NCBI GenBank assembly: GCA_016931995.1
Contig: JAFGDS010000076.1
Location: forward strand, 1 to 64,000
Origin: Pirellulales bacterium
GTDB taxonomy: Bacteria > Planctomycetota > Planctomycetia > Pirellulales > Thermoguttaceae
Direction: 5' to 3'
Length of the DNA stretch: 64,000 bases
A program made the position numbers and the translations under genes. Positions 1 to 64,000 of the stretch are shown here, piece after piece. The notes under the pieces were generated by a model. It saw only the letters and a list, made by a program, of their open reading frames with translations, was not told the origin of the DNA and made no database searches. The first letter of the stretch is position 1; each line of letters starts with the position of its first letter.

Positions 1-133
1 ACCGGATTCATGCCTCAAAAAATCCATCGGCGAGAGCCGCTTCTAACGTAACGATTTGCGTTCGCGCGCGCTTCAGTCGGATGAACCAGATATCTTATCT
101 ACACCGGAAGCTGACGGCGAGAGTTGCCGCGCT

Positions 134-1003
134 TCACCGCCCGCTGAAGATGCCCGTGGCGTACCAGATGCCGTTGGCGCCGCGCTTCATGTCGTACGCG
201 AAGAATCGGTGGGGCGTGCGAACGTGGTTCCAGTGGCCGGACGAAAGCCGCCAACACCGGACGCACTCGATGGCCGCCGCCAGGAGCCCTTCGCCCGGCC
301 AACTTTCCGCGACCACTTCGTTGGCCGTCAAACCGCCGGGCAAAATCGACCGGATCCTTTGGAAACGCGTGCCCCATTGGTGATGGCCCTGCAGGCGGAT
401 GCGGGCCTGGTATTCGGAATGGGCCGTGGCCTCGCGGGCCAGATCGCCGAGGAACTGCCCGTCGGCGCTGGCCGGCGCTTCTGGATGCGTTCGCACCGCG
501 TAGATGAGCGTCCGCTGCGTGAGCGTGCCCGGCGGAAGATCGAGCATCGCGCGCACCTGCCGGACCGAATAGGGCCGTCCGTTCAGGATGGGAAACGTGT
601 TGACCACCGTGCCGTAGAACTCGGCGTCTTGGTGGGCGAAGTCGAGGATGGCGACTCCCTGGCGACCGAGCATCTCGGCAAATGCCGGCTGGTCGATCAA
701 GCGGACCATCTCGCCCCCGATGCGGATCTCCGCGTCCAGCGGCAGCCTGACGGCGATGCAGTCCGCCAGACGCTCGCGCACCACGGCGTCGTCGAATGCG
801 TCCGGCGCCACGGCCTCGCAAACCGCCGCGTTGCCGGGCGCCCCGAACACAATGACCATCATCCGGCGGTCCTGCTCGGCCCGACTCATCGCCCCAGAGT
901 AGTCCGCCAGCCACGTTGGGGCCGGCTCGGCGGCCGCTCCCGCGGCGGACGCGATCGAGAGAACCATCAACACGACTGCCCACGAGGATGCGGCTCGGCG
1001 CAT
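134..1003 (-). CDS. Exported thioredoxin-fold protein with CAP-like C-terminus
   Basis: Predicted exported protein of 289 residues. Residues 1-25 look like a signal peptide (hydrophobic VVLMVLSIASAAGAAA). Residues about 30-130 resemble a thioredoxin fold (VIVFGAPGNAAVCEAV), but the CxxC pair is missing: only one Cys lies near the expected place, so disulfide exchange is unlikely. The last 65 residues carry SSGHW and end in GIWYATGIF, which I read as a CAP/SCP-like module. Both domain calls are pattern reading, not a database match. The ATG has AAGGAGA upstream at 8-base spacing. The gene is divergent from its right neighbour. Substrate and partner unknown. Confidence 0.7.
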   Translation of the reverse strand: MRRAASSWAVVLMVLSIASAAGAAAEPAPTWLADYSGAMSRAEQDRRMMVIVFGAPGNAAVCEAVAPDAFDDAVVRERLADCIAVRLPLDAEIRIGGEMVRLIDQPAFAEMLGRQGVAILDFAHQDAEFYGTVVNTFPILNGRPYSVRQVRAMLDLPPGTLTQRTLIYAVRTHPEAPASADGQFLGDLAREATAHSEYQARIRLQGHHQWGTRFQRIRSILPGGLTANEVVAESWPGEGLLAAAIECVRCWRLSSGHWNHVRTPHRFFAYDMKRGANGIWYATGIFSGR

Positions 1004-1463
1004 GGCGGAAGTCTCCTTGTTGTGGGTCCGGGGTCGGCTCGCGCGCGGCGAGCGGCCCGTTTGCCACCATCCATGGAGATCACGGCCGAGGTTCCGGACT
1101 CAGCCCAACGGGACGCCTTCGGGCGGAAAACCGGCTGCGGCTCGCGCCGCCGGCTCGGTGGAACGCTCGTTCCGCAAGGTCCGGACGACCGCAAGGCGGA
1201 ACGAGCGACTTATGCCATGCCACCCAAAGGTGTTATTTCGTGGGAATCGGCGGGCTATGCTTTTCTAATGGCCCAATGGTGGCCAAGGAAAAGCAAGCGA
1301 ACCCACCTTAACTTGGCGGGCTGGCGAAAATCAACCGGTCAGTATAAATTTTCCAAAATGGAAACTTGGGCGGGTACCCGTCCCCGTCTGGCCGTGCCCA
1401 GCGCGCCGGCCCGCCGCATCCGGCGTGCCGACCTCAAACCCGCAAACCGAAAGGAATGGTCTG
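1004..1463. other. Divergent intergenic region
   Basis: 460 bases between two divergent exported-protein genes. The part around 1280-1370 is clearly richer in A and T than the genes on both sides and may hold promoters, but I see no convincing -35/-10 pair, hairpin or conserved RNA. Reading frames that cross it are continuations of shadow frames. Confidence 0.4.
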
Positions 1464-3317
1464 ATGAGGGTTATCACGATGCGTCACGTGGCGTTGGCCC
1501 TTCTGGGCGTCGGGTTGATGGCGGCCTTCGTGCCGGCTAACGCCGACGAGCCGAATCCCCCGAGCGGGGAGGGCATCACGTTTCAGTCGGATTGGGGGCG
1601 GTTCCGTCCGTTGTCGGAGCGGGATGCCGCGCGGGCCAAACGGCGGCTGGACCGGGCGGTCGAGCGGCTCCACCGGCGGCTCGTCGAGGACGGTTCCGGC
1701 GGCGAGGCCTGGAAGAGCTACCTGCGTTGGAACGTCGTCGCCGACGAATTGGCCCGCCCCGAGCCCGATCTGGCCGGGCTCGACGAGGTGTATTCGCGCT
1801 TGAACGCGAAACACGACGGCCTGGAGCTGATTTGGTTCGCCGACGCGAGGCAGGCGCTGCACCGGTATCTGAACCTCCGACGCGGGATCGGCAACCCCGC
1901 GATCCAGTCCGCGTACGAGAAGCTCCTGGTTGGCCTGCCCGGTCGGCTGGACGCGTACGCCAAGGCGCCGACCCCGGCCGAGGCGGACGCGGTGGGTCAA
2001 ATCGCCGCCTGGCTCGACGATTTTGGCCAGGGGCCGGAGATCGTCAAGCTGATTCGGACGCGATTCCGCCGGCCCAACGTGTACATCGAGGTCTCCCGCC
2101 CACTGGTTGCCGCTGGATTGACCACTCCCGTCGACGACACCGCGCCGGTGCGCGACTGCATCCTCGGCACGACCATCCGCGGGACCGGCCGGACCACCGG
2201 CGACGTGGCCGTCGAGTTTTCGCCCAGCGAGGAGAAGGCGGTAATCAATCTGGTGATGTCCGGCACGACCGAGTCGGACAACGTTGGCTACAACGGTCCG
2301 GTGCGGATCCATAGCCGCGCGACGACGCGATTGGAGGGGCGCAAGCAACTCTGGATCGACGCCGAGGGCGTGAGCGCCGCGCCCTCGACGGCCGAAGCGA
2401 CCACCCAGACGACGATCCAAGGGCTCCGCGCCGTCCGCGGCGGCCGCATGGTCGAGAAGATCGCGTGGCGCCGCGTCTGGCGCGACAAAGCCCGCGCCGA
2501 GGCAATCGCCTCGCGACACGCGGAAGCGCGGCTGGACGAACGGATCGACGAACAGGCGGACGAGCGGATCGTCGAGGCGAACGGCCGGTTTCAGGAGCGG
2601 TTTTACCAGCCCTTGTGGCAGCGGCGGATCCTGCCGAACCCGCTGCGATTCGCGACGACGACCGAGCAACTGAAGGTTGTCGGCCTGACCGCCGCCGCCG
2701 GACAGTTGGCCGCGCCGGACGTTCCGCCGGCCGCGGCGCCGGGCTCCGATCTGAGCGTCCGCGTCCACGAGTCGATGATCAACAACGCGGCCGCCACGAT
2801 CCTGGCCGGGCGCACGTTGGACGAGGAGGAATTCCTCCGAACCATGACCGATCTCTTGGGCGAGGTGCCCGAGCGGTTCAAGGCTCAAGGCGAGTCCTGG
2901 GCGATCCATTTCGCCTCGCGCGAGCCGTTCACGGTGACGTTCGCCGACGGCGGAATGACCATGGCTCTTCGCGCGACGGGCTATTCCCGCGGCGGCAGCG
3001 AGCATCCCGGCATGGACGTTCGGGCGACCTACAAGATCGAACAATCCGACGGCCAGTTTGTTCTTGTCCGGCAGGGCGATCTCTGGGTCTTCCCGCCCGG
3101 CTTCGAGCCCGGCCGTGATCGACTCTCCGCCAAGCAACAAACGATCCGCCGGCTTCTGCAGGACCGCTTCGCGAAGATTCTGGAGGAGAAGCTCACGCCC
3201 AAGCCCGCCCTGCCGCTCAAGGACCGCTGGGAGAAGGCCGGCACGCTCCGCATGGTCCACTGGACCGTCGCCGGAGGGTGGATGACGCTCGGGTGGACGT
3301 TGGCAAAGGAGAAATGA
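1464..3317 (+). CDS. Exported protein of unknown function
   Basis: 617 residues, not recognised. The N-terminus MRVITMRHVALALLGVG continues to a signal peptide cut near ANA-DEP. The body is rich in Arg, Glu and Ala helices. A strongly charged, probably coiled-coil stretch with repeated DER lies near residues 355-380, and a beta-rich part follows (about 430-560). The start at this ATG is preferred over an upstream GTG at 1425, because AAGGA lies 8 bases upstream and because the signal peptide starts here. The next gene follows after 31 bases on the same strand, so co-transcription is likely. It resembles planctomycete lineage-specific exported proteins only in general style. Confidence 0.75.
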   Translation: MRVITMRHVALALLGVGLMAAFVPANADEPNPPSGEGITFQSDWGRFRPLSERDAARAKRRLDRAVERLHRRLVEDGSGGEAWKSYLRWNVVADELARPEPDLAGLDEVYSRLNAKHDGLELIWFADARQALHRYLNLRRGIGNPAIQSAYEKLLVGLPGRLDAYAKAPTPAEADAVGQIAAWLDDFGQGPEIVKLIRTRFRRPNVYIEVSRPLVAAGLTTPVDDTAPVRDCILGTTIRGTGRTTGDVAVEFSPSEEKAVINLVMSGTTESDNVGYNGPVRIHSRATTRLEGRKQLWIDAEGVSAAPSTAEATTQTTIQGLRAVRGGRMVEKIAWRRVWRDKARAEAIASRHAEARLDERIDEQADERIVEANGRFQERFYQPLWQRRILPNPLRFATTTEQLKVVGLTAAAGQLAAPDVPPAAAPGSDLSVRVHESMINNAAATILAGRTLDEEEFLRTMTDLLGEVPERFKAQGESWAIHFASREPFTVTFADGGMTMALRATGYSRGGSEHPGMDVRATYKIEQSDGQFVLVRQGDLWVFPPGFEPGRDRLSAKQQTIRRLLQDRFAKILEEKLTPKPALPLKDRWEKAGTLRMVHWTVAGGWMTLGWTLAKEK

Positions 3318-3348
3318 ACGCGAACGACATTTGGAGGGGTTGGACGGC

Positions 3349-5037
3349 GTGAAGCTGCACATTGCATGGGTCTCGACGTTACTTTGGGCTTGGCTGGCAT
3401 CGGTGACGGCATCGGCCGGCGAGGTGCTGTACAACGGCATCGCGTTGCCCGATGAGTGGCCGCCGCGGATCGAGCGGTTGACCCGCCAACCCATGCCCGT
3501 CCCTTACCTGGAGCACCCGCCCGAGGTGATTCCCATTGACGTGGGCCGTCAACTGTTGGTTGACAATTTTCTCGTCGAAAAGACGACGCTCCATCGCAAG
3601 TACCATCGCGCGGAATTCCATCCGGCCAATCCCGTCGTCAAGCCGGACAAGCCTTGGGAGCATCGGGGCGAACATCCGACAGCCATGGTGTTCAGTGACG
3701 GCGTGTGGTACGACACGGCCGATCGGCTTTTCAAGATGTGGTACATGGGCGGTTATGGCGAGGCCACTTGCTACGCCTTCAGCGAAGATGGAATTCATTG
3801 GACGAAGCCGTCTCTGGACGTCGTCGAGCCGGGCACGAACATCGTGCAGAAACTGGCCCGCGACCCCCGCGTCGCGTGGCGCGATCAGCCCCGCGACTCA
3901 AGCGTCGTTTGGCTCGACCGGCGGGAGCGGAACCCCCAGCGGCGTTTCAAGCTCCTGATATCCACGCCCCGGCCGAAGAAGAACGAGTGGCAGTTAAGCC
4001 TTTACTCCTCTCCGGACGGAATCCACTGGGGTCAGCCGGAAAAGACGTTCGGCCCGACGCCGGGCGACCGCTGCACGTTCTTCCACAATCCTTTCCGCGA
4101 CGTCTGGGTTTACAGCCTGCGCCGCTACAATCGGGCCGACGTGGGCCGGTCTCGCTATTATCGCGAAAGCGCCGATTTGCCCGCGGGGCTCGGCTGGGAA
4201 AAGAGCGGTCTTTACCTTTGGACGAATGCCGACCACCTCGATCCGCGCAATCCCGATCCTCGACTGAAGAAGGTTCCCCCGGAGTTGTACAACCTCGACG
4301 CGGTGGCCTACGAAAGCCTGATGCTGGGATTCTTTTCCATATGGGAAGGTGACCTCCGCGAGCCGGGAACGCCCAACAAGCGAAACGAAGTGCTCTTGGG
4401 TTTCAGCCGCGACGGCTTCCATTGGCACCGGCCCGATCGCGCAGCCTTCGTGGCCGTCAGCGAGAAGGAAGACGCGTGGAATGGGGCAAATGTCCAGTCG
4501 GCGGGTGGCGGCTGCCTCGTTGTCGGCGACGCGCTTTACTTTTACGTGAGCGGGCGCGAGAAAAGCCGCGAGGATGGCCGCAACAGCACCGGCCTGGCCG
4601 TCCTCCGCCGCGACGGCTTCGCCTCGCTGGACGCCGGCGAAGCGGAAGGCTCGCTCGTAACTCGTCCGGTTCGCTTCCGCGGCAAGCGGCTTTTCGTCAA
4701 CCTGGACGCCCCAAACGGCCAGTTGCTGGCCGAAGTTCTGGACCGGCAAGGCAACGTCATCGAGCCGTTCACCAAGGCCCATTGTGAACCGACCAGCGGT
4801 GATAAGACGTTGGCCGAGGTGCGTTGGAAGGGCATCGAGGATTTGTCCGCGGTTGCCGGCAAGCCGGTCAGGTTCCGTTTCTCCCTGAAAAAGGGCTCAC
4901 TCTATGCGTTTTGGGTCAGCCCCGAAGCCTCCGGGGCCAGCCACGGCTACGTGGCGGCCGGCGGTCCCGGATTGGTTGGCGCGACCGACACGCTCGGGCA
5001 GCCTGCTTCGAGCAAGAACAGCGACAAAACGCGTTGA
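3349..5037 (+). CDS. Secreted five-bladed beta-propeller glycosidase-like protein
   Basis: 562 residues, exported (signal peptide ends near TASA-GEV). Three copies of a S-x-DG-(I/F)-HW motif (near residues 144, 221 and 351: FSEDGIHW, SSPDGIHW, FSRDGFHW) mark propeller blades of the GH32/GH43/GH130-like superfamily found in many planctomycete secreted proteins. Motifs such as LLVDNFLVEKT and MWYMGGYGEATCYAFSEDG fit that group. A beta-sandwich with RFRFSLKKG lies at the end, like the C-terminal domain of GH32 enzymes. The GTG start has GGAGGGG upstream; a TTG 18 bases earlier is possible but lies inside that ribosome site. Likely acts on a glycan outside the cell; the specific substrate cannot be read. 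Confidence 0.75.
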   Translation: MKLHIAWVSTLLWAWLASVTASAGEVLYNGIALPDEWPPRIERLTRQPMPVPYLEHPPEVIPIDVGRQLLVDNFLVEKTTLHRKYHRAEFHPANPVVKPDKPWEHRGEHPTAMVFSDGVWYDTADRLFKMWYMGGYGEATCYAFSEDGIHWTKPSLDVVEPGTNIVQKLARDPRVAWRDQPRDSSVVWLDRRERNPQRRFKLLISTPRPKKNEWQLSLYSSPDGIHWGQPEKTFGPTPGDRCTFFHNPFRDVWVYSLRRYNRADVGRSRYYRESADLPAGLGWEKSGLYLWTNADHLDPRNPDPRLKKVPPELYNLDAVAYESLMLGFFSIWEGDLREPGTPNKRNEVLLGFSRDGFHWHRPDRAAFVAVSEKEDAWNGANVQSAGGGCLVVGDALYFYVSGREKSREDGRNSTGLAVLRRDGFASLDAGEAEGSLVTRPVRFRGKRLFVNLDAPNGQLLAEVLDRQGNVIEPFTKAHCEPTSGDKTLAEVRWKGIEDLSAVAGKPVRFRFSLKKGSLYAFWVSPEASGASHGYVAAGGPGLVGATDTLGQPASSKNSDKTR

Positions 5038-5350
5038 TCAGGCATTAGAAGCCACTACTTGATCCGGCGGTTCTCGCCACGGTCCGTGAGGTGGAATCAG
5101 CCACGCTCTTGATCCCTCGGATCGCGCCACCAAACAGCCCAGATTTATCAATTTGCCCAACTACGCGCGATTGGCCAATTACGCACAGCAGGAAAATTCG
5201 CGTAAACTTCTTTTTCCCTCCCAACCGACATAATCCGATGTCGGGCAGGATTCAATGGGGGGCAAACGGCGGCTTGCCTCGCGATGTCTATCGAGACAGT
5301 CGGCCGACGCCCGGTGGAATGGTGCCATGCAACCATGAAGGAACCCTTCC
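5038..5350. other. Intergenic region, nothing recognised
   Basis: 313 bases between two plus-strand genes. A part around 5140-5240 is richer in A and T and may carry the promoter of the glycosyltransferase. I see no gene, strong hairpin or known repeat. Confidence 0.4.
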
Positions 5351-6289
5351 GTGGCACGTCTTTCGATTGTCATTCCGCATTGGGGCAGCACCTCGCAGCT
5401 TGAAGACACGCTGGTGTCCGTGCTGGAAAACCGTCCGGAGGCGACCGAGGTGGTCGTGGTGCTCCGCGACGTGTACGGCGACCCGTACGATCTCGAGGGC
5501 GAGGTGGTTTTTGTCTGCGCGCCGATCGGATCCGACCCGGTCCGGTGTTTGAACCTGGGGATCGACGCGAGCCAGGGCGACGTGATCCACGTCTTGGCCC
5601 CTGGCGTCGAGGTTTGCCCCGGCTGGGCCGAGGCGGCCTTGCGTCACTTCGCTGACGCGGACGTCGCGGCGGTGATGCCCTGGGTCGTCCCCTTGGACCC
5701 CGCCGGCGGCCCAACCGTGGCCGGCATCGAGTACCTCACCCGCGGGGCCATGCGACCGATCACGCCCGAGGAGATGGAGCGGCATCCGGGTCGGCCCGAT
5801 CGCGGCGGGCCGATTCCCGACCCACGCGCTGGCTTCTACCGAAAGGCGGCGCTGGACCACTTGGACGGATTCGCGGTCGAGTTGGGCTGGCCGCACGCGC
5901 TGGCCAGCGCCGGCTTGACGTTTGCCGCGATGGGTTGTCGAACCGTGGTCGAGCCGATGTCGCGCGTCCGCGCCGGCCGCGAGGAGGAGGTCCGCAATGA
6001 CGCCTTCCGCGACGCGGTCCAATCCGAGCGGCTCTTCTGGCGATGGCGCGGCGGCGCCGGTTCCGTGGCGGCGCATTGCGGCGAGATTCTGCTCGGGGTG
6101 GGTCGCCACGCGCTGCGTCTGACGGCGCCGGCGGCCCTGGCCGGACGTTTCTGGGGGTTCCTCACCGCCGGCCGCGCGCGCGAGCATCGTCGCCGACTGG
6201 CCGAAATCGCGTCGCAATGGCGTCTGGGCCAACGCGCGGTCAAGCCGCCTCACTTCGCCCGCCCCCGGCGCCGCGCCGCGTCGAGCTGA
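5351..6289 (+). CDS. Glycosyltransferase family 2 protein
   Basis: 312 residues, cytoplasmic or membrane-peripheral. MARLSIVIPHWGS is the classical GT2 N-terminus (beta strand, then substrate loop), followed by a helix with LEDTLVSVLENRP and the CLNLGIDASQGDVIHVL motif. The place where GT2 enzymes carry DxD reads LAPGVE, so the metal-binding acidic pair is not obvious. The C-terminal 100 residues are Arg/Ala-rich helices that could touch the membrane. The GTG start has GAAGGAA upstream. No sugar or acceptor can be named and no other glycan-assembly gene adjoins. Confidence 0.8.
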   Translation: MARLSIVIPHWGSTSQLEDTLVSVLENRPEATEVVVVLRDVYGDPYDLEGEVVFVCAPIGSDPVRCLNLGIDASQGDVIHVLAPGVEVCPGWAEAALRHFADADVAAVMPWVVPLDPAGGPTVAGIEYLTRGAMRPITPEEMERHPGRPDRGGPIPDPRAGFYRKAALDHLDGFAVELGWPHALASAGLTFAAMGCRTVVEPMSRVRAGREEEVRNDAFRDAVQSERLFWRWRGGAGSVAAHCGEILLGVGRHALRLTAPAALAGRFWGFLTAGRAREHRRRLAEIASQWRLGQRAVKPPHFARPRRRAASS

Positions 6290-6462
6290 TTGCGGCGAGG
6301 GATCTCGTTGGCGGCGGCGGATTTGAGACGCTCCGCTTCGCTCGGCATGACAATCCGGGCTGGTTTTGGGATAGGCTCTTAGTGACAGACAACGAGGGGG
6401 CCCTATAATACCGGGGATTGTCCCCGTCATGGCCCCGGCCGCGCGAGCCTCTCCTACCCACC
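6290..6462. repeat. Half-site of the HPERSEGS-type repeat
   Basis: The stretch at about 6326-6353 (gagacgctccgcttcgctcg, then gcatgac) matches one arm of the repeat seen at 36574-36643, 20214-20242 and 52838-52870. No second arm is visible here, so it looks like a decayed or half copy. Confidence 0.5.
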
Positions 6463-7425
6463 ATGCTAGGCTATCGTCCCTTCCGGAATAGCGACCCCCC
6501 GGCGTTGGTGGATATCTGGCAAAGCCGGCACGTCCAGGCGGGCCTCTTCGGCCCGATGACGGTCGATCTCATCGAACAATTCGTCCTGTCGAAGCTGTAC
6601 TTCGAACCGAGCGGGCTCGTGTTGGCCCGCGAGGACGACCGGCCGGTGGGATTCGCGCATGCCGGCTTCGGGCCGACCGACGACGAGGCGGACGTTTCCC
6701 GCGAGTTGGGCACGACCTGCCTGATCCTCGTCCGGCCCGACTGCGACGAGGCGCGTGTGGCCGCCGGGCTTCTGAACCAATGCGAGACGTACCTTGCCGC
6801 GGCGGGCGCCAAGGTCCTTTACGGCGGCGCGATGGCCCCGCTTGACCCCTTCTACCATGGGTTCTACGGCGGGAGCGAGTTGCCTGGGATTCTGGCCACC
6901 GACCAGGTGGCGCGAGGCGCTTTCGAGTCGAGCGGCTACAAAGAGATCGACCGCACGGTTCTCTTCCGCGGCAATCTCCACTCCTACGAGCCTCCAACCG
7001 GCCGGCAACAGCTTCTCCTCCGCCGCGAGATGCTCGTCCACGTGGTGAACGACCCGCCGTATCGGAGCTGGTGGGAATGCTGCGCCACGGGCGGGTTCGA
7101 ACGGACCCGATTCGAGCTCCGCCCCCGGCTGGGCGGCGACTGCGTCGCGCACGCGGTGGTGCGCAACATGGATCCGACGCAGGGTCTGGGCGGCGCCCCG
7201 TCGGCCGGGCTAACCGAGCTGCACGTGGACGCCGGATTCCGCAAGCGGGGCCTGAGCGTGTTTCTCCTTGCCGAGGTGTTCCACCATCTGACCCGAATGG
7301 GCGTCGATTGGGTCGAACTCCAAACGATGTCCCACAACACGGCGGCCCTGGGCCTGTACGAAAGACTCGGGTTCGAGCAGGTCAACGAGGGCATCGTCTT
7401 CCGCAAGGAATCCCCTCTGGGGTAG
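6463..7425 (+). CDS. Tandem GNAT-domain acetyltransferase
   Basis: 320 residues with two GNAT domains. The first (about 1-155) has a degenerate acetyl-CoA loop; the second (about 180-320) has the recognisable RKRGLSVFLL pyrophosphate loop and NTAALGLYERLGF, the classical end of the GNAT fold. The two-domain layout is like mycothiol synthase and related double GNATs, but that family assignment is not secure. The start MLGYRPFRNSDPP is chosen over an upstream ATG because the GNAT fold begins directly here. Substrate unknown. Same strand as the GT2 gene, separated by a repeat-bearing gap. Confidence 0.8.
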   Translation: MLGYRPFRNSDPPALVDIWQSRHVQAGLFGPMTVDLIEQFVLSKLYFEPSGLVLAREDDRPVGFAHAGFGPTDDEADVSRELGTTCLILVRPDCDEARVAAGLLNQCETYLAAAGAKVLYGGAMAPLDPFYHGFYGGSELPGILATDQVARGAFESSGYKEIDRTVLFRGNLHSYEPPTGRQQLLLRREMLVHVVNDPPYRSWWECCATGGFERTRFELRPRLGGDCVAHAVVRNMDPTQGLGGAPSAGLTELHVDAGFRKRGLSVFLLAEVFHHLTRMGVDWVELQTMSHNTAALGLYERLGFEQVNEGIVFRKESPLG

Positions 7426-7505
7426 GGGTTTTCAGTTGCGGCAAGTGCGCCGGGCTCTACAATGAGGATAGAGGATTCGGGGCGTTAGGCGTGGAGGCGG
7501 GAGCC

Positions 7506-9101
7506 GTGGAACACGCGATGCCGGTTGGTCGGGGGCGACGTCGCCGCCGTGTTGCGCTCCTCGGCGCTGCATGGGCGGGCTGGTTCGCCCTGGTCGGGCT
7601 CGCGGCGGCCGATGGCCAGACGCCCTACATCGTCGTGGGGCGTCAATCCGATCTGTTCGACCAGGCGTACGTCGAGGTCGAGTTGACCCGGACCAACCCA
7701 GACGGCAGCGTGACGGGCATCGGCCCCTACGACAGCGGCTACGGCATCTATCCGTACAGCCGCCTGCTGCTGGACACCGGGGCCAACGCGATGCTGATCG
7801 TCAGCGACGCCGCGGCCGATCTGGAGACCAATGGGTACGTGACCGAGGGCTACTACTACGAACAAGGCGTCGCCGGGTACGAGGAGCTGTACGTCTCGGC
7901 GCGGTACAACGTCCACGTGACGGGCACGGACGGCAGTTCCGTCGTGTTGCCGCAGTCGGACGCCGGCCAACGGATCCTGTCGAATCCCGACCTTCATTTG
8001 GGCGACTATCCGGCGTCGATCGGCGGCTTCACCGGCCTGATCGGGATGCCGGCGATGATCGACCGCGTAACGACGCTCGACTTCACCGGCTGGTTCGACG
8101 TCGAGGACTTCCTCGAGATGCCGCCGTTGGGCGTCAACTTCCCCACGGTCGGCGGCGGCGATCCGACGCCGCTGTTGCCGGCCGGCAACGGCCACCGCTA
8201 CACGGTCGCCGTGGACACGCGGATGACGTTCGATCCGCGCGACGGCCTCCTGCCCGACGACCCGCCCGATGCGCCGTTGCCGAGTTGGGCCCCCGTTCCG
8301 TTTCTCACGGCCAAAGTCGAATACCGCGACGATTCGGGCGTGCTTCGCGTCGTCGAGGGCGACTTCCTGCTCGATACCGGGGCGCAGATGACGATGCTCT
8401 CCCGCGACATGGCCTTCGCGCTGGGGCTCGACGCGGACGGCGACGGGACGTTCCAACAGGAGAACCTCGGCACGCTTCCCATCGGCGGCATCGGCGGCAC
8501 GGTCGAGGCGGAACTCCTGCTGGTGGATCGCGTGCTTCTGCCCACGTTGGAGGGCGTCGACCTTTGTTGGACCCCCGGCGACGCGGGCGAGGAGGGCGCG
8601 ATCACGGTGCTCGTCCTGCCGGCCGACGCCACGCAGCTCCCGTTCAACATCCTCGGCATGGATTTGCTCACCGGCGGACTCGAGGTCACGATCGACTGGG
8701 TCACCTTCGAGGTCATCGTCGAAGGCAACCCGTATTTCGAGCAGATCCAGCTCGACTTCCGCACGCTGGCTTCGGAGGGCGCCGGCAACATCTACTTCGA
8801 TTTGAATCCGGAAATTGACGTCGTCGTCACGCCGGGCGCGCCCGGCGACGCGAACAACGACGGCTTCGTCGACGACGAGGACGCGGCGATTCTGGCGGCG
8901 CATTGGCTTGGCGCGGCCACCGATGGCGCCTTGCAGGGCGATTTCAACAACGACTTCGTGGTCGACGATCTGGATCTGGCCATCCTCGCGGCCAACTGGA
9001 ACCCCGCCGGCGGCGCCGCCGTGCCCGAGCCGGGCGCGTTGGTGTTGCTGATCGCCGGCCTCGCGTGCGTCCTCCCGCGCCGGCGCCCCGCGGCGCAGTA
9101 G
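7506..9101 (+). CDS. PEP-CTERM protein with two aspartic-protease DTGA motifs and dockerin-like repeats
   Basis: 531 residues. Signal peptide with a polybasic start (GRGRRRRRVALLGAA), then a region with two DTGA motifs: LLLDTGANAMLIV (Asp90) and FLLDTGAQMTML (Asp290). The 200-residue spacing is close to that between the two catalytic Asp of bilobal pepsins, so this looks like a two-lobed aspartic protease or a retropepsin-like duplication. Near residues 445-499 are two EF-hand-type dockerin-like repeats (GDANNDGFVDDEDAAILAA and GDFNNDFVVDDLDLAILAA). It ends with VPEPGALVLLIAGL plus RRR, the PEP-CTERM sorting signal. The GTG start is preferred because GGAGG lies 8 bases upstream; the ATG at 7518 is an alternative. 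Expected to be exported and processed at the PEP motif. Protease activity is inferred. Confidence 0.8.
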   Translation: MEHAMPVGRGRRRRRVALLGAAWAGWFALVGLAAADGQTPYIVVGRQSDLFDQAYVEVELTRTNPDGSVTGIGPYDSGYGIYPYSRLLLDTGANAMLIVSDAAADLETNGYVTEGYYYEQGVAGYEELYVSARYNVHVTGTDGSSVVLPQSDAGQRILSNPDLHLGDYPASIGGFTGLIGMPAMIDRVTTLDFTGWFDVEDFLEMPPLGVNFPTVGGGDPTPLLPAGNGHRYTVAVDTRMTFDPRDGLLPDDPPDAPLPSWAPVPFLTAKVEYRDDSGVLRVVEGDFLLDTGAQMTMLSRDMAFALGLDADGDGTFQQENLGTLPIGGIGGTVEAELLLVDRVLLPTLEGVDLCWTPGDAGEEGAITVLVLPADATQLPFNILGMDLLTGGLEVTIDWVTFEVIVEGNPYFEQIQLDFRTLASEGAGNIYFDLNPEIDVVVTPGAPGDANNDGFVDDEDAAILAAHWLGAATDGALQGDFNNDFVVDDLDLAILAANWNPAGGAAVPEPGALVLLIAGLACVLPRRRPAAQ

Positions 9102-9287
9102 ATTCGGCGAATCGAGGCATGTGCGTTCGGCCGCGTGCCGCTGGCTCCGCTAGCCCGCATTTCTCACCACCCCGCGGCGTAGCCGCGGCGAACGACGCGG
9201 CGGCGGTCCCGGCCGGTCGGATCGGCCTTGCCCACCAGCACGGCCAGGAGCGGATCGTGGCGAAGGGCGCCGCCCGCGCTCGGGGCG

Positions 9288-10133
9288 TCATCCGGCAGGC
9301 GCGTCCACGGCGGGGCGTTTGACGCGGGCGGCGCCGTCGCGCTGGACGGTGCGGGCGAAGTGCACGGCGGGGTGGCCGAACAGCATCGGGTAGTAGTGGT
9401 GATCCGGCGGGAGATCCACGAGTGACTTGAGCGCCGGCACGGACTCGAGGGCCAGCTTGAGCAGGCCACACCATACCGTGCCCAAGCCCGCGCTTTGGGC
9501 CAACAGCTCGAAGTAGCTTAGCGCAATCGCGACGTCCTCCGTGGCGCAGGGCGAATGCGGCGGGGCCGAGACAATCAGCACGTGCGGGGCGCCGCGAAAG
9601 AGGACATCGGCCCCGTGCTCGACGTGGGCGGCAATCGCCCCTTCGATGTAAGCGTATCGCTGGGGAATGCGGCCCGTGCGCGACGCCTCGACCAGCGCGG
9701 CCATGACTTTCTCCCGAAGGCGCGCCAGCTTGCCGCGGTCGTCGATCAGGGTGAACGTGAGCGAGCGGTTGTTCACGCCGGTCGGCGCGTGGGCGACGGT
9801 GGCCAAGAGCCCGGCGATCAACTCGGGATCGACGTCGCGGTCCTGATACCGCCGGACGCTCCGCCGGCCTCGCAGGAGGTGCGTCATCTGCTCGAGCCGC
9901 GGCCACGCGTCGGCCGAGACCGGCAGGCTATCGGCGGGGTTCAGGCCAAAGACCGAGATGGCCGCCGTGGGGCAAATCGCCAGGCAGTGCTGGCACTCCA
10001 GGCAATTGCCCTCGTTTTCGGCAGCGACAACGGGGAGTTCCTCGCCGCGTTGTTCGATGATGCGCGACGGACAATCCGCCGCGCACAGCCCGCAGCGACT
10101 GCACCGGTCGTCTCTCACGGAGAAACGGAGCAT
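9288..10133 (-). CDS. Ferredoxin-nitroreductase fusion protein
   Basis: 281 residues, cytoplasmic. N-terminal 2[4Fe-4S] ferredoxin domain with CSRCGLCAADC (about 10-20) and CLECQHCLAICP (about 44-55), then a nitroreductase-family FMN domain from about residue 85 (RRSVRRYQDRDV, HAPTGVNNRSL, SAGLGTVWCG). Such fusions pass electrons from a ferredoxin or flavin donor to an unknown acceptor. The ATG has GAAAGG upstream with suitable spacing; longer readings to 10406 run into intergenic sequence and are rejected. Divergent from the GH95-type gene. Confidence 0.88.
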   Translation of the reverse strand: MLRFSVRDDRCSRCGLCAADCPSRIIEQRGEELPVVAAENEGNCLECQHCLAICPTAAISVFGLNPADSLPVSADAWPRLEQMTHLLRGRRSVRRYQDRDVDPELIAGLLATVAHAPTGVNNRSLTFTLIDDRGKLARLREKVMAALVEASRTGRIPQRYAYIEGAIAAHVEHGADVLFRGAPHVLIVSAPPHSPCATEDVAIALSYFELLAQSAGLGTVWCGLLKLALESVPALKSLVDLPPDHHYYPMLFGHPAVHFARTVQRDGAARVKRPAVDAPAG

Positions 10134-10516
10134 GACGGAACCTTTCGATGGCGATGGCGACGGCGGCGCTGGTTTCGATCGTAATGGACGGCTTCCGCGA
10201 CACGATGACCGCCTTGGGAGCCCGTCGTCGGCAAGCCGAGCGATCCACCCCACCATTTTTTCGCAAGGGCCCCGTTTTTGCAAGAGCCGCGCCGCGGGGA
10301 GATTCCCATCCTCGGCCAGGAGGGAGCTTGGCTCTCCATCGCCCCATCGGGGCGCGCCTCGCCCGTTTTCGCCGGCAGACAGCCTACGGCGCCCGTTCCA
10401 AAACACGCCTTCGGAAGGGCGTGCGGATTTCCCGATCCGCGCGTGCCCCGGTACAATGGGATTGCTGGTTCATTCGTATCACGAGCGCGCGGACCATTGA
10501 GAACGAAGCGTTTCCC
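10134..10516. other. Divergent intergenic region
   Basis: 383 bases between divergent genes. It contains a short imperfect palindrome near 10403-10425 (acgccttcggaagggcgt). No gene or riboswitch recognised. An open frame on the plus strand crosses it but starts outside any coding context. Confidence 0.35.
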
Positions 10517-12793
10517 ATGCACTTCATTGTCTATCCAGGACTCTGGCGACGTCTCCTTGCGGCGACGGTGTCATTGTGCGTGGCAACGGCGGTTGCCGAT
10601 TCGTGGCCGACGGCGCCTGCAAAGACGTCCAATCTCAACCTGGGCGCGCCAATCGAACGCTGGGACGAGGCAATACCGCTGGGCAACGGCCTGACCGGCG
10701 GGCTCCTTTGGGGTGGCGGCCACGTGCTGAAGCTTTCCCTCGATCGAGGCGACTTGTGGGACAACCGCCAGCCGGACGTCTGGAGCCACCCCGACCGCAA
10801 CTACGCGACGGTCCGAAGGCTGCTCGGCCAAAAGAAACATAAGTCGTTGGAAGACATGTTCCGGCAGCCCTATTTGAGATTCGCGTATCCGACGAAGATT
10901 CCGGCGGGCCGGCTGGAAGTCGATCTTGGCGACGGCACCGACGTCGAGGAATTCTCGCTCGATCTGGCCTCGGCTACCGGTCGGGCACAACTCAACAAAG
11001 GGACGGCCGAAGTCTTCTTCCACGCCACCGAGCCGGTTGCCTTGCTTCGCTTCCCCAATGGTAAGGCCAAGGGCCGTCTCGTGCCGCCGACCTCGGTCAA
11101 GAGACTGGGCTACCCACCGGTGGAACTGGGGCACGAGGGAAACGTGCAGTGGTTTCTTCAGAAGACGCACGACGATCGCGCCCTGGCGGTTGTGGCGGCG
11201 ACGCGATCGGACGGCGAGACGACCGAAATGGCCGTGGCCATCACGTCGACAGACGACGGCGCCGATCCGGTGTCGTTGGGTCGGCGGCGCGTGCAGTCCG
11301 CCTTGGACCGGGGTTACGCCTCGTTGCTGCCCGCTCACGTCGAGTGGTGGAAGAAGTTTTGGGGCCGTTCGGTCGTGGCCCTGCCCGATCGAGCCATCCA
11401 ACGACACTACGACCTGGTGCAGTACTTCTACGGCGCGGCCTCGCGGCGCGGCGCCCCGCCGATACCGTTGCAGGGCGTTTGGACGGCCGACGACGGGAAT
11501 CTGCCGCCGTGGAAAGGCGACTTCCACAACGATCTCAACACGCAGATGACCTACTGGGCGTATTTCACTTCGGGTCATTTCGATCAGGGGGCCAGTTTCC
11601 TCGACTTTTTGTGGGGTCGTCTGCCCAAACATCGCGCGTTTGCCAAAGACTTCTTCGGCGCGCCCGGCGCAGCCGTGCCGGGCGTCATGTCGTTGGCCGG
11701 CGATCCAATAGGCGGTTGGTGCGCCTATTCGCTCTCGCCGACCATGGGTGCCTGGATCGCGCACTCGTTCTATCAGCATTGGCGTTTCACGATGGACGAG
11801 CGCTTTCTCAACGAGCGCGCATATCCCTATTGCGAAGCCATTGCCCAATGCCTGGAAGGACTCTTGGAGCCGGACGAACGAGGCAAGCTGAAATTGCCCC
11901 TGTCCTCTTCGCCCGAAATCCACGAAAACGCCCCGGAGAGCTGGCTCACGCCGAACTCGAATTTTGATCTATCGCTTTTGCGATGGCTCTTTGGCGCGTT
12001 GGCCGAGATGGCCCAGGCACGCGGCGACGCGGCCGCCGCCGCGCATTGGACGGATCTCCTCGATCGGCTCGATCCGCTGGCCGTGGAAGGCGAGTCGGGG
12101 CCGCTGCGGCTGGCGCCCGACGAGTCGCTCGCCTTTTCCCATCGGCACTTCTCGCATCTTCTGGCCATTTATCCCCTGGGCACGTTGCACGTGGAGGGCA
12201 CGGATCGCGATCGGCGGGTGATCGACGCCTCGATCGCGCAGCTTGGGCTACACGGAACCCGGAAATGGACGGGCTATTCGTTTTCCTGGCTGGCGTGCCT
12301 GGCCGCGCGAGCAGGCAAGCCGGAGCTGGCGCTGGAGAATCTCAACGTCTTTCTGAAGGCATTCGTGTCGCGCAACGGTTTTCACCTTAACGGCGATTAT
12401 AAGCGACTCGGCTTCAGCGATTTCACGTATCGCCCTTTTACCCTGGAAGGCAACTTCGCGGCCGCCCAGGCGGTGCATGAGATGTTGCTGCAAAGCTGGG
12501 GCGGCGCGGTGCGCGTGTTTCCCGCGGCGCCAAAGGCGTGGGCGAACGTGGAGTTTGCCGACCTTCGCGCGGAGGGGGCATTTGCCGTCTCCGCCCGGCG
12601 TCGGAACGGAAGCACGGTCCTGGTGCGGATCCGCGCCGAACAAGGCGGCGCGCTCCGCCTGCGCGATCCCTTCGACGGGAGGCCAGTCGCGTGGAATCGC
12701 CCCGACGTCCGGCGCGCCCACGGCGACTTCACGTGCGCGCTCGGCAAGGGCGAAACGCTCGAGGGACGCGCCGTCGAGGAACGCGAGCCGTGA
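10517..12793 (+). CDS. GH95-type alpha-L-fucosidase-like glycoside hydrolase
   Basis: 758 residues, exported (signal peptide ends near VAVA-DSW region). Residues about 35-60 (AIPLGNGLTGGLLWGGG, then DRGDLWDNR) are the N-terminal beta-sandwich signature of GH95 enzymes. The (alpha/alpha)6 part carries HNDLNTQMTYW, matching the two catalytic-site Asn of GH95, SSSPEIHEN with the Glu that is general acid in the family, and HRHFSHLLAIYPLG. The C-terminus is a beta-sandwich with VRVFPAAP. So the usual GH95 order is complete. It probably releases alpha-L-fucose or L-galactose from extracellular glycan; which one cannot be read. The chosen ATG starts the signal peptide; the frame is open further upstream without coding character. 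Confidence 0.82.
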   Translation: MHFIVYPGLWRRLLAATVSLCVATAVADSWPTAPAKTSNLNLGAPIERWDEAIPLGNGLTGGLLWGGGHVLKLSLDRGDLWDNRQPDVWSHPDRNYATVRRLLGQKKHKSLEDMFRQPYLRFAYPTKIPAGRLEVDLGDGTDVEEFSLDLASATGRAQLNKGTAEVFFHATEPVALLRFPNGKAKGRLVPPTSVKRLGYPPVELGHEGNVQWFLQKTHDDRALAVVAATRSDGETTEMAVAITSTDDGADPVSLGRRRVQSALDRGYASLLPAHVEWWKKFWGRSVVALPDRAIQRHYDLVQYFYGAASRRGAPPIPLQGVWTADDGNLPPWKGDFHNDLNTQMTYWAYFTSGHFDQGASFLDFLWGRLPKHRAFAKDFFGAPGAAVPGVMSLAGDPIGGWCAYSLSPTMGAWIAHSFYQHWRFTMDERFLNERAYPYCEAIAQCLEGLLEPDERGKLKLPLSSSPEIHENAPESWLTPNSNFDLSLLRWLFGALAEMAQARGDAAAAAHWTDLLDRLDPLAVEGESGPLRLAPDESLAFSHRHFSHLLAIYPLGTLHVEGTDRDRRVIDASIAQLGLHGTRKWTGYSFSWLACLAARAGKPELALENLNVFLKAFVSRNGFHLNGDYKRLGFSDFTYRPFTLEGNFAAAQAVHEMLLQSWGGAVRVFPAAPKAWANVEFADLRAEGAFAVSARRRNGSTVLVRIRAEQGGALRLRDPFDGRPVAWNRPDVRRAHGDFTCALGKGETLEGRAVEEREP

Positions 12794-12817
12794 ATCAAGA
12801 GAGCCGCGAGGAAGACG

Positions 12818-13579
12818 CTACGCGCCCTTCCGGGCCACCACGAGCATCTCGAAATCGTCCGGCGCCAGCGCGTGGTCGCGGCTGAACTGGCCGAGACGGC
12901 AGCCAAAGACCTCCACGTCGGCGAAACCCGCCGTCCGCAGCAGCCAGCGGATTTCGGCGGGCGTGTAGTAGCGCTCGTTCGTCTGGATCGTCCGCGACTT
13001 GCCCGCGTCGTCGGTGAAGGTCATCTCGGCGCGTTCGCGAAACGTCATAAGATCGAACGTCAAGTTGTCGGTCGCCGTGCCGGATTCGTTTGCCGCGAGA
13101 AAGTCCTTGACGGAGTGGAACAGCGGAAACAAGGCGTTGAGCGTCGTCAGGAGCAGCTTGCCGCCGGGGCGCAGGGCCGCCGCGGCGTGGACGAGAATGG
13201 CGTGGTTCTTCTCGTCGGTCTCCATGAGCGAAAACGCGCCCTCGCAGAACATGATGGCGGCGTCGAATTCGCGGTCGAAGTGCGGCTCGGTCGCGTCCCG
13301 GCGCTGGAACTCGACGGTCGCGCCCGCCGCGGCGGCTTTCTCCCGCGCCGCGCGAAGCTGGCCCTCGGAAAGGTCGAAGCCGGTCACGCGGTATCCCCGC
13401 TTGGCAAGCTCGATGGCGTGCCGGCCCGTGCCGCAGCCGATGTCCAGAATGCGTTTCGTCCGATCGCCGCCGAGCTCCCGTTCCACGAAGTCCGCCTCGC
13501 CGACGGTCCCCTGGGTGAACGCCTCGTCGTCGTACGTTTTGGCGAAATTCGCGAAAAGCGTTTCGTACCATTGGGTCAT
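12818..13579 (-). CDS. Class I SAM-dependent methyltransferase
   Basis: 253 residues, cytoplasmic. Motif I ILDIGCGTGRHAIELAKRG at about residue 43, the acidic ribose-binding residue in VTGFDLSEGQL, and motif LRPGGKLLLTTLNA near 135-150 give a Rossmann-fold methyltransferase of the UbiE/Cyclopropane-like type. The acceptor is unknown. The ATG has GGAG 8 bases upstream. Convergent with the GH95-type gene, 24 bases apart, and no operon partner is evident. Confidence 0.85.
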   Translation of the reverse strand: MTQWYETLFANFAKTYDDEAFTQGTVGEADFVERELGGDRTKRILDIGCGTGRHAIELAKRGYRVTGFDLSEGQLRAAREKAAAAGATVEFQRRDATEPHFDREFDAAIMFCEGAFSLMETDEKNHAILVHAAAALRPGGKLLLTTLNALFPLFHSVKDFLAANESGTATDNLTFDLMTFRERAEMTFTDDAGKSRTIQTNERYYTPAEIRWLLRTAGFADVEVFGCRLGQFSRDHALAPDDFEMLVVARKGA

Positions 13580-13716
13580 GGTGGAACTCCAATCAGGAGA
13601 GTGTCACGGCCTCCTTCCCGCGCGGAGAACCGCCAACGCCACGATTTCCGTTGATTCTCGTACTGCAAAAAAGACGCCAAGCGTGCTTGAAGAGGGGTCT
13701 TGCCCCACCAACCCGT

Positions 13717-14103
13717 TCAGGGACCGATGAAGACAAGATAAACCGCCATGACGACGCCAAGGATTGCCAGGATAAACGCGACGCCGACTCCCAACAGCCA
13801 GCTACGGACCCCATAAGGCGGTTCCGATTGGACCTGGCGCATCAGCCATAGGTGTTCGGCCGAGGCCAACAGGTTGACGATCACGCCGAGAAGGATCAAC
13901 GCGGTTCCGATCCACAACGAAAGCCCGGTTGGTGTTTTCGGAGGCGCGGCTTGATGCGCGGCCTCGATCTCGCGCAAAAACAGCCCAAATCGAGCCACGA
14001 CGAATCCGAATCCCATGAGCGCCAAGCCCGTTCGCACCCAGGCAAGCAAGGTTCGCTCGATCGCGAATCGGACTCGGGGGTCCTCTGGTTTACCCATTCC
14101 CAT
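13717..14103 (-). CDS. DUF202 inner-membrane protein
   Basis: 128 residues with three hydrophobic segments (about 24-44, 60-80 and 100-123). The N-terminal RFAIERTLLAWVRTGLALM is the DUF202/YidH signature (xRTxLAWxRTxLA). Biochemical role unknown for the family. It lies 46 bases downstream of pgi on the same strand and could be co-transcribed. Confidence 0.85.
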   Translation of the reverse strand: MGMGKPEDPRVRFAIERTLLAWVRTGLALMGFGFVVARFGLFLREIEAAHQAAPPKTPTGLSLWIGTALILLGVIVNLLASAEHLWLMRQVQSEPPYGVRSWLLGVGVAFILAILGVVMAVYLVFIGP

Positions 14104-14149
14104 GGTTGGGTGTTCCTTCTTCCATGGTTGAGCGCGCCGCCAAACCGCG

Positions 14150-15562
14150 TCATTTGGCCCGCAGGTATTCGTTCATGTGGGTTTTGTACGCTTCGACGCC
14201 GGGCTGGCCGTAAGGGTTGGTGCCGACCAAACGGCCCTCGACGGCCGTGGCGAGCATGAGCATCTGGAACAGTTGGCCCAGCGACCATTCGTCGAGCCGG
14301 GGCAGCCGCAGGTCGGCCGTGGGCCGGCGGTCGTCGGCGTAGGCGCGGTTCGTGCCGGCCAGCGCCGCGCGGAGCACGTCGGGCAGGGTCTTGCCCGCCA
14401 GCTCGTTGAGCAGGTCCTGGTTCATCGTGCTCGGCTTGATCTCGATCGGCGCGTGCCGCGTCTTCTCGACGACGAGATTGGTGATCAGCTTGTCGCGGCG
14501 GCCCTCCTGGTGCTGCTGGCCGCGGGAGTGCAGGTCGCGGGTGTTCACCACGGTGAGCGGAAGCGCGCCTTGGCCATTCTTGCCGAGGCTCTCGGCCAGG
14601 AGCTGGTCGTACCACAGACCCACGGCCTCCATCCGGTCGCCCCAGGTGGAGAGGACGCGGGTGGTCGCGCCGCGGCGGGTTTCCATCAACCGGCAGACGC
14701 CGACGTAATCGAGCACGGGATTCTGCCCAGAGGACGAATTGCAGAACCGCTTGTTGGTCAGCGCCGCGCCTTCGAGCAGCTTGACGACGTCGATCCCCAG
14801 CACGGCGGCCGGCAGGAGCCCCACGGCCGAGAGGATGGAGAACCGGCCTCCGACGCCCTCGGGGATGGGGAAGATCTCGGTGCAGCCCATCGCCGTGGCG
14901 AGGCTCCGCAAACGGCTCTTGACGCCGGTGATGGGGATGACCAGCTCGTGGACCTTGTCCACGTTGCCGCCGCACGATTGGGCCAGATGATCCAGAAACA
15001 CGCGCAGGGCCACGGCCGTTTCGAGCGTGCTGCCGCTTTTGCTGATGACGATGATGCCCCAGCGCTCCTGGCTTTGGCAGGCCAAAAGCTCCATGAGCCC
15101 CACGGCCGCGTCGTTGTCGGCGTTGTTGCCGGCGAAGTAGATTCGCGGCCGCATGGACCGGTGGGTCCGCGGCAGCTCGTTGTGGTACGGATGGCACAGC
15201 GCCTCGAACAGCGCGCGGGCGCCCATGTACGACCCGCCGATCCCGAGCACCACCACGCGATCCACTTGCCCGGCCAATCGGTTTCCAGTCGCGAGGATCC
15301 GGCCCAGCTCGCTCTGGTCGCCCTTGGCGCGATACTGGTCGAGCAGTCGCTCGGGCAGGTCGATGAACCCGGCGTCCAGCGGCTGTTTCTCCTTCGGCAC
15401 GGGCTCGCCGGAGTGCCACAGGGCCAGGTCGTCGAGCACTTCATTCCGGGCCGCTTCGAGCCGTGGTCCGAGCCACGCCAGGTCGGCCGCCGAAAGGCCC
15501 GTCTCGCGGATCAACACCCCGGCCGGATCGTACGTAATCGGAGGAATGGCGGATTCGTTCAT
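14150..15562 (-). CDS. pgi: Glucose-6-phosphate isomerase
   Basis: 470 residues, cytoplasmic; interconverts glucose 6-phosphate and fructose 6-phosphate. Visible family motifs: VVLGIGGSYMGARALFEAL, VISKSGSTLETAVAL (phosphate-binding SIS segments), YFAGNNADNDA, and the PGI signature region VGGRFSILSAVGLLPAA. Length fits the shorter Bacillus/Gram-positive-like branch (about 450) more than the 550-residue type. The ATG begins a normal N-terminus for this branch. An independent phosphoglycerate mutase gene is nearby but on the other strand, so the two are not one operon. Confidence 0.93.
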   Translation of the reverse strand: MNESAIPPITYDPAGVLIRETGLSAADLAWLGPRLEAARNEVLDDLALWHSGEPVPKEKQPLDAGFIDLPERLLDQYRAKGDQSELGRILATGNRLAGQVDRVVVLGIGGSYMGARALFEALCHPYHNELPRTHRSMRPRIYFAGNNADNDAAVGLMELLACQSQERWGIIVISKSGSTLETAVALRVFLDHLAQSCGGNVDKVHELVIPITGVKSRLRSLATAMGCTEIFPIPEGVGGRFSILSAVGLLPAAVLGIDVVKLLEGAALTNKRFCNSSSGQNPVLDYVGVCRLMETRRGATTRVLSTWGDRMEAVGLWYDQLLAESLGKNGQGALPLTVVNTRDLHSRGQQHQEGRRDKLITNLVVEKTRHAPIEIKPSTMNQDLLNELAGKTLPDVLRAALAGTNRAYADDRRPTADLRLPRLDEWSLGQLFQMLMLATAVEGRLVGTNPYGQPGVEAYKTHMNEYLRAK

Positions 15563-15589
15563 GGTGGTATGGAGAGGGCAAGAGGTCAG

Positions 15590-15835
15590 TCACACTTCCT
15601 CGGTAATTTTGCACTTGGCACGGATGAACTCGGGATCGAGATCCACGCCGCACTCCCACTGCACCGTGTCCAGCGAGATCCGAACCTGTTTGAACTGTTC
15701 GAAGTCCTTGATCTTCTTGAACACGCCGAAGTCCAAATAGGGATTCATGTCAAGCACGCCCTTCGCGCCATCGTCAAAGACGACGGAGAGAGAGAAGTCC
15801 TCGTTCGGACGAACGCTCACGACAGATGGATACAT
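15590..15835 (-). CDS. DUF2442 protein
   Basis: 81 residues. FSLSVVFDDGAKGVLDMNPYL and the QVRISLDTVQWECGVDLDPE stretch match the DUF2442 fold, a small beta-alpha domain often encoded beside DUF4160. The Shine-Dalgarno AGGAGG overlaps the stop codon of the upstream DUF4160 gene (TAGGAGGGCACGCCGATG), so translation is probably coupled. A toxin-antitoxin-like role has been suggested for such pairs but is not proven here. Confidence 0.8.
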   Translation of the reverse strand: MYPSVVSVRPNEDFSLSVVFDDGAKGVLDMNPYLDFGVFKKIKDFEQFKQVRISLDTVQWECGVDLDPEFIRAKCKITEEV

Positions 15836-15847
15836 CGGCGTGCCCTC

Positions 15848-16114
15848 CTATTGCAGGGGCTGAATCTTGAACGGCTCGTCGCCGTTCATCACCAGAGTCC
15901 AATCAGCCATTAGTTCCTCCTGATGCAACTCCGCCCATGCCTGAACGAGCTTGCGCTGTCGGTTCGGAAGGGAACCCTCCGTGATCTCTCCCGTCCGAAT
16001 GTCAACCGAGGCCCGATATTCATTATAGATCGCGTGAAAATGCGGAGGATTGTGCTCGCCGGGCGCGTAGTACAGACGGATGATGATGCCGTAGAACATG
16101 GATATGGTGGGCAT
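15848..16114 (-). CDS. DUF4160 protein
   Basis: 88 residues. The motif HNPPHFHAIYNEY (PHFHA core) is diagnostic of DUF4160. No catalytic residues are known. Precedes the DUF2442 gene by 12 bases and lies 71 bases downstream of the GIY-YIG gene on the same strand, so all three may share a transcript. Sequence composition of this patch is less GC-rich than the flanking housekeeping genes, which fits acquisition. Confidence 0.82.
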   Translation of the reverse strand: MPTISMFYGIIIRLYYAPGEHNPPHFHAIYNEYRASVDIRTGEITEGSLPNRQRKLVQAWAELHQEELMADWTLVMNGDEPFKIQPLQ

Positions 16115-16185
16115 GGGCGTTCCGTTTCATACGTCGCGTCGACAATCCACAACCAGAAAGCACATACCGCGATCGTCGTCCATCG

Positions 16186-16656
16186 CTATTCGCCTCTCGC
16201 CCTCTCGACGTGCATCACGTTGGGAAAGAAACGCTTGGGATGCCGGCCGGATGACTCGATCTCATGGCGACGAAGTCGCGTGCCTTGCTTGTTGACCAGA
16301 TCATGCCCCTCCGAGAGAAAGTAACGGATCAAGGCACGCTCCGCCAGACTCAGACATTTGGATGGCTGTTGCCCTTGCCTCGTCACGAGTCTGCCGACAA
16401 GGAGAATGCGCTTGCCCGTCTTTGCATTCGAGAGATGCTGCATCAAACGCAGATTGTTGAAATGCCCCTTGACCCGGCTGCGGAGATTGCCCGCCTTGCC
16501 AACGTAGAGGGCCTCGAATTGACTGCCCCACCGACGACCGAAAACGTAGACGCCAGCGCCTAGGGTTATCTTGCTGAGGTCAATACTGTAGATCATGTTC
16601 TCTCTACGTGCGTCCCGCAGTTGGATCGGGCGGCTCCATTCGATATGGACATTCAT
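16186..16656 (-). CDS. GIY-YIG domain protein
   Basis: 156 residues. GVYVFGRRWGSQFEALYVGK is a GIY-YIG nuclease core with the catalytic Tyr pair, followed by NLRSRVKGHF containing the Arg, and a later Glu in ERALIRYFLSEGHDLVNKQG that would be the metal ligand. All core residues look present, so nuclease activity is possible. The ATG MNVHIEWSRP is preferred to a TTG nine codons upstream that has no ribosome site. Neighbours are the DUF4160/DUF2442 pair downstream. Target unknown. Confidence 0.75.
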   Translation of the reverse strand: MNVHIEWSRPIQLRDARRENMIYSIDLSKITLGAGVYVFGRRWGSQFEALYVGKAGNLRSRVKGHFNNLRLMQHLSNAKTGKRILLVGRLVTRQGQQPSKCLSLAERALIRYFLSEGHDLVNKQGTRLRRHEIESSGRHPKRFFPNVMHVERARGE

Positions 16657-16905
16657 GCCATAACCCCGTGACGTGCCACTCAATCCCGCTCACAACACTA
16701 CATCTTCATCCACATCCACACCACCAATTTTAAGGGGCATTGATGGACCCCGCAAGCGGGTGTCTTTGTGTGGAGGCCGGCTGGCAATCAACCCTCCATC
16801 CGACGGCGAGTGCTTCGCCCCCTCCCGCTTGTCTTTCCCTTGTATTCTGGTAGGAAAGATGCGTGTGCCCCACGGCCAGCGCTTTGACCCCCGAGAACCT
16901 CGACC

Positions 16906-18111
16906 ATGAATACCCAAGACCTCGTCCGCTCGCTCCATATCAAGAACAATACGAAGATCGTCATGCTCGTGGCCGACGGATTGGGGGGTTTGCCTGTCAA
17001 GCCGGGGGGGCCAACGGAGCTTGAGGCCGCGAAGACACCGAATCTGGACAGCTTGGCGAAACAGGGTGTTTTGGGTAGCATGATCCCCATCCTGCCCGGC
17101 ATCACGCCGGGTAGCGGCCCCGGACACCTCGGTCTGTTCGGCTACGATCCGCTGGCCAACCCCATCGGGCGCGGCGTGCTCGAGGCCACCGGCATCGGGT
17201 TTGCCGTCGGGCGCAACGACGTGGCCATCCGCTGCAACTTCTGCACGCTCGACGGCTCGGGCGTCATCCTGGACCGCCGCGCGGGGCGGATTCCGACGGA
17301 AGAAAGTGCGCCGTTGGCCGCGAAGCTCCGCGCCGTCTCGATCCCCGGCGTCGAGGTCTTTGTCGAGCCCGTCAAGGAGCACCGCTTCGTGGTCGTGTTC
17401 CGCGCCGAAGGGCTTGGCGGCAACGTCGAGGACACCGACCCGCAGAAGGAGGGGCTCCTTCCGCTGGACCCCGTTGCCCACGACGAGCCGAGCCGCAAGA
17501 CCGCCGAGCTCGTCCGGCAGTTCGTCGCCCAGGCCACCAAGCTCCTGGCCAACCAGCCGAAGGCCAACGGCCTCTTGATGCGCGGCTTCTCGAAGATGCC
17601 GCACATTCCCACGTACGAAGAGGTGTACGGCCTGCGCGCGGCGGCCATCGCCGTGTATCCGATGTACAAGGGCCTGGCCCAACTGGTCGGGATGAAGGTC
17701 GTTGGGACTCCTGCGACGCTCGAGGAAGAGATCGACGTGCTGGCCGGGGCTTGGAAGGACTACGATTTCTTTTTCGTGCATTTCAAGTACACCGACAGTC
17801 GCGGCGAGGACGGCGACTTCGACGCGAAGGTGAAGATGATCGAGCAATTCGACGCGATCGTGCCGCGGGTGACGGCGCTCGGGCCGGACGTGCTGGTGGT
17901 CACCGGCGACCACAGCACGCCGGCGGCTTTGGGCAGCCACAGTTGGCATCCCGTGCCGACGCTCCTGGTGAGCCGGTTCTGCCGGCCGGACGCCTGCATG
18001 ACGTTTGGCGAGACGGCCGCGCTGGCCGGCGGATTGGGCCACTTCCAGGCGATCCACCTGATGCCCCTGGCCCTGGCCAACGCGGGCCGGCTGGGCAAGT
18101 ACGGGGCCTGA
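16906..18111 (+). CDS. apgM: 2,3-bisphosphoglycerate-independent phosphoglycerate mutase, archaeal type
   Basis: 401 residues, cytoplasmic; interconverts 3- and 2-phosphoglycerate in glycolysis. Alkaline-phosphatase superfamily motifs: VMLVADGLGGLP (metal Asp), TPNLDSLAKQG, GSGPGHLGLFGYDP (nucleophile Ser region) and VVTGDHSTP (metal Asp-His). Length of about 400 fits ApgM rather than the 510-residue GpmI. No ribosome site is evident before the ATG, but the N-terminus aligns with the usual family start. Convergent with nothing close; 249 bases separate it from the divergent GIY-YIG gene. Confidence 0.92.
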   Translation: MNTQDLVRSLHIKNNTKIVMLVADGLGGLPVKPGGPTELEAAKTPNLDSLAKQGVLGSMIPILPGITPGSGPGHLGLFGYDPLANPIGRGVLEATGIGFAVGRNDVAIRCNFCTLDGSGVILDRRAGRIPTEESAPLAAKLRAVSIPGVEVFVEPVKEHRFVVVFRAEGLGGNVEDTDPQKEGLLPLDPVAHDEPSRKTAELVRQFVAQATKLLANQPKANGLLMRGFSKMPHIPTYEEVYGLRAAAIAVYPMYKGLAQLVGMKVVGTPATLEEEIDVLAGAWKDYDFFFVHFKYTDSRGEDGDFDAKVKMIEQFDAIVPRVTALGPDVLVVTGDHSTPAALGSHSWHPVPTLLVSRFCRPDACMTFGETAALAGGLGHFQAIHLMPLALANAGRLGKYGA

Positions 18112-18465
18112 TCGGGCACGCGACGGGGATCCGACCACGGCGCGGGTGGATCGCGCTGGCGCGGCTTCGGCGTCCTCCCTCCGCGCGGGGGCCGCGACGC
18201 GTCTCCGACACCCCGCGACGACCGTCGCCAGTACTCCCAATGGAGGAGGCGTAGGCGCCGATTCCACCGTCGTGGGGCCAATCCAGGGCTATACTTGACT
18301 ATGGGCCCTGTTGGAGGGGCCTGGGTCGCGCCGGGCCCGCGCCAAAGTGGTCTCTCTGGGATCGGTCTTTTCAGGCGCCGCACTGTTGTTTTCGTCTTCT
18401 TGGGGCACTGCCGGATCCGCCGGCGGAGACACCGCCATGTTGTCCAGAAGGGGCGGGGTATTGAC
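18112..18465. other. Intergenic region, nothing recognised
   Basis: 354 GC-rich bases between apgM and the next plus-strand gene. AGGGGCGGGG just before 18466 serves as the ribosome site of the next gene. No hairpin with a T-run, no RNA family and no repeat recognised. Confidence 0.35.
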
Positions 18466-19125
18466 ATGATCCACGCGTTGCGACTGCCGATCGCGATTCT
18501 CGCCGTTGTGACGGCGGATCGCGCCGCGGCGGACGCTCCGCGGGTCCTGCCTGCCCCCGAGGCGTTTCTCCTTTCGCCCCTTCAGGCCGGCGCGGGCTTG
18601 TTGCAGTTGGCGCAGCTTCCGGCCGTGCAGCGGGAATTGGAGTTGACTCCGCGGCAGGTGGCCGACGTCGCCAAGGTGGCCCGCCGCTTTCCGCCGGACC
18701 GGCGATGGCAGGTTCCCCTGATCGACAATGCCGAGGTATTTCCCGAGGATCTGGATGGGACCCAGGCGGAGATCGCCCGGCACGTCCGCCAGGTGTTAAC
18801 CTACCGGCAGTGGACGCGACTGAATCAGCTTCGGCTGCAATCGTTGGGAGTTGGGGCGCTGTTCACGCCGGAGGTGGAGCTTTCCTTGGGCATCACGCCC
18901 CGGCAGCGGCTCTTGGCGCGGAAGATCGTCACGCGCGCCCGAAGCTACACCCACACGCTGCTGGCCGATCACGCGGGGGGCAAGGACTCCGGTCAGATTC
19001 CGGCGGAGGTTTTGAGCCAGATTCGCCAGACGTGGGAAGACGCGAAAGAGAAGGGATTCGAGCTGCTCACGGAGCAGCAGCGGCTCATTCTCGCCGACAT
19101 CATGGGAGAGCCATTCGAGTTTTGA
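18466..19125 (+). CDS. Exported LTxxQ-like protein
   Basis: 219 residues with a signal peptide (MIHALRLPIAILAVV, cut near AAA-DAP). Repeats of the form L-T-x-x-Q appear at LELTPRQVADVA, LTYRQWTRLNQL, LGITPRQRLLARK and LLTEQQRLILADI. This pattern is known from Spy/CpxP-type periplasmic proteins and from planctomycete relatives with unknown function. All-helical in appearance. The ATG with a strong GGGGCGGGG upstream is used; a frame open from 18295 is dismissed. The HDOD gene follows after 100 bases. Confidence 0.7.
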   Translation: MIHALRLPIAILAVVTADRAAADAPRVLPAPEAFLLSPLQAGAGLLQLAQLPAVQRELELTPRQVADVAKVARRFPPDRRWQVPLIDNAEVFPEDLDGTQAEIARHVRQVLTYRQWTRLNQLRLQSLGVGALFTPEVELSLGITPRQRLLARKIVTRARSYTHTLLADHAGGKDSGQIPAEVLSQIRQTWEDAKEKGFELLTEQQRLILADIMGEPFEF

Positions 19126-19225
19126 TCGGTGTTGCGGGACGGCGTTTTCCTGGCGTCGTCAAGGGGCTGGGGCAGTTGATGGACGACTCCAGAACGAGTT
19201 CCTTACGAGCGCACGGAGCGACGTT

Positions 19226-20137
19226 ATGGCGGCGCAAAACACGGAGCCTGTTGGGACGCGGCTTCCGCGTAATCCCTTGCCCGCCGAAGTCATCGAGCGG
19301 CTCTTCTCCCGCATCAGCGAGGTCTCCACGCTGCCCACCGCGGCCCAGCAGATCGTCGCGCTGACCGGCGATCCCTCCACCGGCGCGGACGATCTTCTCG
19401 ATGCCGTGCGGAGCGATCCGGCGCTGGCAATGCGCGTGATGCGCACGGTGAACTCCTCCGTCTATGGTCTGAGCAACGCGGTGGGTGACCTGAAGCAGGC
19501 CATCACGCTCATCGGCTTCGAGGAGGTCCGCAACCTCGCCCTGACCACCTACGTGTCGCCCTTGTTCTCCGCGTCGAGCAACTACGGCCCGTACAGCCGC
19601 GCCGGCCTGTGGAGCCACATGGTGGGCACGGCCGTCGTCGCGCGGCAAATCGCCGAAATCACCCGCAAGGCCCCGCCCCAGGAAGCCTATTTGGCGGGCC
19701 TGTTGCACGACACGGGCTACATCCTCCTGGATCAATACCTTCACGGACCGTTCTGCCGGGTGATCGACGAACTGGACGAGTCGGCCCCCACGTGGCAGAT
19801 CGAATTGCGGCTGTTGGGGTTCGACCACGCGGCGCTGGGCGGATACGTCGCGACGAAGTGGCATTTCCCCGCGTGCCACGCCGCGGCGATCCGTTGCCAT
19901 CATCTGCCCGAAACGTGCGACGGCGACGGCCACGTCATGGCTTGCATCGTTGCCGCGGCCGACTTCTTCTGCCACCTGAAGGACCTCACGTCGCTGGGCG
20001 CGCACAAGCCCTCGCCGCCGGCGCAAGAGATCTTCGCCACGCTGGGGCTCACGCGAAGCGACATGAACGCCCTTCTGGACCAGCTCGACGCCCTGCTGTC
20101 CGCCGCGCAGGACGTCGCCACGATTCAGATCCGATGA
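19226..20137 (+). CDS. HDOD-domain signalling protein
   Basis: 303 residues, cytoplasmic. The HDOD domain spans about 28-230: LPTAAQQIVALTGDPSTG, MRTVNSSVYGLSNAVGDLKQ and ITLIGFEEVRNLAL are typical. It keeps a partial HD signature in LAGLLHDTGYILLDQY and a later HH in IRCHHLPE, although HDOD proteins generally lack phosphodiesterase activity. Role probably regulatory. GGAG precedes the ATG by 7 bases. Convergent with the NPCBM gene across a repeat-bearing gap. Confidence 0.85.
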   Translation: MAAQNTEPVGTRLPRNPLPAEVIERLFSRISEVSTLPTAAQQIVALTGDPSTGADDLLDAVRSDPALAMRVMRTVNSSVYGLSNAVGDLKQAITLIGFEEVRNLALTTYVSPLFSASSNYGPYSRAGLWSHMVGTAVVARQIAEITRKAPPQEAYLAGLLHDTGYILLDQYLHGPFCRVIDELDESAPTWQIELRLLGFDHAALGGYVATKWHFPACHAAAIRCHHLPETCDGDGHVMACIVAAADFFCHLKDLTSLGAHKPSPPAQEIFATLGLTRSDMNALLDQLDALLSAAQDVATIQIR

Positions 20138-20244
20138 CGTCGCGCTCCCCCGTGGCACGGCCGCCCTCGGCCGTGTCCGTCGCGGCGAAGCATCTCGCGT
20201 CGTCCCGTGCGAATGAGATCCTGCGCCGCGCTCGGGATGACGCG
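20138..20244. repeat. Two interspersed repeat fragments between convergent genes
   Basis: CACGGCC (20156-20162), gccctc, GGCCGTG (20169-20175) is the same hairpin core as at 55526-55545 and, with A/T changes, at 41871-41928. Then 20214-20242 (gagatcctgcgccgcgctcg and atgacg) is a half of the HPERSEGS-type repeat. Both lie in the gap between two stop codons. Confidence 0.65.
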
Positions 20245-21483
20245 TCAAGGCGGGGAAGGTTCTGAAGCGGGCATTCGAGACGGTTCATCGGGCCGGCGGA
20301 TCAACCGGGCGTCGAGCCAATCGGCGCGGTCGAGTTGGTCGGCGCGATCGGCGAAGTCGACGATCAGGTCGAGCCGTTTCGCGCCCGCGAGATCCACGCG
20401 CACCGGCGCCGGCTCGTCGCCGCCGCGCAGCACGTCGCTCTCGAATCGCTTCCGCCGATCGACATAGACGCGAAAGCGGACGCTTCCGCCCGACCCCGCC
20501 GCGTCGTCCAGGGCCAGTTCGGCCGCGAAGGCCTCGCACGGCGCGGTCAGCACGTACGTCAGGCACGACGAGCCGTGCGCGCCCAGGCCCTTGAGATAAA
20601 GCCGGTTCCCCGAGCGGAGCCGCCCGCCGAGGCCGTTGCGGTCATTCTCGTACGGCCACGCCAGGTCGAGAAACGGGATGTGGCGGAAGGCGTCGGGTCG
20701 GCGATCGGAGAGATACTGGGCGCGGCCGCCAAACGGCTGAAGAAAGACCACCTCGCGCGGCGCGGTCTGCCAGTCGGCGTCCTCCACCGCGGCGGGAATC
20801 AGACTCGCTTGCCGGTCCTCCATCGCGAGCCGGGCGCACGCCACGCGGCTGCCATCGGCCAGTCCCACCCAAGCGCCAAGGCCGTCGCGCCGCGCGCGGC
20901 GGCGCAGGGCGGGATGGAAGATAATCGCCTCGGCTTGTCCGAGTTCGAGCGAGGTCGGACCGGAGGTCGTATCGAGATGGATCGCGTCCGAGTCCACCTC
21001 GGTCAGACTTCCGCCCAATTGATCGCCGTTGGCCAGCAGGACGACGTCCGAGCGGTCTTCCGCGCGGAGAACGCGATCCAGCAGGCGGTCGCGCCGGACG
21101 GCGTCGCCGGGCAACTCGAAAATGACGCCCGCCACCGTGGCCGACGGGAGCCGGACGAGACCGCACGATTTCGAGTCGATCCGGACCGCCTCGCGCGAGA
21201 CCTCCAATAGATCGCCGACCACCAGGCTCTCGTCGGCCAGCACGACCGCCGAACCCCGCGCCGGGTCGGGGCAATCGCCCCAGCGGACCAGGTTCTCCGC
21301 GGCCAGCGCGCGATCGGGCTGGAAGGTCAACGTCCACGCGGGATCGCACGCGACCAGTTCGGCCCGAAACGGCTCGCCCTCAACCGGAACGCCCACCGGC
21401 GCATCGTTCGCGACCAGCGTGCTTGGCAATGCCACGGCCGCCAACACGACGCCTGCCAGCCCAAGAACCCGCCCGCGCGACAT
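20245..21483 (-). CDS. Exported NPCBM-domain protein
   Basis: 412 residues with a signal peptide (LGLAGVVLAAVALPS, cut near LVA-ND). Residues about 60-230 form a beta-rich region with repeated strand pairs. From about 265 the C-terminal part (HIPFLDLAWPYENDRNG, LYLKGLGAHGSSCLTYVL, FRVYVDRRKRFESDVLRGG) matches the NPCBM fold, a carbohydrate-binding-like domain first defined in glycosidases. Five bases separate it from the upstream prenyltransferase-repeat gene, so it is the end of that operon. Ligand unknown; probably binds a glycan outside the cell. Confidence 0.75.
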   Translation of the reverse strand: MSRGRVLGLAGVVLAAVALPSTLVANDAPVGVPVEGEPFRAELVACDPAWTLTFQPDRALAAENLVRWGDCPDPARGSAVVLADESLVVGDLLEVSREAVRIDSKSCGLVRLPSATVAGVIFELPGDAVRRDRLLDRVLRAEDRSDVVLLANGDQLGGSLTEVDSDAIHLDTTSGPTSLELGQAEAIIFHPALRRRARRDGLGAWVGLADGSRVACARLAMEDRQASLIPAAVEDADWQTAPREVVFLQPFGGRAQYLSDRRPDAFRHIPFLDLAWPYENDRNGLGGRLRSGNRLYLKGLGAHGSSCLTYVLTAPCEAFAAELALDDAAGSGGSVRFRVYVDRRKRFESDVLRGGDEPAPVRVDLAGAKRLDLIVDFADRADQLDRADWLDARLIRRPDEPSRMPASEPSPP

Positions 21484-21488
21484 ACGGA

Positions 21489-22565
21489 TTACCTTTGGAA
21501 AATGGGCAGGAAGTTATTGGGCGTTTGCAGCACGATGCAGGCCATGCTCGTGGCGTATTCCGACGTGTAGGACGACGGCCAGGAACCGTCGGCCGCCTGT
21601 CGGGCGATCAGGCCGTCGCGGACCGACGGATACCACTGGCGCCAGCGATCGCCGCCGGCTTGCCACATAACCATCGCGGCGTAGTATTGTCCGTAAAAAT
21701 AGTTCGCGGAACGATCGTCGCCCACCTCGCGGGGCAGATTCTTCAAGAGGTAGTCGAGGCCCTTGGTCACCTCGGGTCCTTCGTATATCCCGGCGCTGAA
21801 AAGCGCGGCCACGCCGGCCGCCGATCGCGGAAACAGGCTGTCCCGCCGGCCATCCAACTGGTAGGCGAACCCGCCGTCGGGATTCTGGCATCGCTTCACG
21901 TAATCGGTGCAGCGGTCGATGGTCTGCTTGGGCACGTGAATGCCGGCGTTGCGGGCACTGCGCAGGGCCATGACCTGGCAGATGGTTACGGAGACGTCGG
22001 CGTCGGCCCGCTTGGGCTGGTAGCGCCATCCGCCCTCGCTGTTCTGTGTGTTCTCAATCAGCTTGACGGCGGCCGTGAGCTTTTCGCGAAGATCGCCGCG
22101 GCGCGACATTCCATAACACTCGGCCAGCAAGAGCGTGGCGAAGCCGTGGCCGTACATCGGGCCGTGGCTCGCGGCCTCGGGCGCAACGATGAAGCCGCTT
22201 GGCTGGCAACGGGCAAGAATGTAGTCCAGCGCCCGGGCAAGCTCGTCGCCGTGGGGACCTCGGCCGGGCGTGCTGCCGCCTGACAGGAAGGCCATGCCCG
22301 CCAACGCCGTAACCGCCACGTTACCCCGCAAAGTCGCCGAGCCGAACGACCCGTCGTCGTGCTGCCGCTCGACAAGGTACGTCAAGCCGCGTTCGATGGA
22401 CTGATCGGCGGCCGGGGTGATCCACGCGTTCGGCCCGCGCGGGGCGGCACGATCCTCGCCCGCGGCGGGCAAGGCAGTCAGGAGGGCCAGAATGACCACG
22501 GCGAAGAGGGCGCCATGTCCACGCTTGTATGGACATGCCTTCGTCTTCTCGCGATGGAGAAACAT
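21489..22565 (-). CDS. Exported prenyltransferase/squalene-oxidase repeat protein
   Basis: 358 residues from this ATG. Several terpenoid-cyclase-type alpha/alpha repeats: GLTYLVERQHDDGSFG, LIENTQNSEGGWRYQP, YVKRCQNPDGGFAYQL, IARQAADGSWPSSY. The DxDD catalytic motif of squalene-hopene cyclase is not visible, so it is probably a non-enzymatic toroid as in many planctomycete paralogs. The N-terminal hydrophobic segment ALFAVVILALLTALPAAG is a signal peptide. The start is uncertain: the 5' end (22512-22588) consists of two palindromic repeats, no ribosome site precedes the ATG, and an upstream in-frame codon at 22613 also exists. Confidence 0.72.
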   Translation of the reverse strand: MFLHREKTKACPYKRGHGALFAVVILALLTALPAAGEDRAAPRGPNAWITPAADQSIERGLTYLVERQHDDGSFGSATLRGNVAVTALAGMAFLSGGSTPGRGPHGDELARALDYILARCQPSGFIVAPEAASHGPMYGHGFATLLLAECYGMSRRGDLREKLTAAVKLIENTQNSEGGWRYQPKRADADVSVTICQVMALRSARNAGIHVPKQTIDRCTDYVKRCQNPDGGFAYQLDGRRDSLFPRSAAGVAALFSAGIYEGPEVTKGLDYLLKNLPREVGDDRSANYFYGQYYAAMVMWQAGGDRWRQWYPSVRDGLIARQAADGSWPSSYTSEYATSMACIVLQTPNNFLPIFQR

Positions 22566-22588
22566 GTCCACGCGAGCGTGGACATGGC
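22512..22588. repeat. Two copies of the CATGNCCACGC palindrome
   Basis: First copy: CATGTCCA (22514-22521) and TGGACATG (22530-22537). Second copy: CATGTCCACGC (22563-22573), GA, GCGTGGACATG (22576-22586), a perfect 11-bp inverted repeat. The same family recurs at 37685-37708 with G in place of T. Both copies overlap the 5' end of the prenyltransferase-repeat gene. Confidence 0.8.
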
Positions 22589-22693
22589 GCCCTGGCCTTC
22601 GTCGTTCCACCACGCTCTCACCCTCGACCCCGCTCCCGAAGGGAGAGGGCAGTTATGGCCATCCTTGCGTTTCTCTCTAAACGAAGAATTGTC

Positions 22694-23434
22694 TCACTCC
22701 TCCAACAGCCGCTCGAAGTAGTCTTCGATCATGCCTTCGTATTCGGGCAGAAATTCATCGACCGGCAGTTGGAGCATCTGCTCGCGCTGACGGGCGGGCA
22801 ACTCGCCCCAGAGCTCTTTGAGCAAGACCCGCATCTGGACCATGTCGGGCCGCTTGGGACCGGGCTGCTTGGCCTGGGACCCGCCGGAGGCTGGCTTGCC
22901 GGCGCCACCGCCGTTCGGTTTGCCACCGCCCGGCTTCTGGCCGGACGGCTTGCCGCCGTCGCGCGGCTGGGTTCCTCCCGGCTTCGCCTGGCCCGACGAC
23001 GGGCACGCGCCGCCCGAGCATCGGGCCTGCCGGATCAAGGCGTCCAGATCGGCCAAGACCTGTTTTTGGACCTGCTGCGTGTCGGGCCCGCAATCCGCCT
23101 GGGCGATCCGCGCCTCGATCTCGCGCATCCGCCGCGCCAAGAGCAAGAGCGGATCGTCGTCGTTGCCGCTCGTGGCCGCCGCGCCCAACTCCCGTTGAAG
23201 CTGTTTTTCGAGAACCGCGTCGGGCTTGCCTGGCTCGTCTCCGCCGGGCTTTTGGCCGGGCGGGACCGGCGGGCGATTGATTTTGTCCAGCGCGTCGGGC
23301 CCGAGCGAATCGAGCAGTTGCTCGTCGAGCGCCTTGGGCGGTTGGCCGACGGCCGGCGCGCGGTCGCCGCGCGCCGCGCCCACGCCGAGCAACGTGCCCA
23401 ACGCCAAGATCCAGATTGCTCCGTGAGTAGTCAT
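22694..23434 (-). CDS. Exported low-complexity protein of the BatA-type operon
   Basis: 246 residues, function not recognised. Signal peptide IWILALGTLLGVGAARG. Residues about 45-130 are charged helices with a Cys (IAQADCGPDTQQ) and a CSGGACPSSG motif, then a Gly/Pro/Lys-rich linker (about 140-190), then a helical C-terminus with LWGELPARQREQMLQLP and FLPEYEGMIEDYFERLLEE. Its end resembles planctomycete proteins found downstream of DUF4175-type genes. It lies 44 bases downstream of that gene on the same strand. Probably a periplasmic partner. Confidence 0.72.
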   Translation of the reverse strand: MTTHGAIWILALGTLLGVGAARGDRAPAVGQPPKALDEQLLDSLGPDALDKINRPPVPPGQKPGGDEPGKPDAVLEKQLQRELGAAATSGNDDDPLLLLARRMREIEARIAQADCGPDTQQVQKQVLADLDALIRQARCSGGACPSSGQAKPGGTQPRDGGKPSGQKPGGGKPNGGGAGKPASGGSQAKQPGPKRPDMVQMRVLLKELWGELPARQREQMLQLPVDEFLPEYEGMIEDYFERLLEE

Positions 23435-23478
23435 GGTCGGTTGCGTTGTCTTCGTAACATCTCAGTCCAACGGCAGCC

Positions 23479-26400
23479 CTATCGTTCCTCCTTCAGCGGC
23501 TCGGTTTCGGGAGCGGGGGCCGTCTGGAGCCATTGTAACACAAAATCGGCTAGGCGGCCCTGCTCGTGGCTGAGCCGCTCGAAGAGCCGCCGGGCGTCGT
23601 CCGGTGGGTTCGGATTCCCGCCGTACGCGCGCTGCCAGGCTTGGGTCCGCCGGTTGAGACCCTGTTGCAGCAACCGCAGGAGCTTCAGTTGGGCCACCGG
23701 CGGGATGCCTTGAGCCGACGGCGGCGACGGGCCCTTGCCGGGGCTGCCACCGGCCGCGGACGACGACGGGTTCGCCTCCGGTGGCTCCGGCTTGAGGGCC
23801 TCGATGGCCAGATCGAGCCGCGCCAGGGCGTCGTGCTGCGCCGCCTGAGCCGGTTGGCCGGTCTCCCGGCGACCCAACCAACCGGCCGCGCGCGACATCG
23901 CCTCGGCCGCCTCATCCATCGTCCAACGGAACACGCCCGCCTCGTCCACCTCTTGAGCCAACCGCGCGGTGTCCTCCCCAAGCAGGCTTTGCGCCCGGGC
24001 CAGCTCGTGCAAGCTCGTCGTTTGGCCCTCGGTGAGCCGCCCTTGCACCGCGCGCAGGCCGGCCAGGCGTTGCGCTTCCTCCACCGCCGCCAGTTGCCGG
24101 CCGCGCAGGGCCTTGATGGATTCCTCCAACTTGGCCAACTGCCGCATGGCCAGCTCGGCCTCGACCTCTTGGCGACGTTGGGCCAGGGCCTTGCCCGCCG
24201 CGTCCAGCGCCGACTTCGCCTCGGCCGCGCCGGCCGCGGCCCGCGCGGCATCGTCCGCCCGGGCCGACTGACCGGCTTGCCCCATTTTCCGGGTGGCCGT
24301 TTGCGTCTGCCTCGCGGCCTCGTCGGCCAGAAGCTGCGCCAGCCGCCGGGTCATCCGCTCGGCCTCGGCCCTGAGCGCGTCCTGACGCGCGGCAAGCTCC
24401 GTTAGCTGCTCGCGGCGCCGCGCGGCGTCCGCCTGGGCCGCGACCGGCTCGATCCTCGCGCGGAGAGACTCCTGCTGCTGGGCCAATTCGGCCAGATCCG
24501 CCTGCGCCTCGTCGAGCTTCTTCCCGAGCCGGGCCAGCTCGTTCTCCGGCCGATTGGCCAGAACGTTCAACAGATCCTCCAGGTCGCCGATCGCCTGCTG
24601 CTGGTGGTCGCTGGCCTGGGCGATTCGATTTTTTTCCGTCTCGTCGCCCGCCGTGCGCATCGTGGCGACCGTGCCCTGCCGGCGGGCGCGGTCCAGGGCG
24701 TCGGTCAGCGTTTGCGCGGCCAAGGGATCGCGGTCCGCCAGATGACCCGCCGTGAGGTCCATTTCGTACAGTATGCGTTCGAGCCGACGGGCCAGCTCGA
24801 GCTGGTCCTGCGCAAGCGTTCTCAGCCGGGCGATCTGCCGCGGGGTAAGGCTCCGCGTCTCGCGGCCAAGCGTCTCGCGGCCCAGGGCGGCCGCGTCCTT
24901 GGCAAGCGCCCGCTGATCGCGAAGCAACTGGCCGACGTCGCGACGGAACTGCCGATAGTTATCCCACTCGGTCAGTTCGGCCAGGAGCCGCTGGACCGTT
25001 TCGATCACGTGATCCTGCGCGTCGGCCGCGGCCGTGACGGCGGCGCGCGTGGCCGCGTCGGGCGCGGCGTCGCCGGCCCGCTCGTCCAGCCGGACCTGGG
25101 CCGACTTCACCGCGGTCGTAAGGCGTCGGGCAATCTCGGCCAGCGGGCCCGCGCCGAGCCGGGAAAGCTCGTCGTTGAGCCCGCTCATGCGGCGTACAAG
25201 CTCCGGACTGTCCACCCGGTTGTTCGCCAGATCGGCAAGCACGCTCTGGACGTGCGCGGGCACGCCCTGCTCGCGGTCGGCCAGCGTCGAAGCGGCCTCC
25301 CGCTGGTTCAGTTCCGCGCCGCGAAGCTGATCGACCTCGAGCTGGTCGAGCCGACCCAACTCTTCCAGCCGAATCTGAAGCCGCGCTAGCTGCTGGCGGC
25401 TGGTCCGCGCGAGATTCAGCCCGCGAGCCAACTCGGCCAGGATGAACCGCTGCTGACGGCCGAGCCGATCCACGAGCTCTTCCGGCGTGATCGCGATCAG
25501 TTGTTGCCACGGACTCTTGCCCGACGCGCCGCGGTAGTCCGCCGCCACCGCGCGATAGCTCACCTGCATCCCCGGCGAGAGCTTCTCGGGCCCCAACGCG
25601 GCGAGGTCCCAGCGAAAGTCGATCTGGCGAGTTCCCCGGGCTTCGGCCGCCGTGGCGGGATCGAGCGACGCGGGACCTTCGAAGAGCGCGATCCGCCAGG
25701 GAGCCGGCCCGGTCGGCGGCTGCGCGCCCGACGCCGCTTCGAGATCGACCCTGGCCACGGCCAGATCGTCCTTCGCCACCACCGCAAGCGGGACGATGGC
25801 CTGGGGCGTGACGAACCGCGTGCCCGAGGGCTGCTCGACGCCGACCGTCGGCGCGGTGTCCGGGCGCACCTGGATCGCGTAAGGCCGCCCCTGGCCCGCC
25901 GTGAGCCCCTCGCGATCGGTCAACACGAGGCGGAACTCGACGGGCTCGTCGATCACGAGCGGCTCGACGCCCTCGCCGGGCACGCGCAACGTCACGCCGT
26001 CCGGGTCGATCGCGGCGGGGATGGTCGGGCCGGTGGAAAGACGCAACTCGGCCGACGCCAGCGGCTTGGTCGCGGTGGCCTCGAATCGAACGGCCGTTCC
26101 CGCCAGGACGTTTACGTCTCCTTCGACCGTGTGCGGCGCCAGGCCCGTGTACGCCGGCGGCGCGAGCAGCGCCCGAAGCGACACCACGGCTGGCGGCTCG
26201 ACCACGGCGACCGGGTTCCACGGCATGGAATGATCGTCGCCGCCCTCGACGCGGAAAGAAAACGGCCGCGCGACGTTCTCCCGCCGGGCGACCAGCACGT
26301 CACCGAGCCGGCGCATCGGCTCGGTCGTCTCCTCGAGCGTGCCGTCGGGGTTTTCGATCCGATAGTGGATCCGCCCCCCGGCGGGAAGCGGCGCGCCGAA

Positions 26401-27051
26401 GGCGTCCACCACTTCGATCTCGAACGCGTCGCCCCGGGCAACCCGATCGACGTGGTTCGCAAGCCGCAAATAATGCGTGCGGGGCCAGGCCATTTCGCCC
26501 CAGGGATACGCCAACCGCGCGACGGCCACTTGGCACGAAACCGGCGCCAACGCGGCCACGATCGCGGCCAGAAGGACTGCGCCCACCGCGGCCGTCGCCG
26601 CGCGGACGACCGGACGGCGGTCGATCGCCCGGGCAAAATCGACCGAGTCGGCGCGGGCGACCGTTTGGGCAATGACGGCGCGGCGCAGCCCGGCCGAGCC
26701 CGCCTTCGGATCGTCCCGCGGCTGACGCAGAAACTCCAGCGAACTGGCCAGGTCGCCGGCCAGCTCGGGAAAATGTCGCTCCAGTCGCCGGGCAAGATCC
26801 ACCTCGCCCAGCGGCAGCGTCCAGCCCCGGTACACGTACCGGTGGCACGTCCGCGCGAGCACGGCCACCAGCGCGAGCGTGAGGATGATCCGCAGCCCCC
26901 GGTCCTCGAACCGCACGAGATAATCGACGCCGCCGAGCACCAGAAGCGCCGCCACGGCGACCGCCACGAGCCTCCCCAGCCCCCGCGCGAGCAGCAACCG
27001 CCGCAGCCGCCCGCGGAACTTGGCGATTCGCGTTTCAAGGGGATGGGACAT
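23479..27051 (-). CDS. Large DUF4175-like membrane protein with coiled coils
   Basis: 1190 residues. Two membrane segments near the N-terminus (about 28-48 and 54-72) and one near 160-180, then Ig-like beta domains to about residue 490, then a long Arg/Glu/Ala/Gln coiled-coil region to the C-terminus (QQQESLRARIEPVAAQADA, AAEAKSALDAAGKALAQ). This layout fits the DUF4175-type proteins that accompany BatA/VWA genes in planctomycetes. Likely a membrane-anchored periplasmic scaffold; no enzymatic motif is seen. The ATG MSHPLETRIAKFRG is chosen; a TTG 15 bases earlier is possible. Fourth gene of the operon after DUF58, BatA-like and VWA genes. Confidence 0.78.
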   Translation of the reverse strand: MSHPLETRIAKFRGRLRRLLLARGLGRLVAVAVAALLVLGGVDYLVRFEDRGLRIILTLALVAVLARTCHRYVYRGWTLPLGEVDLARRLERHFPELAGDLASSLEFLRQPRDDPKAGSAGLRRAVIAQTVARADSVDFARAIDRRPVVRAATAAVGAVLLAAIVAALAPVSCQVAVARLAYPWGEMAWPRTHYLRLANHVDRVARGDAFEIEVVDAFGAPLPAGGRIHYRIENPDGTLEETTEPMRRLGDVLVARRENVARPFSFRVEGGDDHSMPWNPVAVVEPPAVVSLRALLAPPAYTGLAPHTVEGDVNVLAGTAVRFEATATKPLASAELRLSTGPTIPAAIDPDGVTLRVPGEGVEPLVIDEPVEFRLVLTDREGLTAGQGRPYAIQVRPDTAPTVGVEQPSGTRFVTPQAIVPLAVVAKDDLAVARVDLEAASGAQPPTGPAPWRIALFEGPASLDPATAAEARGTRQIDFRWDLAALGPEKLSPGMQVSYRAVAADYRGASGKSPWQQLIAITPEELVDRLGRQQRFILAELARGLNLARTSRQQLARLQIRLEELGRLDQLEVDQLRGAELNQREAASTLADREQGVPAHVQSVLADLANNRVDSPELVRRMSGLNDELSRLGAGPLAEIARRLTTAVKSAQVRLDERAGDAAPDAATRAAVTAAADAQDHVIETVQRLLAELTEWDNYRQFRRDVGQLLRDQRALAKDAAALGRETLGRETRSLTPRQIARLRTLAQDQLELARRLERILYEMDLTAGHLADRDPLAAQTLTDALDRARRQGTVATMRTAGDETEKNRIAQASDHQQQAIGDLEDLLNVLANRPENELARLGKKLDEAQADLAELAQQQESLRARIEPVAAQADAARRREQLTELAARQDALRAEAERMTRRLAQLLADEAARQTQTATRKMGQAGQSARADDAARAAAGAAEAKSALDAAGKALAQRRQEVEAELAMRQLAKLEESIKALRGRQLAAVEEAQRLAGLRAVQGRLTEGQTTSLHELARAQSLLGEDTARLAQEVDEAGVFRWTMDEAAEAMSRAAGWLGRRETGQPAQAAQHDALARLDLAIEALKPEPPEANPSSSAAGGSPGKGPSPPSAQGIPPVAQLKLLRLLQQGLNRRTQAWQRAYGGNPNPPDDARRLFERLSHEQGRLADFVLQWLQTAPAPETEPLKEER

Positions 27052-27236
27052 GACGTCAAACAGCAATCACGAAGAACAAACCACGGATGAACACGGATAA
27101 ACAAAAATGTGGTTTTGTTGCTCTCCTTCTTCATCTGTGTGTATCTGTGTTCATCTGTGGTTCCTTCCTTCGTTGTCTCTTCGTAACTCCGTGGCGATTG
27201 TCAAAACGGCGACAGATCGTTGCACTCAACTGTATT
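27052..27236. repeat. Long hairpin repeat, MNTDK type
   Basis: Left arm 27079-27099 (aaccacggatgaacacggat plus a) and right arm 27142-27162 pair over 21 bases with two G-T wobbles; the 42-base loop is AT-rich. The same family occurs at 32062-32161 and 35144-35312. It fills the junction between the VWA gene and the DUF4175-like gene. Confidence 0.85.
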
Positions 27237-29612
27237 CTATACCAAACCCTTGCGCTTGCGCACCAGCCATTCGGTGGTGAGCAGGGCGAGAAACAGGGCC
27301 AACAGGGGCCAACGGTTCCAGAGGGGTTTGGGCGGCAGGGTTTCGACGGGCACGTGGTTGCCCTCGGGCAGGTCGTCCCAGAGGTCGTCCACCGTGGCGG
27401 CCGTGTAGAACCGGCCTCGCGTTCTTTCGGCGGCGCGGCGAAGCGCGGCGGCGTCCATCTCCGTCCGCTCGAATTCGCCCGGCGGCGCGACGACGGAGAA
27501 ATCGGCGGCCGGCGCGGGGCCGGTGGGCGTGGGCACGGCCAGCCAGGCGTGGTACGTCCCCAGCGACAGGTCGGCCAGCTCGCCCTCGAACCGTCCCCGC
27601 TCGCCTTGCCTTGCCAGCCGCACCCGCCGGGCGCCGCCGGCGGGCTCCTGCACGACGACGGTCACGCCGTCGTCCTCGGCCGGCGCCAGCCGCGGATCGC
27701 CGAACCGCACGCGCAGCCGCGCCGTTTCGCCCCGGGCGTACTCCCGCCGGTCGGTTCGCAAGACGATCTCGCCGTCGCCGTCGGCGAGCTTCGACCGGCA
27801 CAGGTAACGGATCAGTTGGACCCAATAGCGCGCGAAGTAGACGTCGCCGGTGCGGTAGCGCCATCGCCACGTTTCGTCCGTCATGTGCATGACGACCTTG
27901 CCCGCCCCGACGTACTGCATGCAGATGACCGGCAGCGGCCGGCCGTCGTGCGCGGTCCGCTCGGGGTGGACGGCCCAAATGCGCGTGCCGGGCTTCACGT
28001 CCGGGGCCTCGATCATCCAAAAGAGCGGGGGCAGCCGCTTCCAGATCGCCTCGGACTCGGCTGGCGAATCGCCCAACTGCATCGGCGGGGCGAGCATGCC
28101 CAACTCGGTCGGCTCGACGACGAATCCTTCAGTCAGTGCTCCCTCCGCGGCCGGAAGGCGCACGCCGTCGAGCGAGATGGGAAGCAACGATTCCAGTGGC
28201 GTATCGCGCAGGGCCAGCGGCGTGAATTCCGGGCCCGCCCAGAGCACCAGCGCCCCGCCTTTGGCCGGCTGGCGGACGAACTCGGCGATGGCCTCGAGCG
28301 ACGGCCGGCCCAAGAGCTTCGGGTCCACGTCGCCCAGGACGATCACGTCGTAGGCGAAGAGTTCCTCGCGGCGGACCGGGAAGACGGCCAGCGCCGAGGC
28401 GTCCTGCCGGGCGTGCTCCAGGTCGGCGTCCTGGAGAAGCGTGTGGAACTGGATCGTGGCGTCCCGCGCGAGCATGTTCCGCAGGAAGCGGTATTCGTAA
28501 CTGGGATACGCCTGCGCCAGGAGCACGCGGATCCGACCCTTGCGGATCTGCACGGTTCGGACCTGGCGATTGTTTTGCGAGTCCACCTCGTCCGGCATCG
28601 GCGCGGCCTCGACGACGAAGCGGAACGTGCCTGTCTGGCGCGGACGCCAGGGCAGGCGCAACGCGACCGCGCGACCGTCGGCGCCGAGCGCGACGCGGGT
28701 CTCGGCCAGCACGTCGGGCTTGCCGTCCTCGCGCAGCACAACCCGAACCGACTGGCCCTCGTAGCCGGCGGCCGAAAGCTTCGCCTCGAACGACGCCACG
28801 TCGTCGACGAACAGGACTTCGTCGACCACCAGGTCGGTGAGCTTCACGTCTTGTTGGGGTTGCTCGTCTCCCAGTCCGATGCAAAGAAGCGGCACGCCGC
28901 CCGCGCGGGCTCGCGAGGCCGCTTCCTCCAGGCTGGGACCGTCCGTGTTCACGCCATCGGTTAGGAGGATAATGCCGGCCGGCGCCGTGCCGCGCAGATC
29001 GTCCAGGATGCCTTCGACGGCCGCGCCGAGCCGGGTCGTCTGGCCTCGGGCTTCCACCGCGCGGATGGCCGGCCCGAGCGCGGCCGGATCGCCCGACTCG
29101 CCCCGGAGCAAGCCCCCGAGCGTGTACACCCGGAGCTTGTACTCCGCCTCGATGCGGCGCAGCAGCCGGGCGTCTCGCTCCAGCAGAATCGCCTTGGCTT
29201 GGTTGACGCGGCTGGGCTCGGTGAAGCCGGAGCGGGCCAGCCGGTTCCGCATGGTCGCCGGCTGCCCTTCCGCGCGGTCCACCAGGCCCATGCTCAGCGA
29301 GTCGTCCACCAGCACGGCCAGATACGGCAGCCCCGTGCGCTGGAGCGTCAGCACCACCTGCGAGATCATCAGGAGCACGATTCCGAGCAGGGCAAGCCGC
29401 ACCAGGGCCAGCGCCGCGCGGGTTGCCGCGCCGACGCGGCGGCTTTCTCGGGCGTAGGCCGCGACGACCAGCGCGGCGGCCACGCCGGCCACCAGGAGCG
29501 TGACCCAGGGCGGCCACGGCATGTGGCGCTCGATTCCCCACGCCGCGCCCTCGCCCGGCGAAAGCTCCACGCCCAACAGGCGCTCGATCCACTGGGGTAG
29601 GCTGCCGTTCAT
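27237..29612 (-). CDS. Membrane VWA / glutamine-amidotransferase-like protein
   Basis: 791 residues. Two membrane segments at the N-terminus (about 33-54 and 68-90) and one at the C-terminus (PLLALFLALLTTEWLV). The VWA domain begins near residue 95 with a MIDAS motif in AVLVDDSLSMG and continues with IILLTDGVNTDG. Next comes a class I glutamine-amidotransferase-like part (YDVIVLGDVDPKLL, GGALVLWAGPEF) without a clear catalytic Cys. Lies between BatA-like and DUF4175-like genes, as in known planctomycete clusters. Role in the envelope is inferred. The ATG MNGSLPQWIERLLG is used; the frame is open upstream into repeat sequence. Confidence 0.82.
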   Translation of the reverse strand: MNGSLPQWIERLLGVELSPGEGAAWGIERHMPWPPWVTLLVAGVAAALVVAAYARESRRVGAATRAALALVRLALLGIVLLMISQVVLTLQRTGLPYLAVLVDDSLSMGLVDRAEGQPATMRNRLARSGFTEPSRVNQAKAILLERDARLLRRIEAEYKLRVYTLGGLLRGESGDPAALGPAIRAVEARGQTTRLGAAVEGILDDLRGTAPAGIILLTDGVNTDGPSLEEAASRARAGGVPLLCIGLGDEQPQQDVKLTDLVVDEVLFVDDVASFEAKLSAAGYEGQSVRVVLREDGKPDVLAETRVALGADGRAVALRLPWRPRQTGTFRFVVEAAPMPDEVDSQNNRQVRTVQIRKGRIRVLLAQAYPSYEYRFLRNMLARDATIQFHTLLQDADLEHARQDASALAVFPVRREELFAYDVIVLGDVDPKLLGRPSLEAIAEFVRQPAKGGALVLWAGPEFTPLALRDTPLESLLPISLDGVRLPAAEGALTEGFVVEPTELGMLAPPMQLGDSPAESEAIWKRLPPLFWMIEAPDVKPGTRIWAVHPERTAHDGRPLPVICMQYVGAGKVVMHMTDETWRWRYRTGDVYFARYWVQLIRYLCRSKLADGDGEIVLRTDRREYARGETARLRVRFGDPRLAPAEDDGVTVVVQEPAGGARRVRLARQGERGRFEGELADLSLGTYHAWLAVPTPTGPAPAADFSVVAPPGEFERTEMDAAALRRAAERTRGRFYTAATVDDLWDDLPEGNHVPVETLPPKPLWNRWPLLALFLALLTTEWLVRKRKGLV

Positions 29613-29808
29613 GGGCGCGATCTCCCACGGCACGTCGCGGCGAGCGATGAAGGACTTGTGGCGGCCAAATGACCAATGTCCAAGTTCCAATGACCAAAGA
29701 AGAACCAAGTCCGAACGACCAAGAGACGAAAGCCCGCGGCAGAACGCGGATTATCTCCGAAACCCGTCCCAGGCCGCCACGGACACCCTTGGATCCTTGG
29801 TGCTTCAG
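29613..29808. repeat. Long hairpin repeat, SNDQ/TKE type
   Basis: Left arm about 29666-29700 (caatgtccaagttccaatga core) and right arm about 29812-29854 pair over roughly 33 bases with a few mismatches; a copy of tggtcattg recurs twice in each arm. The right arm lies in the 3' end of the BatA-like gene and supplies its last codons and stop. Confidence 0.8.
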
Positions 29809-32019
29809 TCATTCTTTGGTCATTGATACTTGGTCATTGGAATTTGCCTCTGCCCCAGCGCGTCCAAACCGCCGCGCCAAGAGCGTCTCGATCACCAGGA
29901 GGGCGAGCACGGCGTACAAGAGCGGCCGGGCCAGGGAGCTGCGCCGGGCGATGGTCGCCGGCCGGGTCGTGGGAGAATCGGTCCACGTCGTCTGATACGC
30001 CAGCGGCGCGCCCGGCCAAACCTCCCCACGAAGCGCCGATTCGTTCAACTTCGTCAGGTCGCTCTCCACCGTGTCGACGTTGACGGCGCGGAGTTGGTTC
30101 GAGACGGTGGGCGTCTCGAATCGGGCCACGTACGGGCCGCTTGCGGTCGTGTCGGAAAACCGCCACACGGCGGTCAACCCCTCCTGGCTCGGCTGGATGG
30201 TCTCGTTCTTGCCGCGGGGCGTGCGGATCGAGACCGGCCCCGCGCCGGGCGCCTCGCCGGCTATCGCCTGGCCGACCAACACGTTTTCGGCCGCCTGGCG
30301 ACCGCCGATCGCGAAGGCGAGAATCTCTTGCACGAGGGGGACGTAGCTGGGCCATAGCGGCATGGGCGTCCAGGACCGGTCGGCCGACGTGGCCACGAGC
30401 ACCACCCGGCCCAACCCCCACGGCCGCTCGACCACCAGCGGATCGCCCGACGACGTTGCCAACACGACCGTGGCGTCCGAGCCCGCCGGCACGTCGAGCT
30501 TGACGTACTTGTCCACGGGCGTGGTCAGCAGACCGGCGCGCTCCTGGCCGCGAAACGGCCGCACGATCGGGTGGCGGTAGCCCAACGGATCGAGCCGACC
30601 GCCGGGCCGCTCGACGACCGCGCCGAGCTCGGCCGGCAGCAGGCCGTCCTTCCCGCCCAGCTCGCGCCGGTAGCGATCGGCCAAGACCCGCGGGCCTAGA
30701 AAGATCGCCAATCCCCCGCCGCCGCGGACAAAATTGTCCAGAAGCCTCGCTTCGCCCGCCGTGAATTGAGCCACGTCGGCCAGAAACACGGCGTCGTAGC
30801 GGCCCAGGTCGCGTTCGACCAAGGCGCTTTCGGGCACAACTTCCGGTTGGATGGCCGGGCCGGTTTTCCGGTCGGCGCTGGGGGCCAGCGCCACGGCCAG
30901 GTAGCCCGCCGCGCCCTCGATCGCCCGGCCCGACGGCCGCCCATCGACCACCAGCGCGCGGATGTCGTCCTTCACTTCCAGCGCGAGCCAGCGGTGGTTG
31001 TCCACGTCCAGGGCGTCGGCCGCCAAGCGGATCTCGACCAGATGCGGCCCCGGCGCGTCGAACCGGTGGGAGAATACGACCGTGCGGGACGCGTCGGCCG
31101 GCAGATCGAGGGTCTTGTGGGCCGCGCGGCGCTCGTCCACGAGCAGTTCGACGTCCTGGCCCGGGCGATCCTGCCGGCCGAAGTTCCGCAAGACTGCGTG
31201 GATCGTCACGGTCTCGCCCACCGTGGCCGGCGCGCGGTCGGTCTGGACGGATGCCACGGCGCGGTTCTCCGCCTCGGCTTGGCCCAGGTCGATCACGACG
31301 AGCGCGGCCTGTTGGGCGATTCGCCCGGCGCGATCGCGGACGGCTCGGCCCGCGGCGCTGTCCGGCTCGGCGGTCCAGCCCACGCGGCACAGATCCGTAA
31401 GGAAGTACACCTCGGCCCGGTCGAGCCCCGGCTGCTCCCGCCGGGCCGCGGCGAGGATTTCCTCCACCCGCGCCAGCGCGCCGGCCAGATCGGCCGACGT
31501 GTCGGGCAACGCGAGATTGTCGATCTCGCGCAGCAGCTCGCCCGGCTCCAAGGCCGGCGCGGCGACGACCGCCCGGGCGGGCTCGGTCATCAGGACCAGC
31601 GAGAAGGCGTCGCCGCGGGGACTGTCCTCGACGATCCGCCGGGCCAGGGCCTTGGCCTGGTCGAACCGGCTCGTTTCGCCCGGCTTGAAGGCCATCGAAT
31701 ACGAGCCGTCCAGCACGATCACGCGATGGGTCCGCGCCCCGGCCGGCGCGGAAAGGAATCCCCCGCCCCGCCCGTGCGGTTCGGCCACGGCCAAGACGAT
31801 CAACACGACGATGAGCATCCGGACGACCAGAAGCAGCCACTGCTCGAAGCGGATCCGCCGCCGGCTCGCCCGCAGGGCCGCCAGCAAATGCTCGACCGCC
31901 GCCCAGGGCATCTCGCGATACCGCCGCCGGCTCAGCAAATGGATCACCACCGGAATGGCCGCCGCCGCCAGCCACCCGAGCATCGCCAGATTCGTAATCC
32001 CCAATGCCAACAGAAACAT
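29809..32019 (-). CDS. BatA-like membrane VWA protein
   Basis: 736 residues. The N-terminus (LGWLAAAAIPVVIHLLSRRR, then MPWAAVEHLLAALR) is the BatA N-terminal membrane domain. A second segment (LLLVVRMLIVVLIVLAVAE) precedes a VWA domain with MIDAS DGSYS (IVLDGSYSMAF), followed by a CARDB-like beta domain, a GATase-like part (YDAVFLADVAQFTAGE) and a C-terminal membrane helix (PLLYAVLALLVIETLLARRF). Known BatA proteins occur with DUF58 and MoxR. Here it follows DUF58 by 144 bases. The last residues SNDQVSMTKE are read from a repeat arm, so the native C-terminus was probably altered. Confidence 0.85.
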   Translation of the reverse strand: MFLLALGITNLAMLGWLAAAAIPVVIHLLSRRRYREMPWAAVEHLLAALRASRRRIRFEQWLLLVVRMLIVVLIVLAVAEPHGRGGGFLSAPAGARTHRVIVLDGSYSMAFKPGETSRFDQAKALARRIVEDSPRGDAFSLVLMTEPARAVVAAPALEPGELLREIDNLALPDTSADLAGALARVEEILAAARREQPGLDRAEVYFLTDLCRVGWTAEPDSAAGRAVRDRAGRIAQQAALVVIDLGQAEAENRAVASVQTDRAPATVGETVTIHAVLRNFGRQDRPGQDVELLVDERRAAHKTLDLPADASRTVVFSHRFDAPGPHLVEIRLAADALDVDNHRWLALEVKDDIRALVVDGRPSGRAIEGAAGYLAVALAPSADRKTGPAIQPEVVPESALVERDLGRYDAVFLADVAQFTAGEARLLDNFVRGGGGLAIFLGPRVLADRYRRELGGKDGLLPAELGAVVERPGGRLDPLGYRHPIVRPFRGQERAGLLTTPVDKYVKLDVPAGSDATVVLATSSGDPLVVERPWGLGRVVLVATSADRSWTPMPLWPSYVPLVQEILAFAIGGRQAAENVLVGQAIAGEAPGAGPVSIRTPRGKNETIQPSQEGLTAVWRFSDTTASGPYVARFETPTVSNQLRAVNVDTVESDLTKLNESALRGEVWPGAPLAYQTTWTDSPTTRPATIARRSSLARPLLYAVLALLVIETLLARRFGRAGAEANSNDQVSMTKE

Positions 32020-32163
32020 GAACTTAATGGGTCACGGGCAGGTGCATTAATAGAGGGAGAAGAACCACAGATGAACACGGATAAACGCAGATAGAATGGG
32101 ATACAAATGATGGTAGCCATGTGAAATCCATCCGTGTTCATCCGTGTTCATCCGTGGTTCCAT
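32020..32163. repeat. Long hairpin repeat, MNTDK type
   Basis: Left arm 32062-32091 (gaaccacagatgaacacgga and on) and right arm 32131-32161 pair over about 30 bases with scattered wobble pairs. The loop of about 40 bases is AT-rich. Lies 3 bases from the DUF58 stop codon. Confidence 0.85.
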
Positions 32164-33054
32164 TTATCTTCTCGCCGACAAATACGCGGACAAAGCCACG
32201 TCCACCGGCCGGTCGGTCCGCATGGGGACGTAGTCGATCTGGTGCATCCGGCAGCCGCGCTTCAGCCGGCGGACGAACGCTTCCATCTCCTTCAGGTATG
32301 CCCGGCGGAGCGAGCGGGGCTCGACCAGCACGTCGGGCATCGACTCCAATCCGCGGAAAAGCGTCGTCTCCTGGAACGGGAAATCCACCTCGGCCGGGTC
32401 GAGCACGTGCAGCAACACAACTTCGTGCCGGCGGTGGCGGAAATGCTCCAGGCCCGCCATCATGGTCTGGACGTCATCGAACAGGTCGCTGGCGATCACC
32501 ACGATGCCGCGGCGGCGGAATCGTTCGGCCAGATCGTGGAAGATCGCCCCCGTGGCCGTCTTCCGCTCCGCCGCGGTCCGCTCCATCACCTGCACGAGGT
32601 CGCCCAGATGCGAGGGGTTTCCCCGCGGGCGGACCATCGCCCGGGTTTCGTTGTCGAACGTGACCAATCCGACGCTGTCCTGCTGGTGCAGCACGAGATA
32701 CGCCAGCGCGGCGGTCAGACACCGGGCGTAATCGAGCTTCGACATCGGCGCGCCGGCCGATTGGTACGTCATGCTCTGGCTCACGTCCAGCAGCAAATAG
32801 CAGATGAGGTTCGTCTCCTCCTCGAACTGCTTGAGGTAGTACTTGTCCGTCCGTCCGAACACCTTCCAGTCGAGATACCGCAGATCGTCGCCGGGCGCGT
32901 ACTCGCGGTGCTCGGCGAACTCGATCGAGAAGCCCTTGAACGGGCTGCGGTGCGCCCCGGCGACGTAGCCCTCGACGATCCGCCGCGCGCGCAGCGCAAG
33001 CCCCTGGAGCTTCGCCAGCACGGCCGGGTCCAGGTATTTCGCGTCGGTCGCCAC
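32164..33054 (-). CDS. DUF58 domain protein
   Basis: 296 residues, cytoplasmic or membrane-associated. GDDLRYLDWKVFGRTDKYY is the DUF58 hallmark, followed by a VWA-like MIDAS motif in LLLDVSQSMTY and a later strand GIVVIASDLFDD. DUF58 proteins are standard partners of MoxR ATPases and BatA proteins, and the next three genes fit; but no MoxR gene is within the window on this side. Start uncertain: a GTG (VATDAKYLDPAVL) is used because the further upstream codons derive from repeat sequence. Confidence 0.85.
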   Translation of the reverse strand: MATDAKYLDPAVLAKLQGLALRARRIVEGYVAGAHRSPFKGFSIEFAEHREYAPGDDLRYLDWKVFGRTDKYYLKQFEEETNLICYLLLDVSQSMTYQSAGAPMSKLDYARCLTAALAYLVLHQQDSVGLVTFDNETRAMVRPRGNPSHLGDLVQVMERTAAERKTATGAIFHDLAERFRRRGIVVIASDLFDDVQTMMAGLEHFRHRRHEVVLLHVLDPAEVDFPFQETTLFRGLESMPDVLVEPRSLRRAYLKEMEAFVRRLKRGCRMHQIDYVPMRTDRPVDVALSAYLSARR

Positions 33055-33318
33055 GGGTCCGTCACAAGGAAGACAAGGAAGAATAATCACCACGGAGGGC
33101 ACGGAGGAACACGGAGGCGGTTGGTAGCCGAGAGGTTGTGACGATCATTCGCGTACCCACCGAGTCATCCCGAGCGCGGTGAGTCCTGTGGGAGGCGACT
33201 CCTGTCGCCTGCCCTGGAATCGAGCCCGTCTCGGCGACAGGAGTCGCCTCCTACAAGGATCCCCTCCGACCCACTCGTCTGCCTCCGCGTCCTCCGTGGT
33301 GAGTCTATCGTCGAAATA
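33055..33318. repeat. Nested inverted repeats upstream of DUF58
   Basis: Outer arms about 33089-33120 (accacggagggcacggagg type) and 33279-33300 pair. Inside lies a perfect 19-bp inverted repeat, GGAGGCGACTCCTGTCGCC at 33191-33209 and its complement at 33233-33251, with a 23-base loop. Part of the HPERSEGS-type repeat (33147-33176) lies between. Three repeat families are thus stacked in one gap. Confidence 0.8.
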
Positions 33319-33912
33319 CTAACCAGTTCCCTGACTAAAGGCAGCCCTGACCTCGCTGTCGGAGAGCACGACGATCGCCCAGATGCCGAAGGGCAAGCCC
33401 AGCAGGCAACAGGGGGAAATGCACGGGATCATCGCCAGAATCGAGGCCGTCATGGCCAGGCCGTAGCTTTCCAGGTTCTTCATGCGGATGCCGCCGATCA
33501 GGACGACCATGCTCGCGACGATCGCCACGAGGCCCACCCCGACCATCGCCACGGGCTGCAGGCCCGCCGGCGGCTGTTGCCCGGGCACGACGCCGCCCAG
33601 TTGCACGAGGTTGCCCAAAAGCCCCAGGACCTGAAGCGCCAATCCGAGACCTCCCGTAACGATCAACCCAATGGCCGGGGCGGAGACCCGCGATGCGGCG
33701 CTGGGGCCTTCCACCAGTGGGCCCACCGGCGAGGCGAAGGGATTGTCCGACGGCGGCGCCGCTTGCGCGGGGCCCGCAAAAGGCGAACCGGTCGCCAGCT
33801 CGGGCACGGCGATGATCGCCCCACATACCGGACACTTCGCCTGGCGTCCGGCCGTTTCGTCGGGCGTTCGCAACAGCTTGTCGCACTGCGTGCAACGGAA
33901 CTCGATCGGCAT
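33319..33912 (-). CDS. Zinc-ribbon membrane protein
   Basis: 197 residues. N-terminal zinc ribbon FRCTQCDKLLRTPDETAGRQ followed by AKCPVCG gives a CxxC-x19-CxxC site. Then a Pro-rich linker and four hydrophobic segments (about 78-98, 116-142, 150-170, 172-190). Function unknown; common planctomycete architecture. Its first 27 codons are almost identical at the DNA level to those of the next gene upstream, and the two lie 17 bases apart on the same strand. Confidence 0.8.
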   Translation of the reverse strand: MPIEFRCTQCDKLLRTPDETAGRQAKCPVCGAIIAVPELATGSPFAGPAQAAPPSDNPFASPVGPLVEGPSAASRVSAPAIGLIVTGGLGLALQVLGLLGNLVQLGGVVPGQQPPAGLQPVAMVGVGLVAIVASMVVLIGGIRMKNLESYGLAMTASILAMIPCISPCCLLGLPFGIWAIVVLSDSEVRAAFSQGTG

Positions 33913-33929
33913 GGTTCATCCCTTCTCCA

Positions 33930-34970
33930 TCACGCCATATACCGCCGCGCCATGGGCTGGCCGGTCATGGAGAGGTACATCACGGGGACCAGCAGCGCCA
34001 TGTAGGGCCCCACGGCCAACGCGCCGAGGAGGCACGTGATGATAATCAGCACGAACCCCGCCAGGCCAGCGATCAACTGAATGGCGAACATGGTCAGCCG
34101 GTTGCCGGCGGTCACTTGCCGCGAGCCCTCGAACGACTCCATGATTCCCGCGTTGCGGTCGATGATGAAGTAGAAGAACTGCGAGAACGTGAGCCCGTAA
34201 ATCACGAGGAACACGCCGGCCACCAGGCCGCCGCCGATCATCGTGAAGACGCTCAGCTCGTTCCAGCCGGTCGCCAAACCGACGAAGACGCCCGGCAGAA
34301 CGCCCACGGCCAGGATCGCGATGGCCCCCAGGAAAAAGAGGATCCACGCGCCGATGGTCCGCAGCAGGTACGGCCCGCCGTTGAACATCTCGCCCAACGA
34401 CGTGGGCTGCCCGCGAAGAAGCTTCAGGAAGACCATCGCCTGCCCAACGGCGATCCACCAAGCAAAGACCTGCGATGCGACGTTGCCCAAGACATGCGCG
34501 CCCATCGCGAGAATGGGGTTGCCGAGCACCGCACCGATGATCGCGACGACGAGACTCACGCCCCAGCTGACGCCGAAGTTGATCACGCCGCCGACGAACA
34601 ACACCAGCAGCGTCATGCCCCAGTTGTCCTTGAACGCCGCCCAGGTGCGGCTGAAGATCTCGCCGATGTCGATCAGCGTGGGCGTGACCGCGCCGGCCGC
34701 GACGGGACCAAAGGCCTCCGTGCCCTCGGCGTAGTACGCCGGGGCCTGGTACGGATTGGCCGGGTCGCTCGGCCCAAAGGGCGTCCCACCGCCGGACCCC
34801 AACGGGCTGCCGCTCCCACCCGGCTGCGATCCGAACGGCGACGCCGGCGGCGCCGGCTCCGGCACCGTGACCACCGTCCCGCAAACCGGGCACTTCGCCT
34901 GGCGTCCCGCCGTTTCGTCGGGCGTTCGCAACAGCTTGTCGCACTGCGTGCAACGGAACTCAATCGGCAT
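33930..34970 (-). CDS. Zinc-ribbon multi-pass membrane protein
   Basis: 346 residues. Same N-terminal zinc ribbon as its downstream neighbour (FRCTQCDKLLRTPDETAGRQ, then AKCPVCG), a Gly/Ser/Pro linker, then about six membrane helices from residue 105 on (LLVLFVGGVINFGVSWGVSL, AWILFFLGAIAILAVGVL). Function unknown, similar to DUF975-like or glycerophosphodiester-type membrane domains only in topology. Probably the first gene of the run that leads into the DUF58-BatA cluster, though a repeat-rich gap follows the second gene. Confidence 0.8.
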   Translation of the reverse strand: MPIEFRCTQCDKLLRTPDETAGRQAKCPVCGTVVTVPEPAPPASPFGSQPGGSGSPLGSGGGTPFGPSDPANPYQAPAYYAEGTEAFGPVAAGAVTPTLIDIGEIFSRTWAAFKDNWGMTLLVLFVGGVINFGVSWGVSLVVAIIGAVLGNPILAMGAHVLGNVASQVFAWWIAVGQAMVFLKLLRGQPTSLGEMFNGGPYLLRTIGAWILFFLGAIAILAVGVLPGVFVGLATGWNELSVFTMIGGGLVAGVFLVIYGLTFSQFFYFIIDRNAGIMESFEGSRQVTAGNRLTMFAIQLIAGLAGFVLIIITCLLGALAVGPYMALLVPVMYLSMTGQPMARRYMA

Positions 34971-35277
34971 GGCAGTTCGCTCCCTGTGCCAGGGGGTACC
35001 TGGGGACTGGCCCCTTTGGACAACCGCGGATCATACCACGTTGGGGGGCCAATCACAACCCCGAGCCCCCTTTGTCGAATTCGCAACGCCGCCCGGATTA
35101 TTGGAGCCGATCGGCTTACCCTGGCGGCCAACGCCAACTGTAGGGAACCGCAGATGAACGCGGATGAACGCAGATGGACACAGATGAAAAGAGCGGAGAA
35201 GTGGCACGTGAATCGGATCGATAACCAATAGTGTCAATGGCTCTCGCCCTCGCGTCTTACCCCCGTCTCTCACCCCC
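34971..35277. repeat. Intergenic region with MNTDK-type long hairpin
   Basis: Left arm 35144-35175 (ggaaccgcagatgaacgcgg and on) and right arm 35281-35312 pair over about 32 bases with few mismatches. The right arm lies inside the 3' end of mtnA. About 105 bases separate the arms, longer than at 27079 and 32062. Upstream of 35144 nothing is recognised. Confidence 0.8.
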
Positions 35278-36375
35278 TCATCTGCGTTTATCTGCGTTCA
35301 TCTGCGGTTTCCTCCCCTCATTTTCACCCACGACCGCCGCGATCCGCTCGGCCGTGACCGGCTCGATGACGCCGCGCTCGCAGACGATGGCGCGGAGGAG
35401 CCGGGCGGGCGTGACGTCGAACGCCGGGTTGTAGACGTGGATCCCGTCCGGCGCGGTCGGGCGGCCAAAGCCGTGCGTGATCTCCGCCGGGTCGCGCTGC
35501 TCGATGGGAATGAGCCCTCCGTCGGCAATCGCCAGATCGAACGTGCTGGTGGGCGCGGCGATATAGAATGGGATGTCGTGCGCGGCGGCCAGGACGGCCA
35601 GGCCGTAGGTGCCGATCTTGTTGGCCGCGTCGCCGTTGGCGGCGATCCGATCGGCCCCGGTCAGGACCGCCTGGACGCGGCCCTCGCGCATCACCTGGGC
35701 GGCCATCGAGTCGCAGATGAGCGTGACGTCGATGTCGTGCTGGTGGAGTTCCCAGGCAGTCAGCCTCGCGCCTTGCAGCAAGGGGCGCGTCTCGTCGGCG
35801 AAGACGTGCAGGCGTTTGCCCGACTCGGCGGCCGCGTAGATCACGCCCAGGGCCGTGCCGTAGTCGGCCGTGGCCAGCCCTCCGGCGTTGCAATGGGTCA
35901 ACACGCCCTGCCCGTCGGCCAAGAGTTCGGCCCCGTGACGTCCGATCGCCCGGCACATCCGCCGGTCTTCCTCGTGGATGGCCTTGGCTTCCGTCAAGAT
36001 CGCCTCGGTGATCTCACCCGGCCCGGCCGAACCCCGCAGGGCCAGGGCGGTCCGCTTCATGCGCTCGAGGGCCCAAAAGAGGTTTACGGCCGTCGGCCGG
36101 CTGCTGGCCAGGTAGTCCACCGCCTCGTCGAGCCGGCGGAAGAAAGCGTCCTCGTCCGCGTCCCGGGCCGCCTGGATGCCCAGACACACGCCATAGGCCG
36201 CCGCCACGCCGATGGCCGGCGCCCCGCGGACCCGCAGCGCGCGGATCGCCTCCCAAAGGGTCTGGACGTCGCGGCATTCGATCTCGGCGAATTCGGCCGG
36301 CAGGCGCGTCTGGTCCACCAGCCGGAGGCAGCCGTCGGCGCCTCCGACCCAGCGGACCGTCTGGACGTGTGGCAT
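35278..36375 (-). CDS. mtnA: S-methyl-5-thioribose-1-phosphate isomerase
   Basis: 365 residues, cytoplasmic; converts methylthioribose 1-phosphate to methylthioribulose 1-phosphate in methionine salvage. Motifs: RGAPAIGVAAAYGV, LTHCNAGGLATADYGTALGV (catalytic Cys) and TGADRIAANGDAANKIGTYG (catalytic Asp), typical of MtnA and of related eIF2B-alpha-like proteins. Methylthio specificity over ribose 1,5-bisphosphate isomerase is by overall match. The last ten residues (KPQMNADKRR) are encoded by a repeat arm and are not part of the family. GAAGG lies before the ATG at suitable spacing. Confidence 0.9.
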   Translation of the reverse strand: MPHVQTVRWVGGADGCLRLVDQTRLPAEFAEIECRDVQTLWEAIRALRVRGAPAIGVAAAYGVCLGIQAARDADEDAFFRRLDEAVDYLASSRPTAVNLFWALERMKRTALALRGSAGPGEITEAILTEAKAIHEEDRRMCRAIGRHGAELLADGQGVLTHCNAGGLATADYGTALGVIYAAAESGKRLHVFADETRPLLQGARLTAWELHQHDIDVTLICDSMAAQVMREGRVQAVLTGADRIAANGDAANKIGTYGLAVLAAAHDIPFYIAAPTSTFDLAIADGGLIPIEQRDPAEITHGFGRPTAPDGIHVYNPAFDVTPARLLRAIVCERGVIEPVTAERIAAVVGENEGRKPQMNADKRR

Positions 36376-36660
36376 GGAGCAACCTTCGATCGTGAACGGC
36401 AAACTCGCAGCGGGCGACAGGAACCCTATGGATGATAGCCGACCACGGCGAGGGGACAAGATGGGTAGTTTCCATACCGGGCGGACAAAACCGATCTTGG
36501 CCCGGCGCGGTGTTCGTGCGAAAATGGCCCGACTTGAGCCGAGGTGACCTTTCAGCCCAACGCCGGCCCTCTCGTCATCCTGAGCGCAGCGAAGGATCTC
36601 CAGCCCAATAACGACGGAGATTCTTTGCTTCGCTCGGAATGACGCGATCGCTTTGGCTCA
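36376..36660. repeat. Full copy of the HPERSEGS-type repeat
   Basis: Left arm 36574-36600 (gtcatcctgagcgcagcgaa and on) and right arm 36617-36643 (complement with few mismatches) fold with a 16-base loop. This is the most complete copy in the window. Between divergent mtnA and the acyltransferase gene. Confidence 0.8.
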
Positions 36661-37662
36661 ATGGCCACCAACAACCACATGGCCTGGCCGCCACCAACGC
36701 GGCATGTGCGATGCGTCCCGCGGAGGGTTTTCCCGGTGCAAGGCAAACGGATTGCCGACTTCCTGGTGTACCTGGTCGTCCGGGTGTTGATCTGCATCGT
36801 GCAGGCGATGCGGGTGGAGGCCGGTCGGTCGATGGCTCGCCGCCTGGCCTGGCTCTTCGACGACGTGCTCAAAATCCGCCGCGACGTGGTCGAGGAGAAT
36901 CTTTCTCACGCGTTTCCCGAGTGGTCGGAGTCGAAACGCCGCCAGATCGCCCGGCAGATGTGGGAGCACCTGTTTCTCCTGGTGCTTGAAGTGGCGCACG
37001 CCCCGCGGAAGCTCCACGAGACGAATTGGCGCCGTTATATTTCGCTGGACAACGAGGCGGTGCTCGTCCGGGCCCTTTTGAGCGACCGGCCCACACTGGT
37101 GATCACGGCCCACTTCGGCAACTTCGAGGTGGCCGGCTACATGCTGGGCCTCCTGGGATTTCCCACGTACACGGTCGCCAGGACGCTCGACAATCGGTAC
37201 CTGGACCGGTTTCTCAACGAGTTCCGCAGCCACCGGGGTCAGTACATCATTCCGAAAAACGGCGGCTACGATCAGATTGTCGAGGTGCTCGGCCGCGGGG
37301 GCGCGATGACGTTTCTGGCCGATCAATACGCGGGCCGCAAGGGCTGCTGGGTCGAGTTCTTCGGCCGGCCCGCCTCCGCCCACAAGGCCATCTCGCTCCT
37401 GGCCCTGGCCAACGACGCGCCGGTCGTCGTGGCCGGCGCGTGGCGCCGCGGGGGGCCGCTCGCGCTCGAATTGACCGTGGTGGCCGCGGCCGACCAGCGC
37501 GAATCGAGCGACGCGTTGGGAAGCGTCCGCGAGCTGACCCAATGGTACACGTCGCGGCTGGAAGAACTCATCCGCGGGGCGCCGGCCCAGTACTGGTGGA
37601 TCCACCGCCGCTGGAAAGACACCCGCCAACGTCCCCGCGGCAAAAAGCGCGCGGCGGCGTAG
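36661..37662 (+). CDS. LpxL/HtrB-family lysophospholipid acyltransferase
   Basis: 333 residues, inner-membrane. HFGNFEVAGYMLG gives the HX4(D/E) catalytic motif (HFGNFE), and later FFGRPASAHKA and WWIHRRWKDTR are typical of the lauroyl/lipid A late-acyltransferase family. A membrane helix at about 30-50 (LVYLVVRVLICIVQAMRV) anchors it. In planctomycetes these enzymes may act on lipid A or other lipids; the substrate is not shown. The start at this ATG is not certain: a GTG at 36736 (VQGKRIADFLVYLV) would give a more usual N-terminus. Confidence 0.85.
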   Translation: MATNNHMAWPPPTRHVRCVPRRVFPVQGKRIADFLVYLVVRVLICIVQAMRVEAGRSMARRLAWLFDDVLKIRRDVVEENLSHAFPEWSESKRRQIARQMWEHLFLLVLEVAHAPRKLHETNWRRYISLDNEAVLVRALLSDRPTLVITAHFGNFEVAGYMLGLLGFPTYTVARTLDNRYLDRFLNEFRSHRGQYIIPKNGGYDQIVEVLGRGGAMTFLADQYAGRKGCWVEFFGRPASAHKAISLLALANDAPVVVAGAWRRGGPLALELTVVAAADQRESSDALGSVRELTQWYTSRLEELIRGAPAQYWWIHRRWKDTRQRPRGKKRAAA

Positions 37663-37684
37663 TGACGCAGAGGGCGATGGGCGC

Positions 37685-37708
37685 CATGGCCACGCTGGCG
37701 TGGCCATG
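37685..37708. repeat. CATGGCCACGC palindrome
   Basis: Perfect 11-bp inverted repeat CATGGCCACGC-TG-GCGTGGCCATG. Same family as the two copies at 22514-22586 (T replaced by G). It lies between two convergent stop codons, where it could act as a bidirectional terminator-like hairpin. Confidence 0.8.
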
Positions 37709-37737
37709 TGGATTTCGCTGTCGGAGAGTTGCCCGTA

Positions 37738-37824
37738 TCAACCGGTGTTTGCCCAGGTGGTCGAAAACCCAAACACCACGGCGAGAATCCAACAGTCCCT
37801 CTTCTTCCACTCCACGGGCGTCAT
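37738..37824 (-). CDS. Small translationally coupled membrane peptide
   Basis: 28 codons, MTPVEWKKRDCWILAVVFGF then STTWANTG. The ATG overlaps the TGA stop of the upstream lipoprotein gene as ATGA and has AAGGAGG upstream with 6-base spacing, a stronger ribosome site than most genes in the window. The middle WILAVVFGF is hydrophobic and could span or touch the membrane; a basic KKR precedes it, giving positive-inside topology. Too short for family assignment. It may be a real coupled micropeptide; it could also be a chance ORF below a good ribosome site. Confidence 0.5.
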   Translation of the reverse strand: MTPVEWKKRDCWILAVVFGFSTTWANTG

Positions 37825-38552
37825 GGCTTTTCCTCCTTGCGGTCTGCCATCGCGTCATTCGTGTCCGTGCCCCCGTGGTCTTCAACGCGCTCGACCGTGC
37901 CGTCGGGTTTGTACCAGGTCCACAGGCCGACATCCTTTCCGCGAGATTTCGTTCCTTCAACCCTCTTCACGCCCGAGTGATAGTAACCCACAAACGGACC
38001 GTGTACCTTCCCGTCAATGTACCGTTGCTCCGAGGTGATCTGTCCGTTGGGCGCCCACATCGCATGGCGCGTCCGCTGGCCGTCCTTCAGATCCAACTCC
38101 CAGATCTTCGTCCCATCGGCGGCAAAGTACGTCTGCCTGCCCGTGCCGTCGACGATTTCGGACACGATCACGCCTTTCGGATCGTGGTACTTCCCCCACT
38201 TCACGTCGTGTATGTCCGGCGCGGGATCGTCGGGTCCGTTGCTCCCAACCCGGCACTCGCCCTCCTCGCGGAGCGTCCCGTCGGGATACGTCCCGCGGAA
38301 GGCGTTCCAGCCTTCGCCGCGGTAGTCAATCTCCGTCCACCCGTCCGCTTCGTCAGACGGCGGGAGCACGAGTCGATAGAATGATCGGCCGAGCAAACCC
38401 GGCCCGCCGATGTCGAGCCCCCGGTAATAGCCCGTGTAACACTCCGGGCACACGCTCAGCGGGCAACTCCTCGGCCAAAGGCACGCCCCCATGATCGCTG
38501 CCCCGATCACGATCAAGAGAATCACCAAACACAAAGCCGCGCGCGATGCCAT
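37821..38552 (-). CDS. MORN/YwqK-like repeat lipoprotein
   Basis: 243 residues. N-terminal hydrophobic segment with lipobox-like IMGAC (Cys24), so probably a lipoprotein. C-terminal half has YwqK-type (MORN_2) repeats: YPDGTLREEGEC, FAADGTKIWELDLKDGQ, APNGQITSEQRYIDGK, YHSGVKRVEGTKSRGK, YKPDGTVERVEDHGG. Some database families label these toxin-antitoxin YwqK antitoxins, but here no toxin is adjacent. Ribosome site AAGGAGA lies before the ATG. The coupled 28-codon ORF follows. Role unknown. Confidence 0.75.
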   Translation of the reverse strand: MASRAALCLVILLIVIGAAIMGACLWPRSCPLSVCPECYTGYYRGLDIGGPGLLGRSFYRLVLPPSDEADGWTEIDYRGEGWNAFRGTYPDGTLREEGECRVGSNGPDDPAPDIHDVKWGKYHDPKGVIVSEIVDGTGRQTYFAADGTKIWELDLKDGQRTRHAMWAPNGQITSEQRYIDGKVHGPFVGYYHSGVKRVEGTKSRGKDVGLWTWYKPDGTVERVEDHGGTDTNDAMADRKEEKP

Positions 38553-38602
38553 GACGCGAGTCTCCTTGCCTTTGGGTAGTCACGCCCGCGAACTCGCACA
38601 GA

Positions 38603-38650
38603 GCCGCCAAGAACTCCCTCCTCCGCGTCTCCGCGCCTCCGCGCGAGACA
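38603..38650. repeat. Single arm of the cgcgcggag repeat
   Basis: ctccgcgtctccgcgcctcc and gcgcgag resemble the right arm of the perfect hairpin at 40788-40851 and the copy at 39142-39191. No complementary left arm is found nearby. Confidence 0.6.
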
Positions 38651-38665
38651 TCTCTCCTTCTCGTT

Positions 38666-38713
38666 CTACTCCTCGAAACTCCGGTGCAGTTGCGCCACAA
38701 GGTCATGTTTCAT
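38666..38713 (-). pseudogene. 15-codon remnant resembling the start of a DinD-like gene
   Basis: ATG with GAAGGAAAAGGA upstream, then MKHDLVAQLHRSFEE and a stop; right after the stop the sequence becomes a repeat arm (38603-38650). The 15 residues look like the N-terminus of DinD/BRO-N-type proteins, from memory of the pattern MK(H/S)ELVAxLHxxFE. I read it as the 5' stub of a gene removed by repeat-associated rearrangement. It may equally be a free micropeptide. Confidence 0.35.
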
Positions 38714-38763
38714 GGTGTGTCCTTTTCCTTCGGTGAAGCCCGCCGTCACTGATCGGCGTCCGG

Positions 38764-39108
38764 CTAGAGTTGATTGATCGCGGTTATCACCCGGGCGATG
38801 GCCCACGCAACAGCCGCGAAGAAGACGATGAGCGTGACGCAACCGCCAACGGCGTGAGGTAGCGAGTTCGAGTATCTCTTCGCATTTGCAAACCCGAGTA
38901 GGGTATACACGATGCCACCAATCAGACCGGCCCAGGCCAGGAGGTTGCTTACAAGCGAGGCTCGCACGCCAGATAAATTGATCAACGTACCCAATACTAT
39001 ACCCGCAATCGGCAGGATCCACGCCAACTTCGCTTGGCTCCACGCCGGTCTTGCATCAGTAGCAGATGGTGGCAGCGGCTCCGGTGACCGAAACGGATTT
39101 TCCGCCAT
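38764..39108 (-). CDS. Small membrane protein of unknown function
   Basis: 114 residues. MAENPFRSPEPLPPS is the NPFxSP-type N-terminus seen in planctomycete small membrane proteins. Three hydrophobic segments follow (about 30-46, 52-70, 88-108). Function not recognised. A weak AG-rich ribosome site precedes the ATG. Lies between two repeat arms. Confidence 0.6.
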   Translation of the reverse strand: MAENPFRSPEPLPPSATDARPAWSQAKLAWILPIAGIVLGTLINLSGVRASLVSNLLAWAGLIGGIVYTLLGFANAKRYSNSLPHAVGGCVTLIVFFAAVAWAIARVITAINQL

Positions 39109-39141
39109 TCTTCACTTCTCGCGGTCTGGATTCGGCGAACC

Positions 39142-39191
39142 CGCGCGGAGACGCCAAGACGCAAAGAACGGCCCCTCCGCGCCTCCGCGCG
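39142..39191. repeat. Copy of the cgcgcggag hairpin
   Basis: CGCGCGGAG (39142-39150) and CTCCGCGCG (39183-39191) form a 9-bp stem with a 32-base loop; family of the 27-bp hairpin at 40788-40851. The lutB stop codon lies directly beside it at 39194-39196. Confidence 0.7.
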
Positions 39192-39193
39192 AA

Positions 39194-40594
39194 TCATTTC
39201 CCCTCTTCTTTCCACGTTGCCCGAAACGCTGGCCCGGGCACTTCGGGCAAGTCCCGCCCGCGGGTCCAGGCGCCGAGCTGCAACGGGTGCCAGGGTAGAT
39301 ACTTCGCAAGGCGGACGCCCAGACGCACGGCGGCCATCGTGAGCCGGTAGCGCAGCGGGCCGCTCATCGACCACGCCCAGGCTTTCCACATGAGCCGCTC
39401 CCAAAACGAGCGGACCGGCGAGGGCTCGCTTGTCGCGCGGTGGCGAAGGTGAACGAGCTGATGGGCCAGATCGATCTTCACGGGGCAAGCCTCCGCGCAC
39501 GCCCCGCACAGCGACGACGCGAACGGCAGCTTGCCCGCCTTGTCCAGGCCGGCCAATAGCGGCGTCACGATCGACCCGATCGGACCCGGATACACCCAGC
39601 CGTACGCCCAACCGCCCACGCGGCGATACACCGGGCAGTTGTTCAAACACGCGCCGCACCGGATGCAGCCCAGAGCCATGCGCGTCATCCGATCGGCCAG
39701 CACGCGGGTGCGCCCGTTGTCGAGAATGATGACGTACATCTTCCGCCCCGGCACGGGCCCGTCGATCAGGTGCGTGTACGACGTCAGCTTTTGCCCCGTG
39801 CCGCTTCGAGCGAGGAGATTGAGAAACAGCGGCAAGTATTCCATCCGCGGGAGGAGCTTCTCGATGCCCATGAGCGCCACGTGCACCGGCGGCGCCGAGG
39901 TGGACAGGCCCGCGTTGCCTTCGTTTTCGACCACGACGAGCGTGCCCGTCTCGGCGATGCCGAAATTCACGCCCGAGATGCCCATGTCGGCCTTGAGGTA
40001 CTCTTCGCGCAGGTGTCGCCGGGCGATGTCGGTCAGGGCCTGGTGCTCCGCGGTGAAGGGCTCGCCGAGCTTCTCGGCGAACAGCCGCCCGCAGTCGGCC
40101 GCGGAGAGGTGCAATGCGGGCGTAACAATATGGACGGGCCGCTGGCCGGCCAACTGCACGAGGTACTCGCCCAGGTCCGTCTCGACCGCCCGAATGCCCT
40201 CCGCCGCAAGGGCGTGGTTCAGCTCCATCTCCTCGCTGACCATCGTCTTCGACTTGACGACGTTTTTGACCTTGTGCTCGCGGGCCAGCTCGAGCACGAG
40301 CCGGTTGGCCTCGCGGGCGTCTTCCGCCCAAAGCACCGTAACGCCCCGCGCGGTCAAATTCCGCTCGAACTCGACCAAGAGCCGGTCCAAGTTGGCCAGC
40401 ACGTACTGCTTCACCGCGTGCGCGGCCTCGCGCCAGTCTTGCCATTGGGGAATGCCGGCGGCCAGCTCGCGGATCTGCCGGGCGGACCGCTCGGTGGCCT
40501 CGCCCAGCGCCCTCGAGCCCGCCGGCTCGGCCAGCCCCGCCGTCTCGCGCTTGAGAAACTCCGCCCCGGCCAATGAGTTGTGTTGTGTGGACAT
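39194..40594 (-). CDS. lutB: Lactate-utilisation iron-sulfur protein LutB-like
   Basis: 466 residues. N-terminal LUD domain (ANLDRLLVEFERNLTARG, IVTPALHLSAADCGRLFAEK) and C-terminal ferredoxin with CIRCGACLNNCPVYRRVGG and CGACAEACPVKID, that is two [4Fe-4S] sites, as in LutB/YkgF. Oxidises L-lactate together with LutA and LutC in characterised bacteria. Here lutA lies upstream, separated by 364 bases of stacked repeats; no lutC is found in the window. Start MSTQHNSLAGAEF has AAGGG upstream. Confidence 0.88.
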   Translation of the reverse strand: MSTQHNSLAGAEFLKRETAGLAEPAGSRALGEATERSARQIRELAAGIPQWQDWREAAHAVKQYVLANLDRLLVEFERNLTARGVTVLWAEDAREANRLVLELAREHKVKNVVKSKTMVSEEMELNHALAAEGIRAVETDLGEYLVQLAGQRPVHIVTPALHLSAADCGRLFAEKLGEPFTAEHQALTDIARRHLREEYLKADMGISGVNFGIAETGTLVVVENEGNAGLSTSAPPVHVALMGIEKLLPRMEYLPLFLNLLARSGTGQKLTSYTHLIDGPVPGRKMYVIILDNGRTRVLADRMTRMALGCIRCGACLNNCPVYRRVGGWAYGWVYPGPIGSIVTPLLAGLDKAGKLPFASSLCGACAEACPVKIDLAHQLVHLRHRATSEPSPVRSFWERLMWKAWAWSMSGPLRYRLTMAAVRLGVRLAKYLPWHPLQLGAWTRGRDLPEVPGPAFRATWKEEGK

Positions 40595-40958
40595 CGTATC
40601 GGTTTCCCTTGTCACGCTGCGCGCAACGGTCATCCTGAACTGAGTCGTCATCCTGAGCGCAGCGAAGGATCCGCCGTGAGATTCGGCGCTGCGCTTGGCA
40701 GTAACGCGTTTCGCTTGACTCCCTGTGGCCGGAGGGGGACAGTCCCCTTTTTCGCGGCGAATTTACCTCTCTCTTGGATTCCGAAAACTCGCGCGGAGAC
40801 GCGAAGGCGCGGAGAACGTCCTCACTCCGCGCCTTCGCGTCTCCGCGCGAGCTATCCCTTATTCCTTCCTCGACGCCACCCAGCCGCGAAAAACGGGACA
40901 GTCTCCCGCGAACGGTCCCCTCACCCCCGGCCCCTCTCCCGCAAGCGGGCGAGGGGAG
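40595..40958. repeat. Nested palindromes between lutA and lutB
   Basis: Core: perfect 27-bp inverted repeat, left 40788-40814, right 40825-40851, 10-base loop (begins ctcgcgcggagacgcgaagg). Around it: arms near 40733-40756 and 40890-40915 with ggggacagtccccttttt type and tttttcgcgg in opposite orientation. Farther out a half of the HPERSEGS repeat (40643-40675). Several families thus lie inside one another. Confidence 0.85.
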
Positions 40959-41735
40959 TCACTTGCCCTCGGCGACGAGAACCTCCGCGATGTGCTTCGT
41001 CTCGATGTGCCGCGTCGCCGGATCGCGATTCAGGATCCCGGCGATATGCATCAAACAACTGCTGTCGGGCGACACCAGCACGTCGGCGCCGCTGGCCGCC
41101 ACGTTCCGCGCCTTCGTCCGCCCCATCGCCAGCGACGTGCCCGGCATCTTCACGCTAAACGTGCCCCCAAACCCGCAACATTCGATCGCCTCGGGCAGCT
41201 CGCAATACTCCAGCCCCCGAACGCTCTTCAGAAGCGCAAGCGGCGGCTCCGCCACGCCCAGCTCGCGCCGCGTGTGGCAGCCGATGTGCAGGGCGACTTT
41301 CCGCGGGTAGCTCGCGCCCGTATCCGTCACGCCCAGCACCTCGACCAGAAACTCCGTCAGCTCGAACACCCGCCGGCCAATCTCGATAATTCGAGGGTCG
41401 GGATCCACCTGCTCGAAGAACACGCGGCACATCGCCGTGCACGAGCCCGACGGACCAACGATCCAGCGATACGGCTCGAACGTGTCGCAGAAGTGCCGCA
41501 CCACCCGCCGCGCTTCGTCCCAATAACCGGAGTTGAACGCCGGCTGCCCGCAACACGTCTGCTCCTTCGGAAACACCACGGGCACGCCCTGCCGGCGCAA
41601 GAGCTCGACCGTGGCCTGGGCTGCCGCGGGAAAGAACTGGTCCACGTAACACGGCACGAACAGCGCGACCGGCTCGCCCCGCTCGTACTTCGGATACTCC
41701 CACTTCGCCGGCGCCGTGCGGATAAGTCGAATCAT
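40959..41735 (-). CDS. lutA: Lactate-utilisation iron-sulfur protein LutA-like
   Basis: 258 residues, Fe-S oxidoreductase. Two cysteine-rich CCG motifs of the family: TCCGQPAFNSGYW and ECCGFGGTFSVK, plus HIGCHTRRELG, as in LutA/YkgE and GlpC-like proteins. Works with LutB in L-lactate oxidation in characterised systems. The operon order lutA-lutB on this strand is intact, but the junction is broken by repeats, so co-transcription depends on read-through. The ATG start gives a normal family N-terminus. Confidence 0.88.
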   Translation of the reverse strand: MIRLIRTAPAKWEYPKYERGEPVALFVPCYVDQFFPAAAQATVELLRRQGVPVVFPKEQTCCGQPAFNSGYWDEARRVVRHFCDTFEPYRWIVGPSGSCTAMCRVFFEQVDPDPRIIEIGRRVFELTEFLVEVLGVTDTGASYPRKVALHIGCHTRRELGVAEPPLALLKSVRGLEYCELPEAIECCGFGGTFSVKMPGTSLAMGRTKARNVAASGADVLVSPDSSCLMHIAGILNRDPATRHIETKHIAEVLVAEGK

Positions 41736-42218
41736 GGTTGGGGCCTGTAATCGCGGGGGTCAATGAGCCGCTTGCGGCTTCGCAACACAAAACGTCGGCA
41801 CGATCATTGCTCTGCCCCCCTTTCTTGTAATCCCTCCGCGTCCCCTTGACCAGGCGGTGGGCGCACCCCGTGGCACAGCCGCCCTCGGCTGTGAAAACTG
41901 CCTAGCACAGCCGAGGGCGGGTGTGCCACAGGGGTTTGTCCAGCAGAGGCGCCCCATTTCCAACACGTTCCCGCAGCCGACGCCACTCGATTGTGGGGTG
42001 CTCACCGCGCACGTTTGCCTTCGAGCCACCCCGCGAAATTCGCCCCGACCTTTTCAGGTTAACGTCCCCAAGCGACCCCAGCCGATGTTAAATTGTGCCG
42101 GCTGGCGAAACTGCGGAATATACGCAGACTTGCCACGCCGGCCGAGCACGGCATCCTGGCCGCTCTGCTCGTTTCCTAAGCATCCCTGCCCGTCGATAAG
42201 GCAATAACTGAGGTCCCC
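41736..42218. repeat. Intergenic region with a long inverted repeat
   Basis: Left arm 41871-41893 (tggcacagccgccctcggct and gtg) and right arm 41906-41928 pair over 23 bases with one mismatch, 12-base loop. Its core gccctcggc matches 20156-20175 and 55526-55545. The remainder is moderately AT-richer near 42080-42140 and may hold the promoter of the GAF-SpoIIE gene; nothing else is recognised. Confidence 0.75.
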
Positions 42219-43799
42219 GTGGTCAAGTCGCCCGCCAACTACTTGAAGGTCTTCACCGAGCGGACTCCCGAGGTGGTGCGACCCGAACTGGAAGGCATCC
42301 ATAGCCTCGAAGAAGTCGTTCGCGCGTTCCGCGAGGCGACCGGCTGGTCGCTTCGATACGAATCCGCGCCGGAATCAAGTCCGCCCGCGAGCCTGACGTG
42401 GTCCACCCCGGCCAACCCGGGCGTCGGAGTGACTCCTGGACACCTCGGTCTCGACGTGGCGGACTTGAATCCGGAAGTGGCCCGACCGCCGGTCGACACG
42501 GAATCGGCCCGGTCGCTCGCCCGGGCGATCGGCGGCGTGCTCGACGAACTTCTAGCCACGCAGCGCGAGCTCTGGAAGCGCGAGGCGGAACTGGCGGCCG
42601 GCGTGCCGCTCGTGCCCGCGCGGGACGAAGCCTCGCATCTGGCCGCGCGGCTCGAAGCCGTGCTCAAAGGCGGAACCGAAGCCGTCGGCGCCCACGCGGC
42701 CGCGCTCTACCTGCTCGACGAAGGCACGAGCGAGCTGAAGATGCGTTCCTGCTGGGGCCTGCCCCGCACCCGCCTCACCCAGCCCGCCCGGCCCCTCAAA
42801 GGCGCCCTGGCCGACCTCGAAGCCCTTTTGGGCCACGCCGTCGTCCTGGAAAACGCCAAGATGATGCGCTACTGGAGCGTGCCCGAACGCTTCGCCTCGG
42901 CCGTTTGCGTCCCCGTGGCCACCTCGACCACGATCCTCGGCACGCTTTGGGTCTTCTGCCGGAAAAAGCGCGATTTCAACGACCAGCAAACCAACATGAT
43001 CGAAGTCGTCGCCGGCCGGCTGGCCGCCGATCTCGAGCGCGAAATGCTCCTGCGCGAAGGGCTCGACGGCGCGGCGCTCAAGCGCCAGGTGGCCGCCGCG
43101 GGCCGACTCCAACGCGGAGGGCTGCCGTCGATCGCGCCCCTGCTGGACGGCTGGGACGCCGCCGGCTGGGCCGCCCAGACGCACGGCATCGGCGGCGCGT
43201 TCTTCGATTGGTTCTCGCTGCCCGACGGGCTGATGGTCGCCGCGCTGGGCGACGCCCCCGAGCAAGGCGTGCAAGCGGCACTCACGGCCGCCGCCGTAAA
43301 AACCGCCGTCCGGAGCCACGCCCCCTACCAGCGCGACCCGGCCCGGCTGCTCAAACACGTCAGCTTCACGCTCTGGACTGGCTCGGCGGGCGACCAGGCG
43401 GCCAACCTGTTTGCCGCGATGATCGAAACCGCCTCCGGCCGCGTCCACCTCGGCACGGCGGGCCAGCTCGGCGCGATCGTCGTCCGCGCGGGCTCGTGGG
43501 AATCGCTCAGCCAGCCCACCGAACCGGCCGGCGCCGGCCCCGAGCCCCACTACCACCCGCAGCACTACGACCTGGCCCCGGGCGAGTCGCTGGTGGTCTT
43601 CAGCGACGGCGTTGCCGATGCCCGCGACCACGCCGGCCGTCCCCTGGGCGAGGCCGGCCTGGGCGTCCCCCTGTCGGCCCAAGCCGACCTATCCGCCGAA
43701 GCCCTCGTCGCCCTGGCCCGCGACCGCCTCGAAGCCCACGCAGTGACCCCCGACACATCCGATCGGGTGGTTCTCGTGGTGAAGCGTCTGTCCGCTTGA
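42219..43799 (+). CDS. GAF-domain SpoIIE-type serine phosphatase
   Basis: 526 residues, cytoplasmic. Residues about 140-285 form a GAF sensor domain (EAVGAHAAALYLLDEGTSEL, CVPVATSTTILGTLWVFC). Residues about 300-520 are a PP2C/SpoIIE phosphatase: VAALGDAPEQG carries the metal-binding Asp in a degenerate GDxxGxG, then NLFAAMIETASGRVHLGTAG and the diagnostic VVFSDGVADARD near the end. Such proteins regulate anti-sigma-factor antagonists in other bacteria; no such partner is adjacent. GTG start with GAGG 6 bases upstream. Confidence 0.82.
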   Translation: MVKSPANYLKVFTERTPEVVRPELEGIHSLEEVVRAFREATGWSLRYESAPESSPPASLTWSTPANPGVGVTPGHLGLDVADLNPEVARPPVDTESARSLARAIGGVLDELLATQRELWKREAELAAGVPLVPARDEASHLAARLEAVLKGGTEAVGAHAAALYLLDEGTSELKMRSCWGLPRTRLTQPARPLKGALADLEALLGHAVVLENAKMMRYWSVPERFASAVCVPVATSTTILGTLWVFCRKKRDFNDQQTNMIEVVAGRLAADLEREMLLREGLDGAALKRQVAAAGRLQRGGLPSIAPLLDGWDAAGWAAQTHGIGGAFFDWFSLPDGLMVAALGDAPEQGVQAALTAAAVKTAVRSHAPYQRDPARLLKHVSFTLWTGSAGDQAANLFAAMIETASGRVHLGTAGQLGAIVVRAGSWESLSQPTEPAGAGPEPHYHPQHYDLAPGESLVVFSDGVADARDHAGRPLGEAGLGVPLSAQADLSAEALVALARDRLEAHAVTPDTSDRVVLVVKRLSA

Positions 43800-43823
43800 C
43801 GCCCCCGCCCGACCGACTAGACT
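43796..43823 (+). promoter_or_regulatory. Possible tRNA promoter
   Basis: TTGACG (43796-43801), 16 bases, TAGACT (43818-43823). The -35 overlaps the stop codon of the phosphatase gene and the -10 lies 31 bases upstream of the tRNA. Sequence reading only. Confidence 0.35.
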
Positions 43824-43854
43824 AAGATGTTCGGCTTGCCCGAGCCCAACTCCC

Positions 43855-43941
<87 letters not shown>

Positions 43942-43956
43942 CTTCTTGTTACATAA

Positions 43957-43989
43957 GCACTTACGGTAGTTGCCGTGAGTGCTTTTTTT
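43957..43989 (+). terminator. Rho-independent terminator of tRNA-Leu
   Basis: GCACTTACGG (43957-43966), loop tagttg, CCGTGAGTGC (43973-43982), then TTTTTTT. Stem of 10 bp with one G-T pair. Confidence 0.88.
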
Positions 43990-44134
43990 GTGCCATCAGA
44001 CCAAGGACTGCCGACCCCTTTGGCCCACCCCATTGGGTGGTTCTTTGGCAACGAGCCCTAGACTACACCTTGTGCGGAGAGCGCAAGGCAGCGGGCGTCT
44101 TTCGTGCCGCGATCGACCAACGCCGCCAAATGCT

Positions 44135-44208
44135 GTTGACAAAACCACCGATGAATGGTAGTATTGTCAACGTTGACGAAATACTATTCACGAGCACAAT
44201 TAGTCAAC
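44135..44208. promoter_or_regulatory. Symmetric operator array
   Basis: Central 12-bp palindrome GTCAACGTTGAC (44166-44177, dyad centre 44171.5). Outer hexamers GTTGAC (44135-44140) and GTCAAC (44203-44208) lie at exactly plus and minus 34 bases from that centre, and an imperfect arm pair TAGTATT (44159-44165) and AATACTA (44180-44186) flanks the core. It overlaps -35, -10 and the transcription start, so binding would repress. Binding by the XRE protein is inferred. Confidence 0.7.
44136..44164 (+). promoter_or_regulatory. Sigma-70-type promoter of the XRE-ImmA gene
   Basis: TTGACA (44136-44141), exactly 17 bases, TAGTAT (44159-44164). -35 is perfect consensus, -10 matches at 4 of 6. It precedes the GTG at 44232 by about 60 bases, with AAGGAGG (44217-44223) as ribosome site. 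One of the clearest promoters in the window. Confidence 0.75.
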
Positions 44209-44231
44209 AGGCGGGGAAGGAGGGTATTCGC

Positions 44232-45464
44232 GTGATTGCCGACCGAATCAGACAAGCCAGACTCGCCGCGGGGATGACACAGGACGAGGTGGTCCAGCGT
44301 TTGGCAAGCGCCGGGCATCCGATCACTAAGGCCGCCTTGTCAAAATACGAAAAGAGGAAAAGCGAACCGAAACAAACGTTGTTGATCTTGTTGGGAAGGG
44401 CACTCGGCGTAAAACCGAGCTACTTCTTTTCCGAGCCAACACTGACCACGAATTGGCTTGCGTTCCGAAAACAGACCAAGCTGTCGAAAAGCAAACAGGA
44501 ACAGATCAAGGCTTATGCGGAGAAGGTCGTGGAGCATCAAGCATGGCTTCAGGCAACACTCTACCCCAGGCAAAAGCCGTTCTTCCCAAAACCCATGGAA
44601 GTTCGGTCGCCAGAGGACGCGGAAGCCGCTTCGCGGAGACTTCGAGGCGCATGGGAACTCGGAGATGCTCCGATTGATAGTCTCGTGGAAACGGTCGAAG
44701 ACAAGGGCGGCTTCGTTGTGGAATACGTCGAGTCGGGAATACAATTCGATGGCTTGTCGGGAAAAGCCGATGGGCGACCGGTGATTGTGGTGAATCCCGG
44801 CACCCAAATGGACCGGTGCCGCTACAATGTTGCTCATGAACTCGGGCATATCTTCACCGCTTGTCCGCCTCGGCTTTCCGAAAAGGAGCGGGAGTCCATT
44901 GCCCATCGATTCGCCGCGGCGTTGCTGGTTCCGGAGAAGGTCGCAAAGGAAGAGCTTGGAGAGAAGCGACGCCACCTTGATTTCGTCGAACTGGGGGTAT
45001 TGAAGCAGAAATACGGCCTGAGCATGCAGGCATGGATTCGGCGCGCCAAGGACCTGGAGATCATCTCGGGCAGCGTCTACAGATCACTGTGTATCGAGTT
45101 CAGTAAGCGAGGTTGCCGGCAGAGAGAGCCGGACCGCTACGACTACCACGGTCGCGAGAAGCCGAAGCGGCTCATGCAGATGGTCAGGCGTGCCGTTTCC
45201 GAAGGGATCGTCAGCCTCGACGACGCGAATCGGATGTGTCCTGAGTCTGGCGCCGACTCAATCGCTGTCGTCCACAAGATGGGAGAATCCACTTTGTCGC
45301 CAACCGAATTGCTGCGATTACCGCGATGTGAGCGCACTGCGATACTTGCCACCGCAGCGCTGCAGGCCGAGAAGGAATACCGGACCAACTCGGACCTGAC
45401 GGATTTCGATGCCTTCGGAGAAGATGACCTCCATGTCGAAGACTCCAGCACCAAAAAGAGGTGA
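44232..45464 (+). CDS. XRE-family regulator fused to ImmA/IrrE metallopeptidase
   Basis: 410 residues, cytoplasmic. Residues about 1-70 are an XRE helix-turn-helix (IRQARLAAGMTQDEVVQRLA, KAALSKYEKRKSEPKQTL, LLGRALGVKPSYFF). Middle and C-terminal part hold the ImmA/IrrE (COG2856) zinc peptidase domain with AHELGH at about 201-206 and a downstream Glu helix in ERESIAHRFAAALLVP. Such fusions act as regulators or antitoxins and can cleave repressors in phages and integrative elements. The GTG is chosen for AAGGAGG 8 bases upstream. Its 3' end overlaps the MazF-like gene by 32 bases, implying coupling. No small antitoxin is present. Confidence 0.9.
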   Translation: MIADRIRQARLAAGMTQDEVVQRLASAGHPITKAALSKYEKRKSEPKQTLLILLGRALGVKPSYFFSEPTLTTNWLAFRKQTKLSKSKQEQIKAYAEKVVEHQAWLQATLYPRQKPFFPKPMEVRSPEDAEAASRRLRGAWELGDAPIDSLVETVEDKGGFVVEYVESGIQFDGLSGKADGRPVIVVNPGTQMDRCRYNVAHELGHIFTACPPRLSEKERESIAHRFAAALLVPEKVAKEELGEKRRHLDFVELGVLKQKYGLSMQAWIRRAKDLEIISGSVYRSLCIEFSKRGCRQREPDRYDYHGREKPKRLMQMVRRAVSEGIVSLDDANRMCPESGADSIAVVHKMGESTLSPTELLRLPRCERTAILATAALQAEKEYRTNSDLTDFDAFGEDDLHVEDSSTKKR

Positions 45465-45792
45465 GGTTTGGGATGTCGATTTCGACCCTCCGCAAGGTGC
45501 GGAGATCGGAAAGACGCGACCGGCCATCGTAATCAGCGAAGACGTGATCGGGCGACTTCCGCTAAGAATCGTAGTGCCCGTTACGGATTGGAAGGCCGCA
45601 TACGCGAACTGGCCTTGGTTTGTCCACTTAGTACCCAGTTCGACAAACGGTTTATCCAAGGAGTCGGGGGCGGACGCTTTCCAGGTAAAGTCAGTTTCGG
45701 AGAGAAGATTTGTGAGACGACGTGGCGTGCTAGTGGCGGCAAGCGTGGATGACATCGCCGCCACCATCGCTATTTGCGTAGGTGCTCCGTAG
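45433..45792 (+). CDS. MazF/PemK-family toxin
   Basis: 119 residues. KRGEVWDVDFDPPQGAEIGK with TRPAIVIS is the PemK/MazF core (GKxRP with the catalytic Arg), followed by RIVVPVTDW (the conserved Thr of the VVP-T motif) and GLSKESGADAFQVKSV and RRRGVL. Endoribonuclease activity is expected by family. Start at the second ATG (MSKTPAPKRGEVW); another ATG lies 9 bases upstream. The usual partner is a small AbrB- or RHH-type antitoxin; here the overlapping upstream gene is a 410-residue XRE-ImmA protein. Toxicity is inferred. Confidence 0.87.
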   Translation: MSKTPAPKRGEVWDVDFDPPQGAEIGKTRPAIVISEDVIGRLPLRIVVPVTDWKAAYANWPWFVHLVPSSTNGLSKESGADAFQVKSVSERRFVRRRGVLVAASVDDIAATIAICVGAP

Positions 45793-45818
45793 AACAGGAG
45801 AGTCCGAACCAAAAAAAG

Positions 45819-45918
45819 AGCCGGCTCACAGGCGAGTTTCGCTGACCTGCTGTGAACCGGCTTCCTATGGCCCGGCGAGAAGACCCGCCTGCCAGCTATC
45901 AAGTATAGCTCTTCTCGC
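45819..45918. terminator. Two hairpins downstream of the MazF-like gene
   Basis: First: AGCCGGCTCACAG (45819-45831) and CTGTGAACCGGCT (45850-45862), one mismatch, with seven A at 45811-45817 (T-run for the minus strand). Second: GCGAGAAGA (45875-45883) and TCTTCTCGC (45910-45918), enclosing AGCTAT/ATAGCT. Together they isolate the toxin module from the next gene in both directions. Confidence 0.6.
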
Positions 45919-45982
45919 GGACTTTTCAATTCCAAAGGCCGGCGGCGGCTGCGGAGCCGATAGTCCGCCAGGAGGAGATGTA

Positions 45983-46387
45983 ATGTCTCTGTTCCAATTT
46001 GTTGCGGCACTGGCTGTCGCTGCCCCGACCCTGGCTTTCGTCGCGAACGACGCAGATGAAGGCAAAGCCCCCGAGGCCCGAGCGGCTCGACGGGTGGTAG
46101 TCGTTTCTCAAGATGCCAAACCGTTCACGGTTGAGCCGCGGCAAATTGTCCGCCTCACCGCAAAGAGCGTCGCGGGATCGAAGATTGTCGCCCAGGTTGA
46201 CGGCCCGGCAAAGGTCGCAGCCGAAAACTCGGTCCTCACCGTAAAGGACGGCCACGTTCTGATCGGCATGGAGAGGGTGGAGTTCGTAATCAAGCCGACC
46301 GGAAAGGGGACGGTGACAGTGAAAATCACTACCACCTTCCTCAACAATCCGCCGACCGTCAAGACTTACGAATTCGAGGTCAAGTGA
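45983..46387 (+). CDS. Small exported beta-sandwich protein
   Basis: 134 residues. Signal peptide MSLFQFVAALAVAAPTLAFV, cut near AND. The rest (RRVVVVSQDAKPFTVEPRQI and VEFVIKPTGKGTVTVKITT) alternates hydrophobic residues as in an Ig-like sandwich. No family recognised; not a typical antitoxin. GGAGGAG lies before the ATG. Same strand as the toxin module but separated by hairpins, and followed by terminators. Confidence 0.7.
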   Translation: MSLFQFVAALAVAAPTLAFVANDADEGKAPEARAARRVVVVSQDAKPFTVEPRQIVRLTAKSVAGSKIVAQVDGPAKVAAENSVLTVKDGHVLIGMERVEFVIKPTGKGTVTVKITTTFLNNPPTVKTYEFEVK

Positions 46388-46393
46388 ACGACG

Positions 46394-46470
46394 CCCTATC
46401 CGTCCTTGCCGGATAGGGTTCACAGCCCTTTCGAAAGACCCCTGGCAACCATGTTGCCAGGGGTCTATTT
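46394..46470 (+). terminator. Double hairpin terminator
   Basis: CCCTATCCG (46394-46402) with CGGATAGGG (46410-46418), then a perfect 14-bp stem AGACCCCTGGCAAC (46436-46449), loop CAT, and its complement (46453-46466), then ATTT. Ends transcription of the small exported protein gene and may protect against read-through from the other strand. Confidence 0.8.
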
Positions 46471-46659
46471 GGCTCACTAAGCCCCATTACAGGACAAGGA
46501 GCCCCCGGGGTGCCCCAGTATCTCGCCCGCACGATCGGCAAGAGGTCGTCGTCCAGCCCCTCTTGTGCTTTCGGCGCACCGATAGCCGAACCGAGGCCGT
46601 TTGGGAATTCGGGAGGGCGAGGCTCCCCCGCGACGCGAGGTTTGTTCCCTTGACCAGAT

Positions 46660-47580
46660 CTACCGGCGCGTGGGGCTGGGAGTGAGGGCGAGCTGCTCGA
46701 GAAGCGCGCGGCTGGGCGGGTGGTCGGGCGCAAGGGCCAGCGCATGCCGGGCGGCGGCGGCCGCTTCGACCGTCTGGCCCCGGCGCGCTTCGGCTTGGGC
46801 CAAGAGATAGTACAGTTCCGCGGTGGGTTCGTTGCGCGCCAGGGCGCGGCGGAAGCGGTCGGCGGCTTCGGCGTGGCGTCCCAGCGCCGCGTACGCCAGA
46901 CCCTCGGCGCGGACCAGGCCCTGCGGCTCTTCGCCGGGTGAGTACGTCTCGGCCAGGCTGTGCAACATGGCCAGGGCCTTCTGAGGTCGATCGAGCTGGC
47001 GGTAGAGCTCGGCGGTTTCCCAGAGGAGTTGCCGGTCGTTGGGGGCATGGGCCAGCGCGCGGTGGTAGTCGGCCAGCGCGGGCTGCATCCGCCCCGTGGC
47101 GGCCAGGATCCGCCCGCGCACCGTCCAGGCCGCGGCCAGCTTCGGATCTTGATCCAGTGCCATTTCCACGCGCGCGGCGGCCGCGTCGGCCTTGCCCATG
47201 GCCAACTGCATCTCGGCCAGGCGGACGTGCGGCAGGGCATCGGCGCCGGGTCGTTGCGCGGCCCGCTCAAGCTGGACGATGGCCTTGTCCCGTTTGCCTT
47301 CGTGCCATAGGGCCTCGGCGTAGTAGCGGCGGGCGTCGGCGTCCTCGGGGCAGGTCTTGACCGCCTTGGCGAGAAGCTCTTCGGCTTGGGACCATTTGTC
47401 CGCTTCGATGGCGGTCATGCCCAGCCGGGAGAGTTCGCGGCTGGCGGCCAGGGCCTTGGGCACGGGCCCCTCGTGAAACGGCAGCCGACAGCCCGACCAC
47501 GTGGCAAGAAGAATCGCCCCAATCAGGCACGTTGCCTGCCCGGGCAGCGTACGCCGGGTTGTCCCGACGGAGTTTGGCAC
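46660..47580 (-). CDS. TPR-repeat lipoprotein
   Basis: 306 residues. Signal with lipobox ATWSGC (LIGAILLATWSGCRLPF). About seven tetratricopeptide repeats follow, for example WSQAEELLAKAVKTCPEDAD, YYAEALWHEGKRDKAIVQLE, AAWTVRGRILAATGRMQPAL, LAYAALGRHAEAADRFRRAL. TPR proteins serve as protein-binding scaffolds; the partner is unknown. The GTG is a guess: further upstream codons belong to intergenic sequence, and the ribosome site is weak. Divergent from the 150-residue gene. Confidence 0.78.
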   Translation of the reverse strand: MPNSVGTTRRTLPGQATCLIGAILLATWSGCRLPFHEGPVPKALAASRELSRLGMTAIEADKWSQAEELLAKAVKTCPEDADARRYYAEALWHEGKRDKAIVQLERAAQRPGADALPHVRLAEMQLAMGKADAAAARVEMALDQDPKLAAAWTVRGRILAATGRMQPALADYHRALAHAPNDRQLLWETAELYRQLDRPQKALAMLHSLAETYSPGEEPQGLVRAEGLAYAALGRHAEAADRFRRALARNEPTAELYYLLAQAEARRGQTVEAAAAARHALALAPDHPPSRALLEQLALTPSPTRR

Positions 47581-47740
47581 GTTCTGGTTCCGGAATGTCG
47601 GGGAAGACCGCGCCCCCCGCGCGGATTGGGCAGGTATGGTATCAAAGCGGCCCGGCCGGGACCAAGCCCATTTTCCCGGTCGGGCCAACCTGCTAGAATA
47701 GGGGGGACCGCGACGTCGTTTTCCCGCAAGAAAGCCCGCC

Positions 47741-48193
47741 ATGCCTGCCCAATTCGACAACCTGGGCATCAGCTTTCTCTACCCGGAGAACTGGTCGCTC
47801 TCCGAAGAGGTGGCCCTGGCCGGCTGCCGCTCGGTGACGCTCAGCAGCCCGACCGGGGCGTTCTGGACCCTCTCGATCCACCCGCGGTCGGCCAATCCCG
47901 CCGGGTTGGCCAGCGCCGCCGTCGAGGCCATGCGGCAGGAGTACGACAGCCTGGAAGCCGAGGAGGCAACGGAAACAATTGCCGGTCAAGAGCTGACCGG
48001 ATTCGACTTGAATTTCTTCTTCCTCGATCTGACCAGCACCGCCTGTGTGCGGACACTCCGAGCGGAACGAGCCACGTACACGATCTTCTTCCAGGCCGAG
48101 GACCGCGACTTCGCCCAGTTGCGCGACGTCTTCCTGGCCGTCACCACCAGCTTTCTTCAGAACCTCCGCCGGCTGAGCTACGGGGAAGAGTAG
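47741..48193 (+). CDS. Hypothetical cytoplasmic protein
   Basis: 150 residues without signal peptide. MPAQFDNLGISFLYPENWSL followed by beta strands (SVTLSSPTGAFWTLSIHP) and a C-terminal helix (FAQLRDVFLAVTTSFLQNL) resembles the PsbP/DUF1795-like fold, but I cannot confirm a family. Its last 16 bases overlap the convergent ABC-ATPase gene. Function unknown. Confidence 0.7.
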   Translation: MPAQFDNLGISFLYPENWSLSEEVALAGCRSVTLSSPTGAFWTLSIHPRSANPAGLASAAVEAMRQEYDSLEAEEATETIAGQELTGFDLNFFFLDLTSTACVRTLRAERATYTIFFQAEDRDFAQLRDVFLAVTTSFLQNLRRLSYGEE

Positions 48194-48903
48194 GCGTCGG
48201 TCGGGAGGGCGAGCCCACCGGTAATCGTCCCGTCCTCCATCTGATAGATCGCGTCGAAGACCTCCAACGTGCGGTGGTCGTGGGTCACCACAATCGCGGC
48301 GGCTCCGTGCCGATGCGCCACGTCCCGAAAGAGCTCCATCACCTGTCGGCCGCGATGGCTGTCCAACGCGGCGGTCGGTTCGTCCGCCAGGATCACGCTT
48401 GGCCGATTGGCCAAGGCCCGCGCGATCGCCACCCGTTGCTGCTCTCCTCCGGAGAGCATGGCGGGCGTGTTCTCGGCGCGCGGGGCCACGCCAAGCTCGT
48501 CGAGCAGTTCCATGGCCCGACGCCGCGCCTGGCGCGCCGGGGCGCCGTTCAGCTCCAGGGCGACCTGAACGTTCTCCCGCGCGGAGAGGAAGGGAATCAA
48601 ATTCGATTTTTGGAAGACGTAGCCGATGTGCTTCCGACGGAATCGCCGTAGATTCACCAGGGCGACCGGGCCGTCGAGAACCGGCACGCCGCCGATGGCG
48701 ATTTGTCCGGTGGTGGGCGGATTGATGAGCCCGACGGCCATGAGAAACGTCGACTTCCCGGCGCCGCTCGGTCCGAGGAGCGCCACGGTTCGACCGCGAG
48801 GAATCGCGACCGAAGCGTCGCACAGGGCGACCACTTCGGTGTGGCCGGCGCCGTAGGTCTTTGAAATGCCTCGGGTTTCAATGGCCAGAACGTCGTCGTT
48901 CAT
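48178..48903 (-). CDS. ABC transporter ATP-binding protein, MacB/LolD/DevA type
   Basis: 241 residues, peripheral inner-membrane. Walker A LLGPSGAGKSTFL, Q-loop VFQKSNLIPFLSA, signature LSGGEQQRVAIARAL, Walker B VILADEPTAALD and switch His in VVTHDH are complete. Last gene of an operon: ArsR, HlyD-like adaptor, FtsX-like permease, ATPase. The likely complex is a MacAB/DevBCA-type pump driving export from the periplasm. Substrate unknown. Starts 28 bases after the permease stop. Confidence 0.92.
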   Translation of the reverse strand: MNDDVLAIETRGISKTYGAGHTEVVALCDASVAIPRGRTVALLGPSGAGKSTFLMAVGLINPPTTGQIAIGGVPVLDGPVALVNLRRFRRKHIGYVFQKSNLIPFLSARENVQVALELNGAPARQARRRAMELLDELGVAPRAENTPAMLSGGEQQRVAIARALANRPSVILADEPTAALDSHRGRQVMELFRDVAHRHGAAAIVVTHDHRTLEVFDAIYQMEDGTITGGLALPTDAYSSP

Positions 48904-48931
48904 CGCGCGCTCCGCGAGGGAAGGGCCCACA

Positions 48932-50146
48932 TCATCCCATCAACGCGTCGTTCGGCGCGGCGCGCATCGCTTTCCAGATTCCCAGTACACTGGAAATCAC
49001 CGATATGCCCAGGACGATGATTGCCAGGCGCAGCAGGTCTTCGTTTGTCAGCACCACGCGCCGGGGAAAGTGTGGAAAGACCTTCTGGCCCACGAGGTAC
49101 GCAATTCCGTAACCGACCGCGCCCAGGACGATCGCCTGCTGGAGGATCATGCCGAGGATGGTCCGGTTGGGAGCGCCGATCAGTTTCAATAGAGCAATGG
49201 AATGCAGCTTGTCGAGCGTCAGGGTGTAGAGAATCAACGACATGACGACGGCGGCGATGATCGTCAGGAGCGTCCGGAACATGCCCAACTGTCTTCGGGA
49301 CTTGTCCACCATGCCCTTCAGGAGGAGTTCCCCCTGGCCCGCCTTCGTAAAGACCGAGACGTCGCTCCAGGAGGCAATGGTGGACGCCACCTTCTCCTGG
49401 TTCGCCCCGGGAGCGATCCGAACCACCACGGCGCTAAGCTCGGGCGAGGCCGCGGCCGGCAGATCCGCCGTGGGGCGCGCAAGTTGCTCCGCAAGCAGGG
49501 GCTGATGGAGGAAGATGTCTTCCGTTCGGCTACGGTGTTCCCGCGCCGCCCGCTCCAACCGTATGGCTTCGCCGGGCGCGTCGAACTGGATCACCTGCGC
49601 GTCCCAAACGGTGACGAAGATCATCCCGTCGCCGGCGGTGCTGGCCATGCCGCTGGTGACGCCGACGACCGTGTACGTCTCCTTGCCCAATTGGATTCGC
49701 TCGTGCAGCCGCAATCCCAACGTTTTGTCGGCGATAAGTTCAAAATGGTTCTGGGCCAGGGGCCGGCCGGCGACAAGCGGCAGCCACTGACCCTTGTCTT
49801 GCGGCCAGCTTAGCCCCAGGACGGACATCCGCAAGGGGCGGCCTTCGTGCTGCCGCTGGATCGTGTGGAAGACGAATTCCCGGGCCGATTGCACGCCGGG
49901 CACGGCCAGCAACCGATGGGCGAGCGTCCTCGGCACGCGCGAGATCTCGGCAAAGGGACCGCGCGTGTCGCGTTGAACCACCCACAGATCGCCGCCGATC
50001 CGCTCGAGCAGCAGCGTGGCGTCCTCGACCAGGCCGCGATAGATGCCTCCCATGCCCATGACGATCATCAAGAGCATCCCGATGCCGAGGACGGTCAGGG
50101 CGAAGCGGCCGAGGTTGTGCTGAATGTCCTTGACGGCAAGGTTCAT
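48932..50146 (-). CDS. FtsX-like permease of an ABC exporter
   Basis: 404 residues with an N-terminal membrane helix (ALTVLGIGMLLMIVMGM, about 15-32), a periplasmic MacB_PCD-like domain, and three C-terminal helices (LLTIIAAVVMSLILYTLTLD, LQQAIVLGAVGYGIAYLVG, IIVLGISVISSVLGIW). Four-helix FtsX/MacB topology. Overlaps the upstream adaptor gene as ATGA, so the two are translationally coupled. Works with the ATPase and the HlyD-like adaptor. Confidence 0.88.
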   Translation of the reverse strand: MNLAVKDIQHNLGRFALTVLGIGMLLMIVMGMGGIYRGLVEDATLLLERIGGDLWVVQRDTRGPFAEISRVPRTLAHRLLAVPGVQSAREFVFHTIQRQHEGRPLRMSVLGLSWPQDKGQWLPLVAGRPLAQNHFELIADKTLGLRLHERIQLGKETYTVVGVTSGMASTAGDGMIFVTVWDAQVIQFDAPGEAIRLERAAREHRSRTEDIFLHQPLLAEQLARPTADLPAAASPELSAVVVRIAPGANQEKVASTIASWSDVSVFTKAGQGELLLKGMVDKSRRQLGMFRTLLTIIAAVVMSLILYTLTLDKLHSIALLKLIGAPNRTILGMILQQAIVLGAVGYGIAYLVGQKVFPHFPRRVVLTNEDLLRLAIIVLGISVISSVLGIWKAMRAAPNDALMG

Positions 50147-51357
50147 GGCGAAGACACCCTCCGCCCTTCGATGGCCGCGCTCTTGCCGTCGGCGGGCACG
50201 ATCACGCGATCGCCGGGCTCCAGGCCGGTCACGACCTCGACCGATTCCTTTCCGCTCGGGCCGAGCCTCAGGCCGCGCCACGCGGCGCGCCCGTCCCGAT
50301 GGACGAGCACTCCCGGTTCTCCGTCGCGCCAGAGGACGTGTCTGGTTGGAAGAACGGTCACTCCCTTCTTGCGGGCCGTCTCGATGAAGACTTCCGCGCG
50401 CTGGCCGACGGCCCAGTTCTTGGGCAACTCCAGCACGCGAACATCCACCACATACTCCCGCGTCTCGCGGTCCGCCTGGCGGCCCAGCCGCGCCACCTCT
50501 CCGCGATAGGTCTTCTCCGGTTCCGAGCGAAAGACGACCCGCGCCGGTTGCCCGACGGCGACGCGAGACATCTCCGTCTCATCGACCCAGGCGGTGATCC
50601 ATAGTTCCTCGGTCGAAATGAGGCTCAATATGGCGCTGCCCGGGACGGCAACATCGCCGGGATCGCGTTGCCGTTGGACGATCAAGCCGTCGAAGGGCGC
50701 GACGACGGCCGTGTCGTCCAAGAGCGCCTTGCGGAAAGCGAGGTTTTTCTCCGCGGCGAGCAATTGTTTTTTGGCTTCAACCAGCGCGGCTTCCGTCCGG
50801 GTGACGCCGGCCTGCGCGGTCTTCCACTCGGCGGTGGCCTTGTCCGCGTCGGATTTGCTGATGGCGCTCTTCGGCAGCAGGACCAGCGCCCGTCGGTGTT
50901 CCGCGGCGGTCTGCTCCAGGACGGCCAATGCCTGGCTGCGGTCCGCCTCCAATCGATCGAAGGTGGCCTTCGCGACGTCCACCGACGCTTGCGCCATTTC
51001 GACCTGCGGTTTCAGCTCGACGTCGTCGAGCCGGACCAGCGCCTCGCCCGCCGTCACCGAATCGCCGATGTCCGCCAAGACCTCCTGGATTCGACCCGCG
51101 ATGCGCGGACTGATCGTGGATTTGAAATGGGCTTCGAGCGTGCCCGTGCCCATCACCTCGGCGACGATTTCCCCCCGCTCGACGCGATGCTCCGCGACCG
51201 GGACGGGGGCGAACCTCGCCCAGTAGACGGCCCCGCCAGCCACGGCGGCAATCGCGGCCAGTTTTGCGGTCCTCCAGATCCATCTCCGCACCCGGTCCGC
51301 AAGCCTGTTCGTCGCGGCGGATTGCCTGTGATTGTATTCAGTCTTCACGGTCTCCAC
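50143..51357 (-). CDS. HlyD/MacA-type membrane fusion adaptor
   Basis: 404 residues. One N-terminal membrane helix (LAAIAAVAGGAVYWARFAP), a lipoyl-like half-motif ISPRIAGRIQEVLADIGDSV, a long coiled coil (about 110-195), the second lipoyl half (APFDGLIVQRQRDPGDVAVP), and C-terminal beta-barrels. Connects the permease to an outer component. GTG start with AAGG 7 bases upstream; the gene overlaps the end of the ArsR gene by 20 bases. Confidence 0.87.
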   Translation of the reverse strand: METVKTEYNHRQSAATNRLADRVRRWIWRTAKLAAIAAVAGGAVYWARFAPVPVAEHRVERGEIVAEVMGTGTLEAHFKSTISPRIAGRIQEVLADIGDSVTAGEALVRLDDVELKPQVEMAQASVDVAKATFDRLEADRSQALAVLEQTAAEHRRALVLLPKSAISKSDADKATAEWKTAQAGVTRTEAALVEAKKQLLAAEKNLAFRKALLDDTAVVAPFDGLIVQRQRDPGDVAVPGSAILSLISTEELWITAWVDETEMSRVAVGQPARVVFRSEPEKTYRGEVARLGRQADRETREYVVDVRVLELPKNWAVGQRAEVFIETARKKGVTVLPTRHVLWRDGEPGVLVHRDGRAAWRGLRLGPSGKESVEVVTGLEPGDRVIVPADGKSAAIEGRRVSSP

Positions 51358-51667
51358 TCTCGCGCCTTGGGCGGCGGTTCGCGGCTGGACGCAGGCAGAG
51401 AAGCTCGTCAATCTGCTTGCGCCATTTGTTTAGGGTCTTCTCATTCAAGCGGTAATGCACGTGGTAGCCGCGTTTCTCGTCGATCACCAGACCCGCGTCC
51501 CGCATCACCCGCAGATGCTGCGACACCGCCCCCTGGGTCACGTCGAGATGCGAAGCCAGCGCGCCCACGCAGAGCGAACGCCCCTTGAGCGCCCGCATCA
51601 TTCTTAGCCGCGTCTCGACGGCCAGGACCTTGAGAATCCGCGCCAGATCGCGCGTCGCGCACGCCAT
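51338..51667 (-). CDS. ArsR-family transcriptional regulator
   Basis: 109 residues. Winged helix-turn-helix: VLAVETRLRMMRALKGRSL, then VGALASHLDVTQGAVSQHLR as recognition helix, then the wing RGYHVHYRLNEKTL. Metal sensors of this family carry ELCVCDL in this position; here it reads SLCVGAL (one Cys at residue 33), with another Cys in ELLCLRP near the C-terminus, so a thiol or metal signal is possible but not typical. First gene of the exporter operon, so it should autoregulate the pump. The inverted repeat directly upstream is the likely binding site. Confidence 0.9.
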   Translation of the reverse strand: MACATRDLARILKVLAVETRLRMMRALKGRSLCVGALASHLDVTQGAVSQHLRVMRDAGLVIDEKRGYHVHYRLNEKTLNKWRKQIDELLCLRPAANRRPRRESGDRED

Positions 51668-51687
51668 ATATTAGTCTCCACTAATAT
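51668..51687. promoter_or_regulatory. Likely ArsR operator
   Basis: Perfect inverted repeat ATATTAGT-ctcc-ACTAATAT, touching the start codon of the ArsR gene (ATG read on the minus strand at 51665-51667). Resembles BigR/NolR-type ArsR boxes (TTAG half-sites). Binding would block initiation of the whole efflux operon. Confidence 0.8.
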
Positions 51688-51852
51688 ACTAACAAATGGA
51701 ACGGGATTGGTCAAGAGCGGCGTCCCGGAGGCGAAGAGATCGGCCATCCCGTTCCGCGCGGCGACCCAAGAAATCGCCGCGGCCCGCCTTTCCACGAGGG
51801 AAACGCGGGCCGGGGAGCATCTTGGGAAGCCCGTGAGGCTATAGGGATCGTC

Positions 51853-52494
51853 CTAGCGGAACTTCCGCGCCAGCACGAGCGCCAGGCCGCCCAGGGCCAA
51901 CAGGGCCAGCGTGGACGGCTCGGGCACGCACTGATGCGTGATGACGCCCGTGATGGTCAACTGGGCAGCCGCGACGTTGCCGGGGCTCACCTGGCGGATG
52001 TCGATCGAGACCCATTCCGGATTGAAGGGGAGGAGGATTACGCCCTCGGTCTCAAGCAGTTGGGAGTCGAGCGTCAAGGTGTCGACGACCGTGCCGGTGA
52101 AGATCGGATACCGCACGATGTACATATCCTCCTCGGCAAGCGAGACGTCGACCGGCGGCAACGTGGGATTCTCCGGCCACTGCATGGTGCTCCAGTTGAT
52201 GGCGATTTCGATGATGCGATCGGGATCGGGAATGACTGGGGCGACCGTGATGTCGTAGGTGATCCACTTCCACCGATCGCGCCGCGGCGGATCGTTGTAG
52301 AACCATTGATTGTACCAGCCGGACTCGTAGCGGACGAACCGCCCGTTGTCCCAGCCCGTCCCCTCGCCGGTGACCACGCCGTCCGGCGTCATCGTCGCGG
52401 TGAAATTGTCCACGCGGATCGGGCCGGCATTGACCGACGCGACCAGCACCAACACGGCCGCCAAGGCCAAACCCACCTTCAACAAACCTCTCAT
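51853..52494 (-). CDS. PEP-CTERM sorted exported protein
   Basis: 213 residues. Signal peptide MRGLLKVGLALAAVLVLVAS, cut near NAG. Body of beta strands (WKWITYDITVAPVIPDPDRI, GTVVDTLTLDSQLL) without recognisable family. Ends with VPEPSTLALLALGGLALVLA and RKFR, the PEP-CTERM tripartite signal. AAAGGAG lies upstream of the ATG. No exosortase gene in the window. Function unknown, presumably surface or matrix protein. Confidence 0.85.
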   Translation of the reverse strand: MRGLLKVGLALAAVLVLVASVNAGPIRVDNFTATMTPDGVVTGEGTGWDNGRFVRYESGWYNQWFYNDPPRRDRWKWITYDITVAPVIPDPDRIIEIAINWSTMQWPENPTLPPVDVSLAEEDMYIVRYPIFTGTVVDTLTLDSQLLETEGVILLPFNPEWVSIDIRQVSPGNVAAAQLTITGVITHQCVPEPSTLALLALGGLALVLARKFR

Positions 52495-52939
52495 GACTTG
52501 CTCTCCTTTTGCAGCACCCGTGATGAGAACGCAACGACGCGCCGGCCGACGCCGGCAAACCCAAGGTGCCTCGAACCCTGCCCATCCGAAAAGAAAACCG
52601 CTATTGCCAGCCACGCCCCCGATCCGACGGTACCCTCAGGGGTAATCACCCCACGCGCAATGCCCTCGAGAAGACATCGCTCACTCTAAGGGGCGGCCGG
52701 CGATGTTGTCAACTGAATTGTGCTCGATGTGACTGGGGTTTTCCCCTGCCCCCTCTAGTTAGCGAGGTCCACCGACACTATGCCCTGCTGTAAGGGGATG
52801 TCTCGTGTTGAACCATGTGGGAGGGGGCTGCGAGACCAAGGAGATTCTCGCTGCGTTTGGAATGACGCCTGCGTTCAGAATGGCGCGCTGCCCGGTGCGT
52901 ATTCCGCTGTTGGACAAGCCAGGAGTCTGCCGCCCGCGG
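52495..52939. other. Intergenic region with an HPERSEGS-type half repeat
   Basis: 445 bases. 52838-52870 (gagattctcgctgcgtttgg and atgacg) is a half of the repeat described at 36574. The rest contains a moderately AT-richer stretch near 52680-52740. No gene, RNA or hairpin terminator recognised. Confidence 0.45.
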
Positions 52940-55900
52940 TCACTCTGGTTCCGGCGGCTCGAGCGTGACCTTCAGGCCGCAGAGCACGGGAGGACGCCCG
53001 GCGACGGGCGCGAGCGTGACGACCAACTGCCGGTCGACGGCCACGCCGGGAAACGTCCGCGCGACGCCGCGACGGGCGCCGCCAGCCTCGCCCGCCGGAT
53101 CGAAGGCGGCGAGCGCTTTCTTGCCCTGCAACAATACGTCGAACACGCGGCCTTCCGGCGGCGACTCGGCCAGTGGTTCGGCGAAGAAGAGCTCGACCGT
53201 GTACGTTGCCGCGGCCGTCGTGGGCGGTTCGCCTTGCCGAGTCCGAGGTTTCTCGACGCCCTCGGCCACGCTGACGGGTACAACCTCCGCGTTGGCGGAC
53301 GAGCCGCCGGGCGCATTCTTTTTGGCGGTGGACGACTCGTCCAGCAGGAGATCGACCGCGATGGTTGCCTCGCCTTCGAGGCCGGAGGCGGCCACCCAAG
53401 CCGGTCCCTGGCCGCCGGCAAATCGGAGCGAATGGTGGAAGAACAGGCGCGGCGTCGGCTCGACGCGCAGCGGCACGTCGGGCGAGGGGCCGCCGACGCT
53501 GGGCCAGTCGAGCCACAGCGCGCCGTCCGGCTCGCGGCGGTCGCCCGGCGCGCCGAAGTTGATACCGAGCCTCTGGACTCGGGCGGGCCACGTTTCCGCG
53601 GCCGGGTATTGGTTGAACGTCCAAATCTCCGCGTCCGGCATGTGCACGAGGGCAAGCGACGTCTGGTTCTGATAGGCGCAGGTGCAGGTCCGCGTATAGT
53701 CGGGCGCGTTGAGCACGCCGTCGGCCGCGATGAGATTCGAGGTGCAGCTCGACTTGAACCCGCCGAAGTTGCCCGTGCCCCCGTCGTTGTCCAGGTCGAA
53801 GAACCCCGCCGCGCCGCTGCGAAACGTCAGCATGTGTTCGCCGGCGATCACCGCGTTGCAGCCGTAGCGGCGATGGTAGTCCCAAGGCAGAACGCGGCCC
53901 GTCAGTGGATGCACCCGCGTCTTGGGCTGCCCGGTCAAAAGATCGGCGGCCGCGCCTTCGCCGCGCACGGCGTTGAAGTACACCGTCCGTCCGTGCAACA
54001 TGCAGGGCCCGCCGTGGTTGAGCGGGGATTTCCACAGCGGGTTGCCGTCCGCGCCGCGCCGGGCCACCAGCGGCGAGGTCGGCTCGCCCTGAAGCATGTC
54101 GGCCGAAAGCCGCCCTCCCTCGAGCAGGATGTCGTGCTCGATCGAGTAGCCTAGCCACGTGCCGAAAATGTCCTTCCGGTCGCTCCAGAGGGTTTCGCCG
54201 GATCGGATGTCCAAGGCGAGAAGGATGGGCTTGTCGCGGGGCGCCTTGCCCCGCCGGGCCAGGGTGTGGAGCACCTTCTCCGGCAGGCTGTCGATCAGAA
54301 AGAGCTTGCCCGCCCCAGCCGCGATCGCGTTGTGCCGGAACCCGAGCTTCGCCGCGCGATCCCAAAGAACCTTGCCCGTGTGCCGGTTCATCACCACGAT
54401 GCGGCGGCTGGAGGTGTGGTCGTAGTTGTCCCACCGGCCGGTCTGAACCGAAAGCTGCTTGGAGAACGGCACGAGACCGGCTCCGGCCAGCAGCAGGTCG
54501 TCGTACACGCCGAGGTATCCCCAATCGGGTTTCTCTTTGTCGCCCTCCTCCGGCAGCGAAAAGGTCCGAAGCGTTTCGCCCGTCGCCGGGTCGAGCGCGA
54601 GGCACTCGTCCTTCACAATCAGGTAGACGGCGTCGATGGCGGCGACGACGTTGGTTCCGCGGGCGTTGGCCCCGGGAATGTGCACTTGGTTGTAGCTCGT
54701 GGCCAAGGGGTTGGGGTCGTACGTCTTGTCGAAGTAGACGCCGGCGGTGCCCAGATCGTCGAACCGCCGCTGCCAGAGTTCCACGCCGGTGTACACGTCC
54801 CGCGCGGTGAGCGAGTGGGTGCCCTGGAGAAACGCCCGGCCGCCGATCACTTGCTCGGGCGGAGCGTGACCGTGGCGGGGTAGAATGTCCTTGTGCTGGT
54901 TTCCGCCGAACCACAAGAGACCCAGCGGCAGCCGCACCCGCCGGTCGTCCGACTTGGCGGTGTTGGCGACGTTGCCGTTCTGGTGCGTCCACGCGCCGGC
55001 CCCGGCCAACGGGCCGTCTCGCCGCAATAGCACGAATCCGTCCCGCGATTCGACGCTTGCCCGCTCGAGCCGGGCTTGCTCGACGGCGCCCCGCAAGGCG
55101 TCGCGTTGCTCGTCGTCCGTCGCGCGGAGCCACGCCACGCCGCCGTACGGGCGCAACGAGTGGAACACGTGCCGGAGCCGCTCGGCCAGATCCGCGTCGG
55201 CAATGGCCTCGGGCGCGTCGCAGACGGCCAGCGCGGCCAAATAGGGCGGCGCGCCAAATGTCGAGGGCTCGCCGACGTGAACGCTCGCCCACGCGCCGTA
55301 CAGGCCCGCGTCGTCCAGCCGACGCCGCAGCCGCGCGACCCGCTCGGCGTCCGGGTCCACGGCGATCACGCGCAGCGCCTCCCGCCGGGCAAGCGCCTCG
55401 ACGAGTATTTCGTCGCTCGCGCCGAACACAAAGCAATACCCCTTGCCGATCGTCGTCGAGGCCAGCATCGCCTCGACCAAGGCGGCGGGCTCGGGATCCA
55501 CTGGGGCCGCCTCGCGCGTGTTCGTCACGGCCGAGGGCGGCCGTGCTACATCTTGGTCCGGCTTCTCCGGTCCAAAGGCATGGAATTGGCCTTCTTCCGT
55601 CACGGCGAAGAGCCGATCGTCGGCCGCCACGAGCCGCGCGACCGTGCCCTGGACGTCGTGCGTCCAAACCACGCGCGGCGGCCCTTCCTTGGCCAATTCC
55701 ATCGCGGTGATCCGGCCCTTGCCGCCGGCGTAAAGGCGATTGCCCGCGCGGAGGAGGGCCCCGCGGGCGTCCACGTCGGCCCGCCACAATTCGCGAGGCG
55801 GTTTGCCCAGCGAATGCGCTACAACCGGCTTGCCCGACAGGTAACAAACGTCGTCCGTCAAAACGGGATGGACCGTGCCGGGCCACATGACGATCATCTT

Positions 55901-56845
55901 GCCGGTGGCCAGGTCGTACAGGGCCGTGTTCAGCCCGCGGTGGTTGAAAAAGTGCTTGTCCGCGACGGCCACCTGCGAGCCGCCCTCCAGCTTCCGGTTG
56001 GCCCCGGGGCTGCCGGCCAGGTGGTAATAGAGCAACGCGCCGGTGCGGCGATCGAGGCACGCGGGCACGGAGCGTCCGCCGGGCACGATCAGGCGGTCGG
56101 CCGTGGCGGCCAGCGCGCCCTGCGGCGCCAGCCCGGCGAACGACGGCGCGTTGTGCGGCTGATCCACGTACGCCGCGCCGAGCCCCTCGTTGCTCCAAAG
56201 GACCTTGCCCGAAGCCGCGTCCACCGCCTGGACGAACGTGCCCATGAACGGCCAAATGCTCGCGCCGAAATACACCACGCCGTCGCGAACCACGGGCCCG
56301 CCTCGGGCGGGCCATGCGGAGCAAAGCCGGCCATTGCCCAGCGCCTTCCGGCCGTCCGGTCCGCCGCGATGCCGCCAGAGCAGCTCGCCCGTGGCCACGC
56401 TCACGCAATACAAGAATCCATCGTCGCTGACGAAGAAGACCCGATCGCCGTCGGCCGCCGGCGGGAAACGGATCGGGCCGTCGGCGTAAAACCGCCACCG
56501 CTCGCGGCCCGTTCGTGTGTCCAGCGCCGTGAGCCGATCGTTGCGGTTGGAGCCGAAAAGGAGCGTCGTGCCCACCACAATGGGCTCGTAAACGCGGTCG
56601 AAGGGCATCCGGTCCTGGTTGACCGGGTCCTCCCAGGCGGGTTCGAGGGCGGGGTAGTCGCGGATCCACTCGGGATGGAGTGCCGCGGGCAGATCGTGGG
56701 GCGAGGCGTTCGTGCGGCCCGCGTCGTAGCCCCACAGGGGCCAGTCGCCACCCGCCGCCGCGTTGTCCCCGAGCCCCGCGCCCAGCCAAGCCGCCGCGAT
56801 GCCTGCCACCAAAGCCCATCCGCAAGTCGTTTTTCGCAACGTCAT
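52940..56845 (-). CDS. Giant exported PQQ-propeller protein with embedded methyltransferase-like domain
   Basis: 1301 residues, exported (signal peptide WALVAGIAAAWLGAGLGDN). Order: PQQ-type beta-propeller I (about 33-425; ALDTRTGRERWRFYADGP, VSVATGELLWRHRG), a short linker with ARPPSAV (about 428-445) read from a palindromic repeat, a Rossmann/methyltransferase-like domain (about 455-570; YCFVFGASDEILVEAL, RVIAVDPDAERVARLRRRL), propeller II (about 600-1080; ALDIRSGETLWSDRKDI, LDLDNDGG), then two beta-sandwiches, the last (about 1210-1301; YTVELFFAEPLAES, GRVFDVLLQGKKAL) malectin-like. Motif I of the methyltransferase is FGASDEI, not GxGxG, so activity is doubtful. Likely an extracytoplasmic binding protein. 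Confidence 0.85.
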   Translation of the reverse strand: MTLRKTTCGWALVAGIAAAWLGAGLGDNAAAGGDWPLWGYDAGRTNASPHDLPAALHPEWIRDYPALEPAWEDPVNQDRMPFDRVYEPIVVGTTLLFGSNRNDRLTALDTRTGRERWRFYADGPIRFPPAADGDRVFFVSDDGFLYCVSVATGELLWRHRGGPDGRKALGNGRLCSAWPARGGPVVRDGVVYFGASIWPFMGTFVQAVDAASGKVLWSNEGLGAAYVDQPHNAPSFAGLAPQGALAATADRLIVPGGRSVPACLDRRTGALLYYHLAGSPGANRKLEGGSQVAVADKHFFNHRGLNTALYDLATGKMIVMWPGTVHPVLTDDVCYLSGKPVVAHSLGKPPRELWRADVDARGALLRAGNRLYAGGKGRITAMELAKEGPPRVVWTHDVQGTVARLVAADDRLFAVTEEGQFHAFGPEKPDQDVARPPSAVTNTREAAPVDPEPAALVEAMLASTTIGKGYCFVFGASDEILVEALARREALRVIAVDPDAERVARLRRRLDDAGLYGAWASVHVGEPSTFGAPPYLAALAVCDAPEAIADADLAERLRHVFHSLRPYGGVAWLRATDDEQRDALRGAVEQARLERASVESRDGFVLLRRDGPLAGAGAWTHQNGNVANTAKSDDRRVRLPLGLLWFGGNQHKDILPRHGHAPPEQVIGGRAFLQGTHSLTARDVYTGVELWQRRFDDLGTAGVYFDKTYDPNPLATSYNQVHIPGANARGTNVVAAIDAVYLIVKDECLALDPATGETLRTFSLPEEGDKEKPDWGYLGVYDDLLLAGAGLVPFSKQLSVQTGRWDNYDHTSSRRIVVMNRHTGKVLWDRAAKLGFRHNAIAAGAGKLFLIDSLPEKVLHTLARRGKAPRDKPILLALDIRSGETLWSDRKDIFGTWLGYSIEHDILLEGGRLSADMLQGEPTSPLVARRGADGNPLWKSPLNHGGPCMLHGRTVYFNAVRGEGAAADLLTGQPKTRVHPLTGRVLPWDYHRRYGCNAVIAGEHMLTFRSGAAGFFDLDNDGGTGNFGGFKSSCTSNLIAADGVLNAPDYTRTCTCAYQNQTSLALVHMPDAEIWTFNQYPAAETWPARVQRLGINFGAPGDRREPDGALWLDWPSVGGPSPDVPLRVEPTPRLFFHHSLRFAGGQGPAWVAASGLEGEATIAVDLLLDESSTAKKNAPGGSSANAEVVPVSVAEGVEKPRTRQGEPPTTAAATYTVELFFAEPLAESPPEGRVFDVLLQGKKALAAFDPAGEAGGARRGVARTFPGVAVDRQLVVTLAPVAGRPPVLCGLKVTLEPPEPE
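55526..55545. repeat. In-frame palindrome inside the PQQ protein
   Basis: CACGGCC-gagggc-GGCCGTG, identical in core to 20156-20175 (other orientation of the loop) and close to 41871-41928. Lies between propeller I and the methyltransferase-like domain and codes for part of ARPPSAV. Confidence 0.75.
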
Positions 56846-57243
56846 GGCAGGCGGTGGGAGGGATCGGAAGGACGACGGCGGCCGGGGATCGTGGCGCTCT
56901 TGGTCTATTCTACCCGGCGGGGCAGGATTCTGTCTTACCCCACATCGTGGTTCGGGGCCACTGCCTGGCCCTTCTTTCCCCTTGGGAGAGGGGACGACGG
57001 CGGGCTTGGGTACATTACCTCCGCGGCGTCCGTGCCTTACAATACACGATACTTCGGTGGCACGTTCCGAGCGAAGCGAAGGGCGTGGTGGGGCGCCGAA
57101 AAGCCACGCCCCGCGACGTGTGCCACTGGCTCAGTGCCGTCGGACACGGCTACGGACGCACTGGCAGAGCCAGTGGCACACCAGCCAACCGGCCGTTTCC
57201 CCCCTTTGTCCCACCTCATTCGCCAACCCTGATGGTCAACGCC
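56846..57243. repeat. Intergenic region with an inverted repeat
   Basis: GTGTGCCACTGGCTC (57118-57132) and GAGCCAGTGGCACAC (57167-57181) form a perfect 15-bp inverted repeat with a 34-base loop holding a further cagtgc/gcactg pair. Upstream part has nothing recognised. Divergent between the PQQ gene and DUF1080 gene. Confidence 0.7.
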
Positions 57244-57897
57244 ATGAAACACATCCAATGGATCGTCGCGCTGGGCCTCCTATTCTTCTTTTGTGCCACG
57301 AGAGCCCTCGCGGACACGCCACCGAACAAGGACGGCTGGATTCCTCTCTTCGACGGGAAGACGCTCGACGGCTGGAAGGCCGCGGAGAATCCCGATTCGT
57401 TTTGCGTGGAGGACGGAGCGATTGTCGCCCATCGCCAGCGGGCGCATCTGTTCTACATGGGACCGGTCGAAAACCACGACTTCCGCGATTTCGAGCTCCG
57501 CGCCGACGTGAAGACCACGCCAGGGTCGAACTCCGGGATCTTCTTCCACACGAAGTACCAGCCCACCAGCCCGCTCCAGCAAGGCTACGAGGTCCAGGTG
57601 AACCAGACGCACACCGACCCGCGGCGAACCGGCGGGCTGTTCGACGTGAAGGACGTGGCCACCTCGCCCGCCAAGGACGACGTGTGGTTCCGGTTGCACG
57701 TCACCGTGCGGAGCACGCGGGTGGTCGTGCGGGTGGACGGCAAGACCGTCGTCGACTACACGGAGCCGGACGACTACAAGCCGCCCAAGTCCCGCCCAGG
57801 CCGCAAAATCGGCCACGGTACCTTCGCCCTGCAGGCGCACGATCCGAAGAGCAAAGTGTATTTCAAAAACATCGAAGTCAAGCCACTGGGGGATTGA
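57244..57897 (+). CDS. Exported DUF1080 (3-keto-disaccharide hydrolase-like) protein
   Basis: 217 residues. Signal peptide (LGLLFFFCATRALA-DTP). DUF1080 motif WIPLFDGKTLDGWK near residue 30, then FELRADVKTTPGSNSGIFFH (PGSNSGIFF is typical), and C-terminal GTFALQAHDPKSKVYFKNI. The fold is a concanavalin-like sandwich of about 200 residues. Some members hydrolyse 3-keto-glycosides; no partner enzyme is adjacent. An ATG 12 bases upstream is possible; no clear ribosome site for either. Confidence 0.88.
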   Translation: MKHIQWIVALGLLFFFCATRALADTPPNKDGWIPLFDGKTLDGWKAAENPDSFCVEDGAIVAHRQRAHLFYMGPVENHDFRDFELRADVKTTPGSNSGIFFHTKYQPTSPLQQGYEVQVNQTHTDPRRTGGLFDVKDVATSPAKDDVWFRLHVTVRSTRVVVRVDGKTVVDYTEPDDYKPPKSRPGRKIGHGTFALQAHDPKSKVYFKNIEVKPLGD

Positions 57898-58381
57898 GCT
57901 GAAACGGGCAGTGCCTGCAAGATCCGCTGGAGCCGGAATCGCGGTCCGTGGCGTCCATTCTCCACGGATCCCTTTTCTCTAGCCCAGGCGTTTACGCCTG
58001 CGGTCACGGGTCGAAATACTATTCCCATTTTCATCAGCCCCTGCAGGGGCGATGAGGTTGATTCTGCGACGATTTCGTCCCCTGAAGGGAACTTCACGCA
58101 AAAAAACGATCCATAAGGTCCTCTCGATCCGCAGGCGTAAACGCCTGGGCTAGAGAAAAGGCACGTGAGCCACGCCGGCGGTGGTCGTGGCTGTCGTTTC
58201 CGGCGAGGTGGTGACCGCCGGGACGGTCAAGCCCGTAAGATATGCCCCTTTAGTGGGGTGATTGTCCCGATTCGGTTTGCGGCTGGCCGGTGGGTTTGTT
58301 ATCGTGAACAGTATAGGGGGCTTTGGACGTTCGTAACGGGGTATCTCGCGGAACCGACGAAGAACCTGAGGAGCCACGACC
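57898..58381. repeat. 191-bp element with perfect 33-bp terminal inverted repeats
   Basis: Left 57971-58003 (begins ccttttctctagcccaggcg) and right 58129-58161 are exact reverse complements over 33 bases, with a 125-base interior. Each arm carries caggcgtttacgcctg, itself a palindrome. The interior has agcccctgcaggggc and cgtcccctgaagggaac. No target-site duplication is obvious. The remainder of the gap up to 58381 holds only the GAGGAG ribosome site of the next gene. Confidence 0.88.
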
Positions 58382-59296
58382 ATGAAACGCACTATTTCCG
58401 CCGCCGCCCTGACCTTGCTGGTTTGCCTGGGTGTCTTGGCCTCCGCCAACGCCTTGGCCGAGCCGGTTCTCATCCTCAACGAGTACAACTGCGTTGGGGG
58501 AAGCAAGTGGCTCGATGGCGACGATTCCGACAAGGCCGACACACGGCTCGGCCGCATCATGGGCAATGGCGATAACTGGATCGAATTGGTCGTGGTCGCC
58601 GATCACGCCGACATCCGCGGCTATGAACTCTGGTGGCTGGAAGACGACGGCGACGGCAACGGCAACTCCGTCTGGGATCCAACCCGCGTGGGCGACGGCG
58701 AGTCGCAAGGCAAGATTGTCTTTGGCGACGCGGCCCTTTGGTCCGATCTCCGCTCGGGCACGATCATCACCATCAGCGACAAGCAGATCGTCAACACGGA
58801 GGACCCGGACGGCAACCCCGTCGAGCGCAATCTGAGCACGGACACGAGCTACAACCCCTTCGCGGACGACTGGTGGATCCACGTCAGCAGCCGCCAAGAG
58901 GCCGGCCTGCCCAGCTCGCTGGTCACCACGGTCAACAACGTCGCGGGCGACCCGGCCGGCGCGTTTTCGGTCGGCAACGACAAATGGGAACTGCGGATCG
59001 TTGACGGGACGACGACGGTCTTCGGTCCCATTGGCGAGGACGTCGCCGATTGGGGCGGCGGAAACATCAACAGCGAGGAAGTTGGCAAGCTCGAAGTTGA
59101 TCCGTCGATCTCCGTCACCAACGCCGACTTCAACGACGGCACCAGCAGCTCGTTTGGCGATCCCAACGTCTACGGCGGGGGCACGCAGCAGCAAGACTTC
59201 ACGGCCCTGCGGTCCGTCGTGCCCGAGCCGGCAAGCGCGGCGTTGCTCCTGTCCGCTCTGGCCATGGCCGGTTTCTTCTGGGCGCGGCGCCGGTAG
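58382..59296 (+). CDS. PEP-CTERM sorted protein with lamin-tail-like domain
   Basis: 304 residues. Signal peptide MKRTISAAALTLLVCLGVLA, cut near ALA-EP. VLILNEYNCVGGSKWLDG and GDNWIELVVVADHADIRGYE resemble the lamin-tail domain (NEY...WIEL...), repeated strands follow, and the end VVPEPASAALLLSALAMAGF with RRR is the PEP-CTERM signal. Acidic Asp/Asn-rich segments suggest calcium contact. Function unknown, probably extracellular. GAGGAG precedes the ATG. Confidence 0.82.
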   Translation: MKRTISAAALTLLVCLGVLASANALAEPVLILNEYNCVGGSKWLDGDDSDKADTRLGRIMGNGDNWIELVVVADHADIRGYELWWLEDDGDGNGNSVWDPTRVGDGESQGKIVFGDAALWSDLRSGTIITISDKQIVNTEDPDGNPVERNLSTDTSYNPFADDWWIHVSSRQEAGLPSSLVTTVNNVAGDPAGAFSVGNDKWELRIVDGTTTVFGPIGEDVADWGGGNINSEEVGKLEVDPSISVTNADFNDGTSSSFGDPNVYGGGTQQQDFTALRSVVPEPASAALLLSALAMAGFFWARRR

Positions 59297-59348
59297 CGTG
59301 TCGCGGTATCCCGTCGGGCGAGCGCCTGACCTACTGAGTTGAGCCGGC

Positions 59349-60794
59349 ATGCCTCGCCTTCTCGCGATTGAATGGAACGACGTCGAGGTCCGAGCGGTCG
59401 TCGCCTCCGGACGCGGCGGGCGGATGACCGTCGAACAGGCGTTCACCGTGTCGCTTCTGCCCGGCGCCCCCGGCGGCGAGGGAGGCCAGATCGACGTGGG
59501 GCGGCGGATTGCCGCGGCGCTGGCCGCCCGGGGGATCGGGCGGTTGGACACGCTCGTGGCCGCGGGCCGGGCCGACGTCGAGCTGCGTCAATTGGCCGTT
59601 CCCCCGTGTCCGGCCGACGAGTTGCCCGACGTGGTCCGCTTCCAGGCCGTCAAAGAGTTCAACGCCCTGAAGGAAGACTGGCCGTTGGACTTCATCCCCC
59701 TGGGCGGCGACCCGCCGCAGAACGTGTTGGCGGCCGCGGCCGACCCCGCTTGGGTGGGCGAGATCCAAGGAATTCTGGACGCCGCGGGACTGAAGCCCCA
59801 ACGACTCGTTCTGCGCCCTTGCGCGACGGCGTCTCTCTGGCGCCGCGGCGAGGCGGCGGCCGGGGCGGAGGTCTGCTTGCTGGTCGATCTCCTGGGCGCG
59901 GAGGCCGAGCTGACCGTGCTTTTCGACCGCCGGGAGTTCTTCCTGCGCTCCGCGCGGTTGCCGGCCGATCCCGCCGGCGACGCGGACGCCCGCGCGGCCC
60001 TGGCCGCCGAGATCCGCCGGACGATGGTCGCCGTGCAGAACCAGTTGGGCGGTCATCGGGTCGAATCGATCGTGCTAGTTGCCGCGGGCGAGAGCCACGG
60101 CGAGACCGCCTCGCAACTCCGACAAGAATTGGGAACCGCAGTCGAATTGTTCGATCCGCTTTCCCGCGTCCCTCTTGCGGGCGAAGCCCGGCGGACCCTG
60201 CCCGAGCAGGCCGGACAGTTTGCGGCCCTCTTGGGCATGGCGTGGGACGAACTCGATCGGACCGCGCCGGCGATCGACTTCCTGCACCCCCGGCGTCGCC
60301 GCGAGCCCCAGGGCCGGCGCAACGCCCTGGCGGTTGCCGGGCTCGCCGTGGCGCTGCTGTTTCTCGGCGGCGTCGGATACGGCTGGTGGGCAAAACAGGA
60401 TCTCATCGACCGCACCCGCCAGCTCAGCGGCGAACTGCGCACCCTGGAACCCAAGGTGGCCGAGGCCGATCGGATCCAGCGGGCCGCGGCGGACGTCCAG
60501 GATTGGGTGGACAACGACGTTGTCTGGCTCGATGAACTGCGATGGCTCGGCGACAACCTGCCGCCCGCCGAAGACGCCATGCTCACCCAATTGCAGATCC
60601 GCCCCAACCGGACCGGCGGGCAGATCGATCTGCAGGGTTTCATCCGATCGGTCGACGCGATCAAAGCCATGGAACGCGATCTGCGCGACGATCGCCACAA
60701 CGTGGAAGGTCGCGACAAGTCGGACGACCGCTCGCAAAAACCGTACACGCTGTGGTTCCGCTCCTCGGTCGTCATTCAGCGGAAGGAGCCCTGA
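59349..60794 (+). CDS. PilM/PilN-like fusion protein
   Basis: 481 residues. Residues about 1-315 are an actin-like PilM/GspL cytoplasmic domain (LLAIEWNDVEVRAVVAS, LVDLLGAEAELTVLFDRREF, IVLVAAGESHGETASQ). One membrane helix at about 325-347 (LAVAGLAVALLFLGGVGYGW) is followed by a periplasmic coiled coil (DLIDRTRQLSGELRTLEPKV) and a PilN-like domain. Type IV pilus or type II secretion assembly platform. Stop and start with the next gene overlap as TGATG, so they are coupled. Separate pilM and pilN genes are the usual arrangement. Confidence 0.8.
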   Translation: MPRLLAIEWNDVEVRAVVASGRGGRMTVEQAFTVSLLPGAPGGEGGQIDVGRRIAAALAARGIGRLDTLVAAGRADVELRQLAVPPCPADELPDVVRFQAVKEFNALKEDWPLDFIPLGGDPPQNVLAAAADPAWVGEIQGILDAAGLKPQRLVLRPCATASLWRRGEAAAGAEVCLLVDLLGAEAELTVLFDRREFFLRSARLPADPAGDADARAALAAEIRRTMVAVQNQLGGHRVESIVLVAAGESHGETASQLRQELGTAVELFDPLSRVPLAGEARRTLPEQAGQFAALLGMAWDELDRTAPAIDFLHPRRRREPQGRRNALAVAGLAVALLFLGGVGYGWWAKQDLIDRTRQLSGELRTLEPKVAEADRIQRAAADVQDWVDNDVVWLDELRWLGDNLPPAEDAMLTQLQIRPNRTGGQIDLQGFIRSVDAIKAMERDLRDDRHNVEGRDKSDDRSQKPYTLWFRSSVVIQRKEP

Positions 60795-61987
60795 TGGCCC
60801 TTTCCAAGCGAGAGAAACGATTGGCTTTCGCCGCCGGAGCGTTAACGGCGATGGTGGTCGTGCCCTTGCTGTTCACCGGCTTGCTCGGTCCGTCGTCGGC
60901 CGAGCGGGCGCAATGCGACCAATTGGCTGAAAAGGTCGCCGATCAAGAAGAACGAATCGCCCGCGCCACCAAAGCCCAGAAGAAGCTCGGCGAATGGAAC
61001 CGCCGCTCGCTGCCGCGCGACCCGCAAACCGCCCGATCGCTCTACCAGAACTGGCTCTTGGAACAGGTGACCGCCGTCAAGTTCCGCGAGCCGAAGGTCG
61101 AGGCGGCCGACCGTCGTCCGCTCGGCCAGACTTACGATCGCCTTCCCTTCACGGTCCACGGACGCGGCACGCTCGAACAGGTGACCGAGCTGTTGTACCG
61201 CTTCTATTCGGCCGGCCATTTGCACAAGATCCAGCGGCTCACGCTCACACCCAGGGCCAATACGGAGGAGCTGCAAGTCTTCCTGTCGATCGAGGCGTTA
61301 TGTTTGCCCCAGGCCGACCGGGTCGACCGGCTCACCGAACAGCCCGGCGCGCGTCTGGCCGAGTCCAGCGTCGAGCCCTATCTGGCTTCGATCGCGGAAC
61401 GGAAGTTGTTCACGGCCTACCAGCCGCCCCCGCCGCCTCGGCCGCCCGATCCTCCACCGCCCCCGCCGGCGCCGCCCAAGCCGGGCTTCAATCACGCGGG
61501 ATTTCTCACGCTGACGGGCACGGGCAAGGTGGACGGCCGACCGCAGGCGTGGCTCTTGATGCGCACTTCCGGCGAGACCGCCAAGGTGTACGCGGGCGAG
61601 GAATTCCAGTTCAAGGAAGCCCGGGGCCGCGTTGCGAGCGTTCAGGACCGCTCGGCCGAGCTGGAAGTCAACGGCCGGCGCTACCTCTTCCAACTTGGCC
61701 AAACCCTGAAGGACGCCAAGCTCCTGGCGGACCTGACGCCGGCGAAACCCGAGCCACCCGCCGCGCCCGGCCTACCCCCGGCGCCCGCGGAGCCGGCGGC
61801 GCCCACGGAGCCTTCCACGGCTTCCGAGACGGCGACGCCAACCGAATCGGCGATGCCCTCCGAGGAAGACGCGCCGGTCGAGCCCGCGTCGCCGGGCGAG
61901 TCGGTGACGCCGGAGTCGGTGACGCCGGAGTCGGCGGTTCCAACCGAGCCGGTTCCGCCGGCCGACGCGCCGCCATCGCCGATGTAG
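60794..61987 (+). CDS. PilO/PilP-like fusion protein
   Basis: 397 residues. Membrane helix about 10-32 (LAFAAGALTAMVVVPLLFTG), coiled coil (CDQLAEKVADQEERIARAT), then a PilO-like ferredoxin fold (about 90-190; FTVHGRGTLEQVTELLYRFY). A Pro-rich stretch (about 210-230) leads to a PilP/GspC-like beta domain (about 245-310; AEEF, ELEVNGRRYLFQLGQTL). The C-terminus is a Thr/Pro/Glu-rich tail with a tandem SVTPE repeat. Partner of the preceding PilM/N protein in a pilus or secretion platform. Confidence 0.75.
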   Translation: MALSKREKRLAFAAGALTAMVVVPLLFTGLLGPSSAERAQCDQLAEKVADQEERIARATKAQKKLGEWNRRSLPRDPQTARSLYQNWLLEQVTAVKFREPKVEAADRRPLGQTYDRLPFTVHGRGTLEQVTELLYRFYSAGHLHKIQRLTLTPRANTEELQVFLSIEALCLPQADRVDRLTEQPGARLAESSVEPYLASIAERKLFTAYQPPPPPRPPDPPPPPPAPPKPGFNHAGFLTLTGTGKVDGRPQAWLLMRTSGETAKVYAGEEFQFKEARGRVASVQDRSAELEVNGRRYLFQLGQTLKDAKLLADLTPAKPEPPAAPGLPPAPAEPAAPTEPSTASETATPTESAMPSEEDAPVEPASPGESVTPESVTPESAVPTEPVPPADAPPSPM

Positions 61988-62061
61988 GCCGCTGCTGTCT
62001 GTTCGCTCCCGTCGGGGAGCGTGTTCTTGCGGGAGGGGCGGAATACGTCAAAATAGCGAAC

Positions 62062-64000
62062 ATGGAAATCCTTCTCGTCCAAAGCGACCGGCAAGCCCCC
62101 GACGCGCTCCAGGCTGAACTGGTCCGTCAAGGACACGACGTGATCGTTACCGACGATATGGCGGCGGTCAAACCGGCGGACGGCGCCCCGTGTGGACGGA
62201 TCGTGGTCCTGGGCGTCGACGGCCCGGCCGGATCGGATCCGACGTGGCGCGAGCGATTGCGCGAGGCGCGTCGGCTACTTGGCGGCGAGGTCTGGGCCGT
62301 GACCGCTTCGACCGATGCCGCGGATCATGCCGCGCTACTGGAGGCGGGGGCCGACGACGTCCTGGTCGAGCCGATCGAGCCGCGGCTCCTGGCCGCGCGG
62401 CTCGGCGCGGCGGGCCGCCGCGCGGTTCGCGAGGCGTCGGGCATGCCCGGCGACGAGGACGCCCAGCGGCGATGGCAACAAGCCCACGACGAGCTTGTCG
62501 CCGTCTACGTCGGCGTGGCCGACGGAATCCTCGTGGCCGACGCGCGCACGAGGCGGTTCGTCCGCACCAATCCGGCGATGTGCCGTCTGACGGGCTATCC
62601 GGAAGACGAACTTCTGCGATTGACCGTCGGCGATCTTCACCCGGCGGAGAGCGCCTCGTGGATCGACGAGCAGTTCCGCGGGATCGTGTCGGATCGCGCC
62701 GCCCGGGCGGAAACCATGCCCGTGCTGCGCAAGGACGGGTCGGTCGTGCATTGCGACGTCTGGGCGAACCACATGTGCTTTCGCGGCCGGCCAAGCATTG
62801 TCGGTTTCTTCCGCGACGTGACGGCGCGGCGGCAGGCCGAGCAGGCTCTGGCCAAGAGCGAGGCGCGTTTCCGCGCCGTGTTCGAGGGGGCGGCCTCCGG
62901 CGGGGTGCTCGTCGATCTTGACGGACGCATCGTGGAATGCAACACGGCCTTCGCCGGAATGCTCGGCTACGTGCCGGCCGAGTTATCGGGGCGACGCGCC
63001 GTCGACCTCACGCATCCGGACGATCGCGACGAGGGGACGCGGCGATTTCAGGAGTACATCGAACGCGGGCAGGGCGTGCTGCGCTTCGAGAAACGCCTGC
63101 TTCACCGGGAAGGCGGCGCCGTCTGGGCAAGGTTCAACGTCTCGTTGCTTCCGGAGCTCGACAACAAGCCCGGGGTGCTGATCATCACCGTCGAGGACGT
63201 CACGGACCGCAAGCTGGCCGAGCAGGCCCTGCGGGAATCGGAGGCCATGCTCCGCACGCTCATCGAGAACATCCCCGACCTGGTCGCCATGGTGGACGCC
63301 GATTGGAATATCCACTACATCAACCAGGGCGCCGGCCCGCTCGGACCAAAGGATCTTGTCGGCGCCAATGGCTTGACCTACGCCAGCGCCATGCACCGGG
63401 AGCAGTGCGTCGAGGCGATGCGCCAAGCGCTCGAGACGGGCAAGGCGCGGGTCTTCGACGCGCAGGACCGGTTCGGCGGCTGGTGGTCGGCGCGGCTGGT
63501 GCCCGTCTTCGAGGAAGGAGCCATTCGCAACATCATGCTCATCTGCGTCGACGTCTCCCAACGCCGGGCGGCGGAAGAATCCGTCCGCAAGGAGCAGGAA
63601 CTGCTCCGGCGGCTCTTGGATCTCTTCGAGCGGGACCGCGAACTGGTCGCCTTCGAGATCCACGATGGCTTCTCCCAGCAATTGACCGGCGCGCTGTTGA
63701 ATTTCGAGGCCGTCGACCAGTTGCGCCGAACGGACCCCGACCAGGCGGACGCCGCCTTCCGAAACGGCCTGGGGCTCTTGCGCGAGAGCATCGAAGAGGC
63801 CAGGCGGCTCGTGCGCGGTCTCCGCCCGCCCGTGCTCGATCAATTCGGAATCGTCCCCGCCATCGAGCACCTTCTGGAGGACCATCCGGACGTGCTTGGC
63901 CCCAAAATCGAGTTTCTCTCGGGCCTCAAACCGGGACGGCTGGCGCGGCCTCTGGAAACCTCCCTGTTCCGGATGGTTCAGGAGCTGCTGAGCAACATCC
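62062..64000 (+). CDS. Hybrid sensor histidine kinase, pseudo-receiver + 3 PAS + HisKA_3 (partial, runs off the window)
   Basis: At least 646 residues; open to the window end with no stop. Residues about 1-118 look like a receiver (EILLVQSDRQAPDALQAEL, GADDVLVEPIEPRLLAARL), but the phosphoacceptor position reads VVLGVDG and the conserved Lys is Glu, so it cannot be phosphorylated as usual. PAS domains at about 134-260, 264-388 and 390-510 (FEGAASGGVLVDLDGRIVEC, IENIPDLVAMVDADWNIHYI). HisKA_3 dimerisation domain with VAFEIHDGFSQQLTG (His534), and the ATPase N-box begins as FRMVQELLSNI. NarL-type output is expected from HisKA_3; no response regulator is in view. AT-richer spacer of 74 bases precedes it. 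Confidence 0.88.
   Translation, partial: MEILLVQSDRQAPDALQAELVRQGHDVIVTDDMAAVKPADGAPCGRIVVLGVDGPAGSDPTWRERLREARRLLGGEVWAVTASTDAADHAALLEAGADDVLVEPIEPRLLAARLGAAGRRAVREASGMPGDEDAQRRWQQAHDELVAVYVGVADGILVADARTRRFVRTNPAMCRLTGYPEDELLRLTVGDLHPAESASWIDEQFRGIVSDRAARAETMPVLRKDGSVVHCDVWANHMCFRGRPSIVGFFRDVTARRQAEQALAKSEARFRAVFEGAASGGVLVDLDGRIVECNTAFAGMLGYVPAELSGRRAVDLTHPDDRDEGTRRFQEYIERGQGVLRFEKRLLHREGGAVWARFNVSLLPELDNKPGVLIITVEDVTDRKLAEQALRESEAMLRTLIENIPDLVAMVDADWNIHYINQGAGPLGPKDLVGANGLTYASAMHREQCVEAMRQALETGKARVFDAQDRFGGWWSARLVPVFEEGAIRNIMLICVDVSQRRAAEESVRKEQELLRRLLDLFERDRELVAFEIHDGFSQQLTGALLNFEAVDQLRRTDPDQADAAFRNGLGLLRESIEEARRLVRGLRPPVLDQFGIVPAIEHLLEDHPDVLGPKIEFLSGLKPGRLARPLETSLFRMVQELLSNI

Follow-up and report, generated by a model that had tools for sequence, protein, structure and literature searches.

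A MazF toxin module whose small antitoxin is predicted to be carried as the tail of an XRE-M78 protein under a promoter-embracing operator

There are 4 lines of described systems against which this locus can be compared. In RosmerTA (RmrA plus the diverse RmrT toxins, the ImmA-domain node D25 of NetFlax) a protein with a helix-turn-helix (HTH) and an ImmA/M78 domain is also encoded beside a toxin gene, and the available text of its description associates several toxin folds with it, PIN included (PMC10440598). In 2009 Makarova et al. reported that XRE-COG2856 fusions share operons with the toxins RelE and PIN, and predicted a three-component toxin-antitoxin (TA) system (PMC2701414). The accessible portions of that survey take COG2856 as a toxin or a repressor-cleaving protease, do not name MazF for it, and describe neither a fused antitoxin tail nor an operator. 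They also give AbrB or RHH as the usual N-terminus of MazE-type antitoxins, in line with general knowledge. CapH-CapP, ImmR-ImmA and DdrO-IrrE/PprI pair an XRE repressor with an M78 peptidase and work by proteolytic derepression. PprI and CapP cut their XRE repressors once activated by single-stranded DNA (ssDNA) (PMC10904395).

The window is a stretch of 64,000 nucleotides from a Pirellulales bacterium, and the features of the module are collected in Table 1. The antitoxin gene comes first and mazF follows with a 32-base overlap, an arrangement shared by the relatives, and there is no intervening gene for a separate small antitoxin. The two genes are presumably co-transcribed. A second in-frame ATG at 45409 would lengthen the toxin to 127 residues, but the start at 45433 is the ATG kept in close relatives. 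ORF calls and Pfam confirm what a preliminary description of this DNA had claimed, a 410-residue XRE-M78 gene overlapping a PemK/MazF gene by 32 bases, and its view of the pair as a toxin module with an XRE-M78 partner is supported. The overlapping pair was sought in other genomes and is conserved at 14 loci, the one described here included, in Planctomycetota, Lentisphaerota, Kiritimatiellota, Chloroflexota, Bacillota and Vulcanimicrobiota.

Table 1. Features of the module and its surroundings (nucleotide positions count from the first base of the window; residues are those of the 410-residue protein)
Feature	Position	Strand	Remarks
tRNA-Leu(GAG)	43855..43942	+	module directly downstream
Operator unit 1	44135..44171	+	GTTGAC-N25-GTCAAC; left arm holds -35 TTGACA, right arm just past -10 TAGTAT
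Promoter TTGACA-N17-TAGTAT	44136..44164	+	consensus match only; equivalent position in relatives
Junction palindrome of units 1/2, GTCAACGTTGAC	44166-44177		single occurrence in window
Operator unit 2	44172..44208	+	GTTGAC-N25-GTCAAC; abuts unit 1 directly
Shine-Dalgarno AAGGAGG of XRE-M78 gene	44217..44223	+	from sequence; 8 nt before GTG
xre-M78-tail gene (P0001)	44232..45464	+	GTG start, 410 aa
XRE HTH	residues 3-65
Long helix	residues 86-110		AlphaFold model
M78 (ImmA/IrrE) Zn-peptidase	HELGH 202-206, E221		C-terminal helices until ~340, tail after
Predicted grafted small-antitoxin tail	45288..45434	+	residues ~353-401; helix at 365-385, acidic end predicted disordered
mazF/pemK toxin gene (P0002)	45433..45792	+	119 aa from conserved ATG

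The module resembles each of the described systems in part. Like MazEF/PemIK it has a MazF-fold toxin, the antitoxin gene first, overlapping genes and probable autorepression, but the DNA-binding part is an XRE-M78 body and not AbrB or RHH. Like the fusions of 2009 it has XRE and Zn-peptidase joined in one protein whose operon also encodes a type II toxin. It differs from RosmerTA in that the toxin is MazF and a small antitoxin appears to be fused beyond the RmrA-like part; the available text of PMC10440598 mentions neither. MazF here (P0002) has no PADLOC match and is not a described RmrT toxin, so we file the large protein as an RmrA-like body and not as a RosmerTA member. The CapH-CapP, ImmR-ImmA and DdrO-IrrE/PprI proteins are structural neighbours, but here repressor and peptidase are in one chain with a predicted toxin-neutralising tail, and cleavage is only putative.

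We argue that this is a type II TA module with a three-part antitoxin, namely an XRE autorepressor, an M78 Zn-peptidase and a MazF-neutralising MazE-like tail, and we put the probability of this reading at roughly 0.6. The N-terminal HTH would bind the GTTGAC-N25-GTCAAC arms around the -35 and -10 elements and so repress its own promoter. The middle domain would be a peptidase of the ImmA/IrrE/CapP-like M78 kind. The C-terminal tail, a helix with an acidic disordered stretch, would neutralise the MazF of the overlapping gene. A stress signal may activate the peptidase, ssDNA being the signal for the related PprI and CapP. The peptidase would then cut the repressor and/or split off the tail, so that the operon is derepressed and MazF freed in one event. 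Given how PprI and CapP are activated, the obvious hypothesis is that the XRE-M78-tail protein cleaves itself on DNA damage or phage attack. By this analogy the built-in peptidase would effect the release.

The operator carries the first part of this reading. GTTGAC lies at 44135 and 44172 and GTCAAC at 44166 and 44203. Both the placement of these hexamers, with outer centres exactly 34 bases on each side of 44171.5, and the TTGACA-N17-TAGTAT promoter are as originally described. The description saw one palindrome with two flanking sites. Two tandem 37-base inverted-repeat units are the better reading, but the junction between them is probably also read as a unit, since the inner arms always abut and covary mutually in L050 (ATCAACGTTGAT) and L132 (GTCTACGTAGAC). 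In part this bears out the palindrome of the original description. Two units are found at 6 loci (the window, L050, L022, L025, L132 and L133), directly abutting in every case. The junction palindrome was rejected as the basic operator, since half of the relatives do without it and have a single GTTGAC-N24/25-GTCAAC pair (L031, L027, L032, L043, L045, L047 and L135). The exact 34-base symmetry was likewise rejected as essential; it is not conserved, the spacer being N24 or N25.

The spaced hexamers are conserved upstream in the relatives, with the GTTGAC-N24/25-GTCAAC unit present at 13 of the 14 MazF-partnered loci across several phyla. GTTKAC/GTMAAC pairs spaced 30-32 were counted in upstream regions, with the expectation taken from dinucleotide shuffles. 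The main MazF group has the pair in 12 of its 13 upstream regions (0.045 expected), and the sister loci have it in 4 of 8 cases (0.01 expected). L135 is counted among the sisters with the operator, which gives the MazF-partnered total of 13. L034 is the MazF-partnered locus without it, and a clear operator is missing in 3 of the 7 PIN-partnered sisters. Only 1 of 54 distant RmrA-like genes has the pair, and so do none of the 20 upstream regions of non-XRE antitoxins of the same MazF subfamily (19 in the shuffle test plus L011). The arms covary, being GTTTAC..GTAAAC in L032, L058 and L134, and members with the GTTTAC arm tend to have a shorter loop ahead of the recognition helix, which is expected for direct recognition. 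Since the left arm contains the -35 and the -10 stands against the right arm, binding would block polymerase. Autorepression via the operator is probable. Half-sites 31 bases apart are unusual for one XRE dimer, and we count this against our explanation. Nor is the pattern a chance one: in the whole 5.43-Mb genome GTTGAC-N24/25-GTCAAC occurs only as the two adjacent units of the window and one match elsewhere, in GC-rich sequence. A regulon beyond the module was rejected, as apart from that match the genome has no further operator. At L022 the right arm GTCAAC, upstream of 1818, directly adjoins the start codon, and transcription there may give a leaderless message or begin elsewhere.

The body that would bind this operator matches Pfam HTH_3 (6e-10) and Peptidase_M78 (1e-8). 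The profile of RmrA, the RosmerTA antitoxin, matches residues 3-330 at 4.8e-50, and the CapP and CapH profiles match more weakly. One can therefore imagine that the module is mainly a RosmerTA-like phage defence, with MazF as an abortive-infection effector and phage, not general DNA damage, as the signal. Such a system would fit the anatomy we propose and depart from our reading in signal and role. Besides the RmrA match it has in its favour that RosmerTA systems defend against phage, according to the available text of PMC10440598, and that a patchy distribution, low GC and the tRNA-Leu site suggest mobility. XRE-M78 relatives are rare (10 of 100 relatives; 9 of 392 in the phylum at 1e-50). 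The GC content of the module is 0.54-0.59 against 0.65-0.74 around it. The synteny of a SpoIIE-domain gene and tRNA-Leu(GAG) is kept in 8 of 11 relatives examined, and a family search found no relative of P0001 in any of the genomes compared at this site. No 12-14-base copy of the tRNA-Leu sequence, as an attachment repeat would be, was found elsewhere in the window. The module looks like a mobile accessory module. However, no defence genes were identified beside it, and viral contigs yielded one MazF relative only. A mainly antiphage role is a possibility we take seriously without favouring it.

Two further observations concern this neighbourhood. The DNA behind the tRNA (43943-44130 in the window; L146-L155) is different in every relative examined, like an insertion hot spot. 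A short ORF past the module (45986-46387) has an exported-protein-like start and no Pfam family, and lies in the same low-GC stretch.

The main alternative to our reading concerns the peptidase. An AlphaFold model of the large protein (33-row alignment, mean pLDDT 91) has the HTH, the long helix, the M78 core and further helices up to ~340, followed by a linker of lower certainty at ~341-355 and a tail with a confident helix and an acidic, disordered end. In a fold search against the PDB, with modest E-values (best 1.4e-3), the peptidase matches IrrE, CapP and ssDNA-bound PprI, and the HTH matches ImmR with a TM of 0.86 on the target. Also among the fold neighbours are the M. tuberculosis XRE regulators 6cyy/6cz6. 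These are XRE-M78-like, and in XRE regulators an M78-type domain may have a sensor role. The M78 domain might then be a dimerisation or ligand-sensing body and not the switch, with MazF released as in ordinary modules, through host ATP-dependent proteases that degrade either the disordered tail or the entire antitoxin. The disordered end of the tail would suit this, being as in ordinary antitoxins, and L011, L018, L020 and others have the same tail with no peptidase. But H202, E203, H206 and E221 are invariant in all 33 diverse homologs, and an invariant HExxH with E221, which is probably the third metal ligand by analogy to IrrE, is hard to explain without catalysis or metal binding. We consider a non-switching M78 domain rather unlikely.

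The tail is the part that carries the argument for a three-part antitoxin. L011, from another family of the same order (G064), encodes a free antitoxin of ~70 residues that is 50% identical to residues 359-410. It overlaps mazF likewise, and its MazF is 64% identical to that of the window. For a non-circular test a profile made solely of this MazF subfamily's stand-alone antitoxins was run against 99 proteins picked by the XRE-M78 profile, a set that includes some stand-alone antitoxins because the XRE-M78 profile also contains the tail. The window protein matches at E=2.4e-22. The profile is significant in 12 of the 14 MazF-partnered XRE-M78 proteins, weakest in L135 (5e-4); L027 is marginal (0.14) and L032 is missed, although its end (LTAFEGADLEDLYEY) resembles the end of the tail. 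There is no match among the XRE-M78 proteins of this set that lack a MazF neighbour.

One common tail of ~45 residues is found upstream of the MazF relatives on at least 4 N-terminal types. It stands without an N-terminal domain in L011, L018, L020, L023, L016 and L017, a free form of 65-70 residues. It follows a short MSxxVxGVVTNGxV... domain in L019, L021, L024 and L026, a MerR/excisionase-type HTH_17 in L038 and L040, and other short domains at further loci. It sits on XRE-M78 in the window, L050, L022, L025, L027, L031, L032, L034, L043, L045 and L047, and also in L132, L133 and L135. Neither Pfam nor NCBIfam has a family for the tail, and the PDB contains no meaningful relative of it. Since the same tail is free or on other N-terminal domains, it would be the toxin-binding module and XRE-M78 an exchangeable regulatory body. 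By sequence homology the tail is the small antitoxin of this MazF, carried by the XRE-M78 protein itself, and its kinship with the free antitoxins makes it most likely that it binds and neutralises MazF. Separate production of the tail from an internal start is not favoured, as the alignment has no conserved start codon before it. At L028 (1971-3044) the MazF tail ends a long ORF whose N-terminal part is unidentified, a further architecture.

The preliminary description held that the metallopeptidase-XRE protein replaces the small antitoxin, so that the XRE-M78 body itself would neutralise MazF. The lack of an intervening antitoxin gene fits this, as does the pairing of RmrA proteins with very different toxins in the available text of PMC10440598. 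Yet by homology the small antitoxin has not been replaced but persists as the C-terminal tail, which is related to the free antitoxins found with this MazF subfamily and is missing from XRE-M78 proteins without a MazF partner. MazF homologs with another antitoxin, which that description named as evidence against its reading, do occur, but most of those antitoxins share the tail. Neutralisation by the body is very improbable.

MazF toxins are RNA-cutting enzymes. The product of the downstream gene matches PemK_toxin (PF02452, 2.8e-22) and was aligned to MazF9 structures. R37 is invariant and T59 nearly so, and we take these to be the catalytic positions. A scan of the genome collection with the window MazF gave 33 loci, mostly in Planctomycetota. 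One of them (L018:865-1242), preceded by a free tail antitoxin, has an internal stop in mazF and is apparently a broken copy. That the window's own locus is decayed or silent, with one part no longer working as in L018, is the least credible explanation of all, as both genes are intact, the catalytic positions are conserved and the promoter and ribosome site are intact. A second MazF of this genome, at L004 (G000:C134:13891-14214), is distant (38%), and the antitoxin upstream of it is an ordinary RHH-like protein of ~80 residues, with no XRE-M78 there.

The trees point to an exchange of partners during evolution. To account for the XRE-M78 state, the MazF tree needs 5-7 changes of partner, and well-supported branches force 2 or more of these. 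With the tail removed, the XRE-M78 tree places 21 proteins on one strongly supported branch. Of these, 14 have MazF and the other 7 a PIN-type neighbour, and 12 of the 14 form a supported branch of their own. The PIN assignment stems from weak Pfam scores for the 3 neighbours tested (one above the curated cut-off) and from LLISDANI-type starts for the rest. The PIN-partnered sisters lack the MazF tail. In several of them the C-terminal segment resembles UPF0175, with matches (1.5e-5 to 0.08) that fall short of the Pfam curated cut-off, and UPF0175 (COG2886) is a listed partner of PIN toxins in the available text of Makarova et al. 2009 (PMC2701414). On one body, then, the tail would follow the toxin. 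The parallel between PIN/UPF0175 and MazF/tail is suggestive, not proven. A distant XRE-M78-like gene of the same genome, L002 (G000:C89:35917-36426), is immediately followed by an ORF starting MSGRRCYVLDANVFIEAKNRYY, possibly a PIN-like toxin and another RmrA-like pair.

One can extend the three-part reading to a plug-in platform. A damage-sensing protease-repressor would take tails specific for MazF or, UPF0175-like, for PIN, and self-cleavage would couple derepression to loss of the neutraliser. The proposed body is nearly always under the same promoter-embracing operator. We offer this extension tentatively and think it unlikely in its full form.

The preliminary description called the module an undescribed regulatory system. 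This is too strong, since operons of XRE-COG2856 with toxins (PMC2701414) and RmrA (PMC10440598) are known even from the accessible parts of those papers. A literature search, with subscription papers and preprints outside its scope, found no paper joining ImmA IrrE, antitoxin and MazF. Papers naming Xre, COG2856 and MazF together are surveys, as far as their available text goes. Within that literature nothing appears to describe the MazF pairing, the grafted tail, a tail matched to the toxin on a common body, or the conserved operator that embraces the promoter.

Antitoxins of the XRE-M78 (RmrA-type) kind have to recognise very different toxins and have to be switched in some way. A grafted tail would explain the recognition directly, as an exchangeable C-terminal module that derives from the ordinary small antitoxin of the toxin. 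The same MazF subfamily also occurs with the bare tail, so a comparison of the two forms would show what the protease-repressor body adds. The promoter-embracing operator is a DNA signature for finding more such modules. If the plug-in design is true, it would turn an ordinary TA pair into a protease-triggered one.
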